From Phycisphaerae bacterium (lineage in GTDB: Bacteria > Planctomycetota > Phycisphaerae > UBA1845): a stretch of 64,000 bases of DNA. Numbering within the stretch: the stretch's first letter is position 1; each line of letters opens with the position of its first letter. The position numbers and the translations under genes were made by a program. The DNA is taken from positions 248,001 through 312,000 of the forward strand of contig JAJDDY010000023.1 in the NCBI GenBank assembly GCA_029260075.1. The letters are read 5' to 3'. The notes under the pieces were generated by a model. That model was not told the DNA's origin. It saw only the letters and a program-made list of their open reading frames with translations, and did no database searches. Below are positions 1 through 64,000 of the stretch, piece by piece.

Positions 1-1674
1 GATCCGAAAGACCGCTACCAGAACGTCGACGAAATGGTCGACGACTTGCTCGAAGTCGAAACGGTTAGAGAGAGCTTGGCCGGTTTCAGTGTCAAGAGTC
101 TCGACGGTGCGGTGCGCAGAGGTACGCCTGAGCGGCTCGATTCGCCCATGCCTTCACCCAATCCGCCACCGATGAACTTCGGCACGCCGCCACCGCCCTA
201 CGCTCAACCCGTAGCGCCCGACGCCATCGACACCGATGCGGCCATGCCGCCGTTGTCCTCCAAGCGGTTGACCAAGCGGATGAATCAAGTTTCGAAACGG
301 CTCGAGGCCAAGATGGCCAAGCTCGCCGGCGGGCGTGCGGGTCGTCAGGGAAAACGCGACCGAGCGGTGCGTGCACCGGCGCACGCCATGCCGCCTTTGG
401 CAATGTCCGACGTGGCATCGCCGCCGACCGGCGCTAGGAAACGCGTCGTCTTTACGGTTATGCTCTCTGTCGGATTAGCTATAAGCCTTGGGATACTCGT
501 GGGCAATACGTATGGCGGGCGCATTGCCGAACCGATGGGCGCCGCCGCAGGCATGTTGGTGGTGGCGATGTCCGGTGGGATCGCGCTGTCCCACAAAGCC
601 CACCGATGGTTTGGGTTCACTGACGCGCCGCGCTGGACGCAGTGGATGGTCTCGGCGTTCTGTTGCGCACCACTCATGGCCATTGGTACGGCGCCGGCGT
701 TCGAAGCTGGTACGGGCTTGCCGTTGTGGGCGGGGCTGTTGGCGCTGGCTATCTTCGCCAACTGGCGCGACGTTCGTGACGAATCAGTTGGCGGCGAGAT
801 TAGCTTCGGGGCGGCCGTTGGGCACGCCCTCTCCGGCCTGGTCCTCGTCGCAATCGCAGGCGGAATCACGGACCACGATCCGGAGGACTTCGTGTTCATC
901 GGCGCGGGTGTCGCCGGAGCGGTTTCGCTAATCATGCAAGCTACCTCTTGGTGGATTCCGGGGCACGCCGAACGGGCGCAGGACATCGCGGCAGGCGGCG
1001 CCGAGAATAACGTGGACTATCAGAACACCCAGACAGTGCGACCGCCCGATGGTGACGCCCAAGAACCTTCCTTCCGTGGTTTCAGGTGGCCGGCCGCCGG
1101 GGCGGCGCAGCTGGCTTCGGACGCGGCGGTGGTTTCTGGTACTCAGACAGAAAGCGGATCGGCGTATCCACAGAGCAACGCACGTTGGGGCGTGACGCGG
1201 GCGTTCTGGGGGCTGTTGTCGTTCGTCATGATGGGCGGCATGATCGTTGCTTTTCTGACGGCCGTGATTTCAGACAATCTCGATTCGACAGAGCTCACCG
1301 GTGCGGTTTCCGTCTGTGTGGGCTTGGCTTCGTTCTTGCTTTTCACTCTACGCAAAACCACGCCGGTCAGGTGCGAGGGATTTTGGCGAGAGACGATGCG
1401 CCCGTTCTTCGTGTCTGCCTCGTTAACCGGTATCGGCGCCACGATCGCGGGCATCTCCATCAACTGGTCAAGCTATCTCGGCGATGATGAGCGCGTCGCG
1501 CTGGTCTCCGGTCTTGTATTCAGCTCGATTATTTTTCTCGTGCTGGTCGTGTTCGGATTCCGTAAGCAGCCACAGACAACGCAACCGTTCCTACAGGGTG
1601 ACGTGGACGACAGCGTCGAACCAATACCGGTCGACACAGCGACAAGCACGCAGTCGCCGGATACGCTCGCATGA
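1..1674 (+). CDS. C-terminal part of a polytopic membrane Ser/Thr protein kinase (5' end outside window)
   Basis: The reading frame is open from the first base. The first residues (DPKDRYQNVDEMVDDL) look like the last helix of a Hanks-type kinase domain, where a DP..RYQ..DEM pattern is typical, so the catalytic core lies upstream of the window. A Pro-rich and basic linker follows to about residue 145. After that come roughly ten hydrophobic segments, with a Thr/Ser-rich polar break near residues 325-385. This points to a signalling kinase with a large integral-membrane C-terminal half rather than the usual single membrane anchor. The next gene starts 22 bases after the stop and also encodes a membrane protein, so the two are probably co-transcribed. 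The kinase assignment rests only on the short N-terminal remnant. Confidence 0.72.
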   Translation, partial: DPKDRYQNVDEMVDDLLEVETVRESLAGFSVKSLDGAVRRGTPERLDSPMPSPNPPPMNFGTPPPPYAQPVAPDAIDTDAAMPPLSSKRLTKRMNQVSKRLEAKMAKLAGGRAGRQGKRDRAVRAPAHAMPPLAMSDVASPPTGARKRVVFTVMLSVGLAISLGILVGNTYGGRIAEPMGAAAGMLVVAMSGGIALSHKAHRWFGFTDAPRWTQWMVSAFCCAPLMAIGTAPAFEAGTGLPLWAGLLALAIFANWRDVRDESVGGEISFGAAVGHALSGLVLVAIAGGITDHDPEDFVFIGAGVAGAVSLIMQATSWWIPGHAERAQDIAAGGAENNVDYQNTQTVRPPDGDAQEPSFRGFRWPAAGAAQLASDAAVVSGTQTESGSAYPQSNARWGVTRAFWGLLSFVMMGGMIVAFLTAVISDNLDSTELTGAVSVCVGLASFLLFTLRKTTPVRCEGFWRETMRPFFVSASLTGIGATIAGISINWSSYLGDDERVALVSGLVFSSIIFLVLVVFGFRKQPQTTQPFLQGDVDDSVEPIPVDTATSTQSPDTLA

Positions 1675-1696
1675 TTTGCGTTAGGAGTAACCAGTG

Positions 1697-2449
1697 ATGT
1701 TGGCCGCCGTGAGCATATCGATACGTAGCCTGGTCCTCCTCGGCGTCGGTGCGATTATCCTGTGGCGCCTCACGGTATCACCGGCGCCTCGGCGCGCACT
1801 TTCGACGTTGCTTTTGTTTGCCGTCATTTGCGCCGTGATGGGTGCGTTCCTGCTCGCCGGTGCACGTGGGCCGACGATCACGTCAAGCCAACAGCCTGTT
1901 GTAACGTCTCCGCGAGTGTCTGTAGCTGTCACCAGTGGTAAAGCAAACGCGAATGCCGACGCTGTTCGCGCGGAAGGCTGGAATGACGATCGTCGAGTTG
2001 ATGATCACGGGTGGGATGAGCACGATAGCGACGTTCAAGCACTTGAGGACCGCGAACTCCGCTCGCTTGCGATCGCTCGCAACGGCTCGGACTCGACCGG
2101 CAACAGCGACTCGCTCGACGCAGAACTCGGCGGCCCAGCGAGCGGTAGTGTGGTTATCAATTCGACAAATAGCGGACTAACCATCGACACATCGCGTCTT
2201 GAGTCCAGGATCAACAGAATATCGAACCGTGCGGAGCGCAGACTGGACCGGGTTCGCACGCGTTTGGATCACCTGGGCCACAGTCGCGTGGGTGAAGTCG
2301 TGCTCTCCGCGATCGCGCTCGCCGCACTACTCTACCTCGGATACCTATTGCTCGACGCCAGCACACGCGGTCAGTTCTCCTGGACACTCAGAATCGTTTC
2401 GATCATTACCTTTGGCGTGATCATCGCAGCCGTTCACGCCCTACAGTGA
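1697..2449 (+). CDS. Membrane protein of unknown function, 250 aa
   Basis: I do not recognise a family. Two hydrophobic segments lie at the N-terminus (about residues 5-25 and 33-55) and two at the C-terminus (about 195-218 and 225-248). Between them is a polar, acidic region of some 130 residues followed by a basic helix-like stretch rich in Arg and Asp. A Shine-Dalgarno GGAG at 1684-1687 lies nine bases before the ATG at 1697; a GTG directly upstream at 1694 is an alternative. Its closeness to the preceding membrane kinase suggests that it works with, or is a substrate of, that kinase, but nothing in the sequence proves this. Confidence 0.72.
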   Translation: MLAAVSISIRSLVLLGVGAIILWRLTVSPAPRRALSTLLLFAVICAVMGAFLLAGARGPTITSSQQPVVTSPRVSVAVTSGKANANADAVRAEGWNDDRRVDDHGWDEHDSDVQALEDRELRSLAIARNGSDSTGNSDSLDAELGGPASGSVVINSTNSGLTIDTSRLESRINRISNRAERRLDRVRTRLDHLGHSRVGEVVLSAIALAALLYLGYLLLDASTRGQFSWTLRIVSIITFGVIIAAVHALQ

Positions 2450-2898
2450 CCGCAAGCGAAGCTTCTGCCGAAGCTGATCGAACTCACCCCGCTGCCGAAC
2501 GCGTAGAAGGCCTCCAAACACGTTGACTCCCGCTCCCATCTTCGCGCCTAATGGCCCGTTGAAAAAGTGTGGCACCGGCTTCCAGCCGGTGATCCAATAG
2601 CGATTTCAGCCTCGTAGTTGGAACGCAGCCCATCGTCGCGGACGGGCTTGAGGCACCGTGCTTGAATACAAGCCCTTTTCAATAGTTTGCTAATTCCACA
2701 CGATCGCACAAGGGTGTTCTCGCTGGTCGTATTTCTGAGCAAAGGTAACACCAACATACGGGGCGTCCCGGACGCACCAGGAGACGTCGATCGCGTCCAG
2801 ATGGTCGACAATCGCAATCTGCAGTATGATACCGCCGGTAGAGCGATCGTCGGCTGGAGGGTGAACCGGCCGCAACGTGCGATCGTGTGGCGGAGGCA
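2450..2898. other. Intergenic region with one CACCGGCT-type hairpin repeat
   Basis: No convincing gene. A hairpin with arms AGCTTC/GAAGCT at 2460-2475 follows the preceding stop but has no T-run. One copy of the genome's CACCGGCT hairpin repeat lies at 2567-2595. The rest presumably carries the promoter of the sigma factor gene; I could not pick a clear hexamer pair. Confidence 0.5.
2567..2595 (+). repeat. CACCGGCT-TCC-AGCCGGTG hairpin repeat
   Basis: A perfect 8-bp stem closes on a TCC loop, preceded by GTGTGG and followed by ATCC. The same unit recurs in both orientations at 6569, 7705, 9345, 9507, 9725, 15128, 18387, 32531, 42505, 47515 and 48716, always between genes. Confidence 0.9.
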
Positions 2899-3798
2899 AT
2901 GAATCACGACATGGAACAAGCATCGAGTGCGGACGATTTTCTGATCGAGCGGATCGTGTCGGGTGACCAGGATGCGTGGCGCCTGTTGATCGATCGCTAC
3001 GCCGGTCGCCTTCTGGCGTTCGCCCGCGCGCGAACGTCAAGCCTGGCCGATGCGGAAGACCTCGTACAAGAAGCGCTCGTCGGTTTCTTGCAGTCCGTAG
3101 GGAACTTCGACACATCACGTTCTCTTGAAACATACCTGTTTACCATTCTTCGCTACAAGCTGTACGACCTGCTTAGGCAGAAAAAGGTAAAGGTCATTAC
3201 CGAACCGCCGGATGCGGAAGGGTGGTGGGATCATATCAGCCCCGACACTTCCGAAACGCCCAGCGGGCTCGCCCTGCAGGCTGAAGCCAATCGACAGCAG
3301 GAGGGTGTGCTCGAAGACATTCTTCGCCAGCTCATTCGCGAACTGCGCGATCGCGACGCCTTCAACGACTTACAAGTTATCGAACTCACCTTTTTCGGCG
3401 GACGTCGCAACATCGACATTGCCGACCTCTTGGACATGGACCAAAAAGCCGTAGCCGGCATTAAGTATCGAGCCATTCAAAAACTGCAGAAGTTCCTGTC
3501 GCAGCACGACACCGACGATTTGAATTGCATGGACGAAGCCAACGCCGACGTCACCGTGTCACGCGTCTGGCGAGAGCAGCGTCTCACCTGTCTAAAACGC
3601 AGCACGCTCGGCTCCTACCTGCTCGGCGTGCTCGAAGAACCCTGGCGAAGCTATACCGAGTTTCATCTAGACGTGGTGGCCTGCCCCATGTGCGTCGCCA
3701 ACCTCGCCGACCTGGAGTCAGAAGAAGACGACCGAACTCCGGTGGACACCGAACGAATGTTCGCCTCCAGCGCCGGCTTCCTCTCGAAACCGCACTGA
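2899..3798 (+). CDS. ECF-type RNA polymerase sigma factor with Cys-containing C-terminal tail
   Basis: Sigma region 2 spans about residues 20-95 and includes the helix DAEDLVQEALVGF. A long linker follows, then region 4, a helix-turn-helix around QVIELTFFGGRRNIDIADLL. After region 4 there is an extra tail of about 90 residues with STLGSYLLGVLEEPW and then HLDVVACPMC, an H-x5-C-x2-C arrangement resembling a reduced zinc-binding anti-sigma domain. Ordinary ECF sigma factors stop near 190 residues; this one has about 299. Such tails are a planctomycete habit in my recollection. The start is uncertain: GTG 2887, ATG 2899 and ATG 2911 are all possible, with GGAGG at 2892-2896. No separate anti-sigma gene is adjacent, so the tail may give autoregulation (inference). 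Confidence 0.88.
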   Translation: MNHDMEQASSADDFLIERIVSGDQDAWRLLIDRYAGRLLAFARARTSSLADAEDLVQEALVGFLQSVGNFDTSRSLETYLFTILRYKLYDLLRQKKVKVITEPPDAEGWWDHISPDTSETPSGLALQAEANRQQEGVLEDILRQLIRELRDRDAFNDLQVIELTFFGGRRNIDIADLLDMDQKAVAGIKYRAIQKLQKFLSQHDTDDLNCMDEANADVTVSRVWREQRLTCLKRSTLGSYLLGVLEEPWRSYTEFHLDVVACPMCVANLADLESEEDDRTPVDTERMFASSAGFLSKPH

Positions 3799-3827
3799 CA
3801 TTCGTTGGGCCGTCTACGTAGGGTGCT

Positions 3828-3851
3828 GGTGCGTGAATCCCTTCTCGCACC
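3828..3851 (+). repeat. GTGCG-type covarying hairpin repeat
   Basis: The unit is GGTGCG, T, GAA, TCCC, TTC, T, CGCACC. Two stem blocks are separated by a T-T mismatch and closed by a 4-base loop. This is the first of about a dozen copies of the family in the window. Confidence 0.85.
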
Positions 3852-4037
3852 AATGTCACCGGGAATCCGTTCCCGCGGACCGCGTCGGCCCGCTGGCGCG
3901 CCCTCGCACATATGTGGACATGCCGTTAGAGTACCACCTGGACTGATGTTGGCCAACGGTAAAGGCAGGTCATCGACCTGTCCTACTCATGGCGGTCGAC
4001 GGCGCGTTCCGCTTGTGCCGACGCTGGATTCAACGCT

Positions 4038-4487
4038 TCATATCAAACGTTCCAATACAGCGTCAACACGCAATCCAACGATCGCTACTTCGTTCGCATT
4101 GACCGCAACGCCTAGTTGGGCTTCCAGCCCGGCGAGTAGCGTTTGCCGAAACCGGTCCGTGTCAGCAAGTGACTCGGCGATGACCTCAGGTTCTCGCCCG
4201 TTCACACGACACACCAACCACCGATTGATCACACCGTCATCCTGCTCGAACCCGGCCAGTTGAATCGCGTGGGCGGCTTGATCGAACGTCGGGGCGAACG
4301 ACCGGCGAAGGTCGTCAAGATTCAGGTCGGCCACCGCGAAATTGACCGGCGTGACGCTAGAGAACACAGTGGTGCGGCTCGGCATACCAGAAGGATCTGG
4401 AGCGGAGTCGCGTCGAAAGCTAGGCGGTTCAGACTGCACCGGTTCAGACGAGTCTCCCGATTGATGACGACCGGTCCGCGGGCTCAC
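4038..4487 (-). CDS. Hypothetical protein, 149 aa
   Basis: No family recognised. The N-terminal 40 residues are polar and rich in Ser and Pro. The remainder looks like a folded alpha/beta domain with regular hydrophobic spacing (for example INRWLVCRVNGREPEVIAES). It follows the kinase-like/deoxyribosyltransferase-like gene by 35 bases on the same strand, so the two are likely co-transcribed. The start used is GTG 4487. Curiously, an ATG at 4519, three bases after the upstream stop, opens an 11-codon frame (MSKRRKQSRAA) that ends in TGA at 4486-4484, overlapping this GTG in a different frame. The true start could therefore involve a frameshift or a sequence error. Confidence 0.55.
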   Translation of the reverse strand: MSPRTGRHQSGDSSEPVQSEPPSFRRDSAPDPSGMPSRTTVFSSVTPVNFAVADLNLDDLRRSFAPTFDQAAHAIQLAGFEQDDGVINRWLVCRVNGREPEVIAESLADTDRFRQTLLAGLEAQLGVAVNANEVAIVGLRVDAVLERLI

Positions 4488-4522
4488 GCCGCGCGGCTCT
4501 GTTTTCGACGTTTCGACATTTG

Positions 4523-5737
4523 TCAGCCGTTTTCCCCCGCTGCCTCGGGGAGCGGCAATTGGTAATCGCCAATCATCTCGCGTTCTTGGAAGTACGCGAA
4601 CAACTCATCGAGCGATCGAAAGACGGCCGTGGCTGTTTCGGTGACGAAGGGTGACGGGCTGCTCTGCGGGCGCCAGACGACGAAGACTTCCTTGGTGCAT
4701 TCGTAGGCATGCTGCAACTCGCGCTCGACGCCGGAGGACAGCCCCGGTCGACCGTCGGGCAGTTCGGGGATGTAGCTGACGATCATGTCGGATTGTTCAA
4801 TCAGCTTGAAGTCGCGCGCATAAATCTGAGCGTCAATGTCCGGCGCTACGCGGGCAATTTCTCCCACGCTCAACACGACGGACCGATCGTCAAGGCTTAT
4901 GCGAATTTCCTCGTCACCGCGTTTCGTGGCTTCGCCGGCTTCGAACAGTAAACGCTTTTCGTCAAGGTCCGCCGGGTCGAACGCGATAAAATGTTCGGCC
5001 AGCACATCACGAAAGCGTTCGATCTCCATGAGCGTGTCGGGTAGGTCGATGACGTGGGTCATGGGGAACGACGGATAGACGCGCTTGCGGTGCGGCTCGA
5101 ACATGAGCCGGTAGAGCGACTTCGCGTTGATCCTCGGGTTGCTTCGCGAGAGGATGAGCGCCCGTCCATACCCCGCCACAGCCTCCGCCATGGCTTCGGT
5201 CACCACAATTTCTTCCTCGCGCCATACGAGAATATCCTTGAGCGTGTGACGCACATCATGGTCGCGGGCCAGGCGAGCGTGAACTGCGTCGACGTTGTCG
5301 ACCAGCGTGATGTACAAGTCCGGATCAAGCTGCACGACCTGGTTGTGGTCGTACGCTTGGAACAAGCCATGCTTCCAACGAAACGTCGCGTGGCTGTTGA
5401 CGATCAAATTCGCATTGGGCGAAGCGGCTTGGAGAATGTCTTTGAAGATGCTTCGTCGAAGGGCGGTGAGGCGCTGGCGGGGGAGGTCGAGAATCCGCCC
5501 AGCCACAATGTCGGGCGCCTCGGCGTACATGCGATCGCCGACGTTGAACAGTTGTACCTCGTGGCCGTTGTCGGCTGCGATCTTAACGACCTCGTCGAGA
5601 AACGGCTTCTTATCAAGACCGACCTGCCCATTGACCAGCACGCGCACGCCGCCGTGGCGATGCGAAGGTGTTGCGTGGAACAGGGACGGGGCTGGTGGTT
5701 GCGTGTCGTCGTTGGTGTCGCTGCGTGAATCGATCAT
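4523..5737 (-). CDS. Fusion of archaeal adenylate kinase-like domain and nucleoside 2-deoxyribosyltransferase-like domain
   Basis: Residues about 28-210 resemble archaeal-type adenylate kinases: a strand and loop VRVLVNGQVGLDKKPF, then FNVGDRMY, a conserved NSHATFRWKHG, and DPDLYITLVDN. The loop does not match a canonical Walker A (no GK[ST]), so phosphotransfer may be lost or altered. Residues about 300-390 resemble nucleoside 2-deoxyribosyltransferases: an IYARDFKLIEQSDMIVSYIP core, then SSGVERELQHAY and KEVFVVW. The combination suggests binding or cleavage of a nucleotide or its N-glycosidic bond. Whether it salvages nucleosides or acts as a regulatory or defence enzyme is not visible. A hypothetical gene follows and a CAP lipoprotein gene precedes it. 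The domain calls come from motif recall only. Confidence 0.6.
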   Translation of the reverse strand: MIDSRSDTNDDTQPPAPSLFHATPSHRHGGVRVLVNGQVGLDKKPFLDEVVKIAADNGHEVQLFNVGDRMYAEAPDIVAGRILDLPRQRLTALRRSIFKDILQAASPNANLIVNSHATFRWKHGLFQAYDHNQVVQLDPDLYITLVDNVDAVHARLARDHDVRHTLKDILVWREEEIVVTEAMAEAVAGYGRALILSRSNPRINAKSLYRLMFEPHRKRVYPSFPMTHVIDLPDTLMEIERFRDVLAEHFIAFDPADLDEKRLLFEAGEATKRGDEEIRISLDDRSVVLSVGEIARVAPDIDAQIYARDFKLIEQSDMIVSYIPELPDGRPGLSSGVERELQHAYECTKEVFVVWRPQSSPSPFVTETATAVFRSLDELFAYFQEREMIGDYQLPLPEAAGENG

Positions 5738-5755
5738 GGCGAAGCGGTAGGGCGT

Positions 5756-6301
5756 TTAGAAATCCAGCGGATCGCCGAACTCAAGCACCCAGTAGATCGA
5801 ATACTCGCCGCCGCCGCGCACGCCGATACCGACATCGCGCCACATCGGGTCGAGAATAATGTTGCGATGGGACGGGCTCTCCATCCAAACTTGCACGACC
5901 TCTTCCGGCGTTTGCTGACCGGCGGCAAGGTTTTCGCCGATCGCATAGCCGCGATACTTACCCTCGATCGCCCGATCACGCGGCTGAGCTCCGGTGGCGG
6001 GGTCACGATGATCGAAGAATTGCCCCTCGACCATCCGACAGGCGTAGCCTTCAGCGATTGATTTCAAGAAGCGGTTAGCCTTGACCGGCCTTAGCGAACG
6101 CTTGGAACGCTGCTGATTGATCAGAACGAGCACCGCGTCGCCAAGCTCCTTCTCTCCGTCGGGCGTAACGCACGGGGCGGGTGGCAACTCGACCAGACGT
6201 GCAGCCTCGGTTCCAGGGTCGTCCGACGGCGAGTAGCAGCCGGATCCGAGACCTAGCACCAGAATGGCGTACACGACTATGGTTGGCGAAATACGAAACA
6301 A
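5756..6301 (-). CDS. CAP/SCP-domain lipoprotein
   Basis: The N-terminus reads as a lipoprotein signal: a hydrophobic stretch ending LGLGSGC, with Cys as the lipidated residue. The mature part is a CAP (cysteine-rich secretory/PR-1) domain of the bacterial YkwD type: a LINQQRSKRSLRPV helix, FFDHRDP, GENLAAG, VVQVWMESPSHRNIILDPMWRDVGIGV and a final WVLEFG. The fold's usual His and Glu positions are present. The TTG at 6301 is chosen because a GGAAGAGGAA tract lies six bases upstream and this start gives a clean signal peptide; longer in-frame extensions run into repeat DNA. It probably acts at the cell surface. The precise substrate of bacterial CAP proteins is unknown. Confidence 0.82.
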   Translation of the reverse strand: MFRISPTIVVYAILVLGLGSGCYSPSDDPGTEAARLVELPPAPCVTPDGEKELGDAVLVLINQQRSKRSLRPVKANRFLKSIAEGYACRMVEGQFFDHRDPATGAQPRDRAIEGKYRGYAIGENLAAGQQTPEEVVQVWMESPSHRNIILDPMWRDVGIGVRGGGEYSIYWVLEFGDPLDF

Positions 6302-6819
6302 ATGTGCTTCCTCTTCCTTCAGGACGCGGACCGACACGACCACTGAGACAATTGTACGCTCCGTAAGCCGGGCAAACAAGGTCCAACATGACGGACTTGC
6401 CGGTTTCGACCTACCTGACGGCCCGGAATCCGTGATGTTATTGAACAAACCGCGCATACGCTCCGGCGTTACCCCGGATATCGTCATTTCACGCGAGCCG
6501 GTTGACGGAATCCTGTCCGTACCGGTCACGACGACGCACGACTCGCCGAGGAGTCGGTCCAAAAATCTTGGCACCGGTTCCAGCCGGTGATCCGTTGCTA
6601 TGCTGTGCCGCTCGTGCTGCTGTGCCGTGAATCCTTTCTCGGCACCCGCTCGTGCGTGAATCCCTTCTCGCGCACACCGCTCGTGCGTGAATCCTTTCTC
6701 GCACGCACACCTGAGCGCTTGCCCAAGCGACCCTCTTACCATGTAATGTCGCGCGCCGTTGATGATATCCTGACACGTGGGCAGCGCCCACGCAGCCACG
6801 CATCCCAGGAGCCGTTGGA
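6302..6819. other. Divergent intergenic region dense in hairpin repeats
   Basis: The promoter regions of the CAP lipoprotein (leftward) and mqnD (rightward) lie here. The right half holds one CACCGG-type hairpin and three GTGCG/GTGCCG-type hairpins. No gene is evident; the open frames that cross it are repeat-derived. Confidence 0.6.
6569..6704 (+). repeat. Cluster of one CACCGG hairpin and three GTGC-type hairpins
   Basis: A CACCGG repeat with a one-base-shorter arm is at 6569-6593. A GTGCCG-stem hairpin lies at 6622-6645, a GTGCG-stem hairpin with an extra CG in its right arm at 6652-6675, and a GTGCG-stem hairpin at 6683-6704. All share the inner GAA-TCCY-TTC block. Stem bases differ but stay paired. 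Confidence 0.88.
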
Positions 6820-7665
6820 ATGAGCCAACCGAGACAACTAACGCTGGGTCATAGCCCCGACCCCGATGACGCCTTCATGTTCTACGCCCTCGCCAAGAAC
6901 AAGATCGACACGCGCGGGTGGGCGTTCGAACACGTGCTGCAAGATATTCAAACGCTCAACGACCGGGCGCTGCGTGGCGAGTTGGACATCACCGCCATCA
7001 GCATCCACGCCTATCCGTTCGTGGCCGAGCGGTATGCGTTGACCGCGTGCGGAAGCAGCATGGGCGACGGCTATGGTCCGCTCGTCGTGGCCCGCGAGGA
7101 GATGACCATCGACGACCTGCGCGGCAAAACCATCGCCGTGCCGGGAGAGATGACCACGGCATTCCTCGCACTGAATCTGATACTCGGGCGCCGAGCATTC
7201 GAGCACAAGGTCGTCATGTTCGACGAAATTCTTACCCACGTGGCCGAAAGTCGCGCCGACGCCGGACTGATCATCCACGAAGGACAACTGACCTATCGCG
7301 ATCACGGCCTGTCGTCGATCATCGACCTCGGCGACTGGTGGAAGCAGACGACGGATCTACCGTTGCCCTTAGGCGGCAACTGCATCCGCCGCGACTTGGG
7401 CCCCGAAGCGATGGTCGAGGTGACGGCAATATTGAAAGAGAGCATCGAGTACAGCCTCGCCCACCGCAGCGACGCCGTCGAGTACGCACTTCAATACGCA
7501 AGAGACATGGGCCACGACCTGGCCGACCGGTTCGTGGGCATGTACGTCAACAAATGGACCGTCGACTACGGCGTCGTAGGACGCCGTGCGGTGCGAGAGC
7601 TACTCAAGCGCGGGCACGAAATCGGCATGATGCCGGAAGTCAAAGAGATCGACTTCATCGGATAG
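6820..7665 (+). CDS. mqnD: 1,4-dihydroxy-6-naphthoate synthase (menaquinone futalosine pathway)
   Basis: MqnD converts cyclic dehypoxanthine futalosine to 1,4-dihydroxy-6-naphthoate in the chorismate-to-menaquinone futalosine route. The 281-residue protein shows the periplasmic-binding-protein-like fold of the family. It has an N-terminal SPDPDDAFMFYAL motif (SPCPND in many members), DITAISIHAYPFVAERY, GDGYGPLVV, IAVPGEMTTAFLALNL and ADAGLIIHEGQ, the last containing the catalytic-type His. Family length is about 275-285 residues. An AGGAG at 6807-6811 is spaced eight bases from the ATG. The other mqn genes are not in the window. Its presence implies menaquinone respiration without the classical men pathway. 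Confidence 0.92.
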   Translation: MSQPRQLTLGHSPDPDDAFMFYALAKNKIDTRGWAFEHVLQDIQTLNDRALRGELDITAISIHAYPFVAERYALTACGSSMGDGYGPLVVAREEMTIDDLRGKTIAVPGEMTTAFLALNLILGRRAFEHKVVMFDEILTHVAESRADAGLIIHEGQLTYRDHGLSSIIDLGDWWKQTTDLPLPLGGNCIRRDLGPEAMVEVTAILKESIEYSLAHRSDAVEYALQYARDMGHDLADRFVGMYVNKWTVDYGVVGRRAVRELLKRGHEIGMMPEVKEIDFIG

Positions 7666-7704
7666 ACGCCTGTTAACTTCGGCGGAAAGGCGCCTGTTGA
7701 ACAA

Positions 7705-7880
7705 GTGTGGCACCGGCTTCCAGCCGGTGATCCGTTGCTGTGCTGTGTCGTGAATCCTTTCTCGACACATGGACGGAGGTAAGCTGTGCCGTGAATCCTT
7801 TCTCGGCACGTGGATGAAGGTGCGAGAAGGGATTCACGCACCAGCTGACGCACCAGCAGGGTCTAGGGATTCACGCACCA
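7705..7880 (+). repeat. Cluster of hairpin repeats, both orientations, downstream of mqnD
   Basis: A CACCGGCT hairpin lies at 7705-7733. Then come a GTGTCG-stem hairpin at 7745-7768, a GTGCCG-stem hairpin at 7786-7809, an inverted GGTGCG-stem copy at 7819-7842 and a half copy at about 7863-7880. This cluster supplies the clearest compensatory pair change, CG/CG to TC/GA in the stem. The whole 262-base gap between mqnD and the next gene is repeat-derived. Confidence 0.9.
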
Positions 7881-7927
7881 GCGAGGGTTGCATGCGACTT
7901 TCCGCTCGGGCATGGCACCCGCCTGTC

Positions 7928-8167
7928 TCACGTCAACAACGCCCGCAGTTGGCGTTCTTCGACGCGGTGGCGAAAAACCTCTCGACCGTTCAGATGTACG
8001 ACCGGAATGTCATTCCGGTAGGCTTCCCACCACTCTTCGTTCCCCGACGCCGAAATATCCACCGTCTCGATTTCAAATGGGACCGTCGCCTGCACGCGCT
8101 TGATCACGAACAGCGCCGCGTTGCAAAGCGTACACTCCGGCTTGGTGAAGAAGGTGATTCGATTCAT
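7928..8167 (-). CDS. Glutaredoxin-like (thioredoxin-fold) protein, 79 aa
   Basis: A short thioredoxin-fold protein with the N-terminal redox motif TKPECTLC (C-x2-C). The IPVVHLNGREVF segment contains the cis-Pro loop, and the C-terminus is a helix. This matches the small glutaredoxin family often labelled DUF836. It should reduce disulfides in the cytoplasm. Its ATG overlaps the stop of the upstream zinc dehydrogenase gene by four bases (ATGA), so translation is probably coupled. The partner protein is not identifiable from sequence. Confidence 0.85.
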   Translation of the reverse strand: MNRITFFTKPECTLCNAALFVIKRVQATVPFEIETVDISASGNEEWWEAYRNDIPVVHLNGREVFRHRVEERQLRALLT

Positions 8168-9282
8168 TCTTCGGGTACGACCAGTGCCTTGACGATGCGT
8201 CCCTCAGCCACAGCATCCAATGCGTCGTCGACGTCACCAAGTGCGAACCGTTCGAGCTTGACGTTCGACCAGAGTGGGGCGGCTGATGGTGAGCGCAACA
8301 TCTCGAGCCCACGGTGGAAGTGCGAATAGTCCGACCCCCAGCATCCGCGAACGTCGAGGTGTTTCTTGTTGATGTCGAGGTGCGGGTTCAGTTCGATCTC
8401 GCCGTGGTCCGTGTATTGACCCACAATGACGACCCGCCCGGCGTCGCGCGTGAAGTGCATGGCTGAGCGAACCGCGATCGGTGCGCCGGTGCATTCGATG
8501 GTCACGTCTACCCCGCGCCCTTCGTTGTGTTCATGAACCCAGTCGACCTGCGCCGAGACGTCGGACGATGTGAAATTGAGCACGTCGCTCGCGCCCATCT
8601 GTCGCGCCACATCAAGCCGACCGTCAGGCGCACCAATGCACAGCACACGCGAAGCACCGCTCAGTTGCGCGAACGCGACGGCGGAAAGTCCAACCGGTCC
8701 GCAACCGAGCACCAAGACCGTATCGGCCAGTTTGATTTCGGCGCGATCCACGGCGTGGAGCGACGTGGGCAGCGAACAGCCGCCGGCCATGTATAACTCG
8801 TTTGATACGTCGCCCATGCGAATGCACTGCACACCCGGCTTGATGTAAATGTATTGCGACCAACCGCCGGTGAGGCCGTCGGCTACGCCATAGGTAATGC
8901 CGTAGACCTTGCGATGAGGGCATCGCGTCGAAGCCCTCGCCACCATGCAATACCAACAGGCGTTGCACGTGCGATGGACATCCAAGAACGTGACGCGGTC
9001 GCCCGGAGCGAACGGGCATCCGTACACGTCGTGAATCGTCCCACGTATTTCTTCGAGCACGCCGACCGATACGTGGCCGGGGATGATGGGGTAGGGGACT
9101 CCGGACAATAGTCCGGCGCGGAGGTGTACGTCCGTACCGCACACTTCGCTGAGTTCAACTTTCAAGAGCGCCGAGTCTGGTTCCAATTCCGGAATCGGCA
9201 GCTCGCGCAGCTCACACCGCACCGCACGACCTGGGGCCGGCGGTTGAGGGATGATTGCGGTGAGTGCGTGGCGTTTGGACAT
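8164..9282 (-). CDS. Zinc-binding alcohol dehydrogenase family protein (MDR superfamily)
   Basis: A medium-chain dehydrogenase/reductase of 372 residues. The catalytic zinc site is marked by EVCGTDVH near residue 48 and by PGHVSVG, where most relatives have GHE. The structural-zinc lobe is CNACWYCMVARASTRC (C-x2-C-x2-C-x7-C). The Rossmann nucleotide site is VLVLGCGPVGLSA. The substrate cannot be told; the family covers alcohols, polyols and sugar derivatives. ATG 9282 is used; a TTG three codons upstream is possible. It overlaps the glutaredoxin-like gene downstream, giving a two-gene operon. The missing Glu after the zinc His is a small departure from the consensus. Confidence 0.88.
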   Translation of the reverse strand: MSKRHALTAIIPQPPAPGRAVRCELRELPIPELEPDSALLKVELSEVCGTDVHLRAGLLSGVPYPIIPGHVSVGVLEEIRGTIHDVYGCPFAPGDRVTFLDVHRTCNACWYCMVARASTRCPHRKVYGITYGVADGLTGGWSQYIYIKPGVQCIRMGDVSNELYMAGGCSLPTSLHAVDRAEIKLADTVLVLGCGPVGLSAVAFAQLSGASRVLCIGAPDGRLDVARQMGASDVLNFTSSDVSAQVDWVHEHNEGRGVDVTIECTGAPIAVRSAMHFTRDAGRVVIVGQYTDHGEIELNPHLDINKKHLDVRGCWGSDYSHFHRGLEMLRSPSAAPLWSNVKLERFALGDVDDALDAVAEGRIVKALVVPEE

Positions 9283-9344
9283 TGGCGTCAAGCTAAGCGG
9301 TTTCTTGAAAACTGTGGTACCGGCTTCGAGTCGCCGTCATACAA

Positions 9345-9752
9345 GTGTGGCACCGGCTTCCAGTCGCTGGTGCGTGAATCCTTTCTCGCACCTTTGTTCG
9401 CGAATACCCGTTCCCATGCATCGTCGTAGCCGCCGGACGCAGGATGGGAATCCTGCATGAGCGGAGTGACGAAATAGGAATCTCGTCACAGCGGTTTCTT
9501 CAACAGGTGTGGCACCGGCTTCCAGCCGGTGGTCCCATAACGATTTCTTCCCTATAACGTTGCGAATCCCATCAGCACCGACGTTTGCTGGTGCGTGAAT
9601 CCTTTCTCGCACCTTCGTTCGCGAATACGCCTTCCCATGAATCGCCGAAGCCGCCGGATGCAGGATGGGAATCCTGCATGAGCGGAGTGACGAGATAGGA
9701 ATCTCGTCACAGCGGCCCGTCAATGGATCACCGGCTGGAAGCCGGTGCCACA
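9345..9752. repeat. Repeat island with a 129-base direct duplication
   Basis: Copies at 9366-9494 and 9587-9715 are each 129 bases and nearly identical. Each starts with a GGTGCG-type hairpin (9369-9392 and 9590-9613) and ends in a segment reading GGATGGGAATCCTGCATGAG and onwards to TCGTCACAGCGG. CACCGGCT hairpins sit before (9345-9368, degenerate), between (9507-9535) and after, inverted (9725-9752). This fills the gap between aspS and the zinc dehydrogenase, which are on the same strand. No gene is present. Confidence 0.88.
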
Positions 9753-9775
9753 ATTGTTCTATAGGCTGCCAGTTC

Positions 9776-11581
9776 TCAACTCTTCGGCGGCGCCTTCACC
9801 TTAAGGAACAACTCATCAAGCTGCTCATCCGCCACGTCCGACGGTGCCCCCGTCAGCGGACAGACAGCCCGCTGCGTTTTCGGGAAGGCGATAACCTCGC
9901 GCAGGCTTTGGGCGTCAGCCAGCAGCATGATCCACCGATCGAAACCGAACGCGATGCCACCATGAGGCGGAGCGCCGAAGCGAAGGGCGTCGAGCAGAAA
10001 CTCGAATTTTTCCTTAGCCTCCTCTTCACCGATTCCTAATAGCGCGAAGACCTTCTTTTGCACCTCGGTGTTATGGATACGAATGCTACCGCCGGCCATC
10101 TCGATGCCGTTGAGGACAAGGTCGTACGCTTTGTCTCGCACCTTGCCCGGATCGGTTTCGAGCAGGTGCAGGTCGTCGTCGAGTGGGGCGGTGAAGGGGT
10201 GATGCGTGCTGAACCATCGCTGCTCTTCCTCGTCCCAAACGACGAGCGGGAAGTCCACAACCCACAGAAGATCCCATCGATCCTTCGGGATAAGGTCGAG
10301 CGTTTGAGCCAACTTCGTGCGAACGAAGTGTAGGTACTTGCACACATCAGCATAGTTGCCCGGCATGAAGACGATGAGGTCGCCCGCTTCGGCGCCGACG
10401 TGCTTGCACAGATCTGCACAGATGGGCTTGATGAATTTGGCGATCCCGGTCGAAAACTCCACCCCCGCATCGGACTTGATCACCTTGGTATACGGCATGC
10501 CCGAACCGCCGATACCCTTGATCTGTTCCGTGAGACCGTCGAGAACCTTGCGCGTTAGCGATTCGCCACCCTTAGCCACCAAACATTTGACCACACCGCC
10601 GGCTTCGATCGCGGAGTTGAACACGCGAAAGTCCGACGCCTTAACCTGCTCGGTGATCTCGCAGAGTTCCATGGCGTACCGCGTGTCGGGTCGGTCCACA
10701 CCGAAGCGTTCCATGGCTTCGTGTTCGGAAATGCGCGGGAAGGGGACGGGAACTTCAATGCCCAAACCGTCGCGAAAGATGCGCTGCACGCATCCTTCCA
10801 CCATGATCATGACGTCGTCGCGCTGCACAAACGCCATCTCCATATCAAGCTGAGTGAACTCCGGCTGACGATCGGCGCGAAGGTCTTCATCGCGGAAGCA
10901 GCGGACGAGTTGAGCGTATCGGTCGAACCCCGCGACCATGAGCAGTTGCTTGAAGATCTGCGGTGACTGAGGCAATGCGTAGAACGCTCCAGACCGAATT
11001 CGTGATGGCACCAGGTAGTCGCGTGCCCCTTCCGGCGTCGACTTGGTCAAGAACGGCGTCTCGATTTCCACAAAGCCTTCAGCGTGAAAATGCTCGCGGA
11101 TCGCTCGACCGACGCGACTCCGCAGGCGGAAGATGTCCTGCATTTCCGGTCGGCGAAGGTGAAGGAAACGGTGGCGAAGGCACAGGTCTTCGTTGGCATC
11201 GAACTCATCGTTGACCTGAAACGGAAGGGCGTCGGATCGACTCAACACATCCATAGCGGTGACTTCGATCTCGATTTCTCCGGTGGCGAGTTTGGGATTG
11301 ATCCGGTCGCCGCGACTGATCACCTTACCCTCGACCGCGATCACGTCTTCGTTGTGCAGCGACCGAGCCGTCTCGTGCGCCGCGACGCCATGCTCCGGAT
11401 TGACCTGTAGCTGAATGATCCCGGTGTGATCACGCAGATCGACGAACGTCAATCCGCCGTGATCGCGCGTGCTGTTCACCCACCCGGTGAGCAGAATCGG
11501 CTTGTCAAGATCGGTCGAGCGCGGCTCGCCGCAACGGTGGGTTCTCTTGTTGTAGGCAATAGCCAAGACGTTTGCTCCCAT
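9776..11581 (-). CDS. aspS: Aspartyl-tRNA synthetase, bacterial type
   Basis: A class II aminoacyl-tRNA synthetase of 601 residues charging tRNA-Asp. An N-terminal OB-fold anticodon domain (GWVNSTRDHGGLTFVDLRDHTG) is followed by class II motif 2, FRDEDLRADRQPEFTQLDME. The bacterial GAD insertion lies in the middle (about residues 290-410). Motif 3 is GGIAFGFDRWIMLL near the C-terminus. Length matches bacterial AspRS (about 590 residues). AGGAA lies four bases upstream of the ATG. I cannot tell from motifs whether it is discriminating or also charges tRNA-Asn. It is flanked downstream by the repeat island and upstream by a divergent HAD gene. Confidence 0.96.
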   Translation of the reverse strand: MGANVLAIAYNKRTHRCGEPRSTDLDKPILLTGWVNSTRDHGGLTFVDLRDHTGIIQLQVNPEHGVAAHETARSLHNEDVIAVEGKVISRGDRINPKLATGEIEIEVTAMDVLSRSDALPFQVNDEFDANEDLCLRHRFLHLRRPEMQDIFRLRSRVGRAIREHFHAEGFVEIETPFLTKSTPEGARDYLVPSRIRSGAFYALPQSPQIFKQLLMVAGFDRYAQLVRCFRDEDLRADRQPEFTQLDMEMAFVQRDDVMIMVEGCVQRIFRDGLGIEVPVPFPRISEHEAMERFGVDRPDTRYAMELCEITEQVKASDFRVFNSAIEAGGVVKCLVAKGGESLTRKVLDGLTEQIKGIGGSGMPYTKVIKSDAGVEFSTGIAKFIKPICADLCKHVGAEAGDLIVFMPGNYADVCKYLHFVRTKLAQTLDLIPKDRWDLLWVVDFPLVVWDEEEQRWFSTHHPFTAPLDDDLHLLETDPGKVRDKAYDLVLNGIEMAGGSIRIHNTEVQKKVFALLGIGEEEAKEKFEFLLDALRFGAPPHGGIAFGFDRWIMLLADAQSLREVIAFPKTQRAVCPLTGAPSDVADEQLDELFLKVKAPPKS

Positions 11582-11961
11582 GAATTCCTGGTACGGCGAT
11601 CGAGCACCGGGAGACGTGCATAACGAGTTGCCATGCCGCCCCTCGATCCCGCGTTGTGCAGGTTGTAGACGTATGGCCTCCCAAAATCAATTCCGTCGTC
11701 CCGTCAGTCGATCGAAACAAGGCTGTCGAGCCGACGTTCTTGCATCGGATTCCACCCAGCGGTGCAAAATGCGGGGACGGGATATGCCTCCCGCCCCTCC
11801 GTACGAGCACGTGGTCGATCCCGCGATCCACGACGCCCGCGATGCTGGTGCCGCCGCACAACGACCCCTATAGTGCTCGCACTCGCGCGGAATGTGACGA
11901 ATCGAATCGCAATTCGTCCGGTGTCCGTGACCGAACAACCAAAGCACGCGAGCTACATTCA
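11582..11961. other. Divergent intergenic region between aspS and HAD hydrolase genes
   Basis: This must hold the promoters of both neighbours. No repeat of the two hairpin families and no convincing gene is seen; the open frames crossing it on both strands have no recognisable content. Confidence 0.45.
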
Positions 11962-12651
11962 GTGAGTCATAAGATCAAAGCCATCCTAATCGACTTCTAC
12001 GGCACCATCTGCGGCGGCGATCGACAAGCCGTCGAGTCTACCTGCCGGCGGGTCGTCGAAAGCTGCCGACTGACCATGTCGCCACAGCACTTCGCCGTGC
12101 GGTGGGGCGAAAGTTTCTTCAAGACCATCGAATCGAGCAACTTCGAGTCGTTTCGAACGTTGCACGAGTGCGAGCTGATCAGCCTCGCGGAAACGCTGTC
12201 CGATCTTGGCGTGACCGCAGACCCCGCTCCGTTCGTGGCCGAGTTGGATGAATACTGGCGTAACCCCCCGGTCTACGCCGACGCCGTGGCGTTTCTCGCC
12301 GAATTGCCCGTCCCGGTCTGCTGCGTATCCAACGCCGACACAAAACCCATCCTCGCTGCGATCGAACGGCTCGGACTGAAGTTCGACCACGTCGTCACCT
12401 CCGAGCAGGCACGGTGTTACAAGCCGGAACCAGCCATTTTCCGGAGCGCCCTCGACCTCCTCCGGCTGCAAGCGCAAGACGTGGTCCACATCGGAGACTC
12501 GCTGCACAGCGATATCGCCGGTGCTGAATCGACCGGGATGCGGTCAGTCTGGCTCTGTCGCGAGGACCGCATCCACGATATCGGCGAGAACATTAAGCCT
12601 TTCTGGCAATGTGCGACCTTGACTGGATTATCAGCGGTCGTATCGCATTGA
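11962..12651 (+). CDS. HAD-superfamily hydrolase, haloacid dehalogenase-like
   Basis: All four HAD motifs are visible: motif I LIDFYGTI (nucleophile Asp, with Tyr where phosphatases usually have the general-acid Asp), motif II CCVSNAD, motif III Lys in CYKPEP and motif IV HIGDSLHSDIAGA. A helical cap domain lies between motifs I and II. The D-x-Y-G-T form resembles haloacid dehalogenase-type subgroups more than phosphoglycolate phosphatase. GTG 11962 is chosen because the HAD fold begins directly after it; longer in-frame starts add unstructured sequence. The substrate is unknown. Confidence 0.83.
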   Translation: MSHKIKAILIDFYGTICGGDRQAVESTCRRVVESCRLTMSPQHFAVRWGESFFKTIESSNFESFRTLHECELISLAETLSDLGVTADPAPFVAELDEYWRNPPVYADAVAFLAELPVPVCCVSNADTKPILAAIERLGLKFDHVVTSEQARCYKPEPAIFRSALDLLRLQAQDVVHIGDSLHSDIAGAESTGMRSVWLCREDRIHDIGENIKPFWQCATLTGLSAVVSH

Positions 12652-12790
12652 CATCAAACGACAGGAGATTACTTGTAGAATGGTTATCTGTAGCGTATTA
12701 TTTAACAGTACGATATAGTGTACAATCGATGGATGTCCGCGATATGCAACGAACATCGCGTTGGCCGTCAACCCGGAATGGAGGAGGACC

Positions 12791-14497
12791 ATGAACGTTC
12801 AACGAAAAGCTGGCTATTGGCTCGCAGTGCTCATCTTCGGTGGTGCTTTTCTGGTCCCGAACGAGGTTCTGGCTCGTGCTCCGAAACAGCACCGCAGCAG
12901 CAGGAAGAGTTCCGCGTCACACAGGTCCGCCGGTCGCACGAAGTCGCATGCTTCGCGTTCGCGTTCGTCCTCTGCCCGTCGCAGTTCGCAGAGATTCGCC
13001 TCGAGCTCTCGCAGGCGCAGTGCTCAGCCTACGCCATCGCATCGCAGCAGCGGATCGCGACGCGCGACCCGATCCGCAGCCCCAAGGCAAAGCACGGGGC
13101 GATCGCACAATGCGCGCTCGCAATCCTCCCGTGGGAGTCGTCGAGCGACGCCGAAATCTAGCGCGGTTCGTCGACCACGCGGTTCCTCGCAACCGACGAC
13201 AACAGGGCGAACTCCTCGTGCGCGAACAGGTTCATCGCGGTCACAGTCGGTGACACCGTTGGCCACGCGATCGCGAGTCTCCCCCTCGTCCTCGCCAACT
13301 GCACGTCCGCCACGATCCTCGCGCGCTCGATCTTCTTCGCGGACAGCGGCGGGTTCAAAATACCGAACACGCGAACCGAGCACATCGACGGCGAGAATCG
13401 ACCGATCGCGTAGCAGTCGCGCGAGGCACGGATCAAAGGGGATCAGCGCGCGAAGCAGTTCTGGCCGGTCCACGTTGTCCCGCTCGGGCGGCGTGACTGC
13501 GGTCTATCGAGATGGTCGCTCAACCCACTCGGGACGCTCGCGGCGATCGAGCGGCGGTTTCACCGTCGGCGGGATAGGCGACGGATACGCCGGTTTCGTT
13601 AGTGTCGGCAACCGCGGGCAAGGTTGGAACGTCAGCGGCGCGCTGTTGGTCAATACCGATAGCGGTCACCACGGCGGACACTACGATGGATACTACGGCG
13701 GGCATTACGGTGGATACTATGGCGGCTACGGCTATGCATCCCCATACTATGCAACTGTGGGAATCGGTTTCGGTTATTACAGCGACTACGGCTATTACAC
13801 ACCGAGCTACTACACGCCGTACTACGGATCGCATGTGTCCTACTCGTACTATCCCTCTTCGTACTACGGTGCTTCATACGTGTACGATTCGTACGATCCG
13901 TTCTACTACGGATCGACCCATACCACGGTGTATGTGACTGAACCGGCGTACGAAGAGACGACCGTGTACGTTGACAAAACCCCCGAGCCACAGAGCGTGG
14001 CTCGTCCGGCGCCAAGCCTTCCCGAAATCGTCCGTGACGATCCTGTCCTAGCTGCCGGCCACCAAGCCTATATCGACCGTCGCTATGGCGATGCACGTCG
14101 CAACTATCTGACGGTCATGCTGGCTGACGACGACGATGGCGTGGCGAAGTTTCTCTACTCGCTGTCCAACTTCGCGTTGGGTGATTACGACGTCGCGACG
14201 CTCGCACTTCGGCGTGCCCTCGTGGCCGATCCAAGCTTGGCCGACCGTCCGCTACCGGTTCGCACGCTCTACAGTCAGGAGTTCGTTCTCGATACCCAAT
14301 TGGAGGACCTTGCCGCTTACGTGTCACAAACCGCCAACGGTCAAGACGCCCGCCTGTTGCTCGCGTACCTGCACTTCGCTGCGGGTGATGTGGAGTTCGC
14401 GCACGACGTCCTGCTCGAAGTCATCAAAGCCGACCCCATCGACGAAGTCGCCCTGCGCCTCCGCGAGGCGGTGGCGCGGCAGCGTGGCAATGGGTAA
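12791..14497 (+). CDS. Exported low-complexity protein: Arg/Ser-rich and Gly/Tyr-rich regions plus TPR-like C-terminus
   Basis: A strong GGAGGA precedes ATG 12791. Residues 1-30 form a signal peptide ending near VLARA. About 200 residues made almost only of Ser, Arg, Thr, Ala and Pro follow (very basic), then a GGFTVGGIGDGYAGFVSVG beta-like segment. Next is a Gly/Tyr/His-rich stretch with YGGHYGGYYGGYGY and many YY and SYYP units (about residues 290-390). The last 150 residues are acidic and helical, with AGHQAYIDRRYGDARRNYLT and FALGDYDVATLALRRAL repeats resembling tetratricopeptides. The composition suggests a cell-envelope protein that could bind acidic polymers or self-assemble. No family is recognised beyond the TPR-like end. 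The preceding 130 bases are AT-rich for this genome and probably contain the promoter. Confidence 0.85.
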   Translation: MNVQRKAGYWLAVLIFGGAFLVPNEVLARAPKQHRSSRKSSASHRSAGRTKSHASRSRSSSARRSSQRFASSSRRRSAQPTPSHRSSGSRRATRSAAPRQSTGRSHNARSQSSRGSRRATPKSSAVRRPRGSSQPTTTGRTPRARTGSSRSQSVTPLATRSRVSPSSSPTARPPRSSRARSSSRTAAGSKYRTREPSTSTARIDRSRSSRARHGSKGISARSSSGRSTLSRSGGVTAVYRDGRSTHSGRSRRSSGGFTVGGIGDGYAGFVSVGNRGQGWNVSGALLVNTDSGHHGGHYDGYYGGHYGGYYGGYGYASPYYATVGIGFGYYSDYGYYTPSYYTPYYGSHVSYSYYPSSYYGASYVYDSYDPFYYGSTHTTVYVTEPAYEETTVYVDKTPEPQSVARPAPSLPEIVRDDPVLAAGHQAYIDRRYGDARRNYLTVMLADDDDGVAKFLYSLSNFALGDYDVATLALRRALVADPSLADRPLPVRTLYSQEFVLDTQLEDLAAYVSQTANGQDARLLLAYLHFAAGDVEFAHDVLLEVIKADPIDEVALRLREAVARQRGNG

Positions 14498-14506
14498 CAG
14501 TCTCTC

Positions 14507-14612
14507 GTGCTGTGTCAGGGCTAGAGCGAGAGGTTGACCGAGCCGCGACGGTGAGGGAGCGATTTCCCCACTTGAAACCGGACCGCTTCCTTACGGTCGC
14601 GGCTCTACAAGA
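14507..14612. repeat. MITE-like palindromic element, copy 1
   Basis: The outer end GTGCTGTGTCAG and the paired arms GAGCCGCGAC...GAGGGAGCG and CGCTTCCTTACGGTCGCGGCTC identify the element. It begins nine bases after the stop of the preceding gene and could act as a transcription terminator. It is a shortened copy compared with 15193, 29046 and 51426. Confidence 0.75.
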
Positions 14613-14678
14613 GACTCCCTAGATACATCCCAAACCGCCAAACCCTGCAAAACAAGGGTTTACTGGCTCTCTCGTCAA

Positions 14679-14752
14679 TAGCGGCGGGCGGACTCGAACC
14701 GCCGACCTCGGGATTATGAAGCCCACGCTCTAACCAGCTGAGCTACGCCGCC
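14679..14752 (-). tRNA. tRNA-Met (CAT), elongator type
   Basis: A 74-base cloverleaf on the minus strand. It has a GGCGGCG acceptor, a D arm GCTC/GAGC, an anticodon loop TTCATAA with CAT, and a T arm closing on TTCGAGT. The 3' CCA is not encoded. The acceptor begins G-G, so this is not the initiator. Position 31-39 is a C-U mismatch (TGGGC against TCCCG). A lysidine-modified Ile2 tRNA also has CAT, but the body resembles elongator Met. Confidence 0.9.
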
Positions 14753-15421
14753 ATGTATTCATCCGTACCACGCGATACTCGCCGACCGCCGGCGAGCAAA
14801 TGAAACGATTCCTGTTCCGCTGTCATTCGCCCGCCGGAGATGCGACCGGACGAAGTGAGCGGCATGCGATGAGTGGTTTCTTGCTCCCCGCATTGTGGAG
14901 CATACCGAAGTGAGCGCGACGTGTGAAGCGCCCTCGCAGCTTCGTTCGCCGGAAGGCGACGCGGATGGTCGTGAATCCCACTTGTCGTTCAAGATCAGTG
15001 GCACATGCGTAAGATCACGAGCGAAGATGCAACCTCAGCCCGTGGAACAAGGGCGGCATTCACGCCCGCCGCCGCGAACCCGCCGACGATAACGGGTGGC
15101 GTCCGTCAAGCGGGGGAAACCGCAATTGGATCAAGGGTTGGAAGCCGGCGCCACATTCTGCTAATGGGCGGCTTCGACTCCTTCCCCGCTACTGCTCTGT
15201 CACCGCTAGAATGACGGGTTTACCGAGCCGCGACCGTGAGGGAGCGGACCCTTGTTAACCTTTAATCAAAGCGTCAAGACGCTCTCTAGCTGTCGGCGCC
15301 GCATCAAACGCACCCGTAACTTTAGGTGTAACAAAGCACCAGGTGCGAGAGCCGACGCGCGGTGCACGCACAAGGCACGTTGGCCGATTGCAGCGTACAC
15401 CGCGTATCGACGCCGTCGCAA
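14753..15421. other. Intergenic region between tRNA-Met and dnaK
   Basis: It holds a degenerate inverted CACCGG-type repeat at 15128-15155 and a full MITE-like element at 15193-15338. I see no gene in the rest. Confidence 0.5.
15193..15338. repeat. MITE-like palindromic element, copy 2 (about 146 bases)
   Basis: Ends are TGCTCTGTCACCGCTAGAA and an inverted ...GTGTAACAAAGCA, preceded by TA. The inside carries GAGCCGCGACCGTGAGGGA and a GCGTCAAGACGCTCTCTAG hairpin. It closely matches the element at 51426-51572 over its whole length, including ATGACGGGTTTACCGAGCC. Confidence 0.85.
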
Positions 15422-17350
15422 TTATTTCGCGTCTTTGACCTCGAACTCTGCGTCGATCACGCTTTCGTCCGTGGCTCCGCTCGCGTCGCCATCGGCTGGC
15501 GGCGGCGGCGGTGCGCCCTGTTCGGAAGCGGCTTGCTGCTGCTTAGCCACCTCTTCGTAGACGATTTTGCCGATCGTCTGCGCCTCGGCCATCAGGGCTT
15601 CGTTGGCTTTCTTGATGGCCTCGATGTCGTCGCCCTTAAGCACTTCGCGAACGTTGTTGATGGCGGATTCGACCTTGCCGCGCTCGTCTGCGGGGATCTT
15701 CTCGCCGTGCTCGCTGAGCTGTTGCTCAATCTGGTAGGCGGAGTTCTCCGCTTGGTTGCGTAGCGTAACGAGTTCCGATTTCTTGAGATCCTCGGCCGAG
15801 TGCTCCTCAGCCTCCTTCTTCATCCGCTCGATCTCTTCCTTCGATATTCCGCCACCGCCTTCGATCCGGATGGACTGCTCTTTGTTGGTGGCTTTGTCCT
15901 TCGCGGAGACGCTAAGGATGCCGTTTCGATCCATGTCGAAGCTAACCTCCACCTGTGGCGTACCGCGCGGCGCCGGTGCGAGTCCGGTCAGGTTGAATTG
16001 GCCCAGCGATCGATTGTCCGACGCCATTGGCCGGTTGCCCTGGAGGACGTGAATCGTGACTTCAGTCTGTCCGTCAGCCGCCGTGGAAAACGTCTCGGTC
16101 TTGGACGTAGGAATCGTCGTGTTGGCTTCGATCAGCGGAGTCATTACGCCGCCGAGTGTTTCGAGGCCCAGCGTCAACGGCGTGACGTCGAGAAGAACAA
16201 TGTCCTCCTTATCGCCGGCGAGCACGGCCCCTTGAATGGCCGCACCGAGCGCCACGACCTCGTCCGGGTTCATGCCCTTGTTCGGCTCCCTGCCGAAAAT
16301 GTCCTTGCAAAGAGCTTGCACGGCTGGCATTCGTGACGAACCACCGACGATCACGACCTCGTCAATATCCGACGGGGTCATCTTCGCACTCTTCATGGCC
16401 TCAATCGCAGGCTTGCGACAGCGTTCTGTCAGCGACTTAGTGAGTTGCTCGAATTGGCTTCGCGTGATGGTCAGTTGCAGGTGCTTTGGGCCGGTCTCCG
16501 TCGCCGTGACGTATGGCAGATTGATGGTCGTTTCCATCATCGTGGAGAGTTCGCACTTGGCTTTCTCAGCCGCTTCCTTTAGCCGCTGCAGCGCCATGGG
16601 GTCGGTGCGAAGATCGATAGCCTCCTGCTTTCGGAAGGTTTCAGCCAAGTGGTCGATGAGTACCTGATCGTAGTCGTCACCACCAAGGTGCCCGTCACCG
16701 CTTGTGCTCTTGACTTCAAACGTACCGATTTCCGGGTCGATCTCGAGGATGGAGATGTCGAACGTGCCTCCGCCCAAGTCGAAAACGACAATAGTCTGTT
16801 CTTTCGTCTTGTCGAGTCCGTAGGCCAGTGCAGCGGCTGTGGGCTCGTTGATGATTCGCTCGACTTTGAGGCCGGCGATTTCTCCGGCGTCCTTGGTCGC
16901 TTTGCGTTGTGAGTCGTTGAAGTATGCGGGGACGGTGATGACGGCACGATCGACCTTCTCGCCGAGGTAGTCCTCCGCCGTTTTCTTAAGGTCTTGCAGG
17001 ACCATGGCGCTGATCTCGGGGGGGGTATAGCTCTTGCCTCTCGCTTCCACCTTGACGAGTTCAGTCTTGCCACCGACGACTTTGTAGGGGACGATTTTTT
17101 CCTCGCTGCTTACTTCGTCGTGGCGGCGACCCATGAATCGCTTGATCGAGTGGATCGTATTCTCGGGGTTCGTGACCTGCTGATGGCGGGCTATCTGCCC
17201 GACCAGACGCTCTCCCTTATCTGTGATGGCCACGACGGACGGCGTGAGCCGCGCGCCTTGGGCGTTGGCGAGTACCTTGGCCTGATCGCCTTCCATGACC
17301 GCTACAACTGAATTTGTCGTGCCCAGGTCTATTCCGATGATCTTTGACAT
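15422..17350 (-). CDS. dnaK: Molecular chaperone DnaK (Hsp70)
   Basis: Hsp70 of 642 residues, ATP-driven folding of nascent and damaged proteins in the cytoplasm. The ATPase domain starts [17 protein letters not shown]; further signatures are [15 protein letters not shown] and [13 protein letters not shown]. The substrate-binding domain contains [19 protein letters not shown]. The C-terminal lid ends with a Pro/Gly/Ala-rich tail and a final EFEVKDAK, a version of the EEVD-like end of bacterial DnaK. AAGGAG lies five bases before the ATG. No grpE, dnaJ or hrcA gene is adjacent, so it is a solitary copy here; planctomycetes commonly carry more than one dnaK. No CIRCE operator is seen upstream. 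Confidence 0.97.
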
Positions 17351-17640
17351 CCTGATCTCCTTATGTCGCTAAATGTCCGCAGAATGCCGTGCCGTGATGT
17401 TTTGCCCACGCGCACTTTTCTGCGTACCAGACCGTTGGACACGTTGCGTGCCGCGCCGCAGCCGAAGCGTGCGAACGTAAGGTGTTTCGTGCCAATGAGT
17501 TACGGGCGCGCTAGTTCGCGTCTCCCGTCGACTGCCAAGCTGACAGTAGTTCGGGATGCAGATATGGCACCTTGGCAGCTCAAGAACGTTTTGTGAAAAA
17601 ACGCTTGGGAATCGGAAATCCGCCGATAAGGTGGGACATG

Positions 17641-18120
17641 ATGGAAACAGAACCATTTGAAACAGCGGAGGCGCAGGGCATACCGACCGTGCGCCAGCAA
17701 TCCGTATTTGTGGAAAACAGCGTGGGACAGCTTCTGCGTCTCACTCGCCTGTTCGACCAGACCGATGTCCGCATCCTCGCGCTGTCCATTGTCAATTCCG
17801 TCGACTGCGCCATCTGTCGGATGATTCTCGACGAACCCGATCGTGGCTACGACTTGCTTACCGGAGCCGGGTTCAAAGTGAGCGAGGCGGAGTTGTTGGT
17901 TGTGGCCTTGCCGCACGGCAAGCGGGCACTTTTGCATACGTGGACCGCGCTACTCAACGGTGAGGTCAACATTCACTACACATACCCGCTGCTGATCCGC
18001 CCGAACGAGTGCGCGGCTATTGCTGTCTTGCCCGATGCGATGGAGCAAGCCGTTGATGTACTTCGCTCGCGCCGGTTCCAGCTTCTCGACCAAGACGATC
18101 TTCGCAAGTTCGATTTCTAG
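17641..18120 (+). CDS. ACT-domain protein
   Basis: A 159-residue protein with two beta-alpha-beta-beta-alpha-beta units that resemble paired ACT domains. The first is QQSVFVENSVGQLLRLTRLF followed by VRILALSIVNSVDCAICRMI. The second is LLIRPNECAAIAVLPDAMEQAVDVL. ACT domains bind amino acids and regulate enzymes; free-standing tandem ACT proteins are common in this phylum. It is not attached to an enzyme gene here, so the ligand and target are unknown. ATG 17641 is used, five bases after AAGGTGGG; ATG 17638 is equally in frame. It is divergent from dnaK. Confidence 0.75.
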   Translation: METEPFETAEAQGIPTVRQQSVFVENSVGQLLRLTRLFDQTDVRILALSIVNSVDCAICRMILDEPDRGYDLLTGAGFKVSEAELLVVALPHGKRALLHTWTALLNGEVNIHYTYPLLIRPNECAAIAVLPDAMEQAVDVLRSRRFQLLDQDDLRKFDF

Positions 18121-18141
18121 ACCAAGCTTTATCTGGAACCT

Positions 18142-18264
18142 GTGTGAGAAGACGTATCCGAGGGTTTGCGATGAACCGAGCCGCGCCCGTGAGGAAGCGG
18201 TTTTCGCCGGCGAGCCGGGATCGCTTTCTCATGGGCGCGGCTCGGTAAGAGGCTTCTTGCACAC
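18142..18264. repeat. MITE-like palindromic element, variant with GTGTG-AGAAG ends
   Basis: The core arms are GAACCGAGCCGCGCCCGTGA and an inverted TCATGGGCGCGGCTCGG; the outer ends are GTGTGAGAAG and CTTCTTGCACAC. The left half (about 18161-18220) is the nearest match in the window to the in-frame segment of the mnmE-like gene at 57921-57977. Confidence 0.8.
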
Positions 18265-18386
18265 GTTCTAAGAGTGACGTCTGGGAGCCCGTTTTCTCCG
18301 GTGTGCCGTGCGTTTCCCCGCTACTCTTGCATTCAGAATGCGATCGTAAATTCTTGCAGCGTTGCGGGCTCGACGCCCGAGTTATT

Positions 18387-18414
18387 GGATCACCGGCTGG
18401 AAGCCGGTGCCACA
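18387..18414 (-). repeat. CACCGGCT hairpin repeat, inverted orientation
   Basis: It reads GGATCACCGGCTGGAAGCC then GGTGCCACA on the plus strand, the reverse complement of the unit at 2567. The surrounding 18121-18667 gap holds this repeat and the element at 18142 and no supported gene. Confidence 0.88.
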
Positions 18415-18667
18415 CGAAGATCGCCAGGCGGGAGCCCAACGGCACCAGAGAACTTGCCCCAACAGGCTGCCCGGACTGTGCCGGAGTTGCACACTCGCCG
18501 AAGACCGACGTACGCCCACGTGTCCGCATTTCGCAACAGATTCGTCAAGCAGGGCGATCGTGCTACCACTGCCCTTGTGGGCGCATCAACCGATCGGTAT
18601 AAGAACGTCGCGCGGTGCATCGGTCCATGTTCGACCACGCGCGGGGCCTCAGTACTTGGATTCCGCT

Positions 18668-19168
18668 ATGAATGATATTGATTTTGCCGTACTCGCATCT
18701 CGCTGGCTGCATATCGGAGCGGTGGTAGTGGCCATCGGTGGAACGTGTTTCGTCCGGTTCGTGATGATACCCAGCGCGAAAGCCGCCTTGGATGACGCGC
18801 AGCAGGAGCGTCTGCGGCAGGCTGTCCGAACGCGCTGGGCTCGACTGGTGATGATGTCGATCACGGTCTTGCTCGTCACGGGCGGATTTAACTTCGTGAT
18901 GCTTGGGATGCGCTCCGGCGTTGAACCGATGCCGTATCACGCGTTCTTTGGTATCAAGGTCTTGGCGGCGTTTGTGATTTTCTTCGTTGCCAGCGCGCTG
19001 ACAGGCAAGAGTGTGGCCTTCGACGCGATGCGTGCGCATCCCAAGAAATGGCTAAGCTTGATGCTGGTGCTTGCGGCGATGATCGTCCTCCTGTCCGGCG
19101 CGATGGCCCAATTGCGCGGCGCCGCGCCCGGACCAATACCTGCACTTAGCGAGTCGCCAGAAGGATGA
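18668..19168 (+). CDS. Four-helix integral membrane protein, CopD/DUF2269-like
   Basis: 166 residues with four hydrophobic segments: LASRWLHIGAVVVAIGGTCF, LVMMSITVLLVTGGFNFVML, FFGIKVLAAFVIFFVASAL and WLSLMLVLAAMIVLLSGAMA. The RWLHIG with a His in the first helix and the GIKVL in the third are reminiscent of the CopD-like family of small membrane proteins, some of which may bind haem or copper. The assignment is by general resemblance. ATG 18668 is chosen because the longer open frame upstream crosses repeat DNA. The 3' end overlaps the convergent next gene by 23 bases. Confidence 0.72.
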   Translation: MNDIDFAVLASRWLHIGAVVVAIGGTCFVRFVMIPSAKAALDDAQQERLRQAVRTRWARLVMMSITVLLVTGGFNFVMLGMRSGVEPMPYHAFFGIKVLAAFVIFFVASALTGKSVAFDAMRAHPKKWLSLMLVLAAMIVLLSGAMAQLRGAAPGPIPALSESPEG

Positions 19169-19628
19169 TCATCACGGGCGCGACGATCACCAACGCCGCG
19201 TCCAACATCCACCATTTCTGCAACAATCGAACTCGATGGACGCCGCATGCGCGAACGTGGGGTTGTCGGCTCCTCTTGGCCAAGACCGGTTGAAGGGCGA
19301 CAAACCAACTCGTGGCTAGAGAGATGCAGAGCAGCGCCATCAACGCCAAGATCAGCGCGTAGTATTCACCCTGGTGAATCGCGAATAGCGAGACGGAACC
19401 CGCCACGACGCCGGTCGACTGAAGTACGGCGATCGACCACAGATCGATGATGCAACAGTCGAGCCAGCGCGAAGCTCGGGTCATTTCCTCCCCGACGTGA
19501 ACCATGCGTCCGCATTCCGGGCAGCGCACCGATTCCGGATGCCCACGGAGGTCGTATCCGCAGAAGGGGCATGGCGCCGGCGACGACGGGACATAATTGG
19601 CGTCAACAGTGTCCGTTTCGATAGGCAT
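19146..19628 (-). CDS. Zinc-ribbon membrane protein, planctomycete type
   Basis: 160 residues. The N-terminal part carries a rubredoxin-like zinc ribbon CPFCGYDLRG...CPECGR (two C-x2-C pairs at about residues 20-23 and 36-39). Three hydrophobic segments follow: IAVLQSTGVVAGSVSLFAI, YYALILALMALLCISLATSW and MLDAALVIVAPVMIILLA. Proteins opening with this CGYDLRG ribbon followed by membrane helices are numerous in planctomycetes; their role is unknown. It converges with, and overlaps, the four-helix membrane protein gene. Confidence 0.78.
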   Translation of the reverse strand: MPIETDTVDANYVPSSPAPCPFCGYDLRGHPESVRCPECGRMVHVGEEMTRASRWLDCCIIDLWSIAVLQSTGVVAGSVSLFAIHQGEYYALILALMALLCISLATSWFVALQPVLAKRSRQPHVRACGVHRVRLLQKWWMLDAALVIVAPVMIILLATR

Positions 19629-20230
19629 CGGTAGGGGGTCTCACATCGCCCTTGGGTACAGCAAGCCCCCGCTGGCGCCGCCAAAGATCAGCCGTCCCCG
19701 CATCAGGGAGAGATTCTACGAGCGGATTGCCCGGCAATCAAAGACGATCGCGACGTTCGCTTGTTTGAGAAAGAGTCCGTGACGATCTAGGCGCGCCGAT
19801 TCGATGTGTCGCCGTTTCCGCAACGCACACATCTTGCATCCCCAACGAGGCGCCCTATTCCGGCCTACGGCCCTGGGTCTTCGTGAATCCGGTAGCGCGT
19901 GCAGCCCTGAAAGGGCGGAATAACCCTTCATATGTCGCTCTTTCAGAGCTTGCGTTGCAGGGCGTTGCCCTGGGCTGATGTAGATTGCCCTTTCAGGGCA
20001 CCGAGCCGGCGTTACGCGGAAGCCGACGGGAAATGTTAATGCTTAGCAACTGCTATCCCATTCCCGCCGATTCCGTCTTGCACCATGAGAAGACACCGAG
20101 CCGTTTTCTTGACAGGACAGCCAAGGAGTTCTACCCTGCCCGCTCGGGCGGCTGGAGCCGTTCGTACAGGTGAAGGGTGCGCCCGGCCCGAAATCGGTCC
20201 GGTCACGCACAAACAAGGGGCGGTTGCTCA
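19629..20230. other. Intergenic region upstream of rpmF
   Basis: The middle is a palindrome-rich repeat (19852-20003). No gene is seen. The promoter of the rpmF-plsX-fab operon should lie in the last 200 bases, but I could not fix it. Confidence 0.5.
19852..20003. repeat. GCCCTGAAAGGGC-type palindromic repeat
   Basis: The arms GCCCTGAAAGGGC (19904-19916) and TGCCCTTTCAGGGCA (19986-20000) frame an inner hairpin CAGGGCGTTGCCCTGG (about 19958-19973). Similar GCCCTTTCAGGGC-containing units are widespread between genes in several phyla. Only one copy is in this window. Confidence 0.75.
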
Positions 20231-20416
20231 ATGATTCCAGTCAAGAAGACCTCCAAGTGCCGAACGCGGACGCGGCGAGCGCATCAGGCGTTGCCCCGTG
20301 TGACGCTCTGTCCGTGCCCGAAGTGCGGTAAGCCCAAGTTGCCCCATGCCGCATGCGGCGTCTGCGGACTCGTGAGCAGCAAGGTGATGCTTCCGACGTC
20401 CGAGTCCGAGGGCTAA
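20231..20416 (+). CDS. rpmF: 50S ribosomal protein L32
   Basis: 61 residues. The start MIPVKKTSKCRTRTRRAH matches the basic L32 N-terminus. A zinc ribbon follows: CPKCG then CGVCG spaced as in C-type L32. The gene sits immediately upstream of plsX, the usual bacterial arrangement that links ribosome and lipid synthesis. Its TAA overlaps the plsX ATG by one base (TAATG). Four Cys are retained, so the zinc-binding form is present. Confidence 0.93.
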   Translation: MIPVKKTSKCRTRTRRAHQALPRVTLCPCPKCGKPKLPHAACGVCGLVSSKVMLPTSESEG

Positions 20417-21465
20417 TGAGCTTTCGCGTTGCGGTCGACGCGATGGGTGGCGATCATGCGCCGGACGCCATCGTCGGCGGTGCGGTTCGCGCGCTTCGTG
20501 CGGATCGGGACGTGACCCTCGTCATCGTCGGCGACGAGCCGCGGGTGCGAAAGCAGTTGGCGTGTCACGATCTCGGAGAAGCAGCCTCTCGTCTGACCGT
20601 TCATCACGCCAGTCAAGTCGTGGAGATGGACGAGGCGCCGATCGAGGCGATCCGAACCAAGAAAGACTCGTCACTGGTTCGCATGGTAGCACTGGCTGCC
20701 GAAGGCAAGGTCGACGCGGTGCTGAGTTCCGGACACACCGGCGCACTCGTCGCCGCGTGCCAGCTTATGCTCAAACCCCTAACGTGCGTTTCCCGCCCGG
20801 GGATCGCGGTCACGATTCCATCATTGCACGGGCCGTGTATACTCTGTGACGTTGGCGCCAACATCAGCGCCCGCCCGCGACATCTTTACCAGTACGCGGT
20901 TATGGCGTCGCTGTATGCGGAGCGTGTTATTGGTGTTGCGAAACCTCGCGTCGCCTTGGTCTCAGTTGGCACTGAGCGCGGAAAGGGCACAAACTTGGTC
21001 AAGCAGGCCCGGGACTTGATGGAGCAGGATGACCAGATCAACTTCGTGGGCAACGCGGAGGGATCGGATCTGTTCGCCGGGCGTTGCGATGTGGCTATTT
21101 GCGATGGCTTCGTCGGCAACGTCATGCTCAAGTTCGGCGAGGCGTTGGCGGAAGGATTGGTCCGCACCATCACGAAGGAGTTTCACGAAGAGACGCCGGA
21201 TTTCCAGAAGCGGCTTCGCGGCGGGTTGGGTCGTGTGTATCATCGACACGACTACAGCCGCTACGGAGGCACGCCATTGCTCGGAATCAACGGCGTGTGC
21301 ATCGTCTGTCACGGTCGCAGCGATGAGTTGGCCGTGGAAAACGCAATCGGCGTCGCGGGGCAATGTGTCAGGGGTGGCTTCAACGACGCCGTTGCGAAGC
21401 GGTTTGAACATGATGGTCGGGCGTCCAAGCCCAACGGACACTACGCTCGCGACGCGACGCACTAG
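20416..21465 (+). CDS. plsX: Phosphate acyltransferase PlsX
   Basis: PlsX makes acyl-phosphate from acyl-ACP for phospholipid synthesis. The 349-residue protein opens with RVAVDAMGGDHAPDAIVGGA, the family signature. It continues with SSGHTGALVAACQLML, GVAKPRVALVSVGTE and CDVAICDGFVGNVMLKFGEA. It overlaps rpmF by one base and is followed by fabH after 49 bases, giving the classic rpmF-plsX-fab order. The final 20 residues are a polar tail. No key motif is missing. Confidence 0.95.
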   Translation: MSFRVAVDAMGGDHAPDAIVGGAVRALRADRDVTLVIVGDEPRVRKQLACHDLGEAASRLTVHHASQVVEMDEAPIEAIRTKKDSSLVRMVALAAEGKVDAVLSSGHTGALVAACQLMLKPLTCVSRPGIAVTIPSLHGPCILCDVGANISARPRHLYQYAVMASLYAERVIGVAKPRVALVSVGTERGKGTNLVKQARDLMEQDDQINFVGNAEGSDLFAGRCDVAICDGFVGNVMLKFGEALAEGLVRTITKEFHEETPDFQKRLRGGLGRVYHRHDYSRYGGTPLLGINGVCIVCHGRSDELAVENAIGVAGQCVRGGFNDAVAKRFEHDGRASKPNGHYARDATH

Positions 21466-21514
21466 GACGTAGGGCGACCCTGTTGATGAAGTGTGCCACA
21501 AGGACTGTCTCGGA

Positions 21515-22507
21515 ATGAAGAAACACTTGCCCATTCGTATCGTCGGGACCGGGGCGTACGTGCCCGACAAAATTATCACGAATCAACACTTCGTCGACTA
21601 CCTCGACACGAGCGAAGAGTGGATACTTTCGCGCACGGGGATTCACGAGCGTCATCGAGCCGGTCCGGATGAATATACGTCCACGCTTGGGGCTCGGGCA
21701 GCGCAAATTGCGGTCGAGGACGCGGGTCTTACTTTCGCGGATATCGATTTGATCATCTGTGCGACCGCCACGCCGGATTGCCTTTTTCCATCGACCGCCG
21801 CGTTCATCCAAAAACATCTCGGCGTTACCGATATCCCCGCGTTCGACCTGGGCGCCGCCTGCGCCGGGTTCCTCTACGCCACGACGGTCGCTGCCGGATT
21901 GCTCGAATCGGGGATGCACGACAACATTCTTGTCATCGGCGCCGAAACGCTATCCCGTTTCGCGGACCCTGAGGATCGAACGACGGCAATCTTGTTCGGC
22001 GACGGCGCCGGTGCAGCGGTGCTGAGTCGCTCCGTCCGCCCTGAGCAGGGCGTTCTGTACTGGGAGTGGGGGACGGATGGTAGCCGTGCCGAGCATATCT
22101 GGTTTCCAGCCGGCGGCTCACGGTTGTACGCCTCGGAAACCACGGTGGCGGAGCGGTTGCACTACCTGACCATGCGCGGTCGCGAGGTCTTCAAGTTCGC
22201 CGTCTCCAAGATGCAGGTGCTGATCGACCGGGCACTGAGCGAGTGCGGCCTCGATGCCGACGACTTAAAGCTTATGATCCCGCACCAATCGAACCTTCGG
22301 ATTATCGAATCCGCGCGTCGCCGACTCGAGCTACCGGCTGAAAAAGTAGCGATCAACATCGATCGATTCGGCAACACGTCGTCGGCGTCGATCATTATGA
22401 GTCTCGACGAAAACCTGCGAAGCGGTCGACTCCAAGAGGGCGACCACGTGTTGATGGTGGCGATCGGGGCGGGGCTGACGTGGAGCAGCATGGTCGTGCG
22501 TTTGTAG
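21515..22507 (+). CDS. fabH: 3-oxoacyl-ACP synthase III (KAS III)
   Basis: FabH starts fatty-acid synthesis by condensing acetyl-CoA with malonyl-ACP. In 330 residues the Cys-His-Asn triad is visible: Cys in FDLGAACAGFLYA, His in LMIPHQSNLRII and Asn in FGNTSSASIIMSL. The N-terminal EWILSRTGIHERHRA is also typical. ATG 21515 fits the family start; an in-frame GTG lies eight codons upstream. It is placed between plsX and fabD. Bacteria that make branched fatty acids use FabH variants for branched starters, but specificity cannot be read here. Confidence 0.95.
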   Translation: MKKHLPIRIVGTGAYVPDKIITNQHFVDYLDTSEEWILSRTGIHERHRAGPDEYTSTLGARAAQIAVEDAGLTFADIDLIICATATPDCLFPSTAAFIQKHLGVTDIPAFDLGAACAGFLYATTVAAGLLESGMHDNILVIGAETLSRFADPEDRTTAILFGDGAGAAVLSRSVRPEQGVLYWEWGTDGSRAEHIWFPAGGSRLYASETTVAERLHYLTMRGREVFKFAVSKMQVLIDRALSECGLDADDLKLMIPHQSNLRIIESARRRLELPAEKVAINIDRFGNTSSASIIMSLDENLRSGRLQEGDHVLMVAIGAGLTWSSMVVRL

Positions 22508-22644
22508 AAAACCGTCGAAACCGTGCGGCTTGGGTGTCTTGGCCTTGCCTACGGTGGTCGGCAACTTGTGTCACGCTGAAGTGCTGGTCTGATCTGCCGG
22601 GCGGCGGTTCACCGTAGCAACCTAAGAGAACGAACGGAGTAACG

Positions 22645-23589
22645 TTGGGCACTACAGCTTGCATATTTCCTGGCCAAGGGTCACAGGCCGTTGGCATGGC
22701 ACACGACTTTGCCGAGGTGAGTTCGCGCGCTCGCAATGTGTTCGAATCTGCGAACGACGTGCTCGACTTCGACGTAGCGCGCGATTGTTTTGAAGGCCCG
22801 CCGGAGCGGCTTCAGCGAACCGATGTTCAGCAGCCGGCCATCTTCGTCGCTACTGTGGCCATGTGGGAGGCGCTGGCGGAAGCTGGCGTGCGATGCGACC
22901 ATTTTTCGCATGCCGCCGGCCTGAGTCTCGGCGAGTACACCGCGCTGCACGTCGCAGGGACGGTGGGGTTTGAGGATGCGCTTCGACTCGTTGCCCGACG
23001 AGGGCGACTAATGCAGGATGCTGCCGAAGCAAGCGACAGCGGCATGGTCACGCTGATTGGAGGCGACGAGGCAGGTGCGCGAAAGCTCTGCGAAGCCGCT
23101 CGTGGTGACGCGGTCTTGACGCCCGCCAACTTCAACTGTTCCGGACAGATCGTCATTTCCGGCGATCAGTCTGCCTGTGATCGAGCGGTCGAACTTGCGA
23201 GCGAGTTCGGTTTTCGAGCGATCGCCCTCGCGGTGGCCGGCGCTTTTCATTCGAGTCTGATGCAGTCAGCCGCAGACGGTCTAGCGCCGGTGCTGGCGCA
23301 GACGCCCTTTACTCCAGGCGCGATAACGGTTATTGGAAACGTCGACGCGGCGGCGCACGGCGACGCGGACGCGATTCGCAAGTCGTTAACGCGACAAGTG
23401 TCAGAGCCGGTCCTGTGGCAGCGGTGCGTCGAAGGCATGATCGAGGCCGGTGTCGATCAGTTCATAGAAATAGGGCCGGGACGCGTGTTGACCGGCCTCA
23501 TGCGCAAGATCAACCGCGACGTGGATACCGTAAACCTAAGCAAAGCCGAAGGACTCGACGACATTGCAGCGTCGATCACCAGCGGTTGA
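22645..23589 (+). CDS. fabD: Malonyl-CoA:ACP transacylase
   Basis: FabD loads malonate onto ACP. The 314-residue protein begins ACIFPGQGSQAVGMAHDF. The nucleophile Ser lies in AAGLSLGEYTALHVAG, where the residue before the Ser is Leu instead of the usual His of GHSLG. The catalytic His is in VAGAFHSSLM. The start is TTG 22645 with GGAG five bases upstream; no ATG gives a proper N-terminus. It is preceded by a 137-base gap without visible structure and followed 24 bases later by fabG. Confidence 0.94.
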   Translation: MGTTACIFPGQGSQAVGMAHDFAEVSSRARNVFESANDVLDFDVARDCFEGPPERLQRTDVQQPAIFVATVAMWEALAEAGVRCDHFSHAAGLSLGEYTALHVAGTVGFEDALRLVARRGRLMQDAAEASDSGMVTLIGGDEAGARKLCEAARGDAVLTPANFNCSGQIVISGDQSACDRAVELASEFGFRAIALAVAGAFHSSLMQSAADGLAPVLAQTPFTPGAITVIGNVDAAAHGDADAIRKSLTRQVSEPVLWQRCVEGMIEAGVDQFIEIGPGRVLTGLMRKINRDVDTVNLSKAEGLDDIAASITSG

Positions 23590-23613
23590 ACAGCCCGTCG
23601 GGAGGCGGTCGGT

Positions 23614-24354
23614 ATGAAGGACAAAGTGGCCATCGTCACGGGGGGAAGCCAAGGGATCGGGCACGCCATCTGTCTTACGTTGGCGGAGCGCGGCGCCACG
23701 GTTGTCGCCTGTGCGCGCAATGAGGCGGCGCTCAAGGAATTGGCTGCTGAAGGAGTCCGCCGGGAATTGGCGGGTACGATCGTACCCCGTTGCTTGGATG
23801 TGACGGATCGAGCGGCGATCGACGTGTTCGTCGACGAAGTCGCCGAGCGCTATGATCGCATCGACATCCTCGTGAACAACGCCGGCATCACGCGCGACGG
23901 CCTGTCGATGAGCATGGAAGACGAAGAATTCGAGATCGTCCTTACCACGAACCTGCGATCAGCGTTTTGGCTGTCGAGGGCGGTGAGTCGGCTCATGGTG
24001 CGTCGCCGATGCGGGCGCATCGTCAATATGGGAAGTATCGCAGGTGTTATGGGTAACGCCGGACAGGTCAACTACGCCGCGAGCAAGGCTGGGTTGATCG
24101 GCATGACCAAGTCGCTCGGCAAGGAGTTGGGTCGACGGAACATCACATGCAACGTTGTGGCTCCTGGGTTCATCTCCACGGACATGACAGCGGTGTTGCC
24201 GCAGGAACTCAGGGACAACGTCAAGAAAATAGTACCGCTTGCTCGGTTTGGCTTGGTCGACGAAGTGGCGTCGGTCGTTGCTTTTCTTGCCAGCGACGCC
24301 GCCAGCTACATTACCGGACAGGTGCTCGTGGTCGACGGCGGTCTGCACATGTAG
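23614..24354 (+). CDS. fabG: 3-oxoacyl-ACP reductase
   Basis: FabG is an SDR enzyme reducing 3-ketoacyl-ACP with NADPH. Residues 1-25 carry the TGGSQGIGHAIC nucleotide site. NNAGITRDGLSMSM, the Ser in VNMGSIAGVMGNAGQ and the YAASKAGLIGMTK active-site Tyr/Lys motif follow, then NVVAPGFISTDMT. Length 246 is standard. It lies in the fatty-acid operon between fabD and acpP. Confidence 0.95.
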   Translation: MKDKVAIVTGGSQGIGHAICLTLAERGATVVACARNEAALKELAAEGVRRELAGTIVPRCLDVTDRAAIDVFVDEVAERYDRIDILVNNAGITRDGLSMSMEDEEFEIVLTTNLRSAFWLSRAVSRLMVRRRCGRIVNMGSIAGVMGNAGQVNYAASKAGLIGMTKSLGKELGRRNITCNVVAPGFISTDMTAVLPQELRDNVKKIVPLARFGLVDEVASVVAFLASDAASYITGQVLVVDGGLHM

Positions 24355-24530
24355 CGACGATCGTCGCCCGACGAAACGTTCGGGCGGATGGTCGAAAGAC
24401 AGAAGGTTTCGAGCCCCTTTGAGGGATTGGTCGAACGAGTTGCCATTTGGGTACGTCCCGGCTACGATCCCCGCGGAATTCCGGTTCCAGCGAATTGGAT
24501 CAGTCTTGGGGACGTCAGGAGGATTGCGTA

Positions 24531-24782
24531 GTGTCCACAGCAGTAGAAATAGAAGAAAAGGTTGTCCAGATCGTCAGCGAGCAGATGAGCGTGGACAAGG
24601 GCGAAATCGCCCGAGGCACGTCATTCGTCAACGACTTGAATGCGGACTCCCTCGATACGGTCGAATTGGTGATGGAGCTGGAGGATGAGTTCGACCTGAC
24701 CATTCCTGACGAGGAAGCCGAGAAGCTCAAGACCGTCGGCGAAGCCATCGAGTACATCCAGAAACATATGAACGGCAAGTGA
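24531..24782 (+). CDS. acpP: Acyl carrier protein
   Basis: 83 residues, acidic. The Ser for the 4'-phosphopantetheine arm is in [18 protein letters not shown]. Helices one to four follow the ACP pattern, ending [13 protein letters not shown]. The GTG at 24531 is selected because AGGAGG lies eight bases before it at 24517-24522; the longer open frame upstream is not conserved-looking. It is the carrier for FabD, FabH, FabG and FabF encoded around it. Confidence 0.94.
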
Positions 24783-24803
24783 TCTTGCGTCGTGCTCGGC
24801 CCT

Positions 24804-26045
24804 ATGTCTGATAAACGCGTTGTGATCACGGGTATGGGTGCGGTGACGCCGTTTGGTGTCTCCGTCGACTCACTCTGGAGCGGTCTGATCGAGGGGCGTT
24901 GCGGGCTATCGCCTGTTACCCTGTTCGATACGACCGACTTCAGTGTGCGCATCGGAGGGGAGATTCCCTCCTTCGATGCCACGAAGTACCTCGATCGAAA
25001 ACTGGTGAAGCGTCTCGATCGCTACGCCCAGTTTGCCCTCGTTGCGTGCGATGAAGCCGTCCGTGCTTCCGGACTGGATCTCGACAAAGAAGATGCGACG
25101 CGTTTGTCGGTCATTTTTGGATCCGGTATCGGAGGGTTGAACGAGCTGGAGCAGCAGCTGGGCCGCCTCAACAGCAAGGGTCCGTCGAAGGTTTCGGCGT
25201 TCACCATTCCCAAGCTCATGGTCAACGCCGCCGCTGGCAACATGTCCATTCGCTACGGCGCTCAGGGGCATAGTCTCGCGGTGTCCAGCGCCTGTGCGTC
25301 GGCCACGCACGCCATGGGCGAAGCCGCCGCCCTCATTCGCAACGGTTTTGCAGACATCGTGTTCACCGGCGGTTCCGAGGCGGCGTTGACGCCGCTTGCG
25401 TTGTCCGCGTTCGCATCGATGAAAGCCCTCAGCACACGAAATGATGACCCAATACATGCAAGCCGACCGTTCGATCGCGACCGCGACGGGTTTGTGCTCT
25501 CCGAGGGATCAGGCGCGTTCACGTTTGAATCTTTGGAACACGCGGAGAAGCGCGGGGCTCCGATTGTCGCCGAGGTCATCGGATACGCCTCAACCTGCGA
25601 TGCAGAGCACATCACGCAACCTCAGGACAGCGGCAACGGTGCGGCCAGAACCATGCGTCTGGCTATCGAGAGCGCCGGGTTGAACACCGCAGATATTGAT
25701 TACATCAATGCCCACGGCACATCGACGCCGCTTGGTGACGCCGCGGAAACGCGGGCGCTTCATACCGTGTTCGGTTCGGCCGTTAAGAAGCTCGCCATCA
25801 GCAGCACCAAGGGCGGCACGGGCCATGCACTCGGCGCCAGCGGCGGTGTGGAACTGATCGCGACGCTCGAAGCCATGCGGTTCGGCGTCATCCCACCCAC
25901 CATCAACTTGGACAACGCCGGCGACGGCTGCGACCTCGACTATTGCGCCAATACACCACGCGACCGAAAGATCGACGTCGCGATGAGCAACTCCTTCGGA
26001 TTCGGCGGGCACAACGCTTGCATCGTGGTGCGCCGTTTCGCCTAA
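24804..26045 (+). CDS. fabF: 3-oxoacyl-ACP synthase II (KAS II)
   Basis: FabF elongates acyl-ACP. The 413-residue protein shows RVVITGMGAVTPFG at the start. The active-site Cys lies in LAVSSACASATHAMGEA, the first His in INAHGTSTPLGDAAE, Lys in ISSTKGGTGHALGASG and the second His in that same segment. SFGFGGHNACIVVRRF closes the protein. ATG 24804 is chosen over the in-frame GTG 24792; neither has a clear ribosome site. It ends the fatty-acid cluster. Confidence 0.95.
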   Translation: MSDKRVVITGMGAVTPFGVSVDSLWSGLIEGRCGLSPVTLFDTTDFSVRIGGEIPSFDATKYLDRKLVKRLDRYAQFALVACDEAVRASGLDLDKEDATRLSVIFGSGIGGLNELEQQLGRLNSKGPSKVSAFTIPKLMVNAAAGNMSIRYGAQGHSLAVSSACASATHAMGEAAALIRNGFADIVFTGGSEAALTPLALSAFASMKALSTRNDDPIHASRPFDRDRDGFVLSEGSGAFTFESLEHAEKRGAPIVAEVIGYASTCDAEHITQPQDSGNGAARTMRLAIESAGLNTADIDYINAHGTSTPLGDAAETRALHTVFGSAVKKLAISSTKGGTGHALGASGGVELIATLEAMRFGVIPPTINLDNAGDGCDLDYCANTPRDRKIDVAMSNSFGFGGHNACIVVRRFA

Positions 26046-26217
26046 TTTCCGGAACCGTTTTGAACCCTTCGCTAGTCCTCCCCCGTCGTAGCTAATCAGT
26101 GCTGGATCGCGGTTTTCTGGCCGCCACGTTCGCCGGCGGGGCTCCGCTTCAAGAACCTGCGCGAATTGCGTCGATAGGACTTGGTACGCTCATGGTGCGC
26201 GCGAATAGGGAACGTAA

Positions 26218-26559
26218 ATGTCTCCAGCTTCACCCCACGCAGTTTGCGATCGCCCGTCGGTAATCCCCGCCGCTCAGTCTGCGGTGGACGCTCCGGCAGA
26301 CGTTCGGCGCATCCTCAAGCTGAGTGTGCCGGTCACCGTCGTCGTGGCCGTCCGCGAGATGCCCATCGAGGCGCTGCTGGAATTGAACGTGGGCACCATT
26401 ATTGAATTCGATGTGGCGTTCGATTCGGACCTGGAGCTTCATGTGGCTGATCGGCAGGTGGGCTCAGGGCAAGCGGTCAAGGTCGGTGAGAATTTCGGGT
26501 TGCGCATTACAGCCATCGAAAATGTTCGCGATCGCATCGACGGTCTTGGTGGACATTAG
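26218..26559 (+). CDS. FliN/SpoA-domain protein (flagellar switch or secretion C-ring type)
   Basis: A 113-residue protein whose last 80 residues form a SpoA domain as in FliN, FliM and YscQ: ILKLSVPVTVVVAVREMPI, then LLELNVGTIIEFD and GSGQAVKVGENFGLRITAI. FliN normally forms the lower C-ring of the flagellar motor. The N-terminal 30 residues are Pro/Ala-rich. No flagellar or type III secretion gene is near; the neighbours are fabF and cca. It could be fliN of a dispersed flagellar regulon or part of another machine. The start ATG 26218 follows GGGAACGTAA. Confidence 0.82.
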   Translation: MSPASPHAVCDRPSVIPAAQSAVDAPADVRRILKLSVPVTVVVAVREMPIEALLELNVGTIIEFDVAFDSDLELHVADRQVGSGQAVKVGENFGLRITAIENVRDRIDGLGGH

Positions 26560-26657
26560 CTGCCTCCTACGCACCGCCGTAAGTGCCGTCCGGCCGACCG
26601 TTCCGACCGAACCTGTGACGGCGCACGCCCCTCTTGGTCGATGGCGCTCCGGATTTG

Positions 26658-27887
26658 TCAATCGTCTTGCAGTCGACGCATCATCTCGATAGCCCCGTCG
26701 CGCGTAGTAATCGCCTCATTGAGTTGCGCCGTATACAGCGTCCCCAGCATGCGACCCATCGCCGGGCCCGGCGCCATGCCCAGGTTGCACAGGTCGTCGC
26801 CGGTGAGCAGCGGCGGGGGGGTTATGGTATCGGGGGCGATGGCTGCCGCTCGATGCACGAGATCGTTGAGCAGATTGGCGTCGCCTTCATCGCTGTTCGC
26901 CCGAGCCCGAGCGAGGGCTAGTAGGTCCAACCAGCAGGGATGAGCCATTAACGTCTTGAGCCCGGCCAAGTCGAGGTCGCGATCCGTTTCGACTCGTCGC
27001 GAAGAACGTATCAGCCAAGCCGTGTGATCCGCGATGCGGTTGCTGGTACGCAAGTCTCGGCACACTTCGGTGGCTTGTTCGTCCCCGCCGTCGCAAAGCA
27101 GGGTGGCGAGTACGAGCGCCGGAGTGACGGCGTCTTCTTGCAACGAGCCCAACCGTGCACCGATCGAAGCCGCCTGTTCGTTTGTCGGCGACCAGCTTGG
27201 CGCAATGTGCGCGGTCAGCCCGACCTCAGCCAAAAGCGTCCACGCCTCGGACCGGTTTTGATCAAGCAGCATCCATTCCAATTCCTGCCAGATACGCTCG
27301 GGGCTGACACCAGCCAGGCGCGGGGCGAGCCGAACCATGGCTTCACGGGTGGTGGCTTCGACGGCAAAGCCCAATCGTGCCGCAAACCGAACCGCACGAA
27401 GTAAACGCAGGTGATCTTCCGCGAAGCGCTGGTCCGGGTTGCCGATCGTTCGAATGATCCCTGCTTCCAAATCCGCGAGACCGCCGACGTAATCCACTAT
27501 GCGGTCGTCGATCGGGTCGTGAAATAGTCCGTTGATGGTGAAGTCTCGGCGACGGGCGTCCTGTTCGGCTGTGCCGTAGGTAATGTCGTCGGGGTGGCGA
27601 CCGTCTGAGTAGACCCCGTCCATGCGAAACGTAGCCACCTCAATATCGACGCCGCGACGGTGGACAAGGATGACGCCGAACTTGGCGCCGACGCGCCTTG
27701 CGCGGCGGAACAGCTTGCACACGCGATCTGGCTTCGCGTCGGTGGCGATGTCGTAGTCCTTCGGCTCGCGATTGAGCAATCGGTCGCGAACGCACCCGCC
27801 GGCGAACAGCGCTACGTGACCGGCCTTGCGCAACTCCTCCAGGATAGCCATGGCTACGATGCGAGGATCTTGCTTCTTGGTTCTCAT
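26658..27887 (-). CDS. CCA tRNA nucleotidyltransferase / poly(A) polymerase family
   Basis: A class II nucleotidyltransferase of 409 residues. The signature is LFAGGCVRDRLL followed by KDYDIATDA with the catalytic Asp pair. Next are TFRMDGVYSDGRHPDDITYG, RRRDFTINGLF and RFAEDHLRLLRAVRFAARLG, the last typical of the family's RNA-recognition neck. The C-terminal half is helical. It either adds CCA to tRNA 3' ends or polyadenylates RNA; motifs do not separate the two. Neither tRNA gene here encodes CCA, so a CCA-adding enzyme is needed and this is a natural candidate. The ATG overlaps the rsmD stop by four bases. Confidence 0.9.
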   Translation of the reverse strand: MRTKKQDPRIVAMAILEELRKAGHVALFAGGCVRDRLLNREPKDYDIATDAKPDRVCKLFRRARRVGAKFGVILVHRRGVDIEVATFRMDGVYSDGRHPDDITYGTAEQDARRRDFTINGLFHDPIDDRIVDYVGGLADLEAGIIRTIGNPDQRFAEDHLRLLRAVRFAARLGFAVEATTREAMVRLAPRLAGVSPERIWQELEWMLLDQNRSEAWTLLAEVGLTAHIAPSWSPTNEQAASIGARLGSLQEDAVTPALVLATLLCDGGDEQATEVCRDLRTSNRIADHTAWLIRSSRRVETDRDLDLAGLKTLMAHPCWLDLLALARARANSDEGDANLLNDLVHRAAAIAPDTITPPPLLTGDDLCNLGMAPGPAMGRMLGTLYTAQLNEAITTRDGAIEMMRRLQDD

Positions 27888-28465
27888 TTGACGAACACGC
27901 TGATTGCACCGGTTCCGTAGCGACGCCGATCGACAAGCCGATAAGTTTGACCTGTGTCGGGAGCATATTCCACCTTCTCTTGGTGATGAAGTACGACCAC
28001 AGGGTCGCTCCCGTCTGCGGCGAAGAGCTTCTCGAGGTACTGGCGTACGGGCCCTTGCGCGGTCGTATCAACGGAATCGCGATAGGGCGGATCCAGAAGT
28101 ACGAGGTCGAACGGCTGATGATCAGCGTCACATATTGCGGCTGACCAAGCGTCTCGTGAGATGACTGTGGCTGACTCGTACGCATCCAACGCTTCGATAT
28201 TCCGGCGAAGCGCGGTGATCGCGACGGGTTCGCGCTCGAAGAACCGGCATGTCCCGGCGCCGCGAGACAACGCTTCCAATCCCATCGATCCGCTTCCGGC
28301 GAACACGTCCGCAACGCGCAAGGCAGGCAAGGTGCCCGCCGTGCCAAAGTACGTTCCCAGAAGACTGAACACGGACTCGCGGATGCGATCGGGCATAGGC
28401 CTTGTGCTGGACGTATCCGGTCGGACCAGTCGTCGCGATCGCCATTTTCCCGCGATAATTCTCAT
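27884..28465 (-). CDS. rsmD: 16S rRNA (guanine966-N2)-methyltransferase RsmD
   Basis: 193 residues starting MRIIAGKWRSRRL, the RsmD hallmark, followed by RPMPDRIRESVFSLLG. The SAM-binding strand is VADVFAGSGSMGLEALSRGA and the catalytic motif LVLLDPPY. The enzyme methylates G966 of 16S rRNA in the assembled 30S head. ATG 28465 is chosen because the family begins exactly here. It overlaps the downstream cca-type gene by ATGA, so the two are translationally coupled; both act on RNA. Confidence 0.92.
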   Translation of the reverse strand: MRIIAGKWRSRRLVRPDTSSTRPMPDRIRESVFSLLGTYFGTAGTLPALRVADVFAGSGSMGLEALSRGAGTCRFFEREPVAITALRRNIEALDAYESATVISRDAWSAAICDADHQPFDLVLLDPPYRDSVDTTAQGPVRQYLEKLFAADGSDPVVVLHHQEKVEYAPDTGQTYRLVDRRRYGTGAISVFVK

Positions 28466-28640
28466 CGGTATCAAGCACCTATCCGTTCGATGGTCGGTTC
28501 TGCAATTTCGTTTGAGACGTTGACCCGGGCAAAACCGTAACGGTATAATCGGTGCGGATGGCGACGCTGGCAAGCGTGATCATGAAACCGTACGGCGGCG
28601 CTGCCGCTCACGGGGCGTCGCACTTGGGATTCGATCGAAC

Positions 28641-29045
28641 ATGGGCTCAATTCTGTGTGAACATTGTGCGGCGGCGTGCTGCCGATACTTGGCCTTGCCG
28701 ATGGACAAGCCGTCCACGAAGCGGGACTACGATGATATTCGGTGGTACCTGATGCACGAAGGCGTCAGCGTGTTCGTCGAAGAGGGCGATTGGTTCGTCC
28801 AATACCAAACGAAGTGCAAGAACCTCGGCGCCGACAACCTATGTATGGTCTACGACACCCGGCCAGCGATATGCGAAGAATACAAGGCTGGTGATTGCGA
28901 TTATAGCGGTGCCGCGTTTGGCTACGACTACCTATTCACCCATGCGAATCAGATCGAGGCGTTCTACCACAAGAAGAGCGGCCAGCACCTAGGCAAACCG
29001 TCTCCGCCGCAGCGCCGCAAACGCAATACCAAGAAGACCGCCTAG
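28641..29045 (+). CDS. YkgJ-family cysteine cluster protein
   Basis: 134 residues with Cys motifs CEHCAAACCRY at the N-terminus and CKNLGADNLCMVYDTRPAIC in the centre, then CDYSG. This is the YkgJ/UPF0153 pattern of putative zinc- or iron-chelating proteins of unknown role. The C-terminus is Lys/Arg-rich. The TAG stop (29043-29045) coincides with the TA flank and first G of a MITE-like element, which suggests that the insertion created or replaced the stop and 3' end. It is divergent from rsmD. Confidence 0.87.
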   Translation: MGSILCEHCAAACCRYLALPMDKPSTKRDYDDIRWYLMHEGVSVFVEEGDWFVQYQTKCKNLGADNLCMVYDTRPAICEEYKAGDCDYSGAAFGYDYLFTHANQIEAFYHKKSGQHLGKPSPPQRRKRNTKKTA

Positions 29046-29192
29046 TGCTTTGTCATGACTCAGGTGACGGGTTCGTCCGATACAAGCCGCGACTGTAAGG
29101 GAGCGACTTCAAGCTGTTACGACCGGATTTCTGACGTCCGCTTCCTTACGGACGCGGCTTGGTAACCCCGTCCGTCGAACTTTGACAAAGCA
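29046..29192. repeat. MITE-like palindromic element, copy at ykgJ stop codon (about 147 bases)
   Basis: The ends are TGCTTTGTCATGACTCAGG and the inverted CGAACTTTGACAAAGCA. The inner arms AAGCCGCGAC and GACGCGGCTT carry a compensated pair change (A-T for G-C) relative to the GAGCCGCG copies. A TA precedes the left end. Confidence 0.87.
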
Positions 29193-29253
29193 TGGGCAAT
29201 CTGTCGAGGAAGGCTGGTTCTTGGACGGGGCGTCTGCTTCCTGGCTGTGTTGC

Positions 29254-30048
29254 ATGTTTCGAAAGGCCGCGTTGTCTGCTTACTTGAACATATCCCGCCT
29301 GCAGACTTGCAGCCTCTTTGTGGCGTTCGGACTGGCTGGAACCAACGCGGGCTGCGTCGCTGGCTCGCTCGCGACCGACACCGGTTTCCGTCCACCAGGT
29401 TTCGAGTGGTCTGTTGATACCGAACAACAGGTACATGTTGGCGAGGAAGTTCGGTTCGATTTCGTACTGCACGACTGGTCCAAGAATCTGTTGAATCCGA
29501 TCGGGATCGCCGACTATTGCGCCACGATCGTCCAGGGTGAGCGCATCGAGGTCGACGCGCAGCCGTCCGGTCATTTTCAATTTTCGCACAAATTCGATGG
29601 CCTTACCCCCGGCGAACGCATTAACATTCGTGTCGACGCCTATCGTCAGCGGGACGACCGCGACTTCATGTACATCCGCGATCGCTGGATACACACGCCC
29701 AATTCGCACAATCTGGATGACAAGAGGGTCGCGTCGGCTTCGATTCGATTGACCGTCTACGCAGCAGCCATCGAGCTATCCATCGTGCGTCCGCCGGACG
29801 ATTTGGATCCTGAAACCGGTGTACTGAGGATTCGCAGGACGGACGGGTCCACGAAATCGTTCTTCATCGATCGGCCCGGACGCCGAGGGTTTACGGTGGA
29901 CGGCCCCACAGTAGACGGGTACTATCGTTTTCGCTTCCGACCACGGGGCAACGAGTTGAACAGCTCGGGAACGACTGCGGTGGAGATTGAGGTGTACGAC
30001 CTCTCGGGCAATCCGCACTACGCCGAGACGATTCTCGATACGCCGTAA
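29254..30048 (+). CDS. Lipoprotein of unknown function, 264 aa
   Basis: Residues 1-34 form a lipoprotein signal ending GLAGTNAGC. The mature part is all-beta in appearance: VGEEVRFDFVLHDWSKN, SHKFDGLTPGERINIRVDAY, ASIRLTVYAAAIELSIVRP and FRFRPRGNELNSSGTTAVEI. These look like immunoglobulin-like or transthyretin-like sandwiches. I recognise no named family. ATG 29254 is chosen to give the lipoprotein signal; an open frame extends 72 bases further upstream into the MITE-like element. It is followed by the HYExAFE gene 90 bases downstream. Confidence 0.7.
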   Translation: MFRKAALSAYLNISRLQTCSLFVAFGLAGTNAGCVAGSLATDTGFRPPGFEWSVDTEQQVHVGEEVRFDFVLHDWSKNLLNPIGIADYCATIVQGERIEVDAQPSGHFQFSHKFDGLTPGERINIRVDAYRQRDDRDFMYIRDRWIHTPNSHNLDDKRVASASIRLTVYAAAIELSIVRPPDDLDPETGVLRIRRTDGSTKSFFIDRPGRRGFTVDGPTVDGYYRFRFRPRGNELNSSGTTAVEIEVYDLSGNPHYAETILDTP

Positions 30049-30138
30049 CTCCCCAGGTCTGTACGACGTTGACAGGATGCCGGACGACGGCAGCTACTCG
30101 CGACCTCGAAACGAGCTACGCTGCAAAGCGAGTCAAGC

Positions 30139-30657
30139 ATGGCACGACGCAGCATTCACTACGAAGCCGCCTTTGAAGACTACGTGCGCTCGCGCGGTTG
30201 GCCATACGTGGCGGTGGATGAGAAGAAGCGGGCGATCTTCGCGGGCGCTCGCATCAAGTCGTTCGATTTCATAGTCTACCGCCCGGGACACCGCGGCGCG
30301 CTCGTCGACGTCAAAGGTAGAAAATTCCCCTACTGCCTGGCGAGCGGCTCCAAACGCTACTGGGAGAATTGGGTCACCAACGAAGATATCGAAGGTCTTC
30401 GACGGTGGGAGGGTGCGTTCGGAGACAATTTCGAGACCGGGTTCGTGTTCGCCTATTGGCTGCAGGGTACCGCAGATCGCGATCCCCCGGGGGACATCCA
30501 CGCATTCCGCGATGAGTACTACTCGTTTCTTTGGGTAACCGCAGCAAACTACGCAGATCGGGCCCGGTGCAGGTCGCCGAAATGGGACACGATCTCAGTA
30601 TCAGCTAAGGATTTTCGCGGAATGGCGCGTCCACTAAGCGAACGCGCTACAGCGTAG
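30139..30657 (+). CDS. HYExAFE-type protein, PD-(D/E)XK nuclease-like
   Basis: 172 residues starting ARRSIHYEAAFEDYVRSRGW, which contains the H-Y-E-x-A-F-E signature of a planctomycete family. The segment IKSFDFIVYRPGHRGALVDV with a following KGR gives the D...(13)...D-x-K spacing of PD-(D/E)XK nucleases and Holliday-junction resolvases. The aromatic-rich middle (RYWENWVTNEDIEGLRRWE) is peculiar to it. A nuclease function is inference from this motif alone. The context gives no further hint: a lipoprotein gene precedes, and a Flp pilin gene lies downstream on the opposite strand. Confidence 0.75.
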   Translation: MARRSIHYEAAFEDYVRSRGWPYVAVDEKKRAIFAGARIKSFDFIVYRPGHRGALVDVKGRKFPYCLASGSKRYWENWVTNEDIEGLRRWEGAFGDNFETGFVFAYWLQGTADRDPPGDIHAFRDEYYSFLWVTAANYADRARCRSPKWDTISVSAKDFRGMARPLSERATA

Positions 30658-30706
30658 CACGCTTTGCGCGGTAGTAGTTGGTGTGCTTGGCCGCTACGGC
30701 CGGTCG

Positions 30707-30883
30707 TTACTTCGGAATATCATTCGCCAGTGATGCGTAGATGTTTGCCACGCCACCGCCGACGCTGGAAATCACCGTGACGGCGGCGAGAATGATCATG
30801 GCGAGCATGAAGGCGTACTCCGTGGATGAGGGGCCGTCTTCCGACTGCACGAATGTCAAAGCGCGATGCAGTAGCGAGGTCAT
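30707..30883 (-). CDS. Flp/Fap-type (type IVb) pilin, 58 aa
   Basis: The translation runs MTSLLHRALTFVQSEDG / PSSTEYAFMLAMIILAAV / TVISSVGGGVANIYASLANDIPK. The leader, the G before the mature start, the TEYAFM motif with Glu near position five, and one hydrophobic helix ending in SSVGGG are the hallmarks of Flp pilins assembled by Tad systems. An AAGGAGAGGGG tract lies just upstream of the ATG. No tad or rcp gene or prepilin peptidase is adjacent, so the assembly machinery must be elsewhere. Flp pili mediate tight adhesion and biofilm formation in the known cases. A Flp-like planctomycete protein could also be a minor pilin. Confidence 0.85.
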   Translation of the reverse strand: MTSLLHRALTFVQSEDGPSSTEYAFMLAMIILAAVTVISSVGGGVANIYASLANDIPK

Positions 30884-31403
30884 GGTGCTTCACCCCTCTC
30901 CTTGCGGCGTATCCTCGAAACAGCGAGAACCCGGCTCGCGTCAGCCGATCGCGGCGAAATCCTCACCACTCGGCTAGCGTAGTCCCCTGGACCGATCTGT
31001 TTCGTTGTGCTACGAATCTACGTCCAATTCTCATGCACGGGACTGCTTGGCCCGTGAACCGTGGCGCGACGCGGTGCAAGAACCCCCCAGGTAGGGACTC
31101 GTGACCGTCGGGCGCAGTATCGACCATGGGAAACGTACGATTCGATCGCAGGCAGGCCAAATATATCTTCGATACCGACGCTGGGCTAGCGGAAATTGTG
31201 GTAATCTGGGACGTATGCACGGAATCGGACCTGGCGGAGACGCCCAGCGACCACGGATCGTCCCCGGAATCTGGACGCTTGACGCCGCTCGCGGATGCCC
31301 ATACGTTGCGCGGCAGAGCAGTTGAGCAACAGGTCGGGACACCGGCGAAGAAGCGTTTCCTTCGAATCGGTCCCCTCCGTCTACTTCCATTTCGAGGTTT
31401 CCC
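30884..31403. other. Intergenic region between Flp pilin and cold-shock genes
   Basis: No supported gene. A frame of 97 codons at 31126-31419 overlaps the cold-shock gene and has no recognisable content. The region should carry the divergent promoters and probably a long cold-shock leader, which I cannot demonstrate. Confidence 0.4.
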
Positions 31404-31610
31404 ATGGAAGGCACCGTAAAGTGGTTTGATCACACGAAGAGGTTTGGTTTCATCAAGCCCAACGACGACGGTCAAGATGTTTTTGTTCATCAGAGCGGCC
31501 TGTTAGAGGAAACAGCGTCCCGCATCAAAGACGGATGCCGCGTTGAATTCGACGTGACTGATGGGGAGAAGGGGCCTCAAGCAAGCAACGTTCGCGTGCT
31601 CGACGATTAA
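31404..31610 (+). CDS. Cold-shock domain protein
   Basis: 68 residues forming one OB-fold cold-shock domain. It begins MEGTVKWFDHTKRFGFIKP, with RNP1 as KRFGFIK (Arg where KGFGFI has Gly), and RNP2 is DVFVHQS. The end is GPQASNVRVLDD. It binds single-stranded RNA or DNA as an RNA chaperone. A GAGG tract lies about ten bases before the ATG. It stands alone, upstream of trpF on the same strand with a 157-base gap. Confidence 0.93.
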   Translation: MEGTVKWFDHTKRFGFIKPNDDGQDVFVHQSGLLEETASRIKDGCRVEFDVTDGEKGPQASNVRVLDD

Positions 31611-31767
31611 CTTCGTTCACGACGTTTCAGTTTGACGAACCGCCGACGACCGGGACCACTTTCCGATCATGCTCGGGGTGCGTCTATCCCTTGACCGCGT
31701 GCGGCGGGGGTTGGGCGTCTGTGTGTACATCGGCGTTAGCGTCTTCCGCTTGGGATGCGTGCCCGGT

Positions 31768-32436
31768 ATGCACAAGAAACTTGTCAAAGTCTGCGGGATT
31801 ACCAGCGTCGACGACGCCTTAGTGACGGTAGATCTCGGCGCGGACTGGATTGGTGTCAACTTGGTGGCCGGTCCACGGCGCATCGACTGCGGCGTCGCAG
31901 AGGAAATCCTCCTCAACGTTCCCGACGCCCACCGCGTGGTCGCTCTCGTCCGGGTCACGGACCGCGGCGGCCGTAACGTGGTAATCGATACACTTCAGCG
32001 TTCCGGTCTGCACCGTGTTCAGCTCTATGGGGCGCCCATCACCCGGACTGTGGCAGACTTTCAATCGATGGGGCTTGAGTCCGTCATGGTCCAGCCGTTC
32101 GGCGACGCTTCGGCGGCAGTATCGATCGACGAGATCCTCGCGGGCTGCGCCGACGCCAAGCCCGAGTACCTCCTTCTCGATGCCCACGACGAACGCAAGC
32201 TGGGCGGAACGGGCCGTCGCGCCAACTGGGATGCCGTTGCGGGCTGTCGGCAGGATGGCTGTTTCGATCGCTGGCCGACGTTGCTTCTTGCCGGTGGGCT
32301 GACGCCGGACAACGTACGGACGGCCATCGATCAGGTGCAACCGTTCGGCGTGGACGTTTGCTCCGGTGTGGAGTCGGCGCCGGGGCGCAAAGATCCGTCG
32401 AAGCTGCGCGAATTCATCGCGGCCGTTCGTGGGTAG
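31768..32436 (+). CDS. trpF: Phosphoribosylanthranilate isomerase
   Basis: TrpF isomerises phosphoribosylanthranilate in tryptophan synthesis. The 222-residue TIM barrel begins KLVKVCGITSVDDAL with the catalytic Cys in KVCGIT. The general-acid Asp is in YLLLDAHDERKLGGTG, and the phosphate site is LLLAGGLTPDNV and GVDVCSGVESAPGRKD. ATG 31768 is taken because the barrel starts directly after it; in-frame starts up to 100 bases upstream add nothing recognisable. No other trp gene is adjacent. Confidence 0.92.
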   Translation: MHKKLVKVCGITSVDDALVTVDLGADWIGVNLVAGPRRIDCGVAEEILLNVPDAHRVVALVRVTDRGGRNVVIDTLQRSGLHRVQLYGAPITRTVADFQSMGLESVMVQPFGDASAAVSIDEILAGCADAKPEYLLLDAHDERKLGGTGRRANWDAVAGCRQDGCFDRWPTLLLAGGLTPDNVRTAIDQVQPFGVDVCSGVESAPGRKDPSKLREFIAAVRG

Positions 32437-32530
32437 CAGTTTGTTGAACGAGGCTAGTATTCAAGCGAGTTGTCGTGAGGCCGCGCGTGACAACGGGCCG
32501 CATGTCCGTCAAGAGCCGGAAATTCCTAAT

Positions 32531-32558
32531 GGATCACCGGCTGGAAGCCGGCGCCACA
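32531..32558 (-). repeat. CACCGGCT hairpin repeat, inverted orientation
   Basis: GGATCACCGGCTGGAAGCC then GGCGCCACA, with one stem change. It lies in the gap after trpF. Confidence 0.85.
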
Positions 32559-32657
32559 CTTTTTAAGAGGCTGATCGTGCGGACGGTTGCGACCGACCGA
32601 CGAGAAGGTCGGTCTTGCAATCACTCATCGAGCCTCGGCCTGCGACGATGTTCGAAA

Positions 32658-32677
32658 GGCCCGCCCCCATGCGGGCC
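32658..32677 (-). terminator. Possible terminator hairpin between trpF and the FG-GAP gene
   Basis: The arms GGCCCGC and GCGGGCC close on CCCCAT. On the minus strand a short TTTC follows, so it could end transcription of the leftward FG-GAP gene whose stop is at 32706. The T-run is weak. Confidence 0.45.
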
Positions 32678-32705
32678 CGACTACGGCTGTGGCTGCAGCG
32701 CCGAG

Positions 32706-34232
32706 CTACTGCGGTGCCGGCAGCGTGTTGCGGAACCAGGCCAAGGCGTCATTCGTCAACCCGCTCAGACCACTCCGGTCCAGCGTGGCGACGACGTCGT
32801 TGACGCCATCTCCGTCGATGTCCACGACGATGATCGAGTTGATTAACGTCCCGCCCCCAATCTCAACCGGCGCGACGTTCGGGTCTGTGGTCGCGGGTGT
32901 ATTGCTGATCAATCCGCCGAGCTCGTCATCGATGATGAGGTTTTCGTTCCACTGATCAAACACGCTCGGCGCTGCGATCGGGTCCAGCCAAATCAATCCA
33001 CCGCCGGCGGACGCCAACACCTCAACCTGCCCGTCGAAGTTCAGATCGCCCAAGGCGAACGCCGTGGGCGTGCGGTCCTTAAACTCCGCGAGCGTGAATA
33101 CCTGCCAGGGGATGCTTCGTAGCGGTGCGGTCGTCGCCCCCTCCGGTCCTTTGAGCCACTGAATCAAACGCCCCGCACTCGAACGCACGAGTACGTCGAC
33201 GATCCCGTCCTGATCGATGTCGGCCAGACGAACCACGTCTGCACCGGTAGCAATCTGTGCGACAAGACCGACCTGCCATCCGCCATCGGAGACGTGAAAA
33301 TCGTCCGGCGTGTCCAGCGTGGGATTGCGATACCAACGAACGTTCATGGTCGCAGCCGTCGGATAGGTTGCGACGATGTCCAAGTCGCCATCGCGATCAA
33401 CGTCGGCCAGCGCGACATCTTTGATCGCTCCGCCTTTGGGGAACGGGTCCGGAATGGTCGTACCGGTCCAAGCGCCGTCTCGAACGGCGCCCGATCCGCC
33501 ATTGCTGAACACAACGACATCGCGCGTGTTTTGGTTACAACTTGAGTTCCAGGCCACAGTCAAGTCGGGCGTGCCGTTGTTGTCGACGTCGCCGACGACC
33601 ATGCTGGTGAAGCCACCCTCTTCCGGCGCACCAGCCGAGCTACCCGTACCCTGAAGGAACGATGCTCCGACCTGAACCTCTTCCCACGACAACGCCTGGG
33701 TCGCGTCTGCCGAGTCGGACGGACCAAGATAGATTAGGATCAGTCCGCGTAGACCCGAGGCGGGCTGTTCGCTGTCGAGGCAAGCTGCACCTTCCAGTAG
33801 GCTTTCTTTGACCAGCACGGCGATGTCCTGCCGATTGTCGCCGTCGAAGTCTGCGATCGCCAAACCCGCAACCGCCACAGCCGGAACACTTCCGGCTAAC
33901 GCGACGGTTTCGAACGTCACGGCACCAGTGGCTGATCGTCGCTGAAGGTGAATCTGCACCGGTTGCGATTGGTTCCATGCTGAAACCAAGTCCATCATGC
34001 CATCGCCGTCGAGATCTTCGGCTGCGACGAACTGCGGTCCAGCCGAGTCTTCGGCACGCGGGTCAACCTGAAAAGCTGTGAAGAAGCTCTGCGTGTTCCC
34101 GGTGACTAAGAAGTCGCCGTCGCTGCCACCGTCAAACGCGTCGAACAACGCCTGACAACCGATCACCGAGACAACAATGAGCGATAGGCCAAACGTGGTC
34201 TTCCGGCCTAATGAATGGAACCGTCGATTCAT
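32706..34232 (-). CDS. FG-GAP/VCBS repeat lipoprotein
   Basis: 508 residues. Residues 1-29 form a lipoprotein signal ending VVSVIGC. The rest is built from about seven FG-GAP/VCBS repeats, each with a calcium-binding D-x-D-x-D/N-G core: DLDGDGMMDLV, DFDGDNRQDIAV, DVDNNGTPDLTV, DVDRDGDLDIVA, DIDQDGIVDVLV, DLNFDGQVEVLA and DIDGDGVNDVVA. They should fold into an integrin-like beta-propeller at the cell surface. The start ATG 34232 follows AAGGGATG. Such proteins are numerous in planctomycetes; ligands are unknown. Confidence 0.88.
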   Translation of the reverse strand: MNRRFHSLGRKTTFGLSLIVVSVIGCQALFDAFDGGSDGDFLVTGNTQSFFTAFQVDPRAEDSAGPQFVAAEDLDGDGMMDLVSAWNQSQPVQIHLQRRSATGAVTFETVALAGSVPAVAVAGLAIADFDGDNRQDIAVLVKESLLEGAACLDSEQPASGLRGLILIYLGPSDSADATQALSWEEVQVGASFLQGTGSSAGAPEEGGFTSMVVGDVDNNGTPDLTVAWNSSCNQNTRDVVVFSNGGSGAVRDGAWTGTTIPDPFPKGGAIKDVALADVDRDGDLDIVATYPTAATMNVRWYRNPTLDTPDDFHVSDGGWQVGLVAQIATGADVVRLADIDQDGIVDVLVRSSAGRLIQWLKGPEGATTAPLRSIPWQVFTLAEFKDRTPTAFALGDLNFDGQVEVLASAGGGLIWLDPIAAPSVFDQWNENLIIDDELGGLISNTPATTDPNVAPVEIGGGTLINSIIVVDIDGDGVNDVVATLDRSGLSGLTNDALAWFRNTLPAPQ

Positions 34233-34528
34233 GGGATCATCCCTTGAAGCTTGTTGATAGATCAACACGTCGAAACACAAAAAAAGTCAAAACATCGAAA
34301 CATTCGGACACTGATACTTCGAGACCCCACAAGTGCGAGGTAGAAACGCCGAGTCTTCAACGTCTCGACGGTTCGCCCATAGACGCAGCCGCCCCGTTCA
34401 CATTCACAGTCGTCGCAATCGTTATCGGCACGTACCAGAGACGCCTTTGGCACGGCGTCCGGAGCGACTCGTAGGTAGGGCGTGTCCGATAAATGAAGCG
34501 ACCAGTCGGCCCTTGTGAATGACGTGCG

Positions 34529-35296
34529 TCAGTAGGAATCGTTGCGACGGCCCTTCCGGGCCCGGTTCATCAAGTTCTGGAGGGATTCGTTGATGTCCGG
34601 AGCTTCACTATCCACTGGTACGATAAGATCGGTCGCTAGCTTTTCCAGAAGATCGAACATCCGGGCCACGAACGAGCTTGGTATTTGGACAAAGCATCCA
34701 ACATGGCCTAACCGTTCGAGTTTGTCTCCTGGCGTCGAGCCGGGGAATTCGTCGATCTTCGGCAGGATTGTTCGCAGCCGACTCTTCAACTTGTCGGTTA
34801 CGTCAAGACCACTGTGGACGAGATGGTTACGTAGTGTAACAAATGCCCTGATGCTGGGCTTACACGTTCGCCAAACTGGAGATTCCATGCCTCGTCGCTC
34901 GGCTTCATCGAGTATAGTCAAAACAAAGTTCCTTCGACCGGCACTTGCTCGCGTCCTTGCAGATTGAATGAGCGATTTGTCGATGCTACGCGATCCTTCC
35001 GTTGCGAGCGTGCTGTTGCAAAGAGACTCGAAGGTTGAGTAGAGTGGGATTATCTGGCACAGACGGTGCATACTCGTGATCATGTACGTGTCGATTTCAT
35101 ACTCGATGAGCGATTCAGGTTCGTCTTCACCAACCTCGCCTTTCGTGCTTCGAAGCCGCATCTCGATCTCCGCATCCTGAACCTCTCCGCGTCGGCGATC
35201 CTCAACTTGCTCGAAGGTTTCAAGTACCGATCGGAGCAGAGACATTCGCTCAAAGAACGGGTGGCGGCGTCTAATTTCGTCGCGATGGGTGGGCAT
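34529..35296 (-). CDS. Hypothetical protein with HEPN-like motif
   Basis: 255 residues, largely helical and cytoplasmic in character. The stretch FVTLRNHLVHSGL contains R-N-H-L-V-H, the R-x4-H motif of HEPN ribonucleases and nucleotidyl-binding proteins. The N-terminal part (RRRHPFFERMSLLRSVLETF) and the Glu-rich helix after it are not recognised. HEPN proteins act in toxin-antitoxin, abortive infection and RNA processing. The motif is short, so this is a suggestion. ATG 35296 gives a sensible N-terminus; an in-frame start 69 bases upstream would add a hydrophobic stretch. It is divergent from a Ski2-like helicase, 140 bases apart. Confidence 0.6.
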   Translation of the reverse strand: MPTHRDEIRRRHPFFERMSLLRSVLETFEQVEDRRRGEVQDAEIEMRLRSTKGEVGEDEPESLIEYEIDTYMITSMHRLCQIIPLYSTFESLCNSTLATEGSRSIDKSLIQSARTRASAGRRNFVLTILDEAERRGMESPVWRTCKPSIRAFVTLRNHLVHSGLDVTDKLKSRLRTILPKIDEFPGSTPGDKLERLGHVGCFVQIPSSFVARMFDLLEKLATDLIVPVDSEAPDINESLQNLMNRARKGRRNDSY

Positions 35297-35436
35297 TGCG
35301 GTATTGTGGGCGTGATCGGCGCACACGTAAACAGAGAACGATATGAAAAAGCTCAAAGCGTGCATATCGAGATTCTATCGCGGGGGCTCCGTCCGGAATC
35401 CGCGACGGCCACGCGACAAGACCGCTTCGGGTCGCT

Positions 35437-37632
35437 ATGTTGCCGACCATGAATCGCGAGGCGTTATTGGATGATTTCCTCGGTCGGTTGGAGTTCGAGC
35501 TTTATCCGTTTCAGGAGGAGGCGCTCTTGGCGTGGTTCGAGTGCGCGGGCGGCGTGCTGGTTACGGCGCCGACGGGGATGGGCAAGACCCTTGTGGCGGA
35601 GGCGGCCATCTTCGAAGCACTGAGCACCGGCGAGCGGATGTTCTATACCACGCCGCTGATCGCCCTGACCGATCAGAAGTTCCAAGAGTTTCAGGACAAA
35701 GCCGAAGCCTGGGGCTTTCCGCGCGAGCAGGTCGGTCTCATCACCGGAAACCGAAAGATCAATCCCGGCGCCACGGTCCGCGTGGTGGTGGCGGAAATCC
35801 TTCTGAATCATCTATTGGCTGAGGATGTACAACTCGGCGAGACCCGCGCGGTGGTGATGGACGAGTTCCATTACTTCAACGATCGCGATCGGGGTGTGGT
35901 TTGGGAGCTGTCGCTCATGCTCCTTCCATCGCACATTCGGCTGATGCTGCTGTCGGCGACGGTGGGCAACCCGGTCGAGTTTGTGGGCTGGCTAAGCAAG
36001 GAGCACAACCGCACGCTCAAGCTCGTACAGACCGAACAACGGCGCGTGCCTCTCGCGTTCGACTGGGTGGGTGACAAGCTGTTGACAGAGCAGCTGCCCA
36101 CCATGGTATCCGACGACGACGTGGAGAACCGTTCGCCCGCGCTCGTGTTTTGCTTCAATCGCGACCAGTGTTGGGCGGTGGCGGAGCGACTCAAGGGCCT
36201 CAAGCTGGTCGGCGAATCCGTGCGCAAGCAGATCGAGGAGCGTCTCGATTCGAGTTTGTTTCAGCAGGGGATCGGTCCCAAACTTCGGCAGATGTTGATT
36301 CGTGGCGTGGGTGTTCACCACGCCGGCGTGCTTCCGAAATACAAATCGTCCGTCGAATCGCTTTTTCTGGATAAGCTCATTCCGCTCGTCGTGTGTACGG
36401 AAACGCTGGCTGCGGGGGTCAATCTTCCCGCGCGGTCTGTGGTGGTCAGCACGCTGCTGAAGGGGAAGAAGGGCGACAAGAAGCTCATCGCGCCGTCGAG
36501 TGCTCATCAGATGTTCGGGCGGGCGGGTCGTCCACAGTTCGACACGAATGGCTATGTGTATGCGATGGCCCACGAGGACGACATTAAGATCACCAAGTGG
36601 CGTAAGCGATACGACCAGATCGACCCGAACTCCAAAGACCCGGGCATCATGCGGATGCGCAAGCAACTCGAGCGCAAGCGCCCGAGTCGGCGGAAGACGC
36701 AGCAGTATTGGGTCGAAGGGCAGTTTCGCAACCTGATCGAAGCCCGCCCGGCCAAGCTCGCCAGCCGGTCGATGATTCCCTATCAAGCGTTGATCTACCT
36801 GCTCACGACGACCGGTTCGCTTACCAAAGTGAAATCGTTCTTGTCGAAGCGCTTCAACACGGCCGAGCGACTTGCGAAGTTTCAGGATCAGCTTGACCAC
36901 ATGATCGGCAACCTCGCAGCGATGGGATACCTCGACAGACCCGAAGACAGCGACGACGTGACGCTGAAGGACCACATTAGCGACCTGCTTAACTTTCGCA
37001 GTATCGATCCGCTCTACGGCGTCTACGTTTGTCAGCAGTTATCGCGCGGAGATTTCGACGAGAAGCTTCAGACGCTGGAGTCCGTGCTGTCGATGCCGCC
37101 CGCCATCGAAAAAAAAACCAGTCCGCCCGAGTTCGAGCCCGGTCCGATGCAAACTCAAGTGCTGTTGCCGGCCATGATCAAAGCGGGTTTGGTGATTGCC
37201 GGTCCGGACGGCAGCATCAAACGCGTGGGCAACGACGACGACGAGGGTGCAGACTATATGGTCGACGACGATGTAAACGAACAACCGCTGCTCGTACCCG
37301 AAATGCTCGACATGCTCTTTCAAGACAGGCTCGCCACGCCGGACCCCGTCTTCGTTCAGCCCAAGTGGGTGCTTGGCGGCATCGTAGACCTCGAAAGCGA
37401 TTTCTACAAATACGTCCGTAGTCGCGATCTGCAAAAGAACGAGGGGCTCGTGTTGCGCCATCTGCTGCGCCTAACGATTGTGGCTGGTGAGTTTCTCAAT
37501 CAGAGCGCAGGCGACCCGGACTATCAACGCATGATCGACCAAGCCTCGCTGGTTTGCCGAAGCGTGGACGAGCGGTACACCGAACGATTCCTCGAAAGCG
37601 AACAAAAAGCCCGAGCACTCGGGCCGGTTTGA
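35437..37632 (+). CDS. Ski2-like superfamily 2 helicase
   Basis: 731 residues. Helicase motifs are APTGMGKT (motif I, residues about 44-51), TTPLIALTDQK (Ia), DEFHYFNDRDRG (II, DExH type), LLSATVGN (III), VHHAGVLPKYKSSVESLF and VVCTETLAAGVNLPARSVV (IV-V), and SAHQMFGRAGRPQFDT (VI). The HHAGVLP and GVNLPAR segments place it with Ski2/Mtr4/Brr2-like RNA or DNA helicases rather than RecQ or UvrB. The C-terminal 300 residues are helical with an acidic patch (DDDEGADYMVDDDVNEQ). The nearest neighbour is the divergent HEPN-like gene. ATG 35449 is an alternative start. Confidence 0.88.
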   Translation: MLPTMNREALLDDFLGRLEFELYPFQEEALLAWFECAGGVLVTAPTGMGKTLVAEAAIFEALSTGERMFYTTPLIALTDQKFQEFQDKAEAWGFPREQVGLITGNRKINPGATVRVVVAEILLNHLLAEDVQLGETRAVVMDEFHYFNDRDRGVVWELSLMLLPSHIRLMLLSATVGNPVEFVGWLSKEHNRTLKLVQTEQRRVPLAFDWVGDKLLTEQLPTMVSDDDVENRSPALVFCFNRDQCWAVAERLKGLKLVGESVRKQIEERLDSSLFQQGIGPKLRQMLIRGVGVHHAGVLPKYKSSVESLFLDKLIPLVVCTETLAAGVNLPARSVVVSTLLKGKKGDKKLIAPSSAHQMFGRAGRPQFDTNGYVYAMAHEDDIKITKWRKRYDQIDPNSKDPGIMRMRKQLERKRPSRRKTQQYWVEGQFRNLIEARPAKLASRSMIPYQALIYLLTTTGSLTKVKSFLSKRFNTAERLAKFQDQLDHMIGNLAAMGYLDRPEDSDDVTLKDHISDLLNFRSIDPLYGVYVCQQLSRGDFDEKLQTLESVLSMPPAIEKKTSPPEFEPGPMQTQVLLPAMIKAGLVIAGPDGSIKRVGNDDDEGADYMVDDDVNEQPLLVPEMLDMLFQDRLATPDPVFVQPKWVLGGIVDLESDFYKYVRSRDLQKNEGLVLRHLLRLTIVAGEFLNQSAGDPDYQRMIDQASLVCRSVDERYTERFLESEQKARALGPV
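37601..37624 (-). terminator. Rho-independent terminator for the leftward gene at 37675
   Basis: On the minus strand GCCCGAGTGCTCGGGC forms a 7-bp hairpin followed by TTTTTGTT. It lies 50 bases past the stop of the 37675-38535 gene and inside the last codons of the convergent helicase gene, so the coding end doubles as a terminator. Confidence 0.75.
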
Positions 37633-37674
37633 CAGGCGGTGGACAAGGAATCTGCCTCGGTTCTCGCCGTGTTA

Positions 37675-38535
37675 TCACTGCCGACCGGTGATCGAAATCG
37701 AAATCTTCTGTGGATCTCCAGGATCAACGTGGAGGGAAACCATGTCAAACCAATCTCTGGACTCGCCTTGTTGATGGTACCGCAAAGACTCGATGCGTAG
37801 ATGTCCGGCTGACGTGGGACTTAGCGAGCACGTCACGACGAAATCGTCGACGCTTCGCCACGGAAACCGGAACACGGTCGTGAGAATCTCAAGCAGGCGG
37901 GTCCTGTCGATATCCTTGACGACTGTTCGATGCGGATATCGTTCTTCAAGCTCCCGAGAGGATGGGTACGTGAAATAGAGTCGGTCGTCGCCGGTCAGGC
38001 TGATCGTGACGCTTCCCCATCCAGACGTGTTCGGATGCCACGAACCTCCGACGATGAAAGGCAACCCGTCGATAGCCCATCTAGCAGTATATCCGTCCAG
38101 TGGTCCCGGTGGACTCGGATCTTTGTGTCGACCTTCCGGTACCTGCCAACGAACTAGGGACCACCGGATTTTGCGCCATTCGATACCTGCTTCTCCTTTG
38201 GGGCGGAAGTTCGGCGCGACAGTGCGCTCCCACATATTACGAAGCTTGGTACGCTCAGCCTTGTCCATGTCTGCGATGGGCACGACCCCGAGTACCATAT
38301 CGCCCGCCGCCGTGTCGAACGGCGAGAACTCGCTGAGCGCTTTGCGCAGTGCCGGCGTAAGCTGCACAAGCGTCGCGGTTTCCGCAGCTATGTCCGAACT
38401 GGGGGCTTCGTTATCGCCGAGGTTGTGAATATACGTCGATATTGACAACGCGGCGATCACAGACGCGAAGCCGGCTGCGACAATTACGAGGATCCTTCGG
38501 CGATTGCGTGAGCCTTTGGTGGTCATCTCTACCAT
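37675..38535 (-). CDS. Single-pass membrane or exported protein, unknown function
   Basis: 286 residues. After a basic N-terminus (TTKGSRNRRR) there is one hydrophobic segment, ILVIVAAGFASVIAALSIST. An extracytoplasmic domain of about 250 residues follows, with a mixed alpha/beta look and many Trp (EWRKIRWSLVRWQVPEGRHK, VGGSWHPNTSGWGSVTI, VFRFPWRSVDDFVV). I recognise no family. The ATG 38535 is preferred because GGAG lies six bases upstream; ATG 38547 and 38526 are in frame. Confidence 0.65.
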   Translation of the reverse strand: MVEMTTKGSRNRRRILVIVAAGFASVIAALSISTYIHNLGDNEAPSSDIAAETATLVQLTPALRKALSEFSPFDTAAGDMVLGVVPIADMDKAERTKLRNMWERTVAPNFRPKGEAGIEWRKIRWSLVRWQVPEGRHKDPSPPGPLDGYTARWAIDGLPFIVGGSWHPNTSGWGSVTISLTGDDRLYFTYPSSRELEERYPHRTVVKDIDRTRLLEILTTVFRFPWRSVDDFVVTCSLSPTSAGHLRIESLRYHQQGESRDWFDMVSLHVDPGDPQKISISITGRQ

Positions 38536-38672
38536 AATAGGCTCCATACACAGAAAAAGCGCCACGACTCAATAATTCTGAAGTCGCTACGGCCCTGCGG
38601 AAGGATGTTAGGAACGTATCGCACCAGTGCGTCACCCACTGGAAGCCGATACTACGCGCTCTCCGATGACGC

Positions 38673-40796
38673 CTATCGGTTCGCGCTACGAGGCGACCGC
38701 CTCAATGACTCGGCGATGGTTTCGCCGCGCAAGAGCACAGTAGCTGCCGTTAGGAGCAACAGCACCATCGCGACAACGCCCCACTGCGACACGGTGGGAA
38801 TGGGCGCTACGAAGGGTGATTCATAGGCGCCCATGTCGACGGTATCGTTGTTGATCCGCACACCGCCGTCAAGGTCGAGTTGAGTGACGAGCACGGCATT
38901 AGTGCCGGTATTGATGCATGGAGAATTCGCCGCGAGGCGCAGGTTGTCATCTTCAGTCCCGATGACGCCATCGACTCCATCCGCGTTGGCGAAGCCCGGA
39001 TCCACACCAATGTTGCCCTCGCCGGCAAAGATCGGTCCCAAGCCTTCAATGCAACTAAACGTTACGTCGACCGTGCCGTCATCCCGCTGAATCTGTGCGG
39101 ATTCGTCTGTGGCGCCGGTGTCGAGGACCCGGTTGCCCCACAGAATCGAGTTGGTGACGGTCACATTGGCGGAGGATGCGATCCACAACGCACCGCCAGT
39201 ACTCGATGCTTCGTTGTTGCTGAGAGAACAATTCGTCAATATGGCGTTCGTATTATGAATAGACATCGCTCCACCCAGAGGAGCCGAGTTTCCCGACAGC
39301 ACACAGTTGTCCAACTGGAATACGCCGGTAATAGCGATGTGCATGGCCCCGCCCCGCCCTAGCGTACACACGTTGCCTATGAAGGTGCAATTGGTCATGA
39401 AGTACGGCGGTCCCGACCCCGGCGCGTACGTCGCCATCGCGCCACCGGCCACCGTTGATCGGTTGTCGATGAACCGGCAATCCTTAATGTCCGGCGCGGC
39501 GTTAACGCTGCTATAGATGGCGCCGCCTTCCCCAAACGGCGTGGTGGCCAAGTTGCCGACAAAGTTGCAACGCGTCATCTTCGGGCGGGTCAATCCTGGA
39601 GGATTGGTGCCTTGATTGTACATGGCTCCACCTCGCCCCGACGCCGAGTTGCCGTCGAACGTGCAGTCCGAAAGCGTCGGAGCGGTGCTGATGAAATTGT
39701 ACATCCCCGCGCCCAAGGTGGCGGTGTTGCTTGTGAACGATGAATTGCTAAGCGTAGGGGCGGCGTTGTTGTCGTTGTACATGCCACCGCCCTTCGTGGC
39801 GGCGGAATTGCCGGAGAATGTGCAGCCGTCGAGCGTCGGACTGCTTCCGCCGTTGTTGTACATGCCGCCACCGCTAGACGTCGCATCACCAATCGCCGTG
39901 TTCGCTGTAAACGTGCAGTTCGTCAGCGTGGGGTTGCTGTCGTTGTCGCAATACATGCCGCCGCCGGACAGGGCTGTGTTGCCCTCGAACAGGCAGTTCA
40001 GGAATGTGGATGTTGTGTTGCCCTTATTGTACGCGCCGCCTCCTTTTCCCTCCGTAGTGTTGTCACGAAACGTGCAACCCACTACGGTGGTATCCATGTT
40101 GAAGTGCATGTACAGCCCGGCGGCGACGTTACCGGAGTAGTTGTCACTGATGGTGCAGTCGGTCAGCGTGGCGCCACCGTGATCGTTGAACGCACCATGG
40201 TTGAGGGAATAGCAATCCATAACGGTGCAGTTTTTCACATGTGGGGTCGAGTCATACACGTTGATTCCGCTGCCCTGGTCCTTGCTTTCTGGCGTAGCTC
40301 CGAAGTTGGGGCCGTCCGCTTGACCGCCACGGACCGTGAATCCGTCAAGCACGGCCGTATCATCCACGAGATAGGCCGTAACGACGTGGTAGCAGTTGTC
40401 GCCGCGATTGACGAACGCCGGATCGTCATTGCCGATGAGGTCGCCGCTCAGGATGCTCGCTGTGGCAACGAAGTCTCTGGCTGCCGAATCAGCTGCGCCG
40501 CATCCCGCGTAGCCACCTTGGAGCGTCACGCCTGAGGCGAGCGCGAACGTGGCCTCGCGCGGATCCGTCAATCCTCCTGTTTCCGGAAGATACGTGCCAT
40601 TAGCTACGACGATCGTGGTGCCCGGCGTAGCCGCATCGAGCCCGGCTTGAAGGTTGCGGAACGCCGTGCACCAGGTCGAACCGTCTTGAGCGCCGGTGGC
40701 GCCGGGGTCGACGTGAATGACCTGGGCGAACGCACCGCCCCCCATGACGCCAAATACGAATACCGAACATACGAGTTGCTTAGTGACACGTTCCAT
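38673..40796 (-). CDS. Right-handed beta-helix surface protein with IPTL-type C-terminal sorting signal
   Basis: 707 residues. A signal peptide (residues 1-24, ending GGGAFA) is followed by IHVDPGATGAQDGSTWCTAF, a start typical of beta-helix surface proteins. About twelve turns with the repeated pattern GGGMYN...PTL.NCTF.GN.A, as in chlamydial-type polymorphic membrane proteins, run over residues 190-560. Near the end, PIPTVSQWGVVAMVLLLL then an Arg-rich tail matches the IPTL-CTERM signal, thought to direct proteins to a sorting or anchoring system. GGGGAG lies eight bases before ATG 40796. It should be exposed on the cell surface. Confidence 0.88.
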   Translation of the reverse strand: MERVTKQLVCSVFVFGVMGGGAFAQVIHVDPGATGAQDGSTWCTAFRNLQAGLDAATPGTTIVVANGTYLPETGGLTDPREATFALASGVTLQGGYAGCGAADSAARDFVATASILSGDLIGNDDPAFVNRGDNCYHVVTAYLVDDTAVLDGFTVRGGQADGPNFGATPESKDQGSGINVYDSTPHVKNCTVMDCYSLNHGAFNDHGGATLTDCTISDNYSGNVAAGLYMHFNMDTTVVGCTFRDNTTEGKGGGAYNKGNTTSTFLNCLFEGNTALSGGGMYCDNDSNPTLTNCTFTANTAIGDATSSGGGMYNNGGSSPTLDGCTFSGNSAATKGGGMYNDNNAAPTLSNSSFTSNTATLGAGMYNFISTAPTLSDCTFDGNSASGRGGAMYNQGTNPPGLTRPKMTRCNFVGNLATTPFGEGGAIYSSVNAAPDIKDCRFIDNRSTVAGGAMATYAPGSGPPYFMTNCTFIGNVCTLGRGGAMHIAITGVFQLDNCVLSGNSAPLGGAMSIHNTNAILTNCSLSNNEASSTGGALWIASSANVTVTNSILWGNRVLDTGATDESAQIQRDDGTVDVTFSCIEGLGPIFAGEGNIGVDPGFANADGVDGVIGTEDDNLRLAANSPCINTGTNAVLVTQLDLDGGVRINNDTVDMGAYESPFVAPIPTVSQWGVVAMVLLLLTAATVLLRGETIAESLRRSPRSANR

Positions 40797-41011
40797 CAGA
40801 ATGACTCCCCGGACGCGCTCCAAGACACCTACAGAAAGGATTGGCTTGATCAGCCCCGGTGACCCAGTCCCCGTGCTGACTGCCGCCATTGTACACAAAC
40901 ATTAGTGCTCGTGTAAAGGCCGAAATGACATCGGAAGAGGTGTGCCCAGGGCGATTCCGAACCAACGCGACGGTTGGAAGGGCAGCATGGGCCGGAGAAC
41001 CGAACGGGTGC

Positions 41012-42439
41012 TCAGTCGTCCTCGTCGCCCTCGCCGATGTAGCCGAGGCCACGAAGTCGCTCAAGGTACTCCGGGTCCGCAGCCGGTGGTTCAGCCACAA
41101 CCAGTCGTAGCTTGCCGCTCTCGGCGATACGGTTCTTGAGCTTGGCGTAGAGAGACCGCAACACTTCGGCGTTTTCGGCGGCTATGTTATGGTGCTCGCC
41201 GGGGTCCGCTTTCAAATCGAACAGCCAAAGCTGCTTACCCTCCGGCTCATTCCTCAAGCACTTGGGGCAACGATCGTGGGGATATCCCGCGGGCATGTTG
41301 ACAACCAGTTTCCATCGCTTGGTGCGGATGCTCGCGAGGTGTTTGGGGGCCTTACCCTTTCCGGTGAAGCTGTAGATCTCCGCGTCGTTTTCAACGTTGG
41401 CGTTGTGCAAGAGCTTCGTTCGATCCGTCCCTTGAAGCGTCGACAGGGCTTCAAAACCGAACAGCGAGCGTACCGTCGGAAACAGATCGATGGTGCCCAC
41501 AAGATTGTCAACCCGACCTACCGGTACGCCCGGACCGAACATGATCCATGGAACTTGAACCAGCTCACTGTAGAGCGTACGAATGTGATCGCACCCGCCG
41601 TGCTCATAGAACTCGTCGCCATGGTCGGACGTGAGCACGATGAGCGTATCGTTAAGCAGGCCTCGCTCATTGAGCACTTCGAAGAAGTCACCCATCATGG
41701 CGTCGACGAATGCAATCTCACCGTCGTACTGTGAAATCACATAGTCGAGGTCGGCGCCCACGGGCGTTGGCTTGCCGGGTGCGAATTGGAGAATGTCGTA
41801 TGACCCTTTGTACTCTCCCGAAAACTGACGCGCATACTTCGTCGGCGGCACATACGGGCGGTGGGCGTTGAATCCGTGGAGGAACATGAAAAAAGGTTGG
41901 TCACCAACGTCGTCAAGCCACGCCAGCGCCGGCTTCATGTTGTGTTCGAAGCGAGAACCGTTGGTCTCGAAGCGCTGAAACCCAATGTCCATTCCATGAC
42001 GATCACCGGCATAGCCGCCGCCCGTAAACGCGGCGGTCTTAAACCCGTTGCGAGTGAACGTCTTGGCGATCGTTTCGTAGTTGTCGTTCAAACGAGCGGG
42101 TTTGCTATAGTACACGCACTGATGTGTGGCCGGTTCGAGGCTGGTGAACATGGTGAGATGAGCCGGCACCGTCCAGCTCGATGGGCTGGTGCAATCGGTA
42201 AAGACCGTGCCGGCGGCGGCATACTTGTCGATGTTCGGCGTGGTGTCGCGGTGGTATCCGTAGCACCCCAGGTGATCCGCACGAACCGTATCCATACTGA
42301 TCAAGATGAAGTTTATCGGGCGCACGGTGCGCTCGACGGGTTCGCTCGGTTTGGAGCACGAACCAACGCACGTCGTCGCGATTGCCGTCAGCAGTGACCA
42401 CAAGAAGGCACGCCGGCAGGTGGTGCAGCTCGATCGCAT
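41012..42439 (-). CDS. Sulfatase-fold (alkaline phosphatase superfamily) lipoprotein with Thr at nucleophile position
   Basis: 475 residues, lipoprotein signal ending TTCVGSC. The sulfatase fold is clear: NFILISMDTVRADHLGCYGY (metal Asp), SDHGDEFYEHG (metal Asp-His) and TIDLFPTVRSLFGF. At the place of the C/S-x-P-x-R formylglycine motif the sequence is SSWTVPAHLTMFTSLEP, that is T-V-P-A-H (residues 90-94). Without Cys or Ser the formylglycine cannot form, so a true sulfatase mechanism is unlikely. A Thr nucleophile is known in this superfamily for phosphoryl transfer, for example lipoteichoic-acid synthase. The substrate is unknown. ATG 42439 is one choice; the N-terminal extension crosses a repeat. 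Confidence 0.8.
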   Translation of the reverse strand: MRSSCTTCRRAFLWSLLTAIATTCVGSCSKPSEPVERTVRPINFILISMDTVRADHLGCYGYHRDTTPNIDKYAAAGTVFTDCTSPSSWTVPAHLTMFTSLEPATHQCVYYSKPARLNDNYETIAKTFTRNGFKTAAFTGGGYAGDRHGMDIGFQRFETNGSRFEHNMKPALAWLDDVGDQPFFMFLHGFNAHRPYVPPTKYARQFSGEYKGSYDILQFAPGKPTPVGADLDYVISQYDGEIAFVDAMMGDFFEVLNERGLLNDTLIVLTSDHGDEFYEHGGCDHIRTLYSELVQVPWIMFGPGVPVGRVDNLVGTIDLFPTVRSLFGFEALSTLQGTDRTKLLHNANVENDAEIYSFTGKGKAPKHLASIRTKRWKLVVNMPAGYPHDRCPKCLRNEPEGKQLWLFDLKADPGEHHNIAAENAEVLRSLYAKLKNRIAESGKLRLVVAEPPAADPEYLERLRGLGYIGEGDEDD

Positions 42440-42504
42440 TCGGTTGATTACCAATCCCTCGCTTCGAGTTGAATACCGACCCGAACAAGCGGCCCATTTA
42501 TAAC

Positions 42505-42532
42505 CGTGGCACCGGATTGCTGCCGGTGATCC
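42505..42532 (+). repeat. CACCGG hairpin repeat, divergent copy
   Basis: The arms CACCGG and CCGGTG close on ATTGCTG in place of CT-TCC-AG. The repeat lies in the gap between the sulfatase-fold gene and folD. Confidence 0.8.
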
Positions 42533-42599
42533 CATTGCCGTTCTTGTATCAGACCGCCAGCGCAGCGGCAAGACGACCTTACACGTAAGCGACGCGAAG

Positions 42600-42690
42600 T
42601 ATGCTGCGTTCCGGACGCACCGCGTTTGTTTCCTTCCTTCATCGGCGGCTATCTGGCCGGACAGAAGGTGCGTCCGGGACGCACCCTACA
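42600..42690. repeat. Inverted repeat TGCGTTCCGGACGCACC / GGTGCGTCCGGGACGCA
   Basis: The arms at 42602-42618 and 42668-42684 are complementary over about 17 bases with one or two mismatches and a 50-base loop. It lies upstream of folD. I see only this copy. Confidence 0.7.
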
Positions 42691-42781
42691 CGTTTGCGCA
42701 GAACAAACGAACAATTTCTAGGCCCGCGACTGTCGCGCGAAGGTGGCTGACTAATCCGGTCGTGTCGGGTATGTTGATGAC

Positions 42782-43675
42782 ATGAGCAGTCGCGAGAAGA
42801 CCGACGCTGATACAAGCAAGCTAATGGACGGCGTGCGTCTCGCCCGGCGAATCCGCGGCGACGTTGGGCTGCGCGTTGGCAAAATCATAACCGAATCCGA
42901 AGTCGTCCCCGCGCTGGCCACTGTGCTCGTCGGTGATGACCCGGCTTCGTCGGCGTACGTCCGTATGAAACGCAAACGCTGCGAGGACGTAGGTATCGAA
43001 TCGCTACGGCTGGATTTGCCGCCGACGGCGTCCACCGACGAGGTGGTTGCGGAAGTGGACGCGCTTGCACAAGACAAGGGTGTTCACGCCATCTTGGTGC
43101 AACACCCGATCCCCCAACCTATCGACCGGCGCCGCGTGTTCGAAGCCATTCCGCTCGCGAAGGACGTGGACGCCGTCAGCTCCGCCGCGTTGGGTCGATC
43201 GATTCTCGGCCTACCTGGTTTTGGTTCGTGTACACCGCTGGGTATTATGCGACTGCTCGCAGAGTATCAGGTCGACCTCGATGGCGTCCGTGCCGTGGTG
43301 ATCGGGCGAAGTCCCATTCTCGGGCGACCGATGGCGTCCATGCTCATCAACGCCCACGCCACCGTGACGCTATGTCATTCACGCACCCGTAACCTGAGCG
43401 ACATCATCGAAACCGCCGACCTGTTGATTGCAGCCGTCGGTCGCGCGCGATTCGTGAAAGGGGAGTGGATCAAACCCGGAGCCGTCGTGATCGACGCCGG
43501 TTACAACGAAGGTTACGTCGGCGACGTGGACTTCGACGCTGCACTAGAACGCGTTTCGCTGATCACACCCGTACCCGGCGGCGTCGGCCCAATGACCATC
43601 GCCACACTGTTGGACCAAACCGTAACTGCCGCCGCACAACAACTCGGTGTCGACGTCAAACCTGTTATGCCATAG
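42782..43675 (+). CDS. folD: Bifunctional methylenetetrahydrofolate dehydrogenase/cyclohydrolase, divergent
   Basis: FolD interconverts methylene-, methenyl- and formyl-tetrahydrofolate. In 297 residues the catalytic Tyr/Lys segment is SSAYVRMKRKRCEDVGI. The folate motif is VHAILVQHPIPQPIDRR, with His in place of the usual Leu in VQLPLP. DVDAVSSAALGR replaces the usual DVDGFH..N.G. The NADP site is VVIGRSPILGRPMASML and the end signature is PGGVGPMTIATLLDQT. The departures in the folate site make this a divergent family member, but most motifs are intact. It lies upstream of valS. Confidence 0.85.
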   Translation: MSSREKTDADTSKLMDGVRLARRIRGDVGLRVGKIITESEVVPALATVLVGDDPASSAYVRMKRKRCEDVGIESLRLDLPPTASTDEVVAEVDALAQDKGVHAILVQHPIPQPIDRRRVFEAIPLAKDVDAVSSAALGRSILGLPGFGSCTPLGIMRLLAEYQVDLDGVRAVVIGRSPILGRPMASMLINAHATVTLCHSRTRNLSDIIETADLLIAAVGRARFVKGEWIKPGAVVIDAGYNEGYVGDVDFDAALERVSLITPVPGGVGPMTIATLLDQTVTAAAQQLGVDVKPVMP

Positions 43676-43928
43676 TAGCCCGCAGTGCGGTCAATCGGGT
43701 GACCCATCGCTTCAGCGGTGGGGTAGTCGAATCGGGACCGCACGCTTCATGTCGCCCACGAGCGCAAGCATCCCGCGCCGCATGTTCCCGACCCCGGAAA
43801 CGAAGTTCCAAAGGTCACCCTGCTTCGAACGAACCACGGAGGCAATCCACGCTGACGTTGACTTTTCCCCGCCATTGCCTACCTTCGCCGCTTTCGATTC
43901 CCTGGTCATAACGTGGACGCGGTGCAGC

Positions 43929-46900
43929 ATGAGTGACAATTTGGTTCTGGAAAAGACGTACGATCCCAAGGGCGTCGAGCCAGAAATCTATGCGACTTGG
44001 GAACGGTCCGGCGCCTTCCGGTCGACGCCGGATGGCAGCCCGCACGAGAAGACGTTTACCGTGGTCATCCCGCCGCCCAACGTCACCGGTGCGCTGCATC
44101 TCGGTCACGCGCTCAACAACACGCTGCAAGACATTCTGGTCCGCTACCATCGAATGCGCGGATTCAACACCCTGTGGCAGCCGGGCACCGACCACGCGGG
44201 CATCGCCACGCAAGCGGTCGTCGAGCGGCGCATCCGCGAGCAAGAGGGCAAGAACCGGCACGAAATCGGTCGCGAACAGCTCGTCGCCCGAATCTGGAAA
44301 TGGAAAGACGACTACGAGAAGCGCATCATCGGTCAGCTTAAGCTCATGGGCTGCTCGTGCGATTGGGACCGCATCCGCTTCACGCTCGACGAAGGTCTGG
44401 CCGGCGCCGTCCGCACGCAGTTCTTCAATCTGTTCAAGGATGGTCTCATTTTTCGCGGCAAGCGGTTGGTCAACTGGGACACGCAACTACAGACTGCCGT
44501 CGCCGACGACGAGGTCTATCACGAAACCGTCAAGGGGCACTTCTGGCACTTCAAGTATCCGGTGATCGATCCGAAACCGGGTGAGCCGGAACACGTGATC
44601 ATCGCCACGACGAGGCCGGAGACGATGCTGGCTGACACAGCCGTGGCGGTGCATCCCGACCCCGAGGCGTTTTTCGACAAGCAGGAGCAGGAACTCAAGA
44701 CTCAGCTAGGTCGACTTTCCGATCGGTCCGGCAGAGAAGCCGTCGAGCTTACCGCCAAGCTTGACGTGCTGGCCGCGCGCCGTGAGTCGACCTTGGGTGG
44801 ATTGGTCAAACTACGCGACATGGCCAACGACGGCCGCATGGTGACGCTGCCGCTTATGAATCGCCCGATTCGATTGATCTGCGACGAGTGGGCCGATCCG
44901 ACCAAGGGCAGCGGCTGCGTGAAGATCACTCCGGCGCATGATCCGAACGACTACGAAGTCGGCGTGCGTCACGGGCTGGCGATGATCAACGTGCTTACTG
45001 CGGCCGGCAAGATCGCCCCGGTCGTCGAACCCAACGGTGAAACAAATTCCCATAGCAAGGACTACGAGGGTCTGGCCTTTTCCACCGCCGGGCGTGACAA
45101 GGTCGTGGCCGACTTGGATGCGCTTGGGTTGCTCCACGAAGTCGAGGATCGTGATACCGAGATCGGGTTTAGCGATCGCAGCAAAGTGCGCATCGAGCCG
45201 TATCTTTCGGACCAATGGTTCGTGAGGACTGAGGACATAGGGACGGAGGGACAGAGGGACGGAGGGACGAAGGGGGTGACGCTCGGTGATGGTACGCGGG
45301 CGCCGGGTTTGGCTCAGGCGGCGATGGATGCCGTCGACGACGGACGAGTTAAGATTTTTCCACCGCGCTATGCGAAGTCGTATCTCGACTGGCTTGGCGA
45401 GAAACGTGACTGGTGCATTTCGCGGCAATTGTGGTGGGGGCATCGGATTCCGGTTTGGACTGACAGGTTTCTTTCGGGCCATGTGACGGCCGGGTACCCA
45501 CTTAATGGAGAAGCGCTCCTTAAGGAATGGGGCGTCAAGTGTTACCCATCCGACACTATCTATGCACCAAATCTTGATGGAAGTTCGCCGAAGTCCGGTC
45601 CGGAAGAGATGCGACTACTTCACTATTGCGTCGCTGATAAACTCACCGTCGAACAGGTGTCGATCCTTACTGAGCAGGCGGGATGGCGGCGGGACGAAGA
45701 CGTCCTCGACACCTGGTTCTCCTCCGCCTTGTGGCCGTTCAGCACGCTTGGTTGGCCGGAGAAAACTGAGCACTTGGACCAATACTATCCCGGTTCCGTG
45801 CTGTGTACATCGCGCGATATCATCACGAATTGGGTGGCTCGCATGGTGATGTTCGGGTTGTACGCGATGGGTCGCATCCCGTTCGACCATGTGTACATCC
45901 ACCCGAAGATTCTCGATGGGCGCGGCGAGACCATGAGCAAGTCGAAGGGCAACGGCGTCGACCCGGTGGACATCATCCACTCGCACGGCACGGACGCCCT
46001 GCGCTATTCGATGGCCGACATGACCACCGAGACGCAGGATATTCGCATGCCGATCGAATACGTCTGCCCGCACTGCGGCAAGCTCACCGATCAGACGCTG
46101 GCCATCAAACAAGAAACGCAGGCCAGGAAATCGCGAGGCGAAAAGCTCGTCGGCAAACTGCAACCGATCGACTGCCACCGAATCAAGTGCGCGAACAAAC
46201 AGTGCGGCAAAGAGTTCGCGTCACAGTGGGCCGACGATTCGCTCAAGAAGGAACTCGGTCTCGGTCGCGAAACGTCGGACAAGTTCGACATTGGCCGCAA
46301 CTTCTGCAACAAGCTTTGGAACGCCTGCCGCTTCGCGTTCATGAACCTCGAAGGCGCGCCGTGCCACAAGCTCGACGTCGCGTCCCTGGCGCCGGAGGAT
46401 CGATGGATTCTGTCGATGCTTTCGCAAACCGTTCGCCGCTACCATGCGTGCCTGAAAGAGTACCGATTCTCCGCATCGGTTCGTGAGTTACGCGAATTCT
46501 TCTGGGACAGTTTGTGCGATTGGTACATCGAGCTGACCAAGCCGCGTCTCACCGGTGAGTCGCAGCAGGGCGACGACGGGGTTACGGCGAACGCGAACAC
46601 CTCCGGCGCGACGGCCCGGCAGGTACTTGCGTTTTGCATCGACCAAGTGCTACGCCTTTGGCACCCTACGATGCCGTTCATGACCGAGCGCTTGTGGCAA
46701 CAGCTCAATCAGGTCGCCCCCGATCGAGGCCTGCCCGGCGTGGCTGACCTTGCGCCTGCGCCGCAGTTGGTCACCGCAGCCTTCCCGCCGGTCGAAGGAT
46801 ATTCCGAGTTTGAAGACGCGGCGATCGAGAAGGTGTTCAGTGGGCTGCAAAGTGTCGTGCGGGCTGTTCGCGAACTCCGATCGCAGTGCGACGTCTCGCC

Positions 46901-47291
46901 CAAGGATGCGGTCACAGCCACCGTCGTCCTGCCCGAGGACGAAGCGGACGCCTTCCGCGACCAAGCCCATATCGTCTCGCGTATGGCCAACGTGCAGACG
47001 CTGCATATCGATCCCAACGCCAAGCGTCCAGCCAACGCGGGAAGTGTCACCATGGGGGCACTACGTGTCTTCGTTCACGACATCAGCGACGACGCCGCCG
47101 AGCGCATCCGAGGGGCCAAGGAATTGCAGAACCTGGACAAACAGATCGCGGGCAAGGAGCGTCAACTCGGCAACGAACGTTTTGTGGCCAACGCCGCCCC
47201 GGCTGTCGTCGAAGATGAGCGACGCCGCCTAGGAGAACTAACCGCCCATCGCGAGACGCTGCGTGCGCACCTGCTCGAACTCGGTAGCTAA
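43929..47291 (+). CDS. valS: Valyl-tRNA synthetase with zinc-ribbon insertion
   Basis: A class I synthetase of 1120 residues, longer than the usual 880-950. HIGH motif: GALHLGHALNN (57-60). KMSKS motif: GETMSKSKGN near residue 668. The editing domain includes ATTRPETMLADTAVAVHP. Three insertions explain the length: a charged coiled-coil-like stretch in the editing domain (about 248-305); IGTEGQRDGGTKG (about 437-450), encoded by a GGGACGGA-type simple repeat; and a four-Cys zinc ribbon, CPHCGKL...CHRIKCANKQCGKEF, between KMSKS and the anticodon domain (about 712-760). The C-terminal coiled coil is present (DKQIAGKERQLGNERFVANA). ATG 43929 gives the proper family start. Confidence 0.95.
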   Translation: MSDNLVLEKTYDPKGVEPEIYATWERSGAFRSTPDGSPHEKTFTVVIPPPNVTGALHLGHALNNTLQDILVRYHRMRGFNTLWQPGTDHAGIATQAVVERRIREQEGKNRHEIGREQLVARIWKWKDDYEKRIIGQLKLMGCSCDWDRIRFTLDEGLAGAVRTQFFNLFKDGLIFRGKRLVNWDTQLQTAVADDEVYHETVKGHFWHFKYPVIDPKPGEPEHVIIATTRPETMLADTAVAVHPDPEAFFDKQEQELKTQLGRLSDRSGREAVELTAKLDVLAARRESTLGGLVKLRDMANDGRMVTLPLMNRPIRLICDEWADPTKGSGCVKITPAHDPNDYEVGVRHGLAMINVLTAAGKIAPVVEPNGETNSHSKDYEGLAFSTAGRDKVVADLDALGLLHEVEDRDTEIGFSDRSKVRIEPYLSDQWFVRTEDIGTEGQRDGGTKGVTLGDGTRAPGLAQAAMDAVDDGRVKIFPPRYAKSYLDWLGEKRDWCISRQLWWGHRIPVWTDRFLSGHVTAGYPLNGEALLKEWGVKCYPSDTIYAPNLDGSSPKSGPEEMRLLHYCVADKLTVEQVSILTEQAGWRRDEDVLDTWFSSALWPFSTLGWPEKTEHLDQYYPGSVLCTSRDIITNWVARMVMFGLYAMGRIPFDHVYIHPKILDGRGETMSKSKGNGVDPVDIIHSHGTDALRYSMADMTTETQDIRMPIEYVCPHCGKLTDQTLAIKQETQARKSRGEKLVGKLQPIDCHRIKCANKQCGKEFASQWADDSLKKELGLGRETSDKFDIGRNFCNKLWNACRFAFMNLEGAPCHKLDVASLAPEDRWILSMLSQTVRRYHACLKEYRFSASVRELREFFWDSLCDWYIELTKPRLTGESQQGDDGVTANANTSGATARQVLAFCIDQVLRLWHPTMPFMTERLWQQLNQVAPDRGLPGVADLAPAPQLVTAAFPPVEGYSEFEDAAIEKVFSGLQSVVRAVRELRSQCDVSPKDAVTATVVLPEDEADAFRDQAHIVSRMANVQTLHIDPNAKRPANAGSVTMGALRVFVHDISDDAAERIRGAKELQNLDKQIAGKERQLGNERFVANAAPAVVEDERRRLGELTAHRETLRAHLLELGS

Positions 47292-47745
47292 TGCAACGCT
47301 CAAGTTGGAAGTGAGGGAGCCGAAACGGTCGTGCCAGCGATGACGTAGGTGCGAGAAGGGATTCACGCACCAGCGGCTTAGGGGGGAGGTAGCCCGTTGC
47401 AGGGGTGGCTATGTGCTGTGCCGTGAATCCTTTCTCGGCACTTCGGGTTGACGTGCAAGAAGGGATTCACGCACCAGCGGGAAGGGATTCGCGCACGATC
47501 AGCTTGTTGAACAGGTGTGGCACCGGCTTCCAGCCGGCGATCCATTAGCGATTTCCGCCTCTTGCGGGCCACTCAACCCTCTGGTTTCACGCACAGCCTC
47601 GCCCGTTCCACGGCGGATTCATTCACCCGCACGATGCAGGCTGGCCGATATCTCGGTACGGGTGTTCGCGCGCGGCGAGACGTCGCCGGACGTTCGCCGC
47701 GACCGGGCCGAGTTTGTTGGAACCGCCAATCGAGGTGACGCATCG
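47292..47745. other. Repeat-rich intergenic region after valS
   Basis: The gap holds an inverted GTGCG hairpin (47348-47371), a GTGCCG hairpin (47418-47441), an inverted copy with one G-T wobble (47453-47474), a half copy near 47481-47496 and a CACCGGCT hairpin (47515-47543). No gene is supported. Confidence 0.6.
47348..47543. repeat. Cluster of GTGC-type and CACCGGCT hairpin repeats
   Basis: This is the fourth large cluster. As in the clusters at 6.6, 7.7 and 9.4 kb, a CACCGGCT unit borders several GTGC-type hairpins. The two families therefore travel together. Confidence 0.88.
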
Positions 47746-48495
47746 ATGATCTACGCAGCGCTGACGTTTTGGTTGCTGGTGGTTGTCCTGACCGCATGGG
47801 GCGTGCATCGTCTCTGGAGCGGGATGATCAAAGCCAAGATGCTCAACACGCTCCTGCTCCCCGGGACGCTCATCGCCCAAGTCGGTCACGTGCTCGGCCT
47901 GCTCGTTACCGGCGCCACGATTAGCAACACCACGCTGTACAAAGACGACGACTCCGGAGCACCGGAGACAACGCCGAATCCCGACCCGCGAATCCCCGTG
48001 GTCGGTCCGGTGATCATCGGCTTGCTGCCGTTGCTGGCGTGCGCAATGGGCATCTACCTGGTGGCCCGACAGATCGGCGGACCGATCGTTGTGAACATGA
48101 AAGCCAGCGCTGTGGGGCCGATGTTGCCCTATACACTGGGCGGCGTGTGGCAGATGCTGCGCGATCAGATCACGCTTGTGGAATCTCTCGTCTCCGCAAT
48201 CATCTCCGCCAATTTCGGCCGTTGGCCCACGTGGGTGTTCCTCTATCTACTGGTCTGCTTGACCGTTCGCACGGCTCCGTTTCCAGGAAACCTTCGCGGT
48301 GCGCTCGGAGCGATTCTGGTACTCGGAGTCGGCGGGGCGCTCGTCGGCTCCTTGATGGATGTGGCCGACCCGCGCGTTGCGAACTGTTGGGCTGTGCTCA
48401 ACCTGACGGTCGCCACACTGCTACTCTTGCTAATGATCAGCCTGCTCGTACGCGGTGGCGTGGGTTTGACCCGCGTACTGCGCGAAGGCGCGTGA
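47746..48495 (+). CDS. Polytopic membrane protein, possible degenerate M50-like protease
   Basis: 249 residues with about six hydrophobic segments. After the first helix comes LLLPGTLIAQVGHVLGLLVT, which resembles the LPGTLIHELSHALAAL zinc motif of M50-type membrane metalloproteases, but with A-Q-V-G-H in place of H-E-x-x-H. If homologous, the enzyme would be inactive. GPVIIGLLPLLACAMGIYL and WVFLYLLVCLTV follow. The assignment to M50 is an inference from the surrounding pattern. GAGGTG lies eight bases before ATG 47746. Confidence 0.7.
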   Translation: MIYAALTFWLLVVVLTAWGVHRLWSGMIKAKMLNTLLLPGTLIAQVGHVLGLLVTGATISNTTLYKDDDSGAPETTPNPDPRIPVVGPVIIGLLPLLACAMGIYLVARQIGGPIVVNMKASAVGPMLPYTLGGVWQMLRDQITLVESLVSAIISANFGRWPTWVFLYLLVCLTVRTAPFPGNLRGALGAILVLGVGGALVGSLMDVADPRVANCWAVLNLTVATLLLLLMISLLVRGGVGLTRVLREGA

Positions 48496-48578
48496 GGGCT
48501 TCACCTGGTAGGCTTGTTGCAATTCCCAGAACGACCCATACATGTTTACCGATTAGAATTCCATACGCATTCACGTAT

Positions 48579-48662
48579 TGCGGCTGAGAGGATTTGAACC
48601 TCCACGACCTTTCGGTCACTAGATCCTAAATCTAGCGCGTCTGCCAATTCCGCCACAGCCGC
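48579..48662 (-). tRNA. tRNA-Leu (TAG)
   Basis: An 84-base type II tRNA on the minus strand. It has acceptor GCGGCTG paired with CAGCCGC, TGGCGGAATTGGCAGACGCG in the D arm, an anticodon loop TTTAGGA with TAG, a long variable arm (GACCGAAAGGTC) and GGTTCAAATCC in the T arm. CCA is not encoded. Confidence 0.93.
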
Positions 48663-48715
48663 CGCGTTGCGTTCATCTGACTTGCGTTCATCCGAAATTG
48701 TGTTCATCCGCTATT

Positions 48716-48744
48716 GTGTGGCACCGGCTTCCAGCCGGTGATCC
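48716..48744 (+). repeat. CACCGGCT hairpin repeat
   Basis: A perfect GTGTGGCACCGGCTTCC unit followed by AGCCGGTGATCC, between tRNA-Leu and aroC. It follows a short tandem of GTTCATC-containing units (GTTCATCTGA, GTTCATCCGA, GTTCATCCGC) at about 48671-48712. Confidence 0.88.
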
Positions 48745-48850
48745 CATTGGCGACCTTCCCGCATGACGGCGTGCAACTCATTTCCACGAGACGGAAACAA
48801 ACGCGATACGAGATACGCCGCCTTCTTCAACCACGCTCTCATGTCAACGG

Positions 48851-50053
48851 CTATTCGACATCGTCGGACGGCGCCGGTGCATCGCCATCGATCGTCATTT
48901 TGCCGAGCGTTCGCGCACGATTCAGGAACCAATCGTACGCCGCCCGCACCTCTTCAAGCGTATCACCGCCGAATTTTTCAAGAAGCGTCCGGGCGATCTC
49001 AAACGCCACGACGTTTTCCGCCACGACGCTTGCGGCTGGAACCGCGCAGACGTCGCTGCGTTCGTAGTCCGATCGTTCCGGTTCGCGCGTGATCAGGTTG
49101 ACGCTATCCAGACCGCGGAGCAGCGTACTGATCGGCTTCATAGCCGCACGAACGACAATCGTCGCACCGTTGGTCATGCCGCCTTCAACCCCGCCGGCGT
49201 TGTTGGAGCGTCTGGTAAACCCGAGGTTGGGCTCGGTCCGAGCCGCACGATCGAAATCGATCTCGTCATGCACATCGCTGCCGAATCGCTCAGCCACGCC
49301 AAACCCAAGCCCGATCTCAACGCCCTTGAACGCCTGGATCGAACCGACGGCCTGCATAAGACGCCCGTCCAACTTGTCCTGCCAGCGCATGCAACTGCCC
49401 AAGCCCGGCGGGACGCCGCGTACTTGAACTTCGACGACACCGCCCAACGTATCCTTGTCTACCTTGGCCTGTCGAATCGCTTCGATCATTCGAGCGGCGG
49501 CATCTTGATCGATGCAGTAAGCTTCGTTCGCGTCACGCTGCTTCCGCAGCTCATCTACCGAGGCGTCTGTCGCTCCGGTCGCCACCACGTCATGAATCCG
49601 CAAGACGTATCCGATCACCTCGATGTCGAACACACGCAGCAAACTTCGCACCAACGCCCCAGCCGCTACACGCGCCGCCGTCTCTCGTGCGGAGGCCCGT
49701 TCAAGCGTCTCACGACAATCGACGGTGAGCCACTTGATGCTACCGGCCAGGTCAGCATGTCCCGGTCGAGGCCGGTGAACGGGCGGGGCGTCGTCGATGC
49801 GGTGATCTCGGTTTGCGAGTCGAATGGCAATGGGTGAGCCCATGGTCACGCCGCGGCGAAGACCGGAAAGAAACTCCGCCCGGTCGCGCTCGATCTTCAT
49901 CCGCCCGCCGCGACCGTACCCGCCTTGTCGCCGTTTCAGCTCGGCGTCGACCAGTTCGGTATCGATCGTAACACCGGCTGGCATACCATCAATAAGCGCA
50001 ACGAGGGCGGCTCCGTGCGACTCTCCTGCAGTTCGATAGTCCAATCGTGCCAC
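48851..50053 (-). CDS. aroC: Chorismate synthase
   Basis: AroC makes chorismate from EPSP using reduced FMN. The 400-residue protein begins ARLDYRTAGESHGAALVALI with the GESHG signature. Family segments RRQGGYGRGGRMKIERD, GSPIAIRLAN, RPRPGHADLAG, ARETAARVAAGALV and GGVEGGMTNGATIVVRAAMK follow. GTG 50053 is chosen because it starts the conserved sequence directly; a longer frame exists upstream. Chorismate also feeds the futalosine pathway through mqnD and the tryptophan branch through trpF in this window. It is divergent from yjbQ. Confidence 0.95.
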   Translation of the reverse strand: MARLDYRTAGESHGAALVALIDGMPAGVTIDTELVDAELKRRQGGYGRGGRMKIERDRAEFLSGLRRGVTMGSPIAIRLANRDHRIDDAPPVHRPRPGHADLAGSIKWLTVDCRETLERASARETAARVAAGALVRSLLRVFDIEVIGYVLRIHDVVATGATDASVDELRKQRDANEAYCIDQDAAARMIEAIRQAKVDKDTLGGVVEVQVRGVPPGLGSCMRWQDKLDGRLMQAVGSIQAFKGVEIGLGFGVAERFGSDVHDEIDFDRAARTEPNLGFTRRSNNAGGVEGGMTNGATIVVRAAMKPISTLLRGLDSVNLITREPERSDYERSDVCAVPAASVVAENVVAFEIARTLLEKFGGDTLEEVRAAYDWFLNRARTLGKMTIDGDAPAPSDDVE

Positions 50054-50193
50054 CGGGCCATGATAATCTCGGTCACGACGAATGAACAGGGTCGCCCCGT
50101 GCCGATTCAATCACCCAACCCGGCCACAGAACCCGTGCGCGATCAATGGTCGGGGCCATTGAAGCGATCGAAGCCTGAGATAGACTGACCGCT

Positions 50194-50628
50194 ATGGCTG
50201 TCGAATCGCATCAGTTCAACGTCGAGTCGCGCGGCGACAATCACGTGATCAATATCACGGATTCGGTGACTGCGGCTTTGGTCTCCGGGCGAATTGCCGA
50301 TGGAACCGTCACGGTGTTCGTCGTCGGATCGACGGCTGGCATCACCACGACCGAGTTCGAGCCCGGGCTTGTTCAACGCGACTTGAAGGTTGCGTTCGAG
50401 GGCATCGCCCCGAAGGACGGCCGCTATCTACACGAAGAAACCTGGCACGACGACAACGGCCATTCCCACGTCCGCGCGTCATTGCTCGGGCCGACGCTTC
50501 AGGTTCCGATGATCGACGGCCGACTGCCGCTGGGGACATGGCAACAGATCGTGCTGATCGATTTCGATACCCGACCAAGAACACGAACGATCATCGTGCA
50601 GGTGGTGGGGGTGGAAGGGACGGAGTGA
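50194..50628 (+). CDS. YjbQ/UPF0047 family protein
   Basis: 144 residues. Motifs are VVGSTAGITTTEFEPGLVQ, HDDNGHSHVRASLLGP with several conserved His, and RLPLGTWQQIVLIDFDTRPR. YjbQ has been linked to low-level thiamine phosphate synthase activity; the physiological role is open. It is alone on its strand, divergent from aroC and convergent with fur. Confidence 0.92.
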   Translation: MAVESHQFNVESRGDNHVINITDSVTAALVSGRIADGTVTVFVVGSTAGITTTEFEPGLVQRDLKVAFEGIAPKDGRYLHEETWHDDNGHSHVRASLLGPTLQVPMIDGRLPLGTWQQIVLIDFDTRPRTRTIIVQVVGVEGTE

Positions 50629-50840
50629 AGAAGGGATTTTGGGACGTAGGGAAGAAGAGAGAAGGTGACGCCGACCCGTTGCTCGAACGGTCGTTGGTTC
50701 AACCCGAATCGTCACGCGCCTCAGTAACAATGTCCCGTCAGCCCTTCGCCTGGGCGCGCAGTGCAAACCTCGCGTCCGCAAATCCATCTCCCCCTCCGTC
50801 CCTTCTTCTCTTCTTCCCTACGTCCCTTCCCTCTTACCCC
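50609..50840. repeat. Large inverted repeat of GGGACGTAGGGAAGAAG-type sequence between yjbQ and fur
   Basis: The left arm (about 50612-50666) and right arm (about 50788-50840) are reverse complements over GGGACGTAGGGAAGAAGAG and neighbouring units, with about 120 bases between. The arms invade the last codons of both convergent genes. It could fold into a long stem and act as a two-way terminator. The same unit type recurs in valS at 45238-45280. Confidence 0.75.
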
Positions 50841-51313
50841 ATCGTAACCACCGGGCATTTCGTCGAGCATTCCCAACATAGTCCCGATAGTTGGAAGCGA
50901 TGACTTGTCACGTGGAAGTGATGGCGTTGCCCGATCTTCGCCCGCAGTGCGACGACTTCGTCAGACGCGAACTCGACGATGCGTCCGCAGCGGCGACAGA
51001 CCATGTGGTCGTGCGGCGCCTCCCCGAAGGCAAACTCGTAGTACGCCCGTTTTTCGTCGAAGCGCACCTCCTTTAAGATGCCACACTCGACCAGCAGCGG
51101 CAGGGTTCGGTAGATCGTAGCCTTGCTGACCTTGCGATCGCTTTCGCGTAGGAGGTGGATCACCTGTTCGGCTTCGAAGTGATCGCGAAACTCAAGCACC
51201 GAGTCGAGAATCACCGCGCGAGTACGCGTGTACTTGACGCCGTGGTTCCGCAGGTATCGGCGGAACGCTGCTTGAGCCTCATCGACCTTGGTTGGGTTGG
51301 TAGGTGACGTCAT
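50834..51313 (-). CDS. Fur-family transcriptional regulator
   Basis: 159 residues. The N-terminal winged helix contains GVKYTRTRAVILDSVLEF and VSKATIYRTLPLLVECGILKE. The C-terminal dimerisation part has HDHMVCRRCGRIVEF, with a metal-site His pattern, and two C-x2-C pairs (CRRC, and CWEC followed by a further Cys) for structural zinc. Which metal or peroxide it senses (Fur, Zur or PerR type) cannot be decided. No regulated transport gene is adjacent. The upstream side is occupied by two MITE-like elements. Confidence 0.92.
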   Translation of the reverse strand: MTSPTNPTKVDEAQAAFRRYLRNHGVKYTRTRAVILDSVLEFRDHFEAEQVIHLLRESDRKVSKATIYRTLPLLVECGILKEVRFDEKRAYYEFAFGEAPHDHMVCRRCGRIVEFASDEVVALRAKIGQRHHFHVTSHRFQLSGLCWECSTKCPVVTMG

Positions 51314-51425
51314 GGTTTCGAAAAACAGATCGTCTTGGAATAGCCTGCGGACAGCGTCGCTACGATTATCTCCAATCCCCTCAGCCGTACAACCTATTGA
51401 CGTGGAAGCGTGTATTCATGGGCTA

Positions 51426-51572
51426 GTGCTTTGTCACAGCTAGAATGACGGGTTTACCGAGCCGCGACCGTGAGGGAGCGGACCCTAGTTAAGCTTCAAT
51501 CACAGCGTCAAGACGCTCTCTAGTTGTCGGCGCCAGATCGAGCCACCCGTATCTCTACGTGTGACAGAGCAC
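51426..51572. repeat. MITE-like palindromic element, copy 5 (147 bases, flanked by TA)
   Basis: The ends are GTGCTTTGTCACAGC and the inverted GTGTGACAGAGCAC. TA stands on both sides (51424-51425 and 51573-51574). The inside equals the element at 15193 in GAGCCGCGACCGTGAGGGA and the AGCGTCAAGACGCTCTCTAG hairpin. Confidence 0.88.
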
Positions 51573-51574
51573 TA

Positions 51575-51723
51575 GTGTTCTGTCGCACTTCGAATGAAGG
51601 GCTTACCGAGCTGCGCCCGTGAGGAAGCGGACGTTCGCAAGCCATTCGCGACAGCTTCAAGACGCTCCCTCGCGGTCGCGGCTCGGTTCGGACGAACCCG
51701 TCACTTGAGTCGTGACAAAGGAG
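51575..51723. repeat. MITE-like palindromic element, copy 6, adjoining copy 5
   Basis: It starts GTGTTCTGTCGCAC right after the shared TA and ends AGTCGTGACAAAGGAG before another TA (51724-51725). The arms GAGCTGCGCCCGTGAGGAA and CGCGGTCGCGGCTC differ from copy 5, so this is a separate insertion and not a fresh duplication. Confidence 0.85.
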
Positions 51724-51766
51724 TAACGTCACGGCTCATTTCACGGGTCAAGATGTACACTGTATC

Positions 51767-51844
51767 GTGTGCCACTGCTCTCGAGCAGTGCTGATCGCGC
51801 CGGTCCACAAACCCCAGGGACGTGATCGAGAACAGTGGCACACC
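51767..51844. repeat. Inverted repeat GTGTGCCACTGCTC / GAGAACAGTGGCACAC
   Basis: The arms GTGTGCCACTG and CAGTGGCACAC frame an inner CTCGAGCAG hairpin and a GATC-containing loop. It is a different palindromic family from those above. The remaining bases of 51314-51997 show no gene. Confidence 0.75.
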
Positions 51845-51997
51845 CGCAGCATCTCGTGTAAGAATGCACCAGCGTGCGGCGCGCGCGTGGGTGTGAATTT
51901 GAAGTCACTTGGCGGTGTCAGACTTAATAGGTGTACCGGATTGTTCAGGTGAGCAGAGTGATCCACCAGCCCGCGACACGCGACCGAGGCCCGATTG

Positions 51998-52573
51998 ATG
52001 AGTAGTCCGAACCGGCCACGACGACGCGCGTTCTTCCGCGAAGCCCTTGCCCGAGCGATCGAACCGGTCGCCAACTTGCTTGACGGAGACGCGAAAAATC
52101 GACGCCCGCCCACCCGACTTCGTCCGCCCGGCGCGGTGGACGAAGAGGCGTTTCTTTCAGCATGCAAACGCTGCGGCGCGTGCGTGGAAATCTGCCCGGC
52201 CAACGCGATTTTTTCATTGGACACAGACGCAGGACGTGCAGCCGGTACGCCGGTCATCGATCCCGATCGCGCCGCGTGCGTCGTGTGCGACGGGCTCTTG
52301 TGTACCACCGTCTGCCCGAGCGGCGCACTGCAGCCGATAGCCGATGCGATGGCGATTCGCATGGGATTGGCTGAAGTCTATGCATCGGCGTGTGTTCGCA
52401 CACAAGGAGAAATCTGCACGCGCTGCGTCGACTCTTGTCCGCTCGGTGCCAACGCCATCCTCTTCACCGGCGCCGGACCGCCGACCGTGTTTTCCGGTGG
52501 GTGCGTCGGGTGCGGTGTCTGTCAATACTATTGCCCCACGCAGCCCAAGGCGATCGTCGTCAAACCCACTTGA
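51998..52573 (+). CDS. Polyferredoxin (4Fe-4S) protein, NapG/MauM-like
   Basis: 191 residues with four Cys clusters: CKRCGACVEICP, CVVCDGLLCTTVCP, CTRCVDSCPLGANAI and CVGCGVCQYYCP. They would bind three to four [4Fe-4S] centres, an electron-transfer wire. The N-terminal RRRAFFREALARAIEP has twin Arg but lacks a hydrophobic stretch, so export by Tat is doubtful. NapG and MauM ferredoxins have the same four-cluster layout. No redox partner is adjacent; the next gene is an SGNH hydrolase. GAGG lies about ten bases before ATG 51998. Confidence 0.86.
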   Translation: MSSPNRPRRRAFFREALARAIEPVANLLDGDAKNRRPPTRLRPPGAVDEEAFLSACKRCGACVEICPANAIFSLDTDAGRAAGTPVIDPDRAACVVCDGLLCTTVCPSGALQPIADAMAIRMGLAEVYASACVRTQGEICTRCVDSCPLGANAILFTGAGPPTVFSGGCVGCGVCQYYCPTQPKAIVVKPT

Positions 52574-52638
52574 CCGCGCGAAAATGCATAACTGCGTGGC
52601 ACTTCAAATCGACCCGAATGCGGCGTACGATTGACAGC

Positions 52639-54099
52639 ATGATTCTTCGACAAAAAATCTGGCTCGCCGTCGTCTTCACGACCAACGCCGTGTTGTGGCT
52701 TGTTCCAAGCGACGTGGTGGAGCAGATCGCACGCGATCGCCCAACCATGCTTGGCAGGTACTCGCGCACACATTTCGCATGGATCGTGGTGGCGGCTGTG
52801 TTGTCCGTGATTAGCGTCTATGTCGATCAAGCCACGGGCGCGCGGTACAAGCGTCGCTGTTTCATCGTATTGGCCATGACGCTCTTGTTGCTTCCGGCGC
52901 TGGGCCTGGCCGATCTTGCGCTACGTTTCTCACGTTCCGTTGTCTATGTTCGCGATGATGGCGTATACCGAAGACCGGGTGGTGCGCAGTATCGAACGGA
53001 GTTCACCGACAAGCCGCGAGCGAGTCGAAGTTATCCCGGCGCTCCGAGCGGTTTCGGCAGCGTGTCGTGCGCGATTCACGTTGATGATCGCGGCTATCGA
53101 AACACGAAGGCGGTCGACAAATGCGATGTGCTCGTGCTCGGCGACTCCTTCGCAGAAGGGTCGAAGGTTTCTGACGAACACGTATGGGTACGCAGGCTAG
53201 CTGATCGTACTGGCGCGTCGATCTACAACCTGGGCATGTCGGGTTACGCCCCGATGCACTACTACCAATCTCTGGAACGCTTCGGGCTTGCGTTGAAACC
53301 GAAAGTCGTACTGTGCTTATTGTACGAGGGGAACGACTTCCGTTCTCGGCAGCGTAAGTCTGGGTGGTGGTCGAAGATGAACGGGGGTATTAAGCGGTAC
53401 ATAAAAGAGTCGCCGGTCTTGGGCGCCTTCGGTACCCTCATGGTAACAACAGCCGGTCGGACAAACGTCCACGGTGAGGTCGCGGGCGTGGATGTTCTTG
53501 ACTGGTTGCCAATGACCATTCCGGTCGGTTCGTCGGGGCATCACTACGCCTTCCCTCCGAAACAACTTCGTGACCTATACGAAACGGCGGACCACTTTGC
53601 CCAAGGTGAGCGGTGGGGCGTAGCGTCGGAGCATCTGGCTGCCATGCATCGCCTTTGTGACGGGATCGGTGCGCGCCTGGTCGTCGTTTATGCTCCGACC
53701 GCTGCACAAGTAACGCTACGCCTCGCGGGCGCCCGGCTCCCGGCGGACAAGGTGCGGGCCTTCACGAAAATCAGCTACAAGAAATCGCTGCCCGATCCAC
53801 CGGAGTTCATGCGGTCTTTGCTGGATCGACTCGACGCCAGGGAGCGCGTCGTCGGAAGCTGGTGTCGGAAGACCGGGATAGAGTTTCTTAGCCTAACGCC
53901 CGCGATTGCGGACGCCACAGCCGGCGGCGTGCAGACGTACTACACCTATGATCAACACTGGACGCCCGATGGGCACGAAGTCGTCGCCGACCGACTTGCT
54001 ACCTTTGTGCGCGAGAAACTGACTGATGCAGCAGCAAGCCCGGTCCTCGAGAACAATCGCGATTCGTCAGCGGCGGCGACGGATTCACTGACGAACTGA
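52639..54099 (+). CDS. Membrane-anchored SGNH/GDSL hydrolase
   Basis: 486 residues. Two or three hydrophobic segments lie at the N-terminus (about residues 7-24, 46-65 and 77-96). The SGNH domain then begins with DVLVLGDSFAEGS (nucleophile Ser), followed by GMSGYAPMHYYQSLERFGL and LLYEGNDF (Asn-Asp block). The catalytic Asp/His pair is in YDQHWTPDGHEVVADRL near residue 445. Relatives act as esterases or O-acetyltransferases on polysaccharides, as in AlgX/AlgJ. A role in modifying an exported glycan is plausible but not shown. Confidence 0.83.
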   Translation: MILRQKIWLAVVFTTNAVLWLVPSDVVEQIARDRPTMLGRYSRTHFAWIVVAAVLSVISVYVDQATGARYKRRCFIVLAMTLLLLPALGLADLALRFSRSVVYVRDDGVYRRPGGAQYRTEFTDKPRASRSYPGAPSGFGSVSCAIHVDDRGYRNTKAVDKCDVLVLGDSFAEGSKVSDEHVWVRRLADRTGASIYNLGMSGYAPMHYYQSLERFGLALKPKVVLCLLYEGNDFRSRQRKSGWWSKMNGGIKRYIKESPVLGAFGTLMVTTAGRTNVHGEVAGVDVLDWLPMTIPVGSSGHHYAFPPKQLRDLYETADHFAQGERWGVASEHLAAMHRLCDGIGARLVVVYAPTAAQVTLRLAGARLPADKVRAFTKISYKKSLPDPPEFMRSLLDRLDARERVVGSWCRKTGIEFLSLTPAIADATAGGVQTYYTYDQHWTPDGHEVVADRLATFVREKLTDAAASPVLENNRDSSAAATDSLTN

Positions 54100-54636
54100 T
54101 CGGTAGTCCACGCAACCCTTGCCCGGCGGCCGGTCTCGCCGCTTGCGACGTGAAGTCAACCCATTCCGGCCATTCCCATCAAAGAATTCGCCCACTACGC
54201 GAGACAGATTCCCGCGCCGGTGTCGTATTCACTTGTGAGTTCTTGCGGGGCGGCGGCCCACGAAGCACAAAATCCTTTATTGATCAAAAAAATTGTGAAT
54301 AGTGCTCTGGGCCGCTTTCCCTTCAGGAATGATGCCGCGTCGGCGCGAGGCCGTCCGTCGTCAAAGACTCCTTCCGCGAGCCATGGGTTTCCCGATATCG
54401 GCCACTACGAAGAGACGTCCAGCTCACTCCGATTCCACACATGAGGTCGCGTACGATCCGCGCCCCGGTGCGTTCAGCCGTGGATTTCCTGTATCCGGAC
54501 CCGGCCGGTCTGAGGTCGGAAGGCGGTCGACACGTCCGGGTTCCTCGACGAATCCTTCCGCTCCGAGCGATTGTGAAGCGCACCCGTGAACGATATAGTG
54601 TCGGGTGGCGTACAAACGTGTACGGAGATTTTGCCA
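54100..54636. other. Intergenic region, no repeat family seen
   Basis: This gap holds none of the window's repeat families. An AT-rich patch at about 54278-54302 (TTGATCAAAAAAATTGTG) may be part of a promoter for the next gene. No gene is supported. Confidence 0.4.
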
Positions 54637-55269
54637 ATGCGACGACCGACTGACGCGACGGAGGAGCCCGACGGGGCGGTCGGCGGATATGCAGACGAAG
54701 AACCTGACGGGAGCAGACGACGGATGAATCCACGACTACTAATCCTGTGTGCATGTTTGGGCGGCATGGCCATTTGGGCTGCGATACCGCGGACGCCCCC
54801 CATGGACCAACTCGGCGTGATCGAGGCTCAGCCGCAGGATGTCATTGACGGCAAGAAGATGCTCTATCAGTGGGATTTGCCCGGCGAAGACCCTCCAGAC
54901 GAGCTGGAATTCGATTTGAATGTTTGGGTGGATGACGCCGACGACAAAAACCGGTTGTACTTCTCCATCTCGGAGGTCCACGGCTACTACGTCGAGTCGC
55001 TCAATCTCGATTTCTACTATAAGTCGACAGCTGATACGACGTACGAGGATTCAAAGCTCAGACTCCCTGTGTACATCAACAACTACATCAAGGCCGGCGA
55101 AACGTTCACCGACTTCGTGGAAGTCGTTGACGCGGAAATCGATTCGGTCACGGACGACATCGGTTCGACGGAGAACTGGGGGGTGGAAGTTACCGGGTAC
55201 GGCCGCGCCAGGGAGAAGAACCCCGAAATACTGCATGCGGTTGTTCGAGCGTCCACGGATGCCGATTGA
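54637..55269 (+). CDS. Single-pass membrane protein of unknown function
   Basis: 210 residues. An acidic cytoplasmic start (about 30 residues, DATEEPDGAVGGYADEEPDG) is followed by one membrane segment, LLILCACLGGMAIWAAI. A beta-rich exported domain follows: ELEFDLNVWVDDADDKNRLY, YYVESLNLDFYYKS, GVEVTGYGRARE. No family is recognised. GGAG at 54624-54627 lies nine bases before ATG 54637. Confidence 0.7.
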   Translation: MRRPTDATEEPDGAVGGYADEEPDGSRRRMNPRLLILCACLGGMAIWAAIPRTPPMDQLGVIEAQPQDVIDGKKMLYQWDLPGEDPPDELEFDLNVWVDDADDKNRLYFSISEVHGYYVESLNLDFYYKSTADTTYEDSKLRLPVYINNYIKAGETFTDFVEVVDAEIDSVTDDIGSTENWGVEVTGYGRAREKNPEILHAVVRASTDAD

Positions 55270-55295
55270 ACAGAGCGCGTCTTGGAAGCCTCTTT

Positions 55296-55364
55296 CGGAG
55301 CCGCGCCCGTGAGGAAGCGGTCCGGCTTCGAGTGCGAAGCCGCTCAGTTACGGCGGCGGCTCGG
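55296..55364. repeat. MITE core palindrome, copy 8
   Basis: GAGCCGCGCCCGTGAGGAAG and CAGTTACGGCGGCGGCTCGG form a long hairpin 27 bases past the stop of the preceding gene. The outer TGCTTTGTCAC-type ends are absent, so this is a core-only copy that could terminate transcription. Confidence 0.8.
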
Positions 55365-55420
55365 TTCGTTCCTTCGCTTTTTGTGCGCCCTCCAACCTAC
55401 GGGGGTCCCTCAACAGGCTG

Positions 55421-56668
55421 CTAACCGCCGACGGCTTGAAGGATGTTAATCAGCATAGATAGCACAAGTAGCACGCCGATCCCGATCAACCATTGAACCG
55501 AAACCCGCGGCGAGTGCCCGGCCACAGCTTCAGCCTCTTCCGAGGTGCGCTTGGACCCCACAGCAAGGGTCTGCAACAGGTCGTGGTCGTATTTTTGCCG
55601 GGCAAGGAACGGCGCCTCGCCTTTGGCGACCGCTTCCAAATCGGCGATGCACTCGGTCAGAGTTGCGTACCGGTCGTCGGCGGACTTGGCCATCATCACT
55701 TCAATGATCTCGCCGGTGCCGGACGACAGTGAGCGGTTAAGATGGTCCGGTGGGACGAGTGGATCCTTGAGGTGTTTGTGCATAACCGCTGACGGGCTCG
55801 TGCCATCAAACGGTACTCGTCCCGTGACCATGTGGTAGAAAGTCGCCCCCAAGCCGTAGATGTCTGCCCTGGCGTCGATCGTCAGCTCACCGCGTATTTG
55901 CTCCGGACTGATGTAGTACGGCGTGCCATAGGCTCGACCTTCCTCCGCCTGTGCGGCCGCAAAATCGCCCATTTCTCGCGCCAACCCCATATCCGCCAGC
56001 TTGATGATGCCCTCGTTGCTCAACATGAGGTTCTTGGGCTTTACGTCGCGGTGAATCAATCCCTGACTGTGGGCGTGTTCGAGCGCTTTGGCTGATTGCA
56101 GAATCAGAGAAATCGCACGGGCTTCTTCGAGTGGGCGCCCATCTGTCAACAGTTCGTAGATCGTCTGGCCGTCGATGAACTCCATGACGAAGTAGTGGTA
56201 GCCGCCGGCTTCACCCACATCGTAAGCTTGGACGATATGCGGGTGGTTCAGTTTCGCCGCCGCCCGCCCCTCAAAGTAGAAACGTTCGACGAACTCCGGG
56301 TTGTCGCTGAGACGCTTGGGCAGAACCTTGATTGCGACCATGCGGTCGAGGCTGAGCTGCTTGGCCTTGAATACTACGGCCATCGCGCCCTGACCGAGTT
56401 TGCACAGAACCTGATAGCCCGGAATTTGCTGGGCAGGGCGGTACATCGAGTCTTCGTCGATGGTCTTGCCCAACCGGTTGAGTTGCGTATGGGTGATGTA
56501 GCCGCGTTCGAGCAGCAGCCCGGTCAGCGACTGATTGTTGCCCTCTTTCTGGTTGATGGCCTTGAGCTCAGAGCGCACTAACTCCACCTCGTTCGCAGAG
56601 CAGAGCTTGCGTTCGACCACCAGACGTGCGAGTTGAGACTCATCGGCTATGGACATGCAGCTATCCAT
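55421..56668 (-). CDS. Hanks-type Ser/Thr protein kinase with N-terminal helical domain and C-terminal membrane anchor
   Basis: 415 residues. An N-terminal helical domain (about 5-70, ESQLARLVVERKLCSANEVE) precedes the kinase domain at about 83-345. The Gly loop is LGQGAMAVVFKA, the ATP Lys lies in VAIKVLP, the catalytic loop is LIHRDVKPKNLMLS, the metal motif is ADMGLAR (DMG for DFG), and GTPYYISPEQIRG is the activation end. One membrane helix closes the protein (WLIGIGVLLVLSMLINIL), so the kinase faces the cytoplasm. AAGGTGG lies seven bases before the ATG. Targets are unknown. Confidence 0.94.
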   Translation of the reverse strand: MDSCMSIADESQLARLVVERKLCSANEVELVRSELKAINQKEGNNQSLTGLLLERGYITHTQLNRLGKTIDEDSMYRPAQQIPGYQVLCKLGQGAMAVVFKAKQLSLDRMVAIKVLPKRLSDNPEFVERFYFEGRAAAKLNHPHIVQAYDVGEAGGYHYFVMEFIDGQTIYELLTDGRPLEEARAISLILQSAKALEHAHSQGLIHRDVKPKNLMLSNEGIIKLADMGLAREMGDFAAAQAEEGRAYGTPYYISPEQIRGELTIDARADIYGLGATFYHMVTGRVPFDGTSPSAVMHKHLKDPLVPPDHLNRSLSSGTGEIIEVMMAKSADDRYATLTECIADLEAVAKGEAPFLARQKYDHDLLQTLAVGSKRTSEEAEAVAGHSPRVSVQWLIGIGVLLVLSMLINILQAVGG

Positions 56669-56850
56669 GGCGTGCCACCTTGGTTTCGTATTCGAAGTGC
56701 TGAACGGCCAAGCCGTTATCGTGCAATTCTAACTCTACGCACGCCATACGCTGGTTTCCACCGAAAAATCTTTCGCAGTGTCGGAGACGGGGCGCCGCGT
56801 ACGGTGTATCACCGCTCGGCCCCCTTGGCAATATTATATCGGACATTCCA

Positions 56851-58128
56851 TTATAGGGCCGTACCTTCGTTTGTCGTCGCGGTTGTGGCTGTGCCGATCA
56901 ACTTGCTCCGGATAGCCGAAGCGACACCGTCGTGCGCCACCGACGAGTCCAGGATCGACCGCACCAAGCACACCTGTCGCTCGGTGAACAAACTGGGCGC
57001 CTCGTCGATATCACCGCCGACACCCAAGCTGCGAGTGAGCGCTCCTCGGAGTCCTTCGATACCGTCGCCGGTCATCGCCGAGACACGAAGCTCCGGCCGC
57101 AATTCGCACGAATCTTCGACGGAAACGTCGTGACCCCGCCTACTCCGTCGCGGAAGATCGGCCTTGGTCGAGACGATGATGCATCGCCTCAAGCGCTCGA
57201 CCTCGTCGACCAGGCGACGACCTTCGTTCGTCAAAATGCATGAACTGTCGATGGCAAAAAGAAAAAGATCGGCCGCCTGTACGGTCGTCCATCCAGAGTG
57301 GATCGCGCGGCGTTCCAAGTCGCCGGCTTGCTCGTGATGACCGGCCGTATCGACGAGCGTCACCGGGATTCCGCTCAAATCGATGGATTGGTCCACCCAA
57401 TCTCGCGTCGTCCCGGCGCGGTCGGTGACGACGGCTGCCGTTCTCCCAACCAGCCGGTTGAAGAGCGTCGACTTGCCCGAATTCGGCAGCCCAACGATGG
57501 CCACGCGAGCGCCCTTGAGGAGAACGGTTGCTCTCGCTGCGCGATCCATCATGGCGTGCAATGCGTCGATGCCCGATTTGCTTCCTGTCTCGATCTCACC
57601 AGCCGTGCTCATCAAGGCGTTTGCAAGGTGCATCCGCTGCCAGGACAGGAACCGCACGGCCCGCGCCGTCGACGCCTGTACGAGCGCCGTAAGCGCTTCT
57701 TCTTCGATCAGATTGCTCGCGCGCCAGATATGACCGGTCTGCGCCCACGAATCAGCGAGAGGCGCCCCGCGATCGGCAAGCGACTGCAAGATGCGTTCGA
57801 GAACGCGCACGCCGCCGTGGGCACAGATTTCGACCTCCGGCGACGGCGCGTCAGCCAGGGGCGTAATCAGAACGTCGTCGATGGTCTCGTCGTTGTCGAC
57901 GAGCGTTCCGTATCGAAGTCGACCCGGTTCGCGCGCGACGATCGCTTCCCCACGGGCGCGGCTCGGTTCATCGAGAACCTTCTTATGCGTATCCGCGCAT
58001 CTGTTCTTGGATAACGCTGGATGAAACAGTTGTTCAACAATCCCGATGGCATCCGGACCACATACTCTGATCACCCCGACGGCGCCCGCTCCGGATGGTG
58101 TCAGTAGAACGGTCCGAGTGGTCGACAT
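56851..58128 (-). CDS. MnmE/TrmE-like GTPase, divergent, lacking the C-terminal Cys motif
   Basis: 425 residues. The N-terminal TrmE domain starts TVLLTPSGAGAVGVIRVCGP, then EVEICAHGG. The G domain carries Walker A IVGLPNSGKSTLFNRL, switch II DTAGHHE and G4 as STKADL (family NKxD). MnmE with MnmG modifies the wobble uridine of tRNAs and needs a C-terminal C-I-G-K motif. Here the protein ends SKLIGTATTATTNEGTAL without Cys. Residues about 49-70 (VLDEPSRARGEAIVAREPGR) correspond to repeat-like DNA. It is short for the family (about 450). It follows coaX after five bases. It may be inactive in tRNA modification or do something else. Confidence 0.8.
   Translation of the reverse strand: MSTTRTVLLTPSGAGAVGVIRVCGPDAIGIVEQLFHPALSKNRCADTHKKVLDEPSRARGEAIVAREPGRLRYGTLVDNDETIDDVLITPLADAPSPEVEICAHGGVRVLERILQSLADRGAPLADSWAQTGHIWRASNLIEEEALTALVQASTARAVRFLSWQRMHLANALMSTAGEIETGSKSGIDALHAMMDRAARATVLLKGARVAIVGLPNSGKSTLFNRLVGRTAAVVTDRAGTTRDWVDQSIDLSGIPVTLVDTAGHHEQAGDLERRAIHSGWTTVQAADLFLFAIDSSCILTNEGRRLVDEVERLRRCIIVSTKADLPRRSRRGHDVSVEDSCELRPELRVSAMTGDGIEGLRGALTRSLGVGGDIDEAPSLFTERQVCLVRSILDSSVAHDGVASAIRSKLIGTATTATTNEGTAL
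57921..57977 (-). repeat. Repeat-like segment in frame inside the mnmE-like gene
   Basis: On the coding strand it reads GATGAACCGAGCCGCGCCCG then TGGGGAAGCG. It matches the intergenic element at 18161-18220 at roughly four of five positions across about 60 bases, including an exact run GATGAACCGAGCCGCGCCCG. Confidence 0.72.
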
Positions 58129-58133
58129 CTGCT

Positions 58134-58934
58134 TCAAAAGCCCGGATTGGCCATGTGTTTGCGGTAGGCGATGGCGATCCCACGCAAAGTGAGGTTGGGG
58201 ACGAACGTGTCGACGAAATCGCAATGTGGCGCCAAGAGTTCTACGTCGCCTCCGGTGGCGACGACCTGAGGCCACGCGCCCAGTTCGCCCGCATAGGCTT
58301 CGACGAGCGCACGAACCGCACCAATCACCCCGCGACACACGCCGGTTTGCATGGCTTCAATCGTATTGCCACCGACCGGCGCGTCCGGGACGGTCGGTTC
58401 AACCTGTGGCAACTGTGCAGTGAATTCGTGCAAGGCACGTAGCTGCATACGCAAACCGGGCAAGATGGCGCCGCCGCGTAACGTGCCCGATTCATCAATC
58501 AGATCGACAGTAACGGCCGACCCCAAATCTATGACAATGCACGACGACTCAATCTGATCGTAGACCGCAACCGCTGCGCAGACGCGGTCTGTGCCCATGG
58601 CCGCGCTGTCCGCGACTGCCACGTCCATCGGCAGCGCGATATGGTCGCCGACGACGAGCGGTTCCAATCGGTGCAGGTTCATGAGGTATCTTCGCACTCG
58701 CGCGAGCGCCTCGGGAACAACGGACGCCAGAACACACGCCGCTGGCGCATCGGTTGCCATGGCCTCGACATGGGCCTCGTGGGCCTGAGTGAACGCCGCC
58801 TCGTCGTCGACCGAAACATGGACAGGAGGCCCGAGCGCGCCATCGGTGACCGTGGCTAGTGAAACGGTGGAGTTGCCGATATCGATCACGAGGATCGGCG
58901 CGGCCGCGTCATATTCGGGTACTTGATAAATCAT
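58134..58934 (-). CDS. coaX: Type III pantothenate kinase
   Basis: CoaX phosphorylates pantothenate, the first step of coenzyme A synthesis. The 266-residue ASKHA-fold protein has PHOSPHATE 1 motif LVIDIGNSTVSLA, MGTDRVCAAVAVYD, IDLGSAVTVDLID, GAILPGLRMQLRALH and VVATGGDVELLAPH. These are the type III family signatures. It needs no other homologue. The ATG overlaps the obgE stop by four bases (ATGA), and the mnmE-like gene starts five bases past its end, so obgE-coaX-mnmE form one operon. Confidence 0.92.
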   Translation of the reverse strand: MIYQVPEYDAAAPILVIDIGNSTVSLATVTDGALGPPVHVSVDDEAAFTQAHEAHVEAMATDAPAACVLASVVPEALARVRRYLMNLHRLEPLVVGDHIALPMDVAVADSAAMGTDRVCAAVAVYDQIESSCIVIDLGSAVTVDLIDESGTLRGGAILPGLRMQLRALHEFTAQLPQVEPTVPDAPVGGNTIEAMQTGVCRGVIGAVRALVEAYAGELGAWPQVVATGGDVELLAPHCDFVDTFVPNLTLRGIAIAYRKHMANPGF

Positions 58935-59986
58935 GACGGATTCCGGTGGGGTGGGATCGGTTGAGGATCGTCGTCGGTAACCGCCTCCGGCTCGCTGTAC
59001 GCTTGCACGGCGTTCCAAAGGAGTTCGGTGAGCGTGGCCAATCCTTTTCCACTGACCGCGCTGATGGGAACGACGGGTTTGCCGATGGCTTTAGAAAACT
59101 CCGCGACGACATCGTCGTCTCCGGTCACGTCGATCTTGCTGCCCGCGATGATTTCCGTCTTGGATTCCAATCCCTCGCCGAACTCATCAAGCTCGCGCCG
59201 AATGGTTTCGTAGGCGGCGACGGGCGCGTTGTCGGTGAGCCCCGGGCTTACATCCACGACGTGAAGAATGACCCGCGTGCGTTGAATATGTTTCAAGAAT
59301 GCGTCACCGAGACCCGCCCCTGTGTGCGCGCCCTCAATCAACCCGGGCAGGTCGGCCATGATGATTCGCCGAAAGTCGGAAAGCTCAACGATGCCAAGCT
59401 GGGGCTCCAGCGTAGTGAACGGATAGTCGGCGATCTTTGGACGAGCCTTGGAGAGACGGGAAAGTAGGGTGCTCTTCCCTGCGTTGGGTAGTCCGACGAT
59501 GCCCACGTGTGCGATCAACCGGAGTTCAAGTCGTAGCCAACGTTCTTCGCCGGGTACACCAGATTCAAATTCACGCGGCGTCTGATGGGTCGCTCTCGCG
59601 AACCGAGCGTTGCCGCGTCCACCCTTGCCGCCGCTGGCGATCGGCACTTGCTCCATCGGCGTCGAAAGGTCTTTGATCAGCACGCCGGTGTCGCGGTCGG
59701 TAATCATCGTGCCGGCGGGAAGCGGAAGTATGAGATCCTCACCGTTTCGACCGGCCATGTTCTTACCCATCCCTTGTCGCCCGTTCTCGGCTTTCCAGTG
59801 ATGGCGACCGGAAAAATCGAGCAGCGTCTCAACGCCGGGCGTGGCGACGGCCAGCACGCTTCCGCCGTCACCACCGTCGCCGCCGTCAGGTCCGCCTTTG
59901 GGAATGTACTTCTCGCGGCGAAAACTCACGCACCCGTCACCGCCTTTACCGCCGCGAACGTATACTTCAGCTTGATCGATAAGCAC
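58931..59986 (-). CDS. obgE: Obg family GTPase
   Basis: ObgE/CgtA binds the 50S subunit and links growth to GTP and ppGpp. 351 residues. The glycine-rich Obg fold is at 1-160 (GGKGGDGCVSFRREKYIPKG, GGDGGDGGS). G1 is GLPNAGKSTLLS, switch II DLPGLIEGAHTGAGLG and SKIDV supplies the G4 position. A leading terminator-like hairpin at 60017-60050 separates it from rpmA. The order rpmA-obgE is the common bacterial arrangement. Confidence 0.95.
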   Translation of the reverse strand: MLIDQAEVYVRGGKGGDGCVSFRREKYIPKGGPDGGDGGDGGSVLAVATPGVETLLDFSGRHHWKAENGRQGMGKNMAGRNGEDLILPLPAGTMITDRDTGVLIKDLSTPMEQVPIASGGKGGRGNARFARATHQTPREFESGVPGEERWLRLELRLIAHVGIVGLPNAGKSTLLSRLSKARPKIADYPFTTLEPQLGIVELSDFRRIIMADLPGLIEGAHTGAGLGDAFLKHIQRTRVILHVVDVSPGLTDNAPVAAYETIRRELDEFGEGLESKTEIIAGSKIDVTGDDDVVAEFSKAIGKPVVPISAVSGKGLATLTELLWNAVQAYSEPEAVTDDDPQPIPPHRNPS

Positions 59987-60016
59987 GACGATTCAACCAA
60001 TGACGTGTGGCCGACG

Positions 60017-60050
60017 AATAAAAAACGAGGATGGCACTATGCCACCCTCG
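60017..60050 (-). terminator. Rho-independent terminator between rpmA and obgE
   Basis: On the minus strand CGAGGGTGGCATAGTGCCATCCTCG forms a long stem with TAG/AGT loop, followed by TTTTTTATT. It lies 31 bases upstream of obgE, so it either ends rpmA transcription or attenuates read-through into obgE. Confidence 0.85.
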
Positions 60051-60155
60051 CGATATGATGCCAAGTCTTGCGCGGGCGCCAGCGACGCGTGACCGCTATT
60101 GCCAGCCGGATGGCCACCTCTTCCGAGGTGGGGGAGTCGAAGCCGGGGTCCACTA

Positions 60156-60289
60156 GAGGTTCGCACCTATACCGAGCCTCGCCCGTAAAGTAGCGGGCGT
60201 TTGAAAACCGCTCGTGACAGCTCGAACACGCTCCCTTACGGTCGCGGATCGGATCGACAAGACCCGTCACTTGCGTCGTGACAAACCGT
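60156..60289. repeat. MITE-like palindromic element, copy 7, at the rpmA stop
   Basis: The right end ACCCGTCACTTGCGTCGTGA then CAAAC matches the family end. The core arms GAGCCTCGCCCGTAAAGTAG and CGGTCGCGGATCGGA are worn. A TA forms part of the rpmA TAA stop at its right edge and another TA precedes the left end (60154-60155). Confidence 0.78.
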
Positions 60290-60534
60290 TAGTTGTCTTG
60301 CGGTACGACATCCACCTTACGGCCGCGAAACCGAACGACGCCGTCGGATAGGGCGAACAGTGTGTCGTCACGAGCCCGACCGACGTTGTGGCCCGGAAGA
60401 TGCGGCGTACCGACCTGCCGAACGAGAATGGTCCCGGTTCGGACAACCTGCCCGGCGTAACGCTTGACGCCGCGGTATTGTGGGTTGCTATCGCGTCCGT
60501 TGCGGGACGACCCCTGTCCTTTTTTATGTGCCAT
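60289..60534 (-). CDS. rpmA: 50S ribosomal protein L27
   Basis: 81 residues. [20 protein letters not shown] is the L27 start, with the flexible N-terminus that reaches the peptidyl-transferase centre. [20 protein letters not shown] and [11 protein letters not shown] follow. The first residue is directly MAHKK, so there is no processed N-terminal leader. GGAG lies nine bases upstream. The usual partner rplU (L21) is not upstream here; the next gene is an exported protein. Confidence 0.94.
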
Positions 60535-60626
60535 GATCAACTACTCCATCAACAAAACTTCCCGACGGGTTTCCGCCGGTGACGACCCCAGGTTGCTTTC
60601 CCGCGTCGTGTATTTTGGGCAATCTA

Positions 60627-61262
60627 CTAACGCATCACCCATGCTTTGGATCGGCGAAGCGGCGCACTTCGCGCTCGTGTTTCCGGATCGCCCGGGAGAT
60701 CGTACCGAATCTCCAGGGTCTCACGCTTCATAAAGGCGCGTATGTTTTCCGGTGACTCCGGACGATCCGAACGAAAAATCGGGTTGGGCATACGCTCGAC
60801 AAGTCCGGAGAACCCACTCGCGAAGATCGTGAACGAGTTCGCCTGAACATCAAAATCTCGAAACGCCACCATGGTCGTGCGGCTGTTCGCTTGTCCTTGC
60901 AACAACATGCCGAACGCTTTGTTCGGTTCGGTGAGGAACGGAATCTCTTTGCGATGACGGGCCATGATGGCGTCGTACACAGACGGGCTGATCGCATCAC
61001 CACCACGAACGACGGCGAGCGTATCGGGCACGAGCCGAAACGACGAGAAGAAATGTCGGTCTCTACCCGTGTTGTTGATCACCTCGTAAATCACATACCA
61101 GTACGTGGTTTCTGACTTGTCGCCGGGAAGTCGCAACCTGATTCGCTCGGGGTCATGAATGCGCACGTCGAACCGCCAGTCGTTGCGTTGAGGTGCCCCC
61201 CAAACCGACAGCGCGCTCCCGCCCAAGAGTGCGGCCACAATGTACATTTTCCCGGTACGCAT
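60627..61262 (-). CDS. Exported protein of unknown function, 211 aa
   Basis: The N-terminal signal peptide is [18 protein letters not shown]. The mature part looks beta-rich: [61 protein letters not shown]-terminal helix follows ([20 protein letters not shown]). I recognise no family. ATG 61262 has GGGGG seven bases upstream; ATG 61247 is possible. It lies 92 bases upstream of rpmA on the same strand. Confidence 0.7.
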
Positions 61263-61342
61263 AGACCCCCATCGTACCGCACGCCGCACACGTGTCAAAT
61301 TCTTCTGCGCAGCGTCGCGCCTCGCGCTTGAGTGTCCGAATT

Positions 61343-61807
61343 CTACCAAACCTCTTCACAGAGAAGGTACTCGGTCATCGTCATACCCAGCGTTTTGTAC
61401 GCCTCGATCGCCCTCGTATTGGTGTTGTGTACATAGAGACGCAGCCCGCGGACGTCGGACCGTTCCTGCGCCAGGTCGCGGATATGGGCGTAGAGCGAGC
61501 GGAAGACGCCGCGTCGGCGGAAGTCGGGGTGAACGTAGACGCTTTGAATCCACCAGAAGTAGCCATTCCGCCAATCGCTCCATTCGGTGGTGATCATGGT
61601 TTGCCCGGCCACAGCGGCACCGATCATGCCCAAGAAATAAAGCGACCGTTCCGGATCCCGGAGTGCTCCAGCGACACCGGACGAAATGACGTCGTCAGAG
61701 AGCGTCTTGCCCTCCGTCTCCTCGGCCATAGCCTTGTTGAACGCTGCGACCGTGTCTGCGTCGGTGGCCGTAGCGAGGCGAATGATGATGTCTGATTGTT
61801 TTGGCAT
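61343..61807 (-). CDS. GNAT-family N-acetyltransferase
   Basis: 154 residues with the GNAT fold: IRLATATDADTVAAFNKAMA at the start, SVYVHPDFRRRGVFRSLYAH as motif A with the R-R-x-G acetyl-CoA loop, and LYVHNTNTRAIEAYKTLGMT as motif B. The acetyl acceptor is unknown. It is followed by the exported protein gene after 80 bases. Confidence 0.9.
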   Translation of the reverse strand: MPKQSDIIIRLATATDADTVAAFNKAMAEETEGKTLSDDVISSGVAGALRDPERSLYFLGMIGAAVAGQTMITTEWSDWRNGYFWWIQSVYVHPDFRRRGVFRSLYAHIRDLAQERSDVRGLRLYVHNTNTRAIEAYKTLGMTMTEYLLCEEVW

Positions 61808-62415
61808 GGCAGTGGGTTTCCTTCAGCAATCGCCGGGCAACGCCAGCGGTTGAGACTCAATCGAATAACCGTACGGCGAACCGCGGGACGCCACAATGTC
61901 TTGGTGGTGCGAGCGCGTCCGCAGGGGCGTATGACAGAATCGGCGGTCATTTATCAGAGCATAGGGCGCAAGCCCTGTGACCGGTCTGGTATCGAAGCAG
62001 CGCTGTACTCGCTCGTATCATGTCTGTGGGCTTGCGCCCGCAGCTCTGACAGGGCGTGCCGCCTTCAAGCATTGTTGTACGACCCGCCCAATCTGTCACA
62101 CACCCCGTCCGCAGTGGCTCCCGGCGCGGACGAATCGTTCGGGATCGCTGTCAATTTGGCACGCAGAGGAACCGCGCGGGCGGCCGCCTGCCAAGCTGGC
62201 AGCGCGAAGCGAGATGCCCGCCGTCTATGCTCTGGTCGTAAGTGTATTGTTCGCAGCACGTTAGCAATAGTCCAGGTATTAACCGATCATGGTCCAGCAT
62301 GTGCATAGTGACCCACTGTCTACAGGTGCGCTGCGCCGATCGCGCAGGCCCCGTAGAACGAACTTGGAAAGAATAGACGCTTCCAACCCCAACGCGCAGA
62401 GGAGACTGATGATAT
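61808..62415. other. Intergenic region upstream of groEL
   Basis: It contains a GGGCGCAAGCCC inverted repeat (61954-62049). I looked for a CIRCE operator (TTAGCACTC-N9-GAGTGCTAA) and found none, and no groES gene. No gene is seen. Confidence 0.5.
61954..62049. repeat. Inverted repeat TCAGAGC..GGGCGCAAGCCC / GGGCTTGCGCCC..GCTCTGA
   Basis: The arms TCAGAGC, then GGGCGCAAGCCC near the left end, and GGGCTTGCGCCC, then GCTCTGA at the right end, pair over about 24 bases around a loop of about 45 bases. It is the only copy in the window. Confidence 0.8.
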
Positions 62416-64000
62416 GGCGGTGAAGCAATTGGCCTACGAGCAAGACGCCCGACAGGCCCTATGGAATGGTGTGGAGAAGCTGGCCAGGGCGGTCAAATCA
62501 ACGCTTGGCCCTCGCGGACGCAACGCTGTGCTCGACAAGGGCTGGGGCGGACCGACCGTGACCAAGGACGGCGTTTCGGTCGCTGAGGAAATCGAACTCT
62601 CCGACAAGTACGAGAACATGGGCGCCCAGCTCGTCAAGGAAGCCGCCAGCAAGACCAGTGAGGTGGCTGGTGACGGCACGACTACGGCGACGGTGCTGGC
62701 TGAGGCCATGTTCAAGGGTGGCCTGAAGAACATCGCCGCCGGCGCTGACGCCTTCGCCCTGTGTCGCGGCATCGACAAGGCCGTCGCGAAAGTGGTCGAG
62801 GGTCTGGGTGGTTTGTCTCGGTCGGTCAAGAAGAACAAGTCTGACATCGTGAACGTCGCTCGGATTTCAGCCAACAACGACTCGGTCATCGGCAAGTTGC
62901 TGGCTGACTGCTTTGAGAAAGTCGGCAACGACGGCGTGATCACGGTCGAGGAAGGCAAGACCTCGGACACCACGATCGACGTGGTTGAGGGTATGCAGTT
63001 CGATCGCGGATTCCTCTCGCCTCATTTCGTGACCGACCAGGACGGAATGGAGTGCTCGTTCGATAAGGCGTTCGTCCTGATCTGCGAAGACAAGATCAGC
63101 AGCGTGCCCAAGCTCGTTCCGATCCTGGAAAAGGTTTCCAAAGCCAAGCGCAAGCTGCTCATTATCGCCGAAGACGTCGAAGGTGAAGCGCTGGCGACGC
63201 TCGTCGTCAACAAGATGCGGGGCATCGTCGACGTGTGTGCAGTCAAGGCGCCCGGCTATGGCGACCGTCGCAAGGCCATGCTTGGTGACATTGCGGTGTT
63301 GACCGGTGGTACGGCGGTGATGAAAGATCTCGGTCTCGACCTGGAGAAGCTGTCCATCAGCGATCTTGGTCAGGCGAAGAAAGTTCGAGTCGATGCGAAC
63401 AACACCACGATCATCGAAGGGGCGGGCTCCACGGCGGAGCTGACCGCGCGAATCAAGCAGATCGCCGCCGAGATCGACGCGACGACGTCGGACTACGATC
63501 GCGAGAAGCTCGAGGAGCGTCGCGCCAAGTTGGTTGGTGGAGTCGCTCGAATCAATGTCGGCGCCGCCACTGAGACCGAATTGAAAGAAAAGAAGTCCCG
63601 CATCGAAGACGCCTTGCACGCCACGCGTGCCGCGATCGAAGAGGGTATCGTTCCTGGCGGCGGCGTAGCGCTTATTCGCTGTGCCAGCGCCATCGACGGT
63701 ATGCAGTTGAGCGGCGACGAGAAGACCGGCGCGGAAATTGTTCGCGAGGCTCTTGCGGCTCCGATGAAGCAGATCGCAGCGAATGCCGGCGTCAACCCCG
63801 GCGTCGTCCTGCACAAGGTTGGTTCGAAGCCAGGTGCGTTCGGGTTCAACGCGGACACCGGTGAGTACACCGACCTGGTTGAGGATGGCGTGATCGATCC
63901 GACCAAAGTGGTTCGTTGTGCCCTCGAAAACGCCAGCAGTGTCGCACGTATCCTGCTCAGCACCGAGGTGTGCATCTCCGAAAAACCGGCCGATGACGGT
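62416..64000 (+). CDS. groEL: Chaperonin GroEL (60 kDa), 3' end beyond window
   Basis: 528 codons of a GroEL chaperonin run off the window end. Segments [39 protein letters not shown]-type [20 protein letters not shown] and [15 protein letters not shown] are all family signatures; the last residues include [13 protein letters not shown]. About 15-20 residues are missing at the end. GGAG about ten bases upstream of ATG 62416 gives the start. groES is not adjacent. Planctomycetes often have several groEL copies, some solitary. The window ends before any Gly-Met tail. Confidence 0.96.

Follow-up and report, generated by a model that had tools for sequence, protein, structure and literature searches.

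What does a protein do that carries a half resembling archaeal adenylate kinases and a half resembling nucleoside 2-deoxyribosyltransferases? The question is raised by a gene in the window, the whole stretch of 64,000 nucleotides of Phycisphaerae DNA analysed here, for which an earlier note, made from the letters alone, had offered three guesses: a nucleotide sensor coupled to a glycosidase, a salvage enzyme or a defence effector.

A conserved two-domain family

The open reading frame and its unusual phosphate loop are present as that note described them, and the gene divides as follows when a predicted model is matched to known structures:

4523..5737, minus strand: two-domain gene (putative pseudo-adenylate-kinase joined to a putative DNPH1-like N-glycosidase), ATG to stop, 404 amino acids
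5099..5653, minus strand: N-terminal domain, residues 29-213, predicted archaeal adenylate-kinase fold (structure match of the predicted model)
5606..5629, minus strand: degenerate P-loop GQVGLDKK, residues 37-44, with K43 at the Walker Lys position and K44 at the Ser/Thr position
4565..5092, minus strand: C-terminal domain, residues 216-391, predicted nucleoside 2-deoxyribosyltransferase/DNPH1 fold (structure match of the predicted model)

We take the frame to be a real gene because relatives with the same domain layout exist and because 217 of the 248 genomes sampled from the window's class have a match (among the more complete genomes, 176 of 194), nearly always in single copy, as in the window's own genome (a 4.92-Mb assembly, 97% complete). 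In G726 (contigs C25 and C73) and G808 (contigs C9 and C28) the gene has a second full-length match, a sign of either paralogues or contamination. One scan of genome contigs gave 30 loci with relatives, one of them partly masked; 28 complete planctomycete or bacterial copies have the same architecture and are 51-76% identical to the window protein, and one Thermoprotei archaeon encodes a protein that is 33% identical over almost the full length. When 294 genomes from the phylum are searched with a profile of the fusion protein built from 24 sequences (A1), the gene turns up in 22, of which 21 belong to the window's own class and one to another.

The family extends well into the archaea. Among 300 sampled Thermoproteota genomes, 87 have a match, and 44 of these matches are two-domain proteins when sorted by match extent and reading-frame length; the rest consist largely of plain adenylate kinases, ~200 amino acids long, or of proteins with the C-terminal half only. 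In an unrooted tree of 57 sequences, a single branch (support 100/99) splits the 18 bacterial rows from the 39 archaeal ones. Because the fusion is broad in archaea, transfer from archaea to bacteria is the simpler guess. One divergent archaeal member (L119, G425:C2) matches DUF1512 below the cut-off (E 3.5e-4, 20.8 of 25 bits), and this sequence alone hints that DUF1512 is perhaps a distant relative of the fusion family.

The fusion is a conserved two-domain family, which makes it more than a singleton, and it is undescribed within the literature searched, the open-licence PMC set, where we found no paper describing it. Neither half fits cleanly into a named family. The note had treated the halves as different in kind, and in keeping with this no search put both into a single known family.

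A degenerate kinase half and a glycosidase-like half

The AlphaFold2 model of the fusion protein (alignment A1; pLDDT 84.3, pTM 0.84) bears out the proposed kinship of the N-terminal half with archaeal adenylate kinases of the AdkA type (6ln3, 6pjw, 1nks). With VIA-align, residues 29-213 match 6pjw_A at Z 17.9 (rmsd 2.5, 180 aligned) and 6ln3 at Z 17.1, and the profile searches agree, retrieving 6ln3 among PDB archaeal adenylate kinases at 6.3e-10, with the profile of the N-terminal half reaching 1.6e-12. Foldseek against the PDB returned kinases only among the best 50 matches listed; we took the phosphoglycerate kinases in that listing, with TM about 0.2, to be spurious. Pfam AAA_17 scores just over its cut-off (1.4e-6, 29.1 bits against 27), in a match that starts past the P-loop, whereas the NCBIfam model of archaeal adenylate kinase (PRK04040, NF003122) gives 25.4 bits, below its cut-off of 155.

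It is in the catalytic motifs that the family parts company with these kinases. We aligned 13 family members with 10 canonical Thermoproteota adenylate kinases, and the Walker A motif GxxGxGK[ST]T and the Asp of DTH occur together in 10/10 of the canonical kinases (as GxPGxGKTT and DTH) versus 0/13 of the family members. The latter have K, R or M after GxxGxx, with Ser/Thr at the following position in 0/13 and with the Asp of DTH replaced by N, S, G or F in 13/13, so the description of the P-loop as non-canonical holds for every aligned member. The loop varies by clade (GQVGxxKK, GISGSGR, GHSGLDKH, GTTGVNM). In a larger set of distinct rows (115 planctomycete and 43 archaeal, 158 in all), the residue next to the Walker Lys is T in two planctomycete rows, among the 112 of 115 listed, and neither S nor T in archaeal rows, among the 39 of 43 listed, and position 114 is Asp in 0/158. 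Other residues of this half are kept, such as W172 in all 158 rows, R173 in 157 of them and K43, at the Walker Lys position, in 114/115 planctomycete rows. With the Walker-A Ser/Thr and the Asp of DTH gone, the N-terminal half is probably a pseudokinase derived from an adenylate kinase. That the domain has lost catalytic residues yet keeps its fold and motifs suggests that it binds a ligand or regulates, and the planctomycete proteins, with their retained Walker Lys, might still bind ATP.

The fold of the C-terminal half likewise agrees with the deoxyribosyltransferase-like character claimed for it. Its best VIA-align match is the 2'-deoxyribosyltransferase 7o62_C (Z 14.2, rmsd 2.2, 128 aligned), tied to within about 1 with human DNPH1 (9i57_A, Z 13.4, rmsd 2.6, 129 aligned; 9i9q, 13.1; 8rqd, 12.3). 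By sequence the similarity is faint, the profile of this half reaching BcmB and DNPH1 at E 0.013-0.03 only. The Pfam model of the transferases (Nuc_deoxyrib_tr, PF05014) matches the window protein at E 0.12 with 13 bits, and the C-terminal half alone with 14.8, against a cut-off of 28.8; nine other full-length members gave 16.8-23.4 bits in the six listed and no match at E<=0.01 in three, and weak matches occur in 21 of 31 C-terminal halves at E<=0.1, the best at 4.2e-7. Since the window protein misses the cut-offs of both PF05014 and NF003122, we claim membership of neither family.

The residues that would make an active site can be placed by comparison with DNPH1, whose catalytic triad is Tyr24, Asp80 and Glu104, with Ser98 and Ser128' as phosphate ligands, according to PMC10603095 and PMC10483697:

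5075..5077, minus strand: Y221 codon, putative DNPH1 Tyr24 position (YxSxP motif aligned by eye; the HMMER alignments begin downstream)
4811..4813, minus strand: D309 codon, putative DNPH1 Asp80 position, the general acid (HMMER alignment of the C-half profile)
4736..4738, minus strand: S334 codon, putative DNPH1 Ser98 position, 5'-phosphate (HMMER alignment of the C-half profile)
4718..4720, minus strand: E340 codon, putative DNPH1 Glu104 position, the nucleophile (HMMER alignment of the C-half profile)
4652..4654, minus strand: S362 codon, proposed counterpart of DNPH1 Ser128', phosphate contact from the neighbouring subunit (correspondence by eye)

HMMER pairs S334/G336 with DNPH1 Ser98/Gly100, and the DNPH1 numbering of the counterparts of D309 and E340 was matched through their 24-residue spacing. 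Nine positions are invariant in 31 diverse C-terminal halves (Y221, S223, P225, P255, D309, G336, E340, P363 and F364, in window numbering), of which P363 is replaced in 45 of the 115 planctomycete rows of the larger set. D309 and E340 are each present in 115/115 planctomycete and 43/43 archaeal rows and Y221 in 114/115 and 43/43, such that the triad is complete in 157 of 158 rows and lacks Y221 in the remaining one. The putative phosphate-site positions are nearly as constant: S334 is kept in 115/115 planctomycete and 36/43 archaeal rows, with His in seven archaeal ones, and S362 in 115/115 and 38/43, with Asn in five archaeal ones.

Judged by these residues, the glycosidase half looks intact, and on the predicted fold it is most likely an enzyme of the NDT superfamily that is DNPH1-like in action. 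The likeness to DNPH1/Rcl covers the fold of residues 216-391 and the Tyr/Asp/Glu set, and may extend to the two phosphate positions, of which that of Ser128' is proposed; unlike DNPH1, the fusion, ~21% identical over the aligned part, has this domain sitting behind a kinase-like domain of 200 residues.

Genes beside the fusion and the link to deoC

The neighbouring gene that bears on function is deoC, with assignments checked by scores over the TIGR00126 cut-off. In a sister order of the class, the one to which genome G157 belongs, the fusion gene occurs in 55 of the 78 genomes searched; deoC lies directly downstream on the same strand, at a gap of up to 204 bases, in 26 of these 55, six more have it on that strand no further than 1.3 kb away, and it was not seen near the fusion gene in the other 23, four of which have the gene near a contig end. 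Because the linkage falls mostly within one order, the 26 cases do not count as 26 independent events. In the window's own order, genome G603 has deoC directly downstream of the fusion gene, 5 bases apart (L245); deoC is absent beside the window's own copy and from the 1.5-kb flanks of 29 loci of this order (L143-L171). No deoC was found around the archaeal fusion genes, so the role in archaea is extrapolated.

Across the class, 191 of the 217 genomes that have the fusion gene also show deoC, versus 15 of the 31 that lack it (Fisher p 1.5e-6, a value that ignores kinship and assembly gaps); in the other 26 of the 217 no deoC was seen. The window's genome carries deoC on another contig. The same genome yields no pyrimidine-nucleoside phosphorylase at E<=1e-3, and its single PNP-type phosphorylase scores over the cut-off as an MTA phosphorylase, which makes it plausible that deoxyribose 5-phosphate comes from elsewhere. 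According to the literature, this compound is both the substrate of DeoC and the product of DNPH1, and the deoC linkage therefore points to DNPH1-like chemistry.

The genes that flank the fusion in the window itself have a narrower distribution:

4038..4487, minus strand: companion reading frame (P0002), 149 amino acids, GTG start, with homologues just downstream of the fusion gene in eight relatives
5756..6799, minus strand: upstream reading frame, separated by 18 bases from the fusion start codon, with a CAP (SCP/YkwD-like) domain

The companion, which the earlier note had listed as a further gene of unclear identity, is a real gene because its homologues adjoin the fusion gene in eight relatives. 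It has no match in Pfam, NCBIfam, PADLOC or PHROGs. A model built from nine sequences (pLDDT 85.4, pTM 0.69) matches 5l9w_B (Z 12.7), 9h03_A (11.9) and 6yra_A (11.2), with the next unrelated rows at 6.9, and the matched region is a domain that spans residues ~490-635 in the chains of acetophenone/acetone carboxylase, N-methylhydantoinase and caprolactamase. By its predicted fold, the companion would be a small, stand-alone, lineage-specific relative of the acetone-carboxylase/hydantoinase large-chain domain, and it is not part of the general fusion system.

The true start of the CAP-domain gene probably lies further in. This gene is conserved upstream in 15 planctomycete loci and absent from that place elsewhere, and we judged its tie to the fusion to be positional, not functional. 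A gene of a menaquinone biosynthesis family at 6820-7665 (PF02621, 1.1e-77) stays beside the fusion gene in conserved order, but in close relatives only, and for this reason we set a link to menaquinone aside. A dispersed short repeat, GTGAATCCYTTCTCG, has 13 matches in the window (up to 2 mismatches, both strands) versus 0.24 expected, at 3833, 6627-6701, 7750-7837, 9374-9609 and 47352-47492; these are mostly intergenic around the fusion gene, and the repeat yields recurring peptide scraps, REGIHA and EKGFTH among them, in spurious reading frames. In archaea, the neighbourhoods vary by clade, with SRP19 and proteasome alpha around L031 and proA/proB and others elsewhere, as read from sequence. 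We found no functional link to neighbours that is common to bacteria and archaea.

A proposed function weighed against its rivals

We consider it fairly probable that the fusion is a DNPH1/Rcl-like 2'-deoxynucleoside 5'-monophosphate N-glycosidase that feeds DeoC and carries a degenerate adenylate-kinase module for sensing. In such an enzyme, D309 would protonate the leaving base while E340 would attack C1' to give a covalent deoxyribosyl-phosphate intermediate, from which water would free 2-deoxyribose 5-phosphate for cleavage by DeoC (deoxyribose-phosphate aldolase). The N-terminal half, having lost its phosphotransfer residues, most likely either helps to recognise the nucleotide that is cut or acts as a nucleotide sensor that gates the glycosidase. 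We infer the activity itself, its specificity for deoxy- and monophosphate substrates, its physiological role (dNMP catabolism or clean-up) and what the kinase half does.

The same catalytic residues could also serve a transferase, since they are common to hydrolases and transferases (PMC10483697, PMC12884076), and the closest fold match of the C-terminal half, narrowly ahead of DNPH1, is a transferase. Such an enzyme would exchange bases either on a dNMP, the reaction that phage DmtZ carries out with dAMP, or on a deoxynucleoside, in the manner of classical NDT. We find this unlikely: plain nucleoside substrates sit badly with the conserved S334 and S362, which stand at the putative positions of the phosphate serines of DNPH1 and set the fusion family apart from the nucleoside 2'-deoxyribosyltransferases, and the deoC linkage suits hydrolysis, with deoxyribose 5-phosphate set free. 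DmtZ is described, in PMC12884076, as an NDT-superfamily enzyme of Z-DNA phages that acts on dNMP, and some of these phages fuse NDT to dUTPase. The fusion resembles them in joining an NDT-superfamily domain to another domain of nucleotide metabolism, whereas the partner there is a dUTPase and here an adenylate kinase, and the fusion family has no match in PHROGs. A substrate of another kind, either a ribonucleotide (as in the CMP N-glycosidases MilB and BcmB) or an NAD-like compound, perhaps in defence or signalling, is brought to mind by BcmB (4jen), which tops the PDB sequence matches of the C-half profile (E 0.013; fold Z 10.7), and by matches to TIR/SLOG-type Pfam models that are weak and at chance level. 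BcmB differs from the fusion in being a single-domain ribonucleotide enzyme. The deoC linkage points to a deoxyribose product, and we regard this reading as quite improbable. Its defence variant also clashes with a class-wide core distribution (217 of 248 genomes, nearly always single-copy), which is not patchy and is unlike that of most defence genes, with the lack of any PADLOC match at E<=1 and with the lack of relatives in the viral contigs scanned; we have rejected membership of an anti-phage system on these grounds. Among the three guesses of the earlier note, the defence effector thus finds no support, and salvage or catabolism by a glycosidase with a nucleotide-binding module fits best.

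Two further readings turn on the N-terminal half. If it had kept a nucleotide kinase activity, or even stood in for adenylate kinase in some archaea, the protein would be bifunctional, as the retention of K43 in planctomycetes might suggest. Among the 44 Thermoproteota genomes with the fusion, a canonical adenylate kinase (NF003122, E<1e-40) is found in only 2 of 24 of the GISGSGR group, versus 16/16 of the GHSGLDKH and GTTGVNM groups and 2 of the 4 remaining. That group, however, has Arg in place of the Walker Lys, the Ser/Thr and DTH Asp are gone from every aligned member, and NF003122 exceeds its cut-off in 187 of the 300 Thermoproteota, many genomes without the fusion lacking such a match too, in a count that covers the archaeal type of the enzyme. 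Bifunctionality therefore seems to us a poor prospect. It is more doubtful still, to the point of being very hard to credit, that the entire protein is a non-catalytic nucleotide-binding regulator; the degenerate kinase half and the long conserved motifs of the family, THATFRWKHGLF and LKDILVWREEE, for neither of which a known catalytic motif can be named, would suit a regulator, but a glycosidase triad complete in all rows but one, across bacteria and archaea, is not expected of a pseudoenzyme.

Returning to the N-glycosidase that we prefer, we tentatively extend it to a wider picture, which we hold to be less likely than not: an undescribed family of dNMP N-glycosidases, catabolic or pool-cleaning, that arose in archaea and passed once to the planctomycete class, with a retired adenylate kinase as its sensor or gate, and that together with DeoC would lead dNMP into central metabolism without nucleoside phosphorylase or phosphopentomutase. 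The best-known enzymes of this activity are those of mammals, those encoded in antibiotic gene clusters and, since recently, those of phages. The spread of the family through one bacterial class and the Thermoproteota lay beyond the view of the first reading. If the proposal is true, a core gene of that class and of many Thermoproteota would represent a new prokaryotic branch of deoxynucleotide catabolism or pool hygiene, and its adenylate-kinase half would add a new example of a metabolic kinase that became a regulatory domain.

What the first reader, a model, noticed from the sequence alone, without database searches (positions are those of the whole stretch)
6622..7842. Hairpin repeats with compensatory stem changes (GTGCG / GTGCCG / GTGTCG family)
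About twelve copies (3828, 6622, 6652, 6683, 7745, 7786, 7819 inverted, 9369, 9590, 47348 inverted, 47418, 47453 inverted) share a fixed inner block T-GAA-TCCY-TTC-T. Their outer stems differ yet stay paired: GTGCG with CGCAC, GTGCCG with CGGCAC, GTGTCG with CGACAC. One copy has a G-T wobble. Such covariation argues for selection on a folded RNA or single-stranded DNA hairpin and not only for copy-paste history. A transposase of the REP/RAYT type, or a structured regulatory RNA or terminator, could explain it.
Basis: partly seen in the sequence, partly recalled or inferred. Interest (0 to 1): 0.72.

Follow-up and report, generated by a model that had tools for sequence, protein, structure and literature searches.

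The report
GCT-tagged REP hairpins with partner transposase
The repeats are about 290 copies of a 27-base DNA hairpin scattered between the genes of a planctomycete-type bacterium; they belong with one single-strand transposase gene that sits among them and very probably spreads them, like the REP/RAYT systems of E. coli but with a different recognition tag (GCT instead of GTAG).

Summary
All 12 copies lie where stated, and the 12-nt core occurs 289 times in the 4.92-Mb genome (143 +, 146 -; reversed-pattern control 0). The unit is longer than reported: 27 nt, 5'-GCT + 6-bp stem + T-GAA-TCCY-TTC-T + 6-bp stem. GCT is present in 196 of 207 copies read, only on the 5' side. Chosen by core alone, 164/207 copies have six Watson-Crick outer pairs (shuffled 3' halves: mean 54, max 74). 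The covariation is real but sits in ten paired stem classes, five of them large; unpaired stems are mostly singletons. Hence a hairpin seems needed to spread, and copies decay afterwards.

Mechanism: a REP/RAYT system. A 182-aa RAYT (NCBIfam REP_Tyr_transpos, 116 bits, cut-off 80; best fold match E. coli TnpA_REP 4er8, Z 15.4) is flanked by these hairpins. Orthologues (58-65%) in nine other genomes are flanked by the same GCT-hairpin; all ten carry the repeat, against 25 of 90 genomes without the RAYT. The guide is GCT, not GTAG: a new variant of a known kind. Terminator and cis-RNA rivals fit poorly. Activity is untested.

Side finding: two sister RAYTs sit in frame inside single-copy purH and alaS, a pattern recurring across relatives.

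The parts
3825..3851 (+). REP unit: GCT + stem GGTGCG/CGCACC + core TGAATCCCTTCT
6619..6645 (+). REP unit: GCT + stem GTGCCG/CGGCAC
6648..6674 (+). REP unit, imperfect outer stem CGTGCG/CGCGCA
6679..6705 (+). REP unit: GCT + stem CGTGCG/CGCACG
7742..7768 (+). REP unit: GCT + stem GTGTCG/CGACAC
7783..7809 (+). REP unit: GCT + stem GTGCCG/CGGCAC; with 7819-7845 (-) forms an inverted pair, GCT ends outward
7819..7845 (-). REP unit: GCT + stem GGTGCG/CGCACC (inverted)
9366..9392 (+). REP unit: GCT + stem GGTGCG/CGCACC; start of a 129-nt block repeated 94% at 9587-9715
9466..9492 (-). variant REP unit: GCT + stem GTGACG/CGTCAC + core AGATTCCTATTT (inner stem GAT/ATT)
9587..9613 (+). REP unit: GCT + stem GGTGCG/CGCACC
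9687..9713 (-). variant REP unit: GCT + stem GTGACG/CGTCAC + core AGATTCCTATCT (inner stem GAT/ATC)
47348..47374 (-). REP unit: GCT + stem GGTGCG/CGCACC
47415..47441 (+). REP unit: GCT + stem GTGCCG/CGGCAC
47452..47478 (-). REP unit, imperfect outer stem GGTGCG/TGCACG (contains the G-T wobble)

Best explanation
The repeats are REP elements, that is, short non-autonomous mobile hairpins. They are very probably recognised as folded single-stranded DNA and spread by one cognate RAYT (an HUH/Y1 single-strand transposase) encoded elsewhere in the same genome (contig C86, L041:8091-8636). Shown here: the 27-nt unit with a one-sided 5' GCT tag, its pairing, its copy number, its intergenic location, the RAYT gene flanked by the same hairpins, and the same pairing of gene and hairpin in nine other genomes. 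Inferred from the E. coli and IS200/IS605 systems: the RAYT binds the hairpin, reads GCT (perhaps YGCT) as the guide that positions cleavage, cuts the single strand with its tyrosine, and copies or inserts the unit, probably at exposed single-stranded DNA. Stem sequence is free to change if pairing is kept; the GCT tag and the TCCY loop are the parts that do not change.
For: 289 exact cores, strand-balanced, reversed control 0. Unit boundaries are sharp at -9 and +6, with GCT in 196/207 and only on the 5' side. Outer pairing is complete in 164/207 copies chosen by core alone, against a shuffled mean of 54 and maximum of 74 and 0-1 when the 3' half is slid by 1-6 nt or back by 1-3. The inner stem also swaps compensatorily, GAA/TTC to GAT/ATC (about 20 copies). 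169 of 177 copies are intergenic. RAYT P0001: NF047646 at 116 bits with cut-off 80; PDB sequence hit 4er8 at 1.3e-6; model pLDDT 91.7 with best fold match 4er8 (Foldseek 2e-8; Z 15.4). REP units lie on both sides of the gene. Orthologues at 58-65% identity in nine other genomes are all flanked by GCT-hairpins with the same loop. REP counts in the ten RAYT genomes are 4-269; 65 of 90 genomes without the RAYT have none (Fisher p = 1e-5, Mann-Whitney p = 1.5e-8). Hairpin and gene differ together by lineage: the relatives' core mostly begins with A (paired A-T), this genome's with T (T-T mismatch).
Against: No transposition, binding or cleavage was observed. 25 of 90 genomes without a detected orthologue carry the repeat (up to 40 copies), which needs loss of the gene, missing assembly or another transposase in trans. 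The genome tests are not corrected for kinship. Most neighbouring copies are direct repeats (59 of 84 close pairs) and 45 of 93 clusters are single copies, so the inverted-doublet REPIN is not the main form. The guide GCT is inferred from conservation and position only. 82 of the 289 copies were not read.
Confidence: 0.9

Rival explanations
1. Structured RNA in transcripts: a cis-acting mRNA hairpin (3'-end stabiliser, attenuator) or a small RNA family under selection in each copy.
For: Compensatory stem changes; hairpin location between genes. REPs in other bacteria can have such secondary roles (PMC8049555).
Against: Both strands equally frequent (143/146); the asymmetric unit shows no clear orientation relative to tandem genes (44/32); broken stems are common among singletons; no Rfam match; the presence of the hairpin follows a DNA transposase.
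Confidence: 0.05
2. Intrinsic transcription terminators.
For: Hairpins lie downstream of many genes, including 30 of 117 scored copies between convergent genes.
Against: TTTT within 10 nt after the hairpin in 1 of 207 copies; a conserved 5' GCT is not a terminator feature; copies occur in clusters and between divergent genes.
Confidence: 0.02
3. Passive duplication without a transposase: copies spread by recombination, slippage or segmental duplication.
For: Some copies clearly arose by local duplication (129-nt block 94% identical at 9366-9494 and 9587-9715; direct arrays with 39-44 nt spacing).
Against: Dispersed copies share exactly 27 nt and nothing on either side, and the copy number goes with the RAYT.
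Confidence: 0.03

Closest known systems
REP / TnpA_REP (RAYT) REPtron of E. coli and other Proteobacteria
   Same: Short imperfect palindrome with a one-sided 5' tag at the hairpin foot, hundreds of intergenic copies, one RAYT gene flanked by the units, RAYT with HUH + single Tyr and the 4er8 fold; internal mismatch in the stem as in E. coli REPs (PMC8266576).
   Different: Tag is GCT (or YGCT), not GTAG; unit 27 nt with TCCY loop and a T-T mismatch; the RAYT is only 23-25% identical to the E. coli protein.
TnpA_Y1 subclass 2.6 / RAYT group 5 (PMC6006769)
   Same: Protein fits the published marks: NH[LIV]H, WQ, YIH.NP, about 180 aa, about 80 residues from HUH to Tyr, SS motif in the tail; nearest non-planctomycete relatives are largely Bacteroidota; REPs described as atypical and lacking GT[AG]G.
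   Different: Subclass reported mostly from Bacteroidetes; the REPs there were found by manual inspection and no GCT guide was seen in the passages read. No tree with the published subclasses was built here.
Class 3 TnpA_Y1 of Planctomycetes (CnGA foot, PMC6006769)
   Same: Also a planctomycete REP-like system; this genome has two class-3-like proteins (L040, and the one inside alaS).
   Different: Different Y motif (Y....Q) and different hairpins; not the preferred partner of the GCT repeats.
REPINs (two inverted REPs, PMC8049555)
   Same: 13 of 18 inverted pairs with GCT ends outward are tightly spaced (31-34 nt between cores).
   Different: Direct neighbours and single units are more common than inverted doublets.

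Membership tests
REP element (broad sense) | Short (20-40 nt) palindromic repeat in high copy number, mostly extragenic | tested here: met
   27 nt, 289 exact cores, 169/177 intergenic by a crude gene caller
REP element (broad sense) | One-sided conserved tag just 5' of the hairpin foot | tested here: met
   GCT in 196/207; nothing comparable on the 3' side
REP element (broad sense) | Same units flank a RAYT gene in the genome | tested here: met
   L041 and nine orthologues in other genomes
Canonical GTAG- (or CGTC-) tagged REP | GTAG/GTGG or CGTC tetranucleotide at the foot | tested here: not met
   Tag is CGCT 86, TGCT 64, AGCT 31, GGCT 15 of 207
RAYT / TnpA_REP | Passes the curated family model; HUH motif and single Tyr conserved | tested here: met
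   NF047646 at 116 bits, cut-off 80; H62, H64, Y142 invariant in 41 sequences
RAYT / TnpA_REP | TnpA_REP fold | tested here: met
   4er8 best, Z 15.4, rmsd 2.2 over 132 residues
RAYT / TnpA_REP | Cleaves and joins its cognate single-stranded REP | not testable with these tools
   needs biochemistry
TnpA_Y1 subclass 2.6 / RAYT group 5 | NH[LIV]H, WQ, YIH[QN]NP, about 179 aa, long HUH-Y distance, SS tail motif | tested here: inconclusive
   NHVH, WQ, YIHENP, 182 aa, 80 residues from H62 to Y142, S162-S163 (table read); no tree with published members
REPIN | Units chiefly occur as inverted doublets | tested here: inconclusive
   25 inverted against 59 direct close pairs; 45 of 93 clusters single; 82 of 289 copies were not read
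Intrinsic terminator | T-run directly after the hairpin | tested here: not met
   1 of 207

The most novel reading that the evidence does not exclude
The GCT-tagged hairpins belong to a RAYT lineage with its own guide code, kept across Phycisphaerae and possibly wider, and sister REP/RAYT systems of the same genomes persist by living in frame inside single-copy essential genes (purH, alaS, and in relatives ileS and valS), with REP-coded peptides as linkers. That would be an intein-like way for a domesticated transposase to avoid loss.
Probability: 0.5. Interest if true: 0.78.

Novelty: new variant of a known kind. Interest (0 to 1): 0.5.

Why it matters
It gives a clearly defined guide (GCT) and cognate hairpin for a RAYT that fits a group whose REPs were described in the literature only as atypical and lacking GT[AG]G. 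That makes the guide-recognition question testable with matched pairs: ten orthologous RAYTs at about 60% identity whose hairpins share tag and loop and differ mainly at one known position (A-T pair or T-T mismatch). It also shows where stem covariation comes from in mobile hairpins: paired classes multiply, broken ones stay as singletons. The in-frame RAYTs in purH and alaS, found while tracing the partner gene, may be the larger surprise.

Tried and rejected
A first pattern with a wrong core spacing gave one chance hit. Rfam gave only two tRNAs. Other Y1 genes considered as partner: L038 (IS200-like, no repeat within 1.5 kb) and L039 (RAYT-like, no repeat within 1.5 kb) were rejected; L040 has three copies nearby, but it is class-3-like and related to the alaS-embedded RAYT, so it is not preferred. 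A first structure prediction from ten close sequences was poor (pLDDT 49); the deeper alignment gave 91.7. A systematic second hairpin downstream of each unit was tested and is only occasional (13 of 207). Paper searches for this REP family in Phycisphaerae or for RAYTs inside essential genes found nothing in the held open-access library; that is not proof that neither has been described.

Full report
What is there. The window is 64 kb of contig C16 of a 4.92-Mb draft genome in 93 contigs. The nearest named relatives by the partner gene are Phycisphaerae/Phycisphaerales MAGs; the genome itself is unnamed. Genome-wide the exact core is found 143 times on one strand and 146 on the other, with none for the pattern read backwards.

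Anatomy. I read 207 distinct copies with flanks. Conservation starts sharply with GCT at positions -9 to -7 (196 of 207), continues through a 6-nt left stem, the 12-nt core and a 6-nt right stem, and then stops; at -10 there is a pyrimidine preference (158 of 207), so the foot may be read as YGCT. The unit is thus 27 nt: GCT, six pairs (N4CG/CGN4), a T-T mismatch, three pairs GAA/TTC, and a loop TCCY. The tag is on the 5' side only. A search with GCT and a perfect 6-bp stem, blind to the core, recovers the same family at a spacing of exactly 12 nt (204 hits, against 6-9 for each other spacing tried). It also shows a sub-family with inner stem GAT/ATC, about 20 copies, which is a compensatory swap of the third inner pair. 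Two such copies lie in the window at 9466-9492 and 9687-9713.

Covariation. Copies were chosen by the core alone, so the outer stem is an unbiased test. All six pairs are Watson-Crick in 164 of 207 copies; dealing the 3' halves out at random gives a mean of 54 and a maximum of 74 in 2000 shuffles, and shuffling each column gives a mean of 19. Sliding the partner by 1-6 nt one way or 1-3 the other leaves 0 or 1. The changes are concentrated in ten fully paired stem classes of sizes 77, 46, 17, 12, 6, 2, 1, 1, 1, 1, whereas the 33 unpaired classes have at most 4 members. By distinct class, unpaired stems outnumber paired ones; by copies, paired ones dominate. I read this as selection at the moment of spreading: only hairpins multiply, and copies decay afterwards. 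In 65 copies from other genomes 55 stems are fully paired and 64 carry GCT.

Location. With a crude self-trained gene caller, 169 of 177 copies are intergenic, including all 12 in the window. Close neighbours are mostly direct (59 of 84, often 39-44 nt apart); 18 pairs face each other with GCT outward, 13 of them 31-34 nt apart, which is the REPIN layout; 45 of 93 clusters are single units. Strand relative to tandem genes is 44 to 32. TTTT after the hairpin occurs once in 207, which argues against terminators.

Partner gene. Six Y1 transposase genes match PF01797 in the genome. The one at C86:223090-223635 (L041:8091-8636, 182 aa, PNHVH and YIHENP) has REP units just upstream and downstream. 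It passes NCBIfam's REP-associated tyrosine transposase model (116 bits, cut-off 80); its only clear PDB sequence hit is E. coli TnpA_REP 4er8; and its model (pLDDT 91.7) matches 4er8 best (Foldseek 2e-8; Z 15.4 over 132 residues). H62, H64, W121 and Y142 are invariant over 41 relatives.

Coupling. Among 100 genomes (this one and 99 of its family and order) the RAYT at 58-65% identity is found in ten, with a wide gap to the next full-length relatives at about 37% or less. All ten have the hairpin on the RAYT flanks, with the GCT tag and TCCY loop; in most of them core position 1 is A, making an A-T pair where this genome has T-T. Counting GCTN4CGWGAATCCYTTCTCG, the ten have 4 to 269 copies (median 37); of the 90 others 65 have none (Fisher p = 1e-5, Mann-Whitney p = 1.5e-8). 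Kinship is not corrected for, but the ten belong to ten genera in three families of the order. More distant relatives of the RAYT (about 32-48%; Bacteroidota, Chloroflexota, Methylobacter) are also often flanked by hairpins with their own stems and loops. Several of these again have GCT at the foot (L164, L165, L190, L192), while one Chloroflexota group has GTAG with a CTCT loop. So the guide seems to change within this RAYT clade; I did not test this on a tree.

How it most likely works. From the E. coli and IS200/IS605 work (PMC8266576, PMC6006769), the RAYT would bind the folded single strand, recognise loop, mismatch and 5' tag, use the tag as a guide for the cut, and carry the unit to a new place. 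Shown here: anatomy, pairing, copy number, partner gene and coupling. Inferred: binding, guide role, cutting and spreading. The protein fits the published marks of subclass 2.6 (group 5), whose REPs were reported as atypical and without GT[AG]G. I do not file it there, because no tree was made.

Sister systems in the same window and genome. Two other palindromic families run through the window: TGGCACCGGCTTCCAGCCGGTG (189 exact copies in the genome) and one around CCGAGCCGCGACCGTGAGGGAGCGG. Tracing their partner genes gave something unexpected. One RAYT lies in frame inside purH (786-aa frame, both halves of PurH present; it is the genome's only PF01808 gene), flanked by coded copies of the first family (CGTGFQPV, HRLEAGA). 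Another, class-3-like, lies in frame inside alaS (1321-aa frame, the only alaS), flanked by what read as coded copies of the second family. Relatives of the first (about 40-55%) sit in large open frames in many genomes: purH in about eleven by sequence (two of them checked by Pfam), and ileS and an MmeI-like methylase in others. Relatives of the second (52-72%) sit in alaS at what look like three different places, and once in valS. Conserved open frames across genera argue against assembly error. Whether the product stays fused is unknown. I found no report of this in the held literature.

Verdict. The finding is a real REP/RAYT system with a non-canonical GCT guide: a new variant of a known kind, of moderate interest in itself, and a door to a more unusual phenomenon.

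Noticed in passing
L042:6859-9219 (+), G000:C88: RAYT domain in frame inside the only purH of the genome (786-aa frame), flanked by REP-coded peptides CGTGFQPV and HRLEAGA; related RAYTs lie in frame in purH of about eleven other genomes, and in ileS or an MmeI-like methylase in others.
   Followed up: partly
L043:6652-10617 (+), G000:C54: Class-3-like RAYT in frame inside the only alaS of the genome (1321-aa frame), flanked by coded PSRDRKEA / LPYGRGS repeats; relatives (52-72%) in alaS at apparently three sites (L245, L246, L248; L249, L255; L252) and once in valS (L251).
   Followed up: partly
window 2563-2595, 7701-7733, 9503-9535, 47511-47543, 48712-48744 and others: Second palindromic family TGTGGCACCGGCTTCCAGCCGGTGATCC; 189 exact copies of its 22-nt heart in the genome, probably partnered by the purH-embedded RAYT.
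   Followed up: partly
window 14534-14562, 15219-15247, 18172-18200, 51453-51481, 55292-55320, 60168-60196: Third repeat family around ACCGAGCCGCGACCGTGAGGGAGCGG, probably partnered by the alaS-embedded RAYT.
   Followed up: partly
window 9366-9494 and 9587-9715: 129-nt direct duplication, 94% identical, carrying a REP unit and a variant unit.
   Followed up: no
L041 around 7905-7925 and 8654-8675; L127, L129, L131 near the RAYT: Second hairpin types with the same TCCY loop but no GCT tag (GCGGATTCCTATCCGC, CGCGGGAATCCCTTCCCGCG) sit beside REP units near RAYT genes; role unknown.
   Followed up: partly
L182, L188, L191, L195, L207 and L164, L190, L192: Within the wider RAYT clade the hairpin foot varies: GTAG with CTCT loop in one Chloroflexota group, GCT in others.
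   Followed up: partly
window 45223-45290: Short tandem array of an 8-nt unit (AGGGACGG-like).
   Followed up: no
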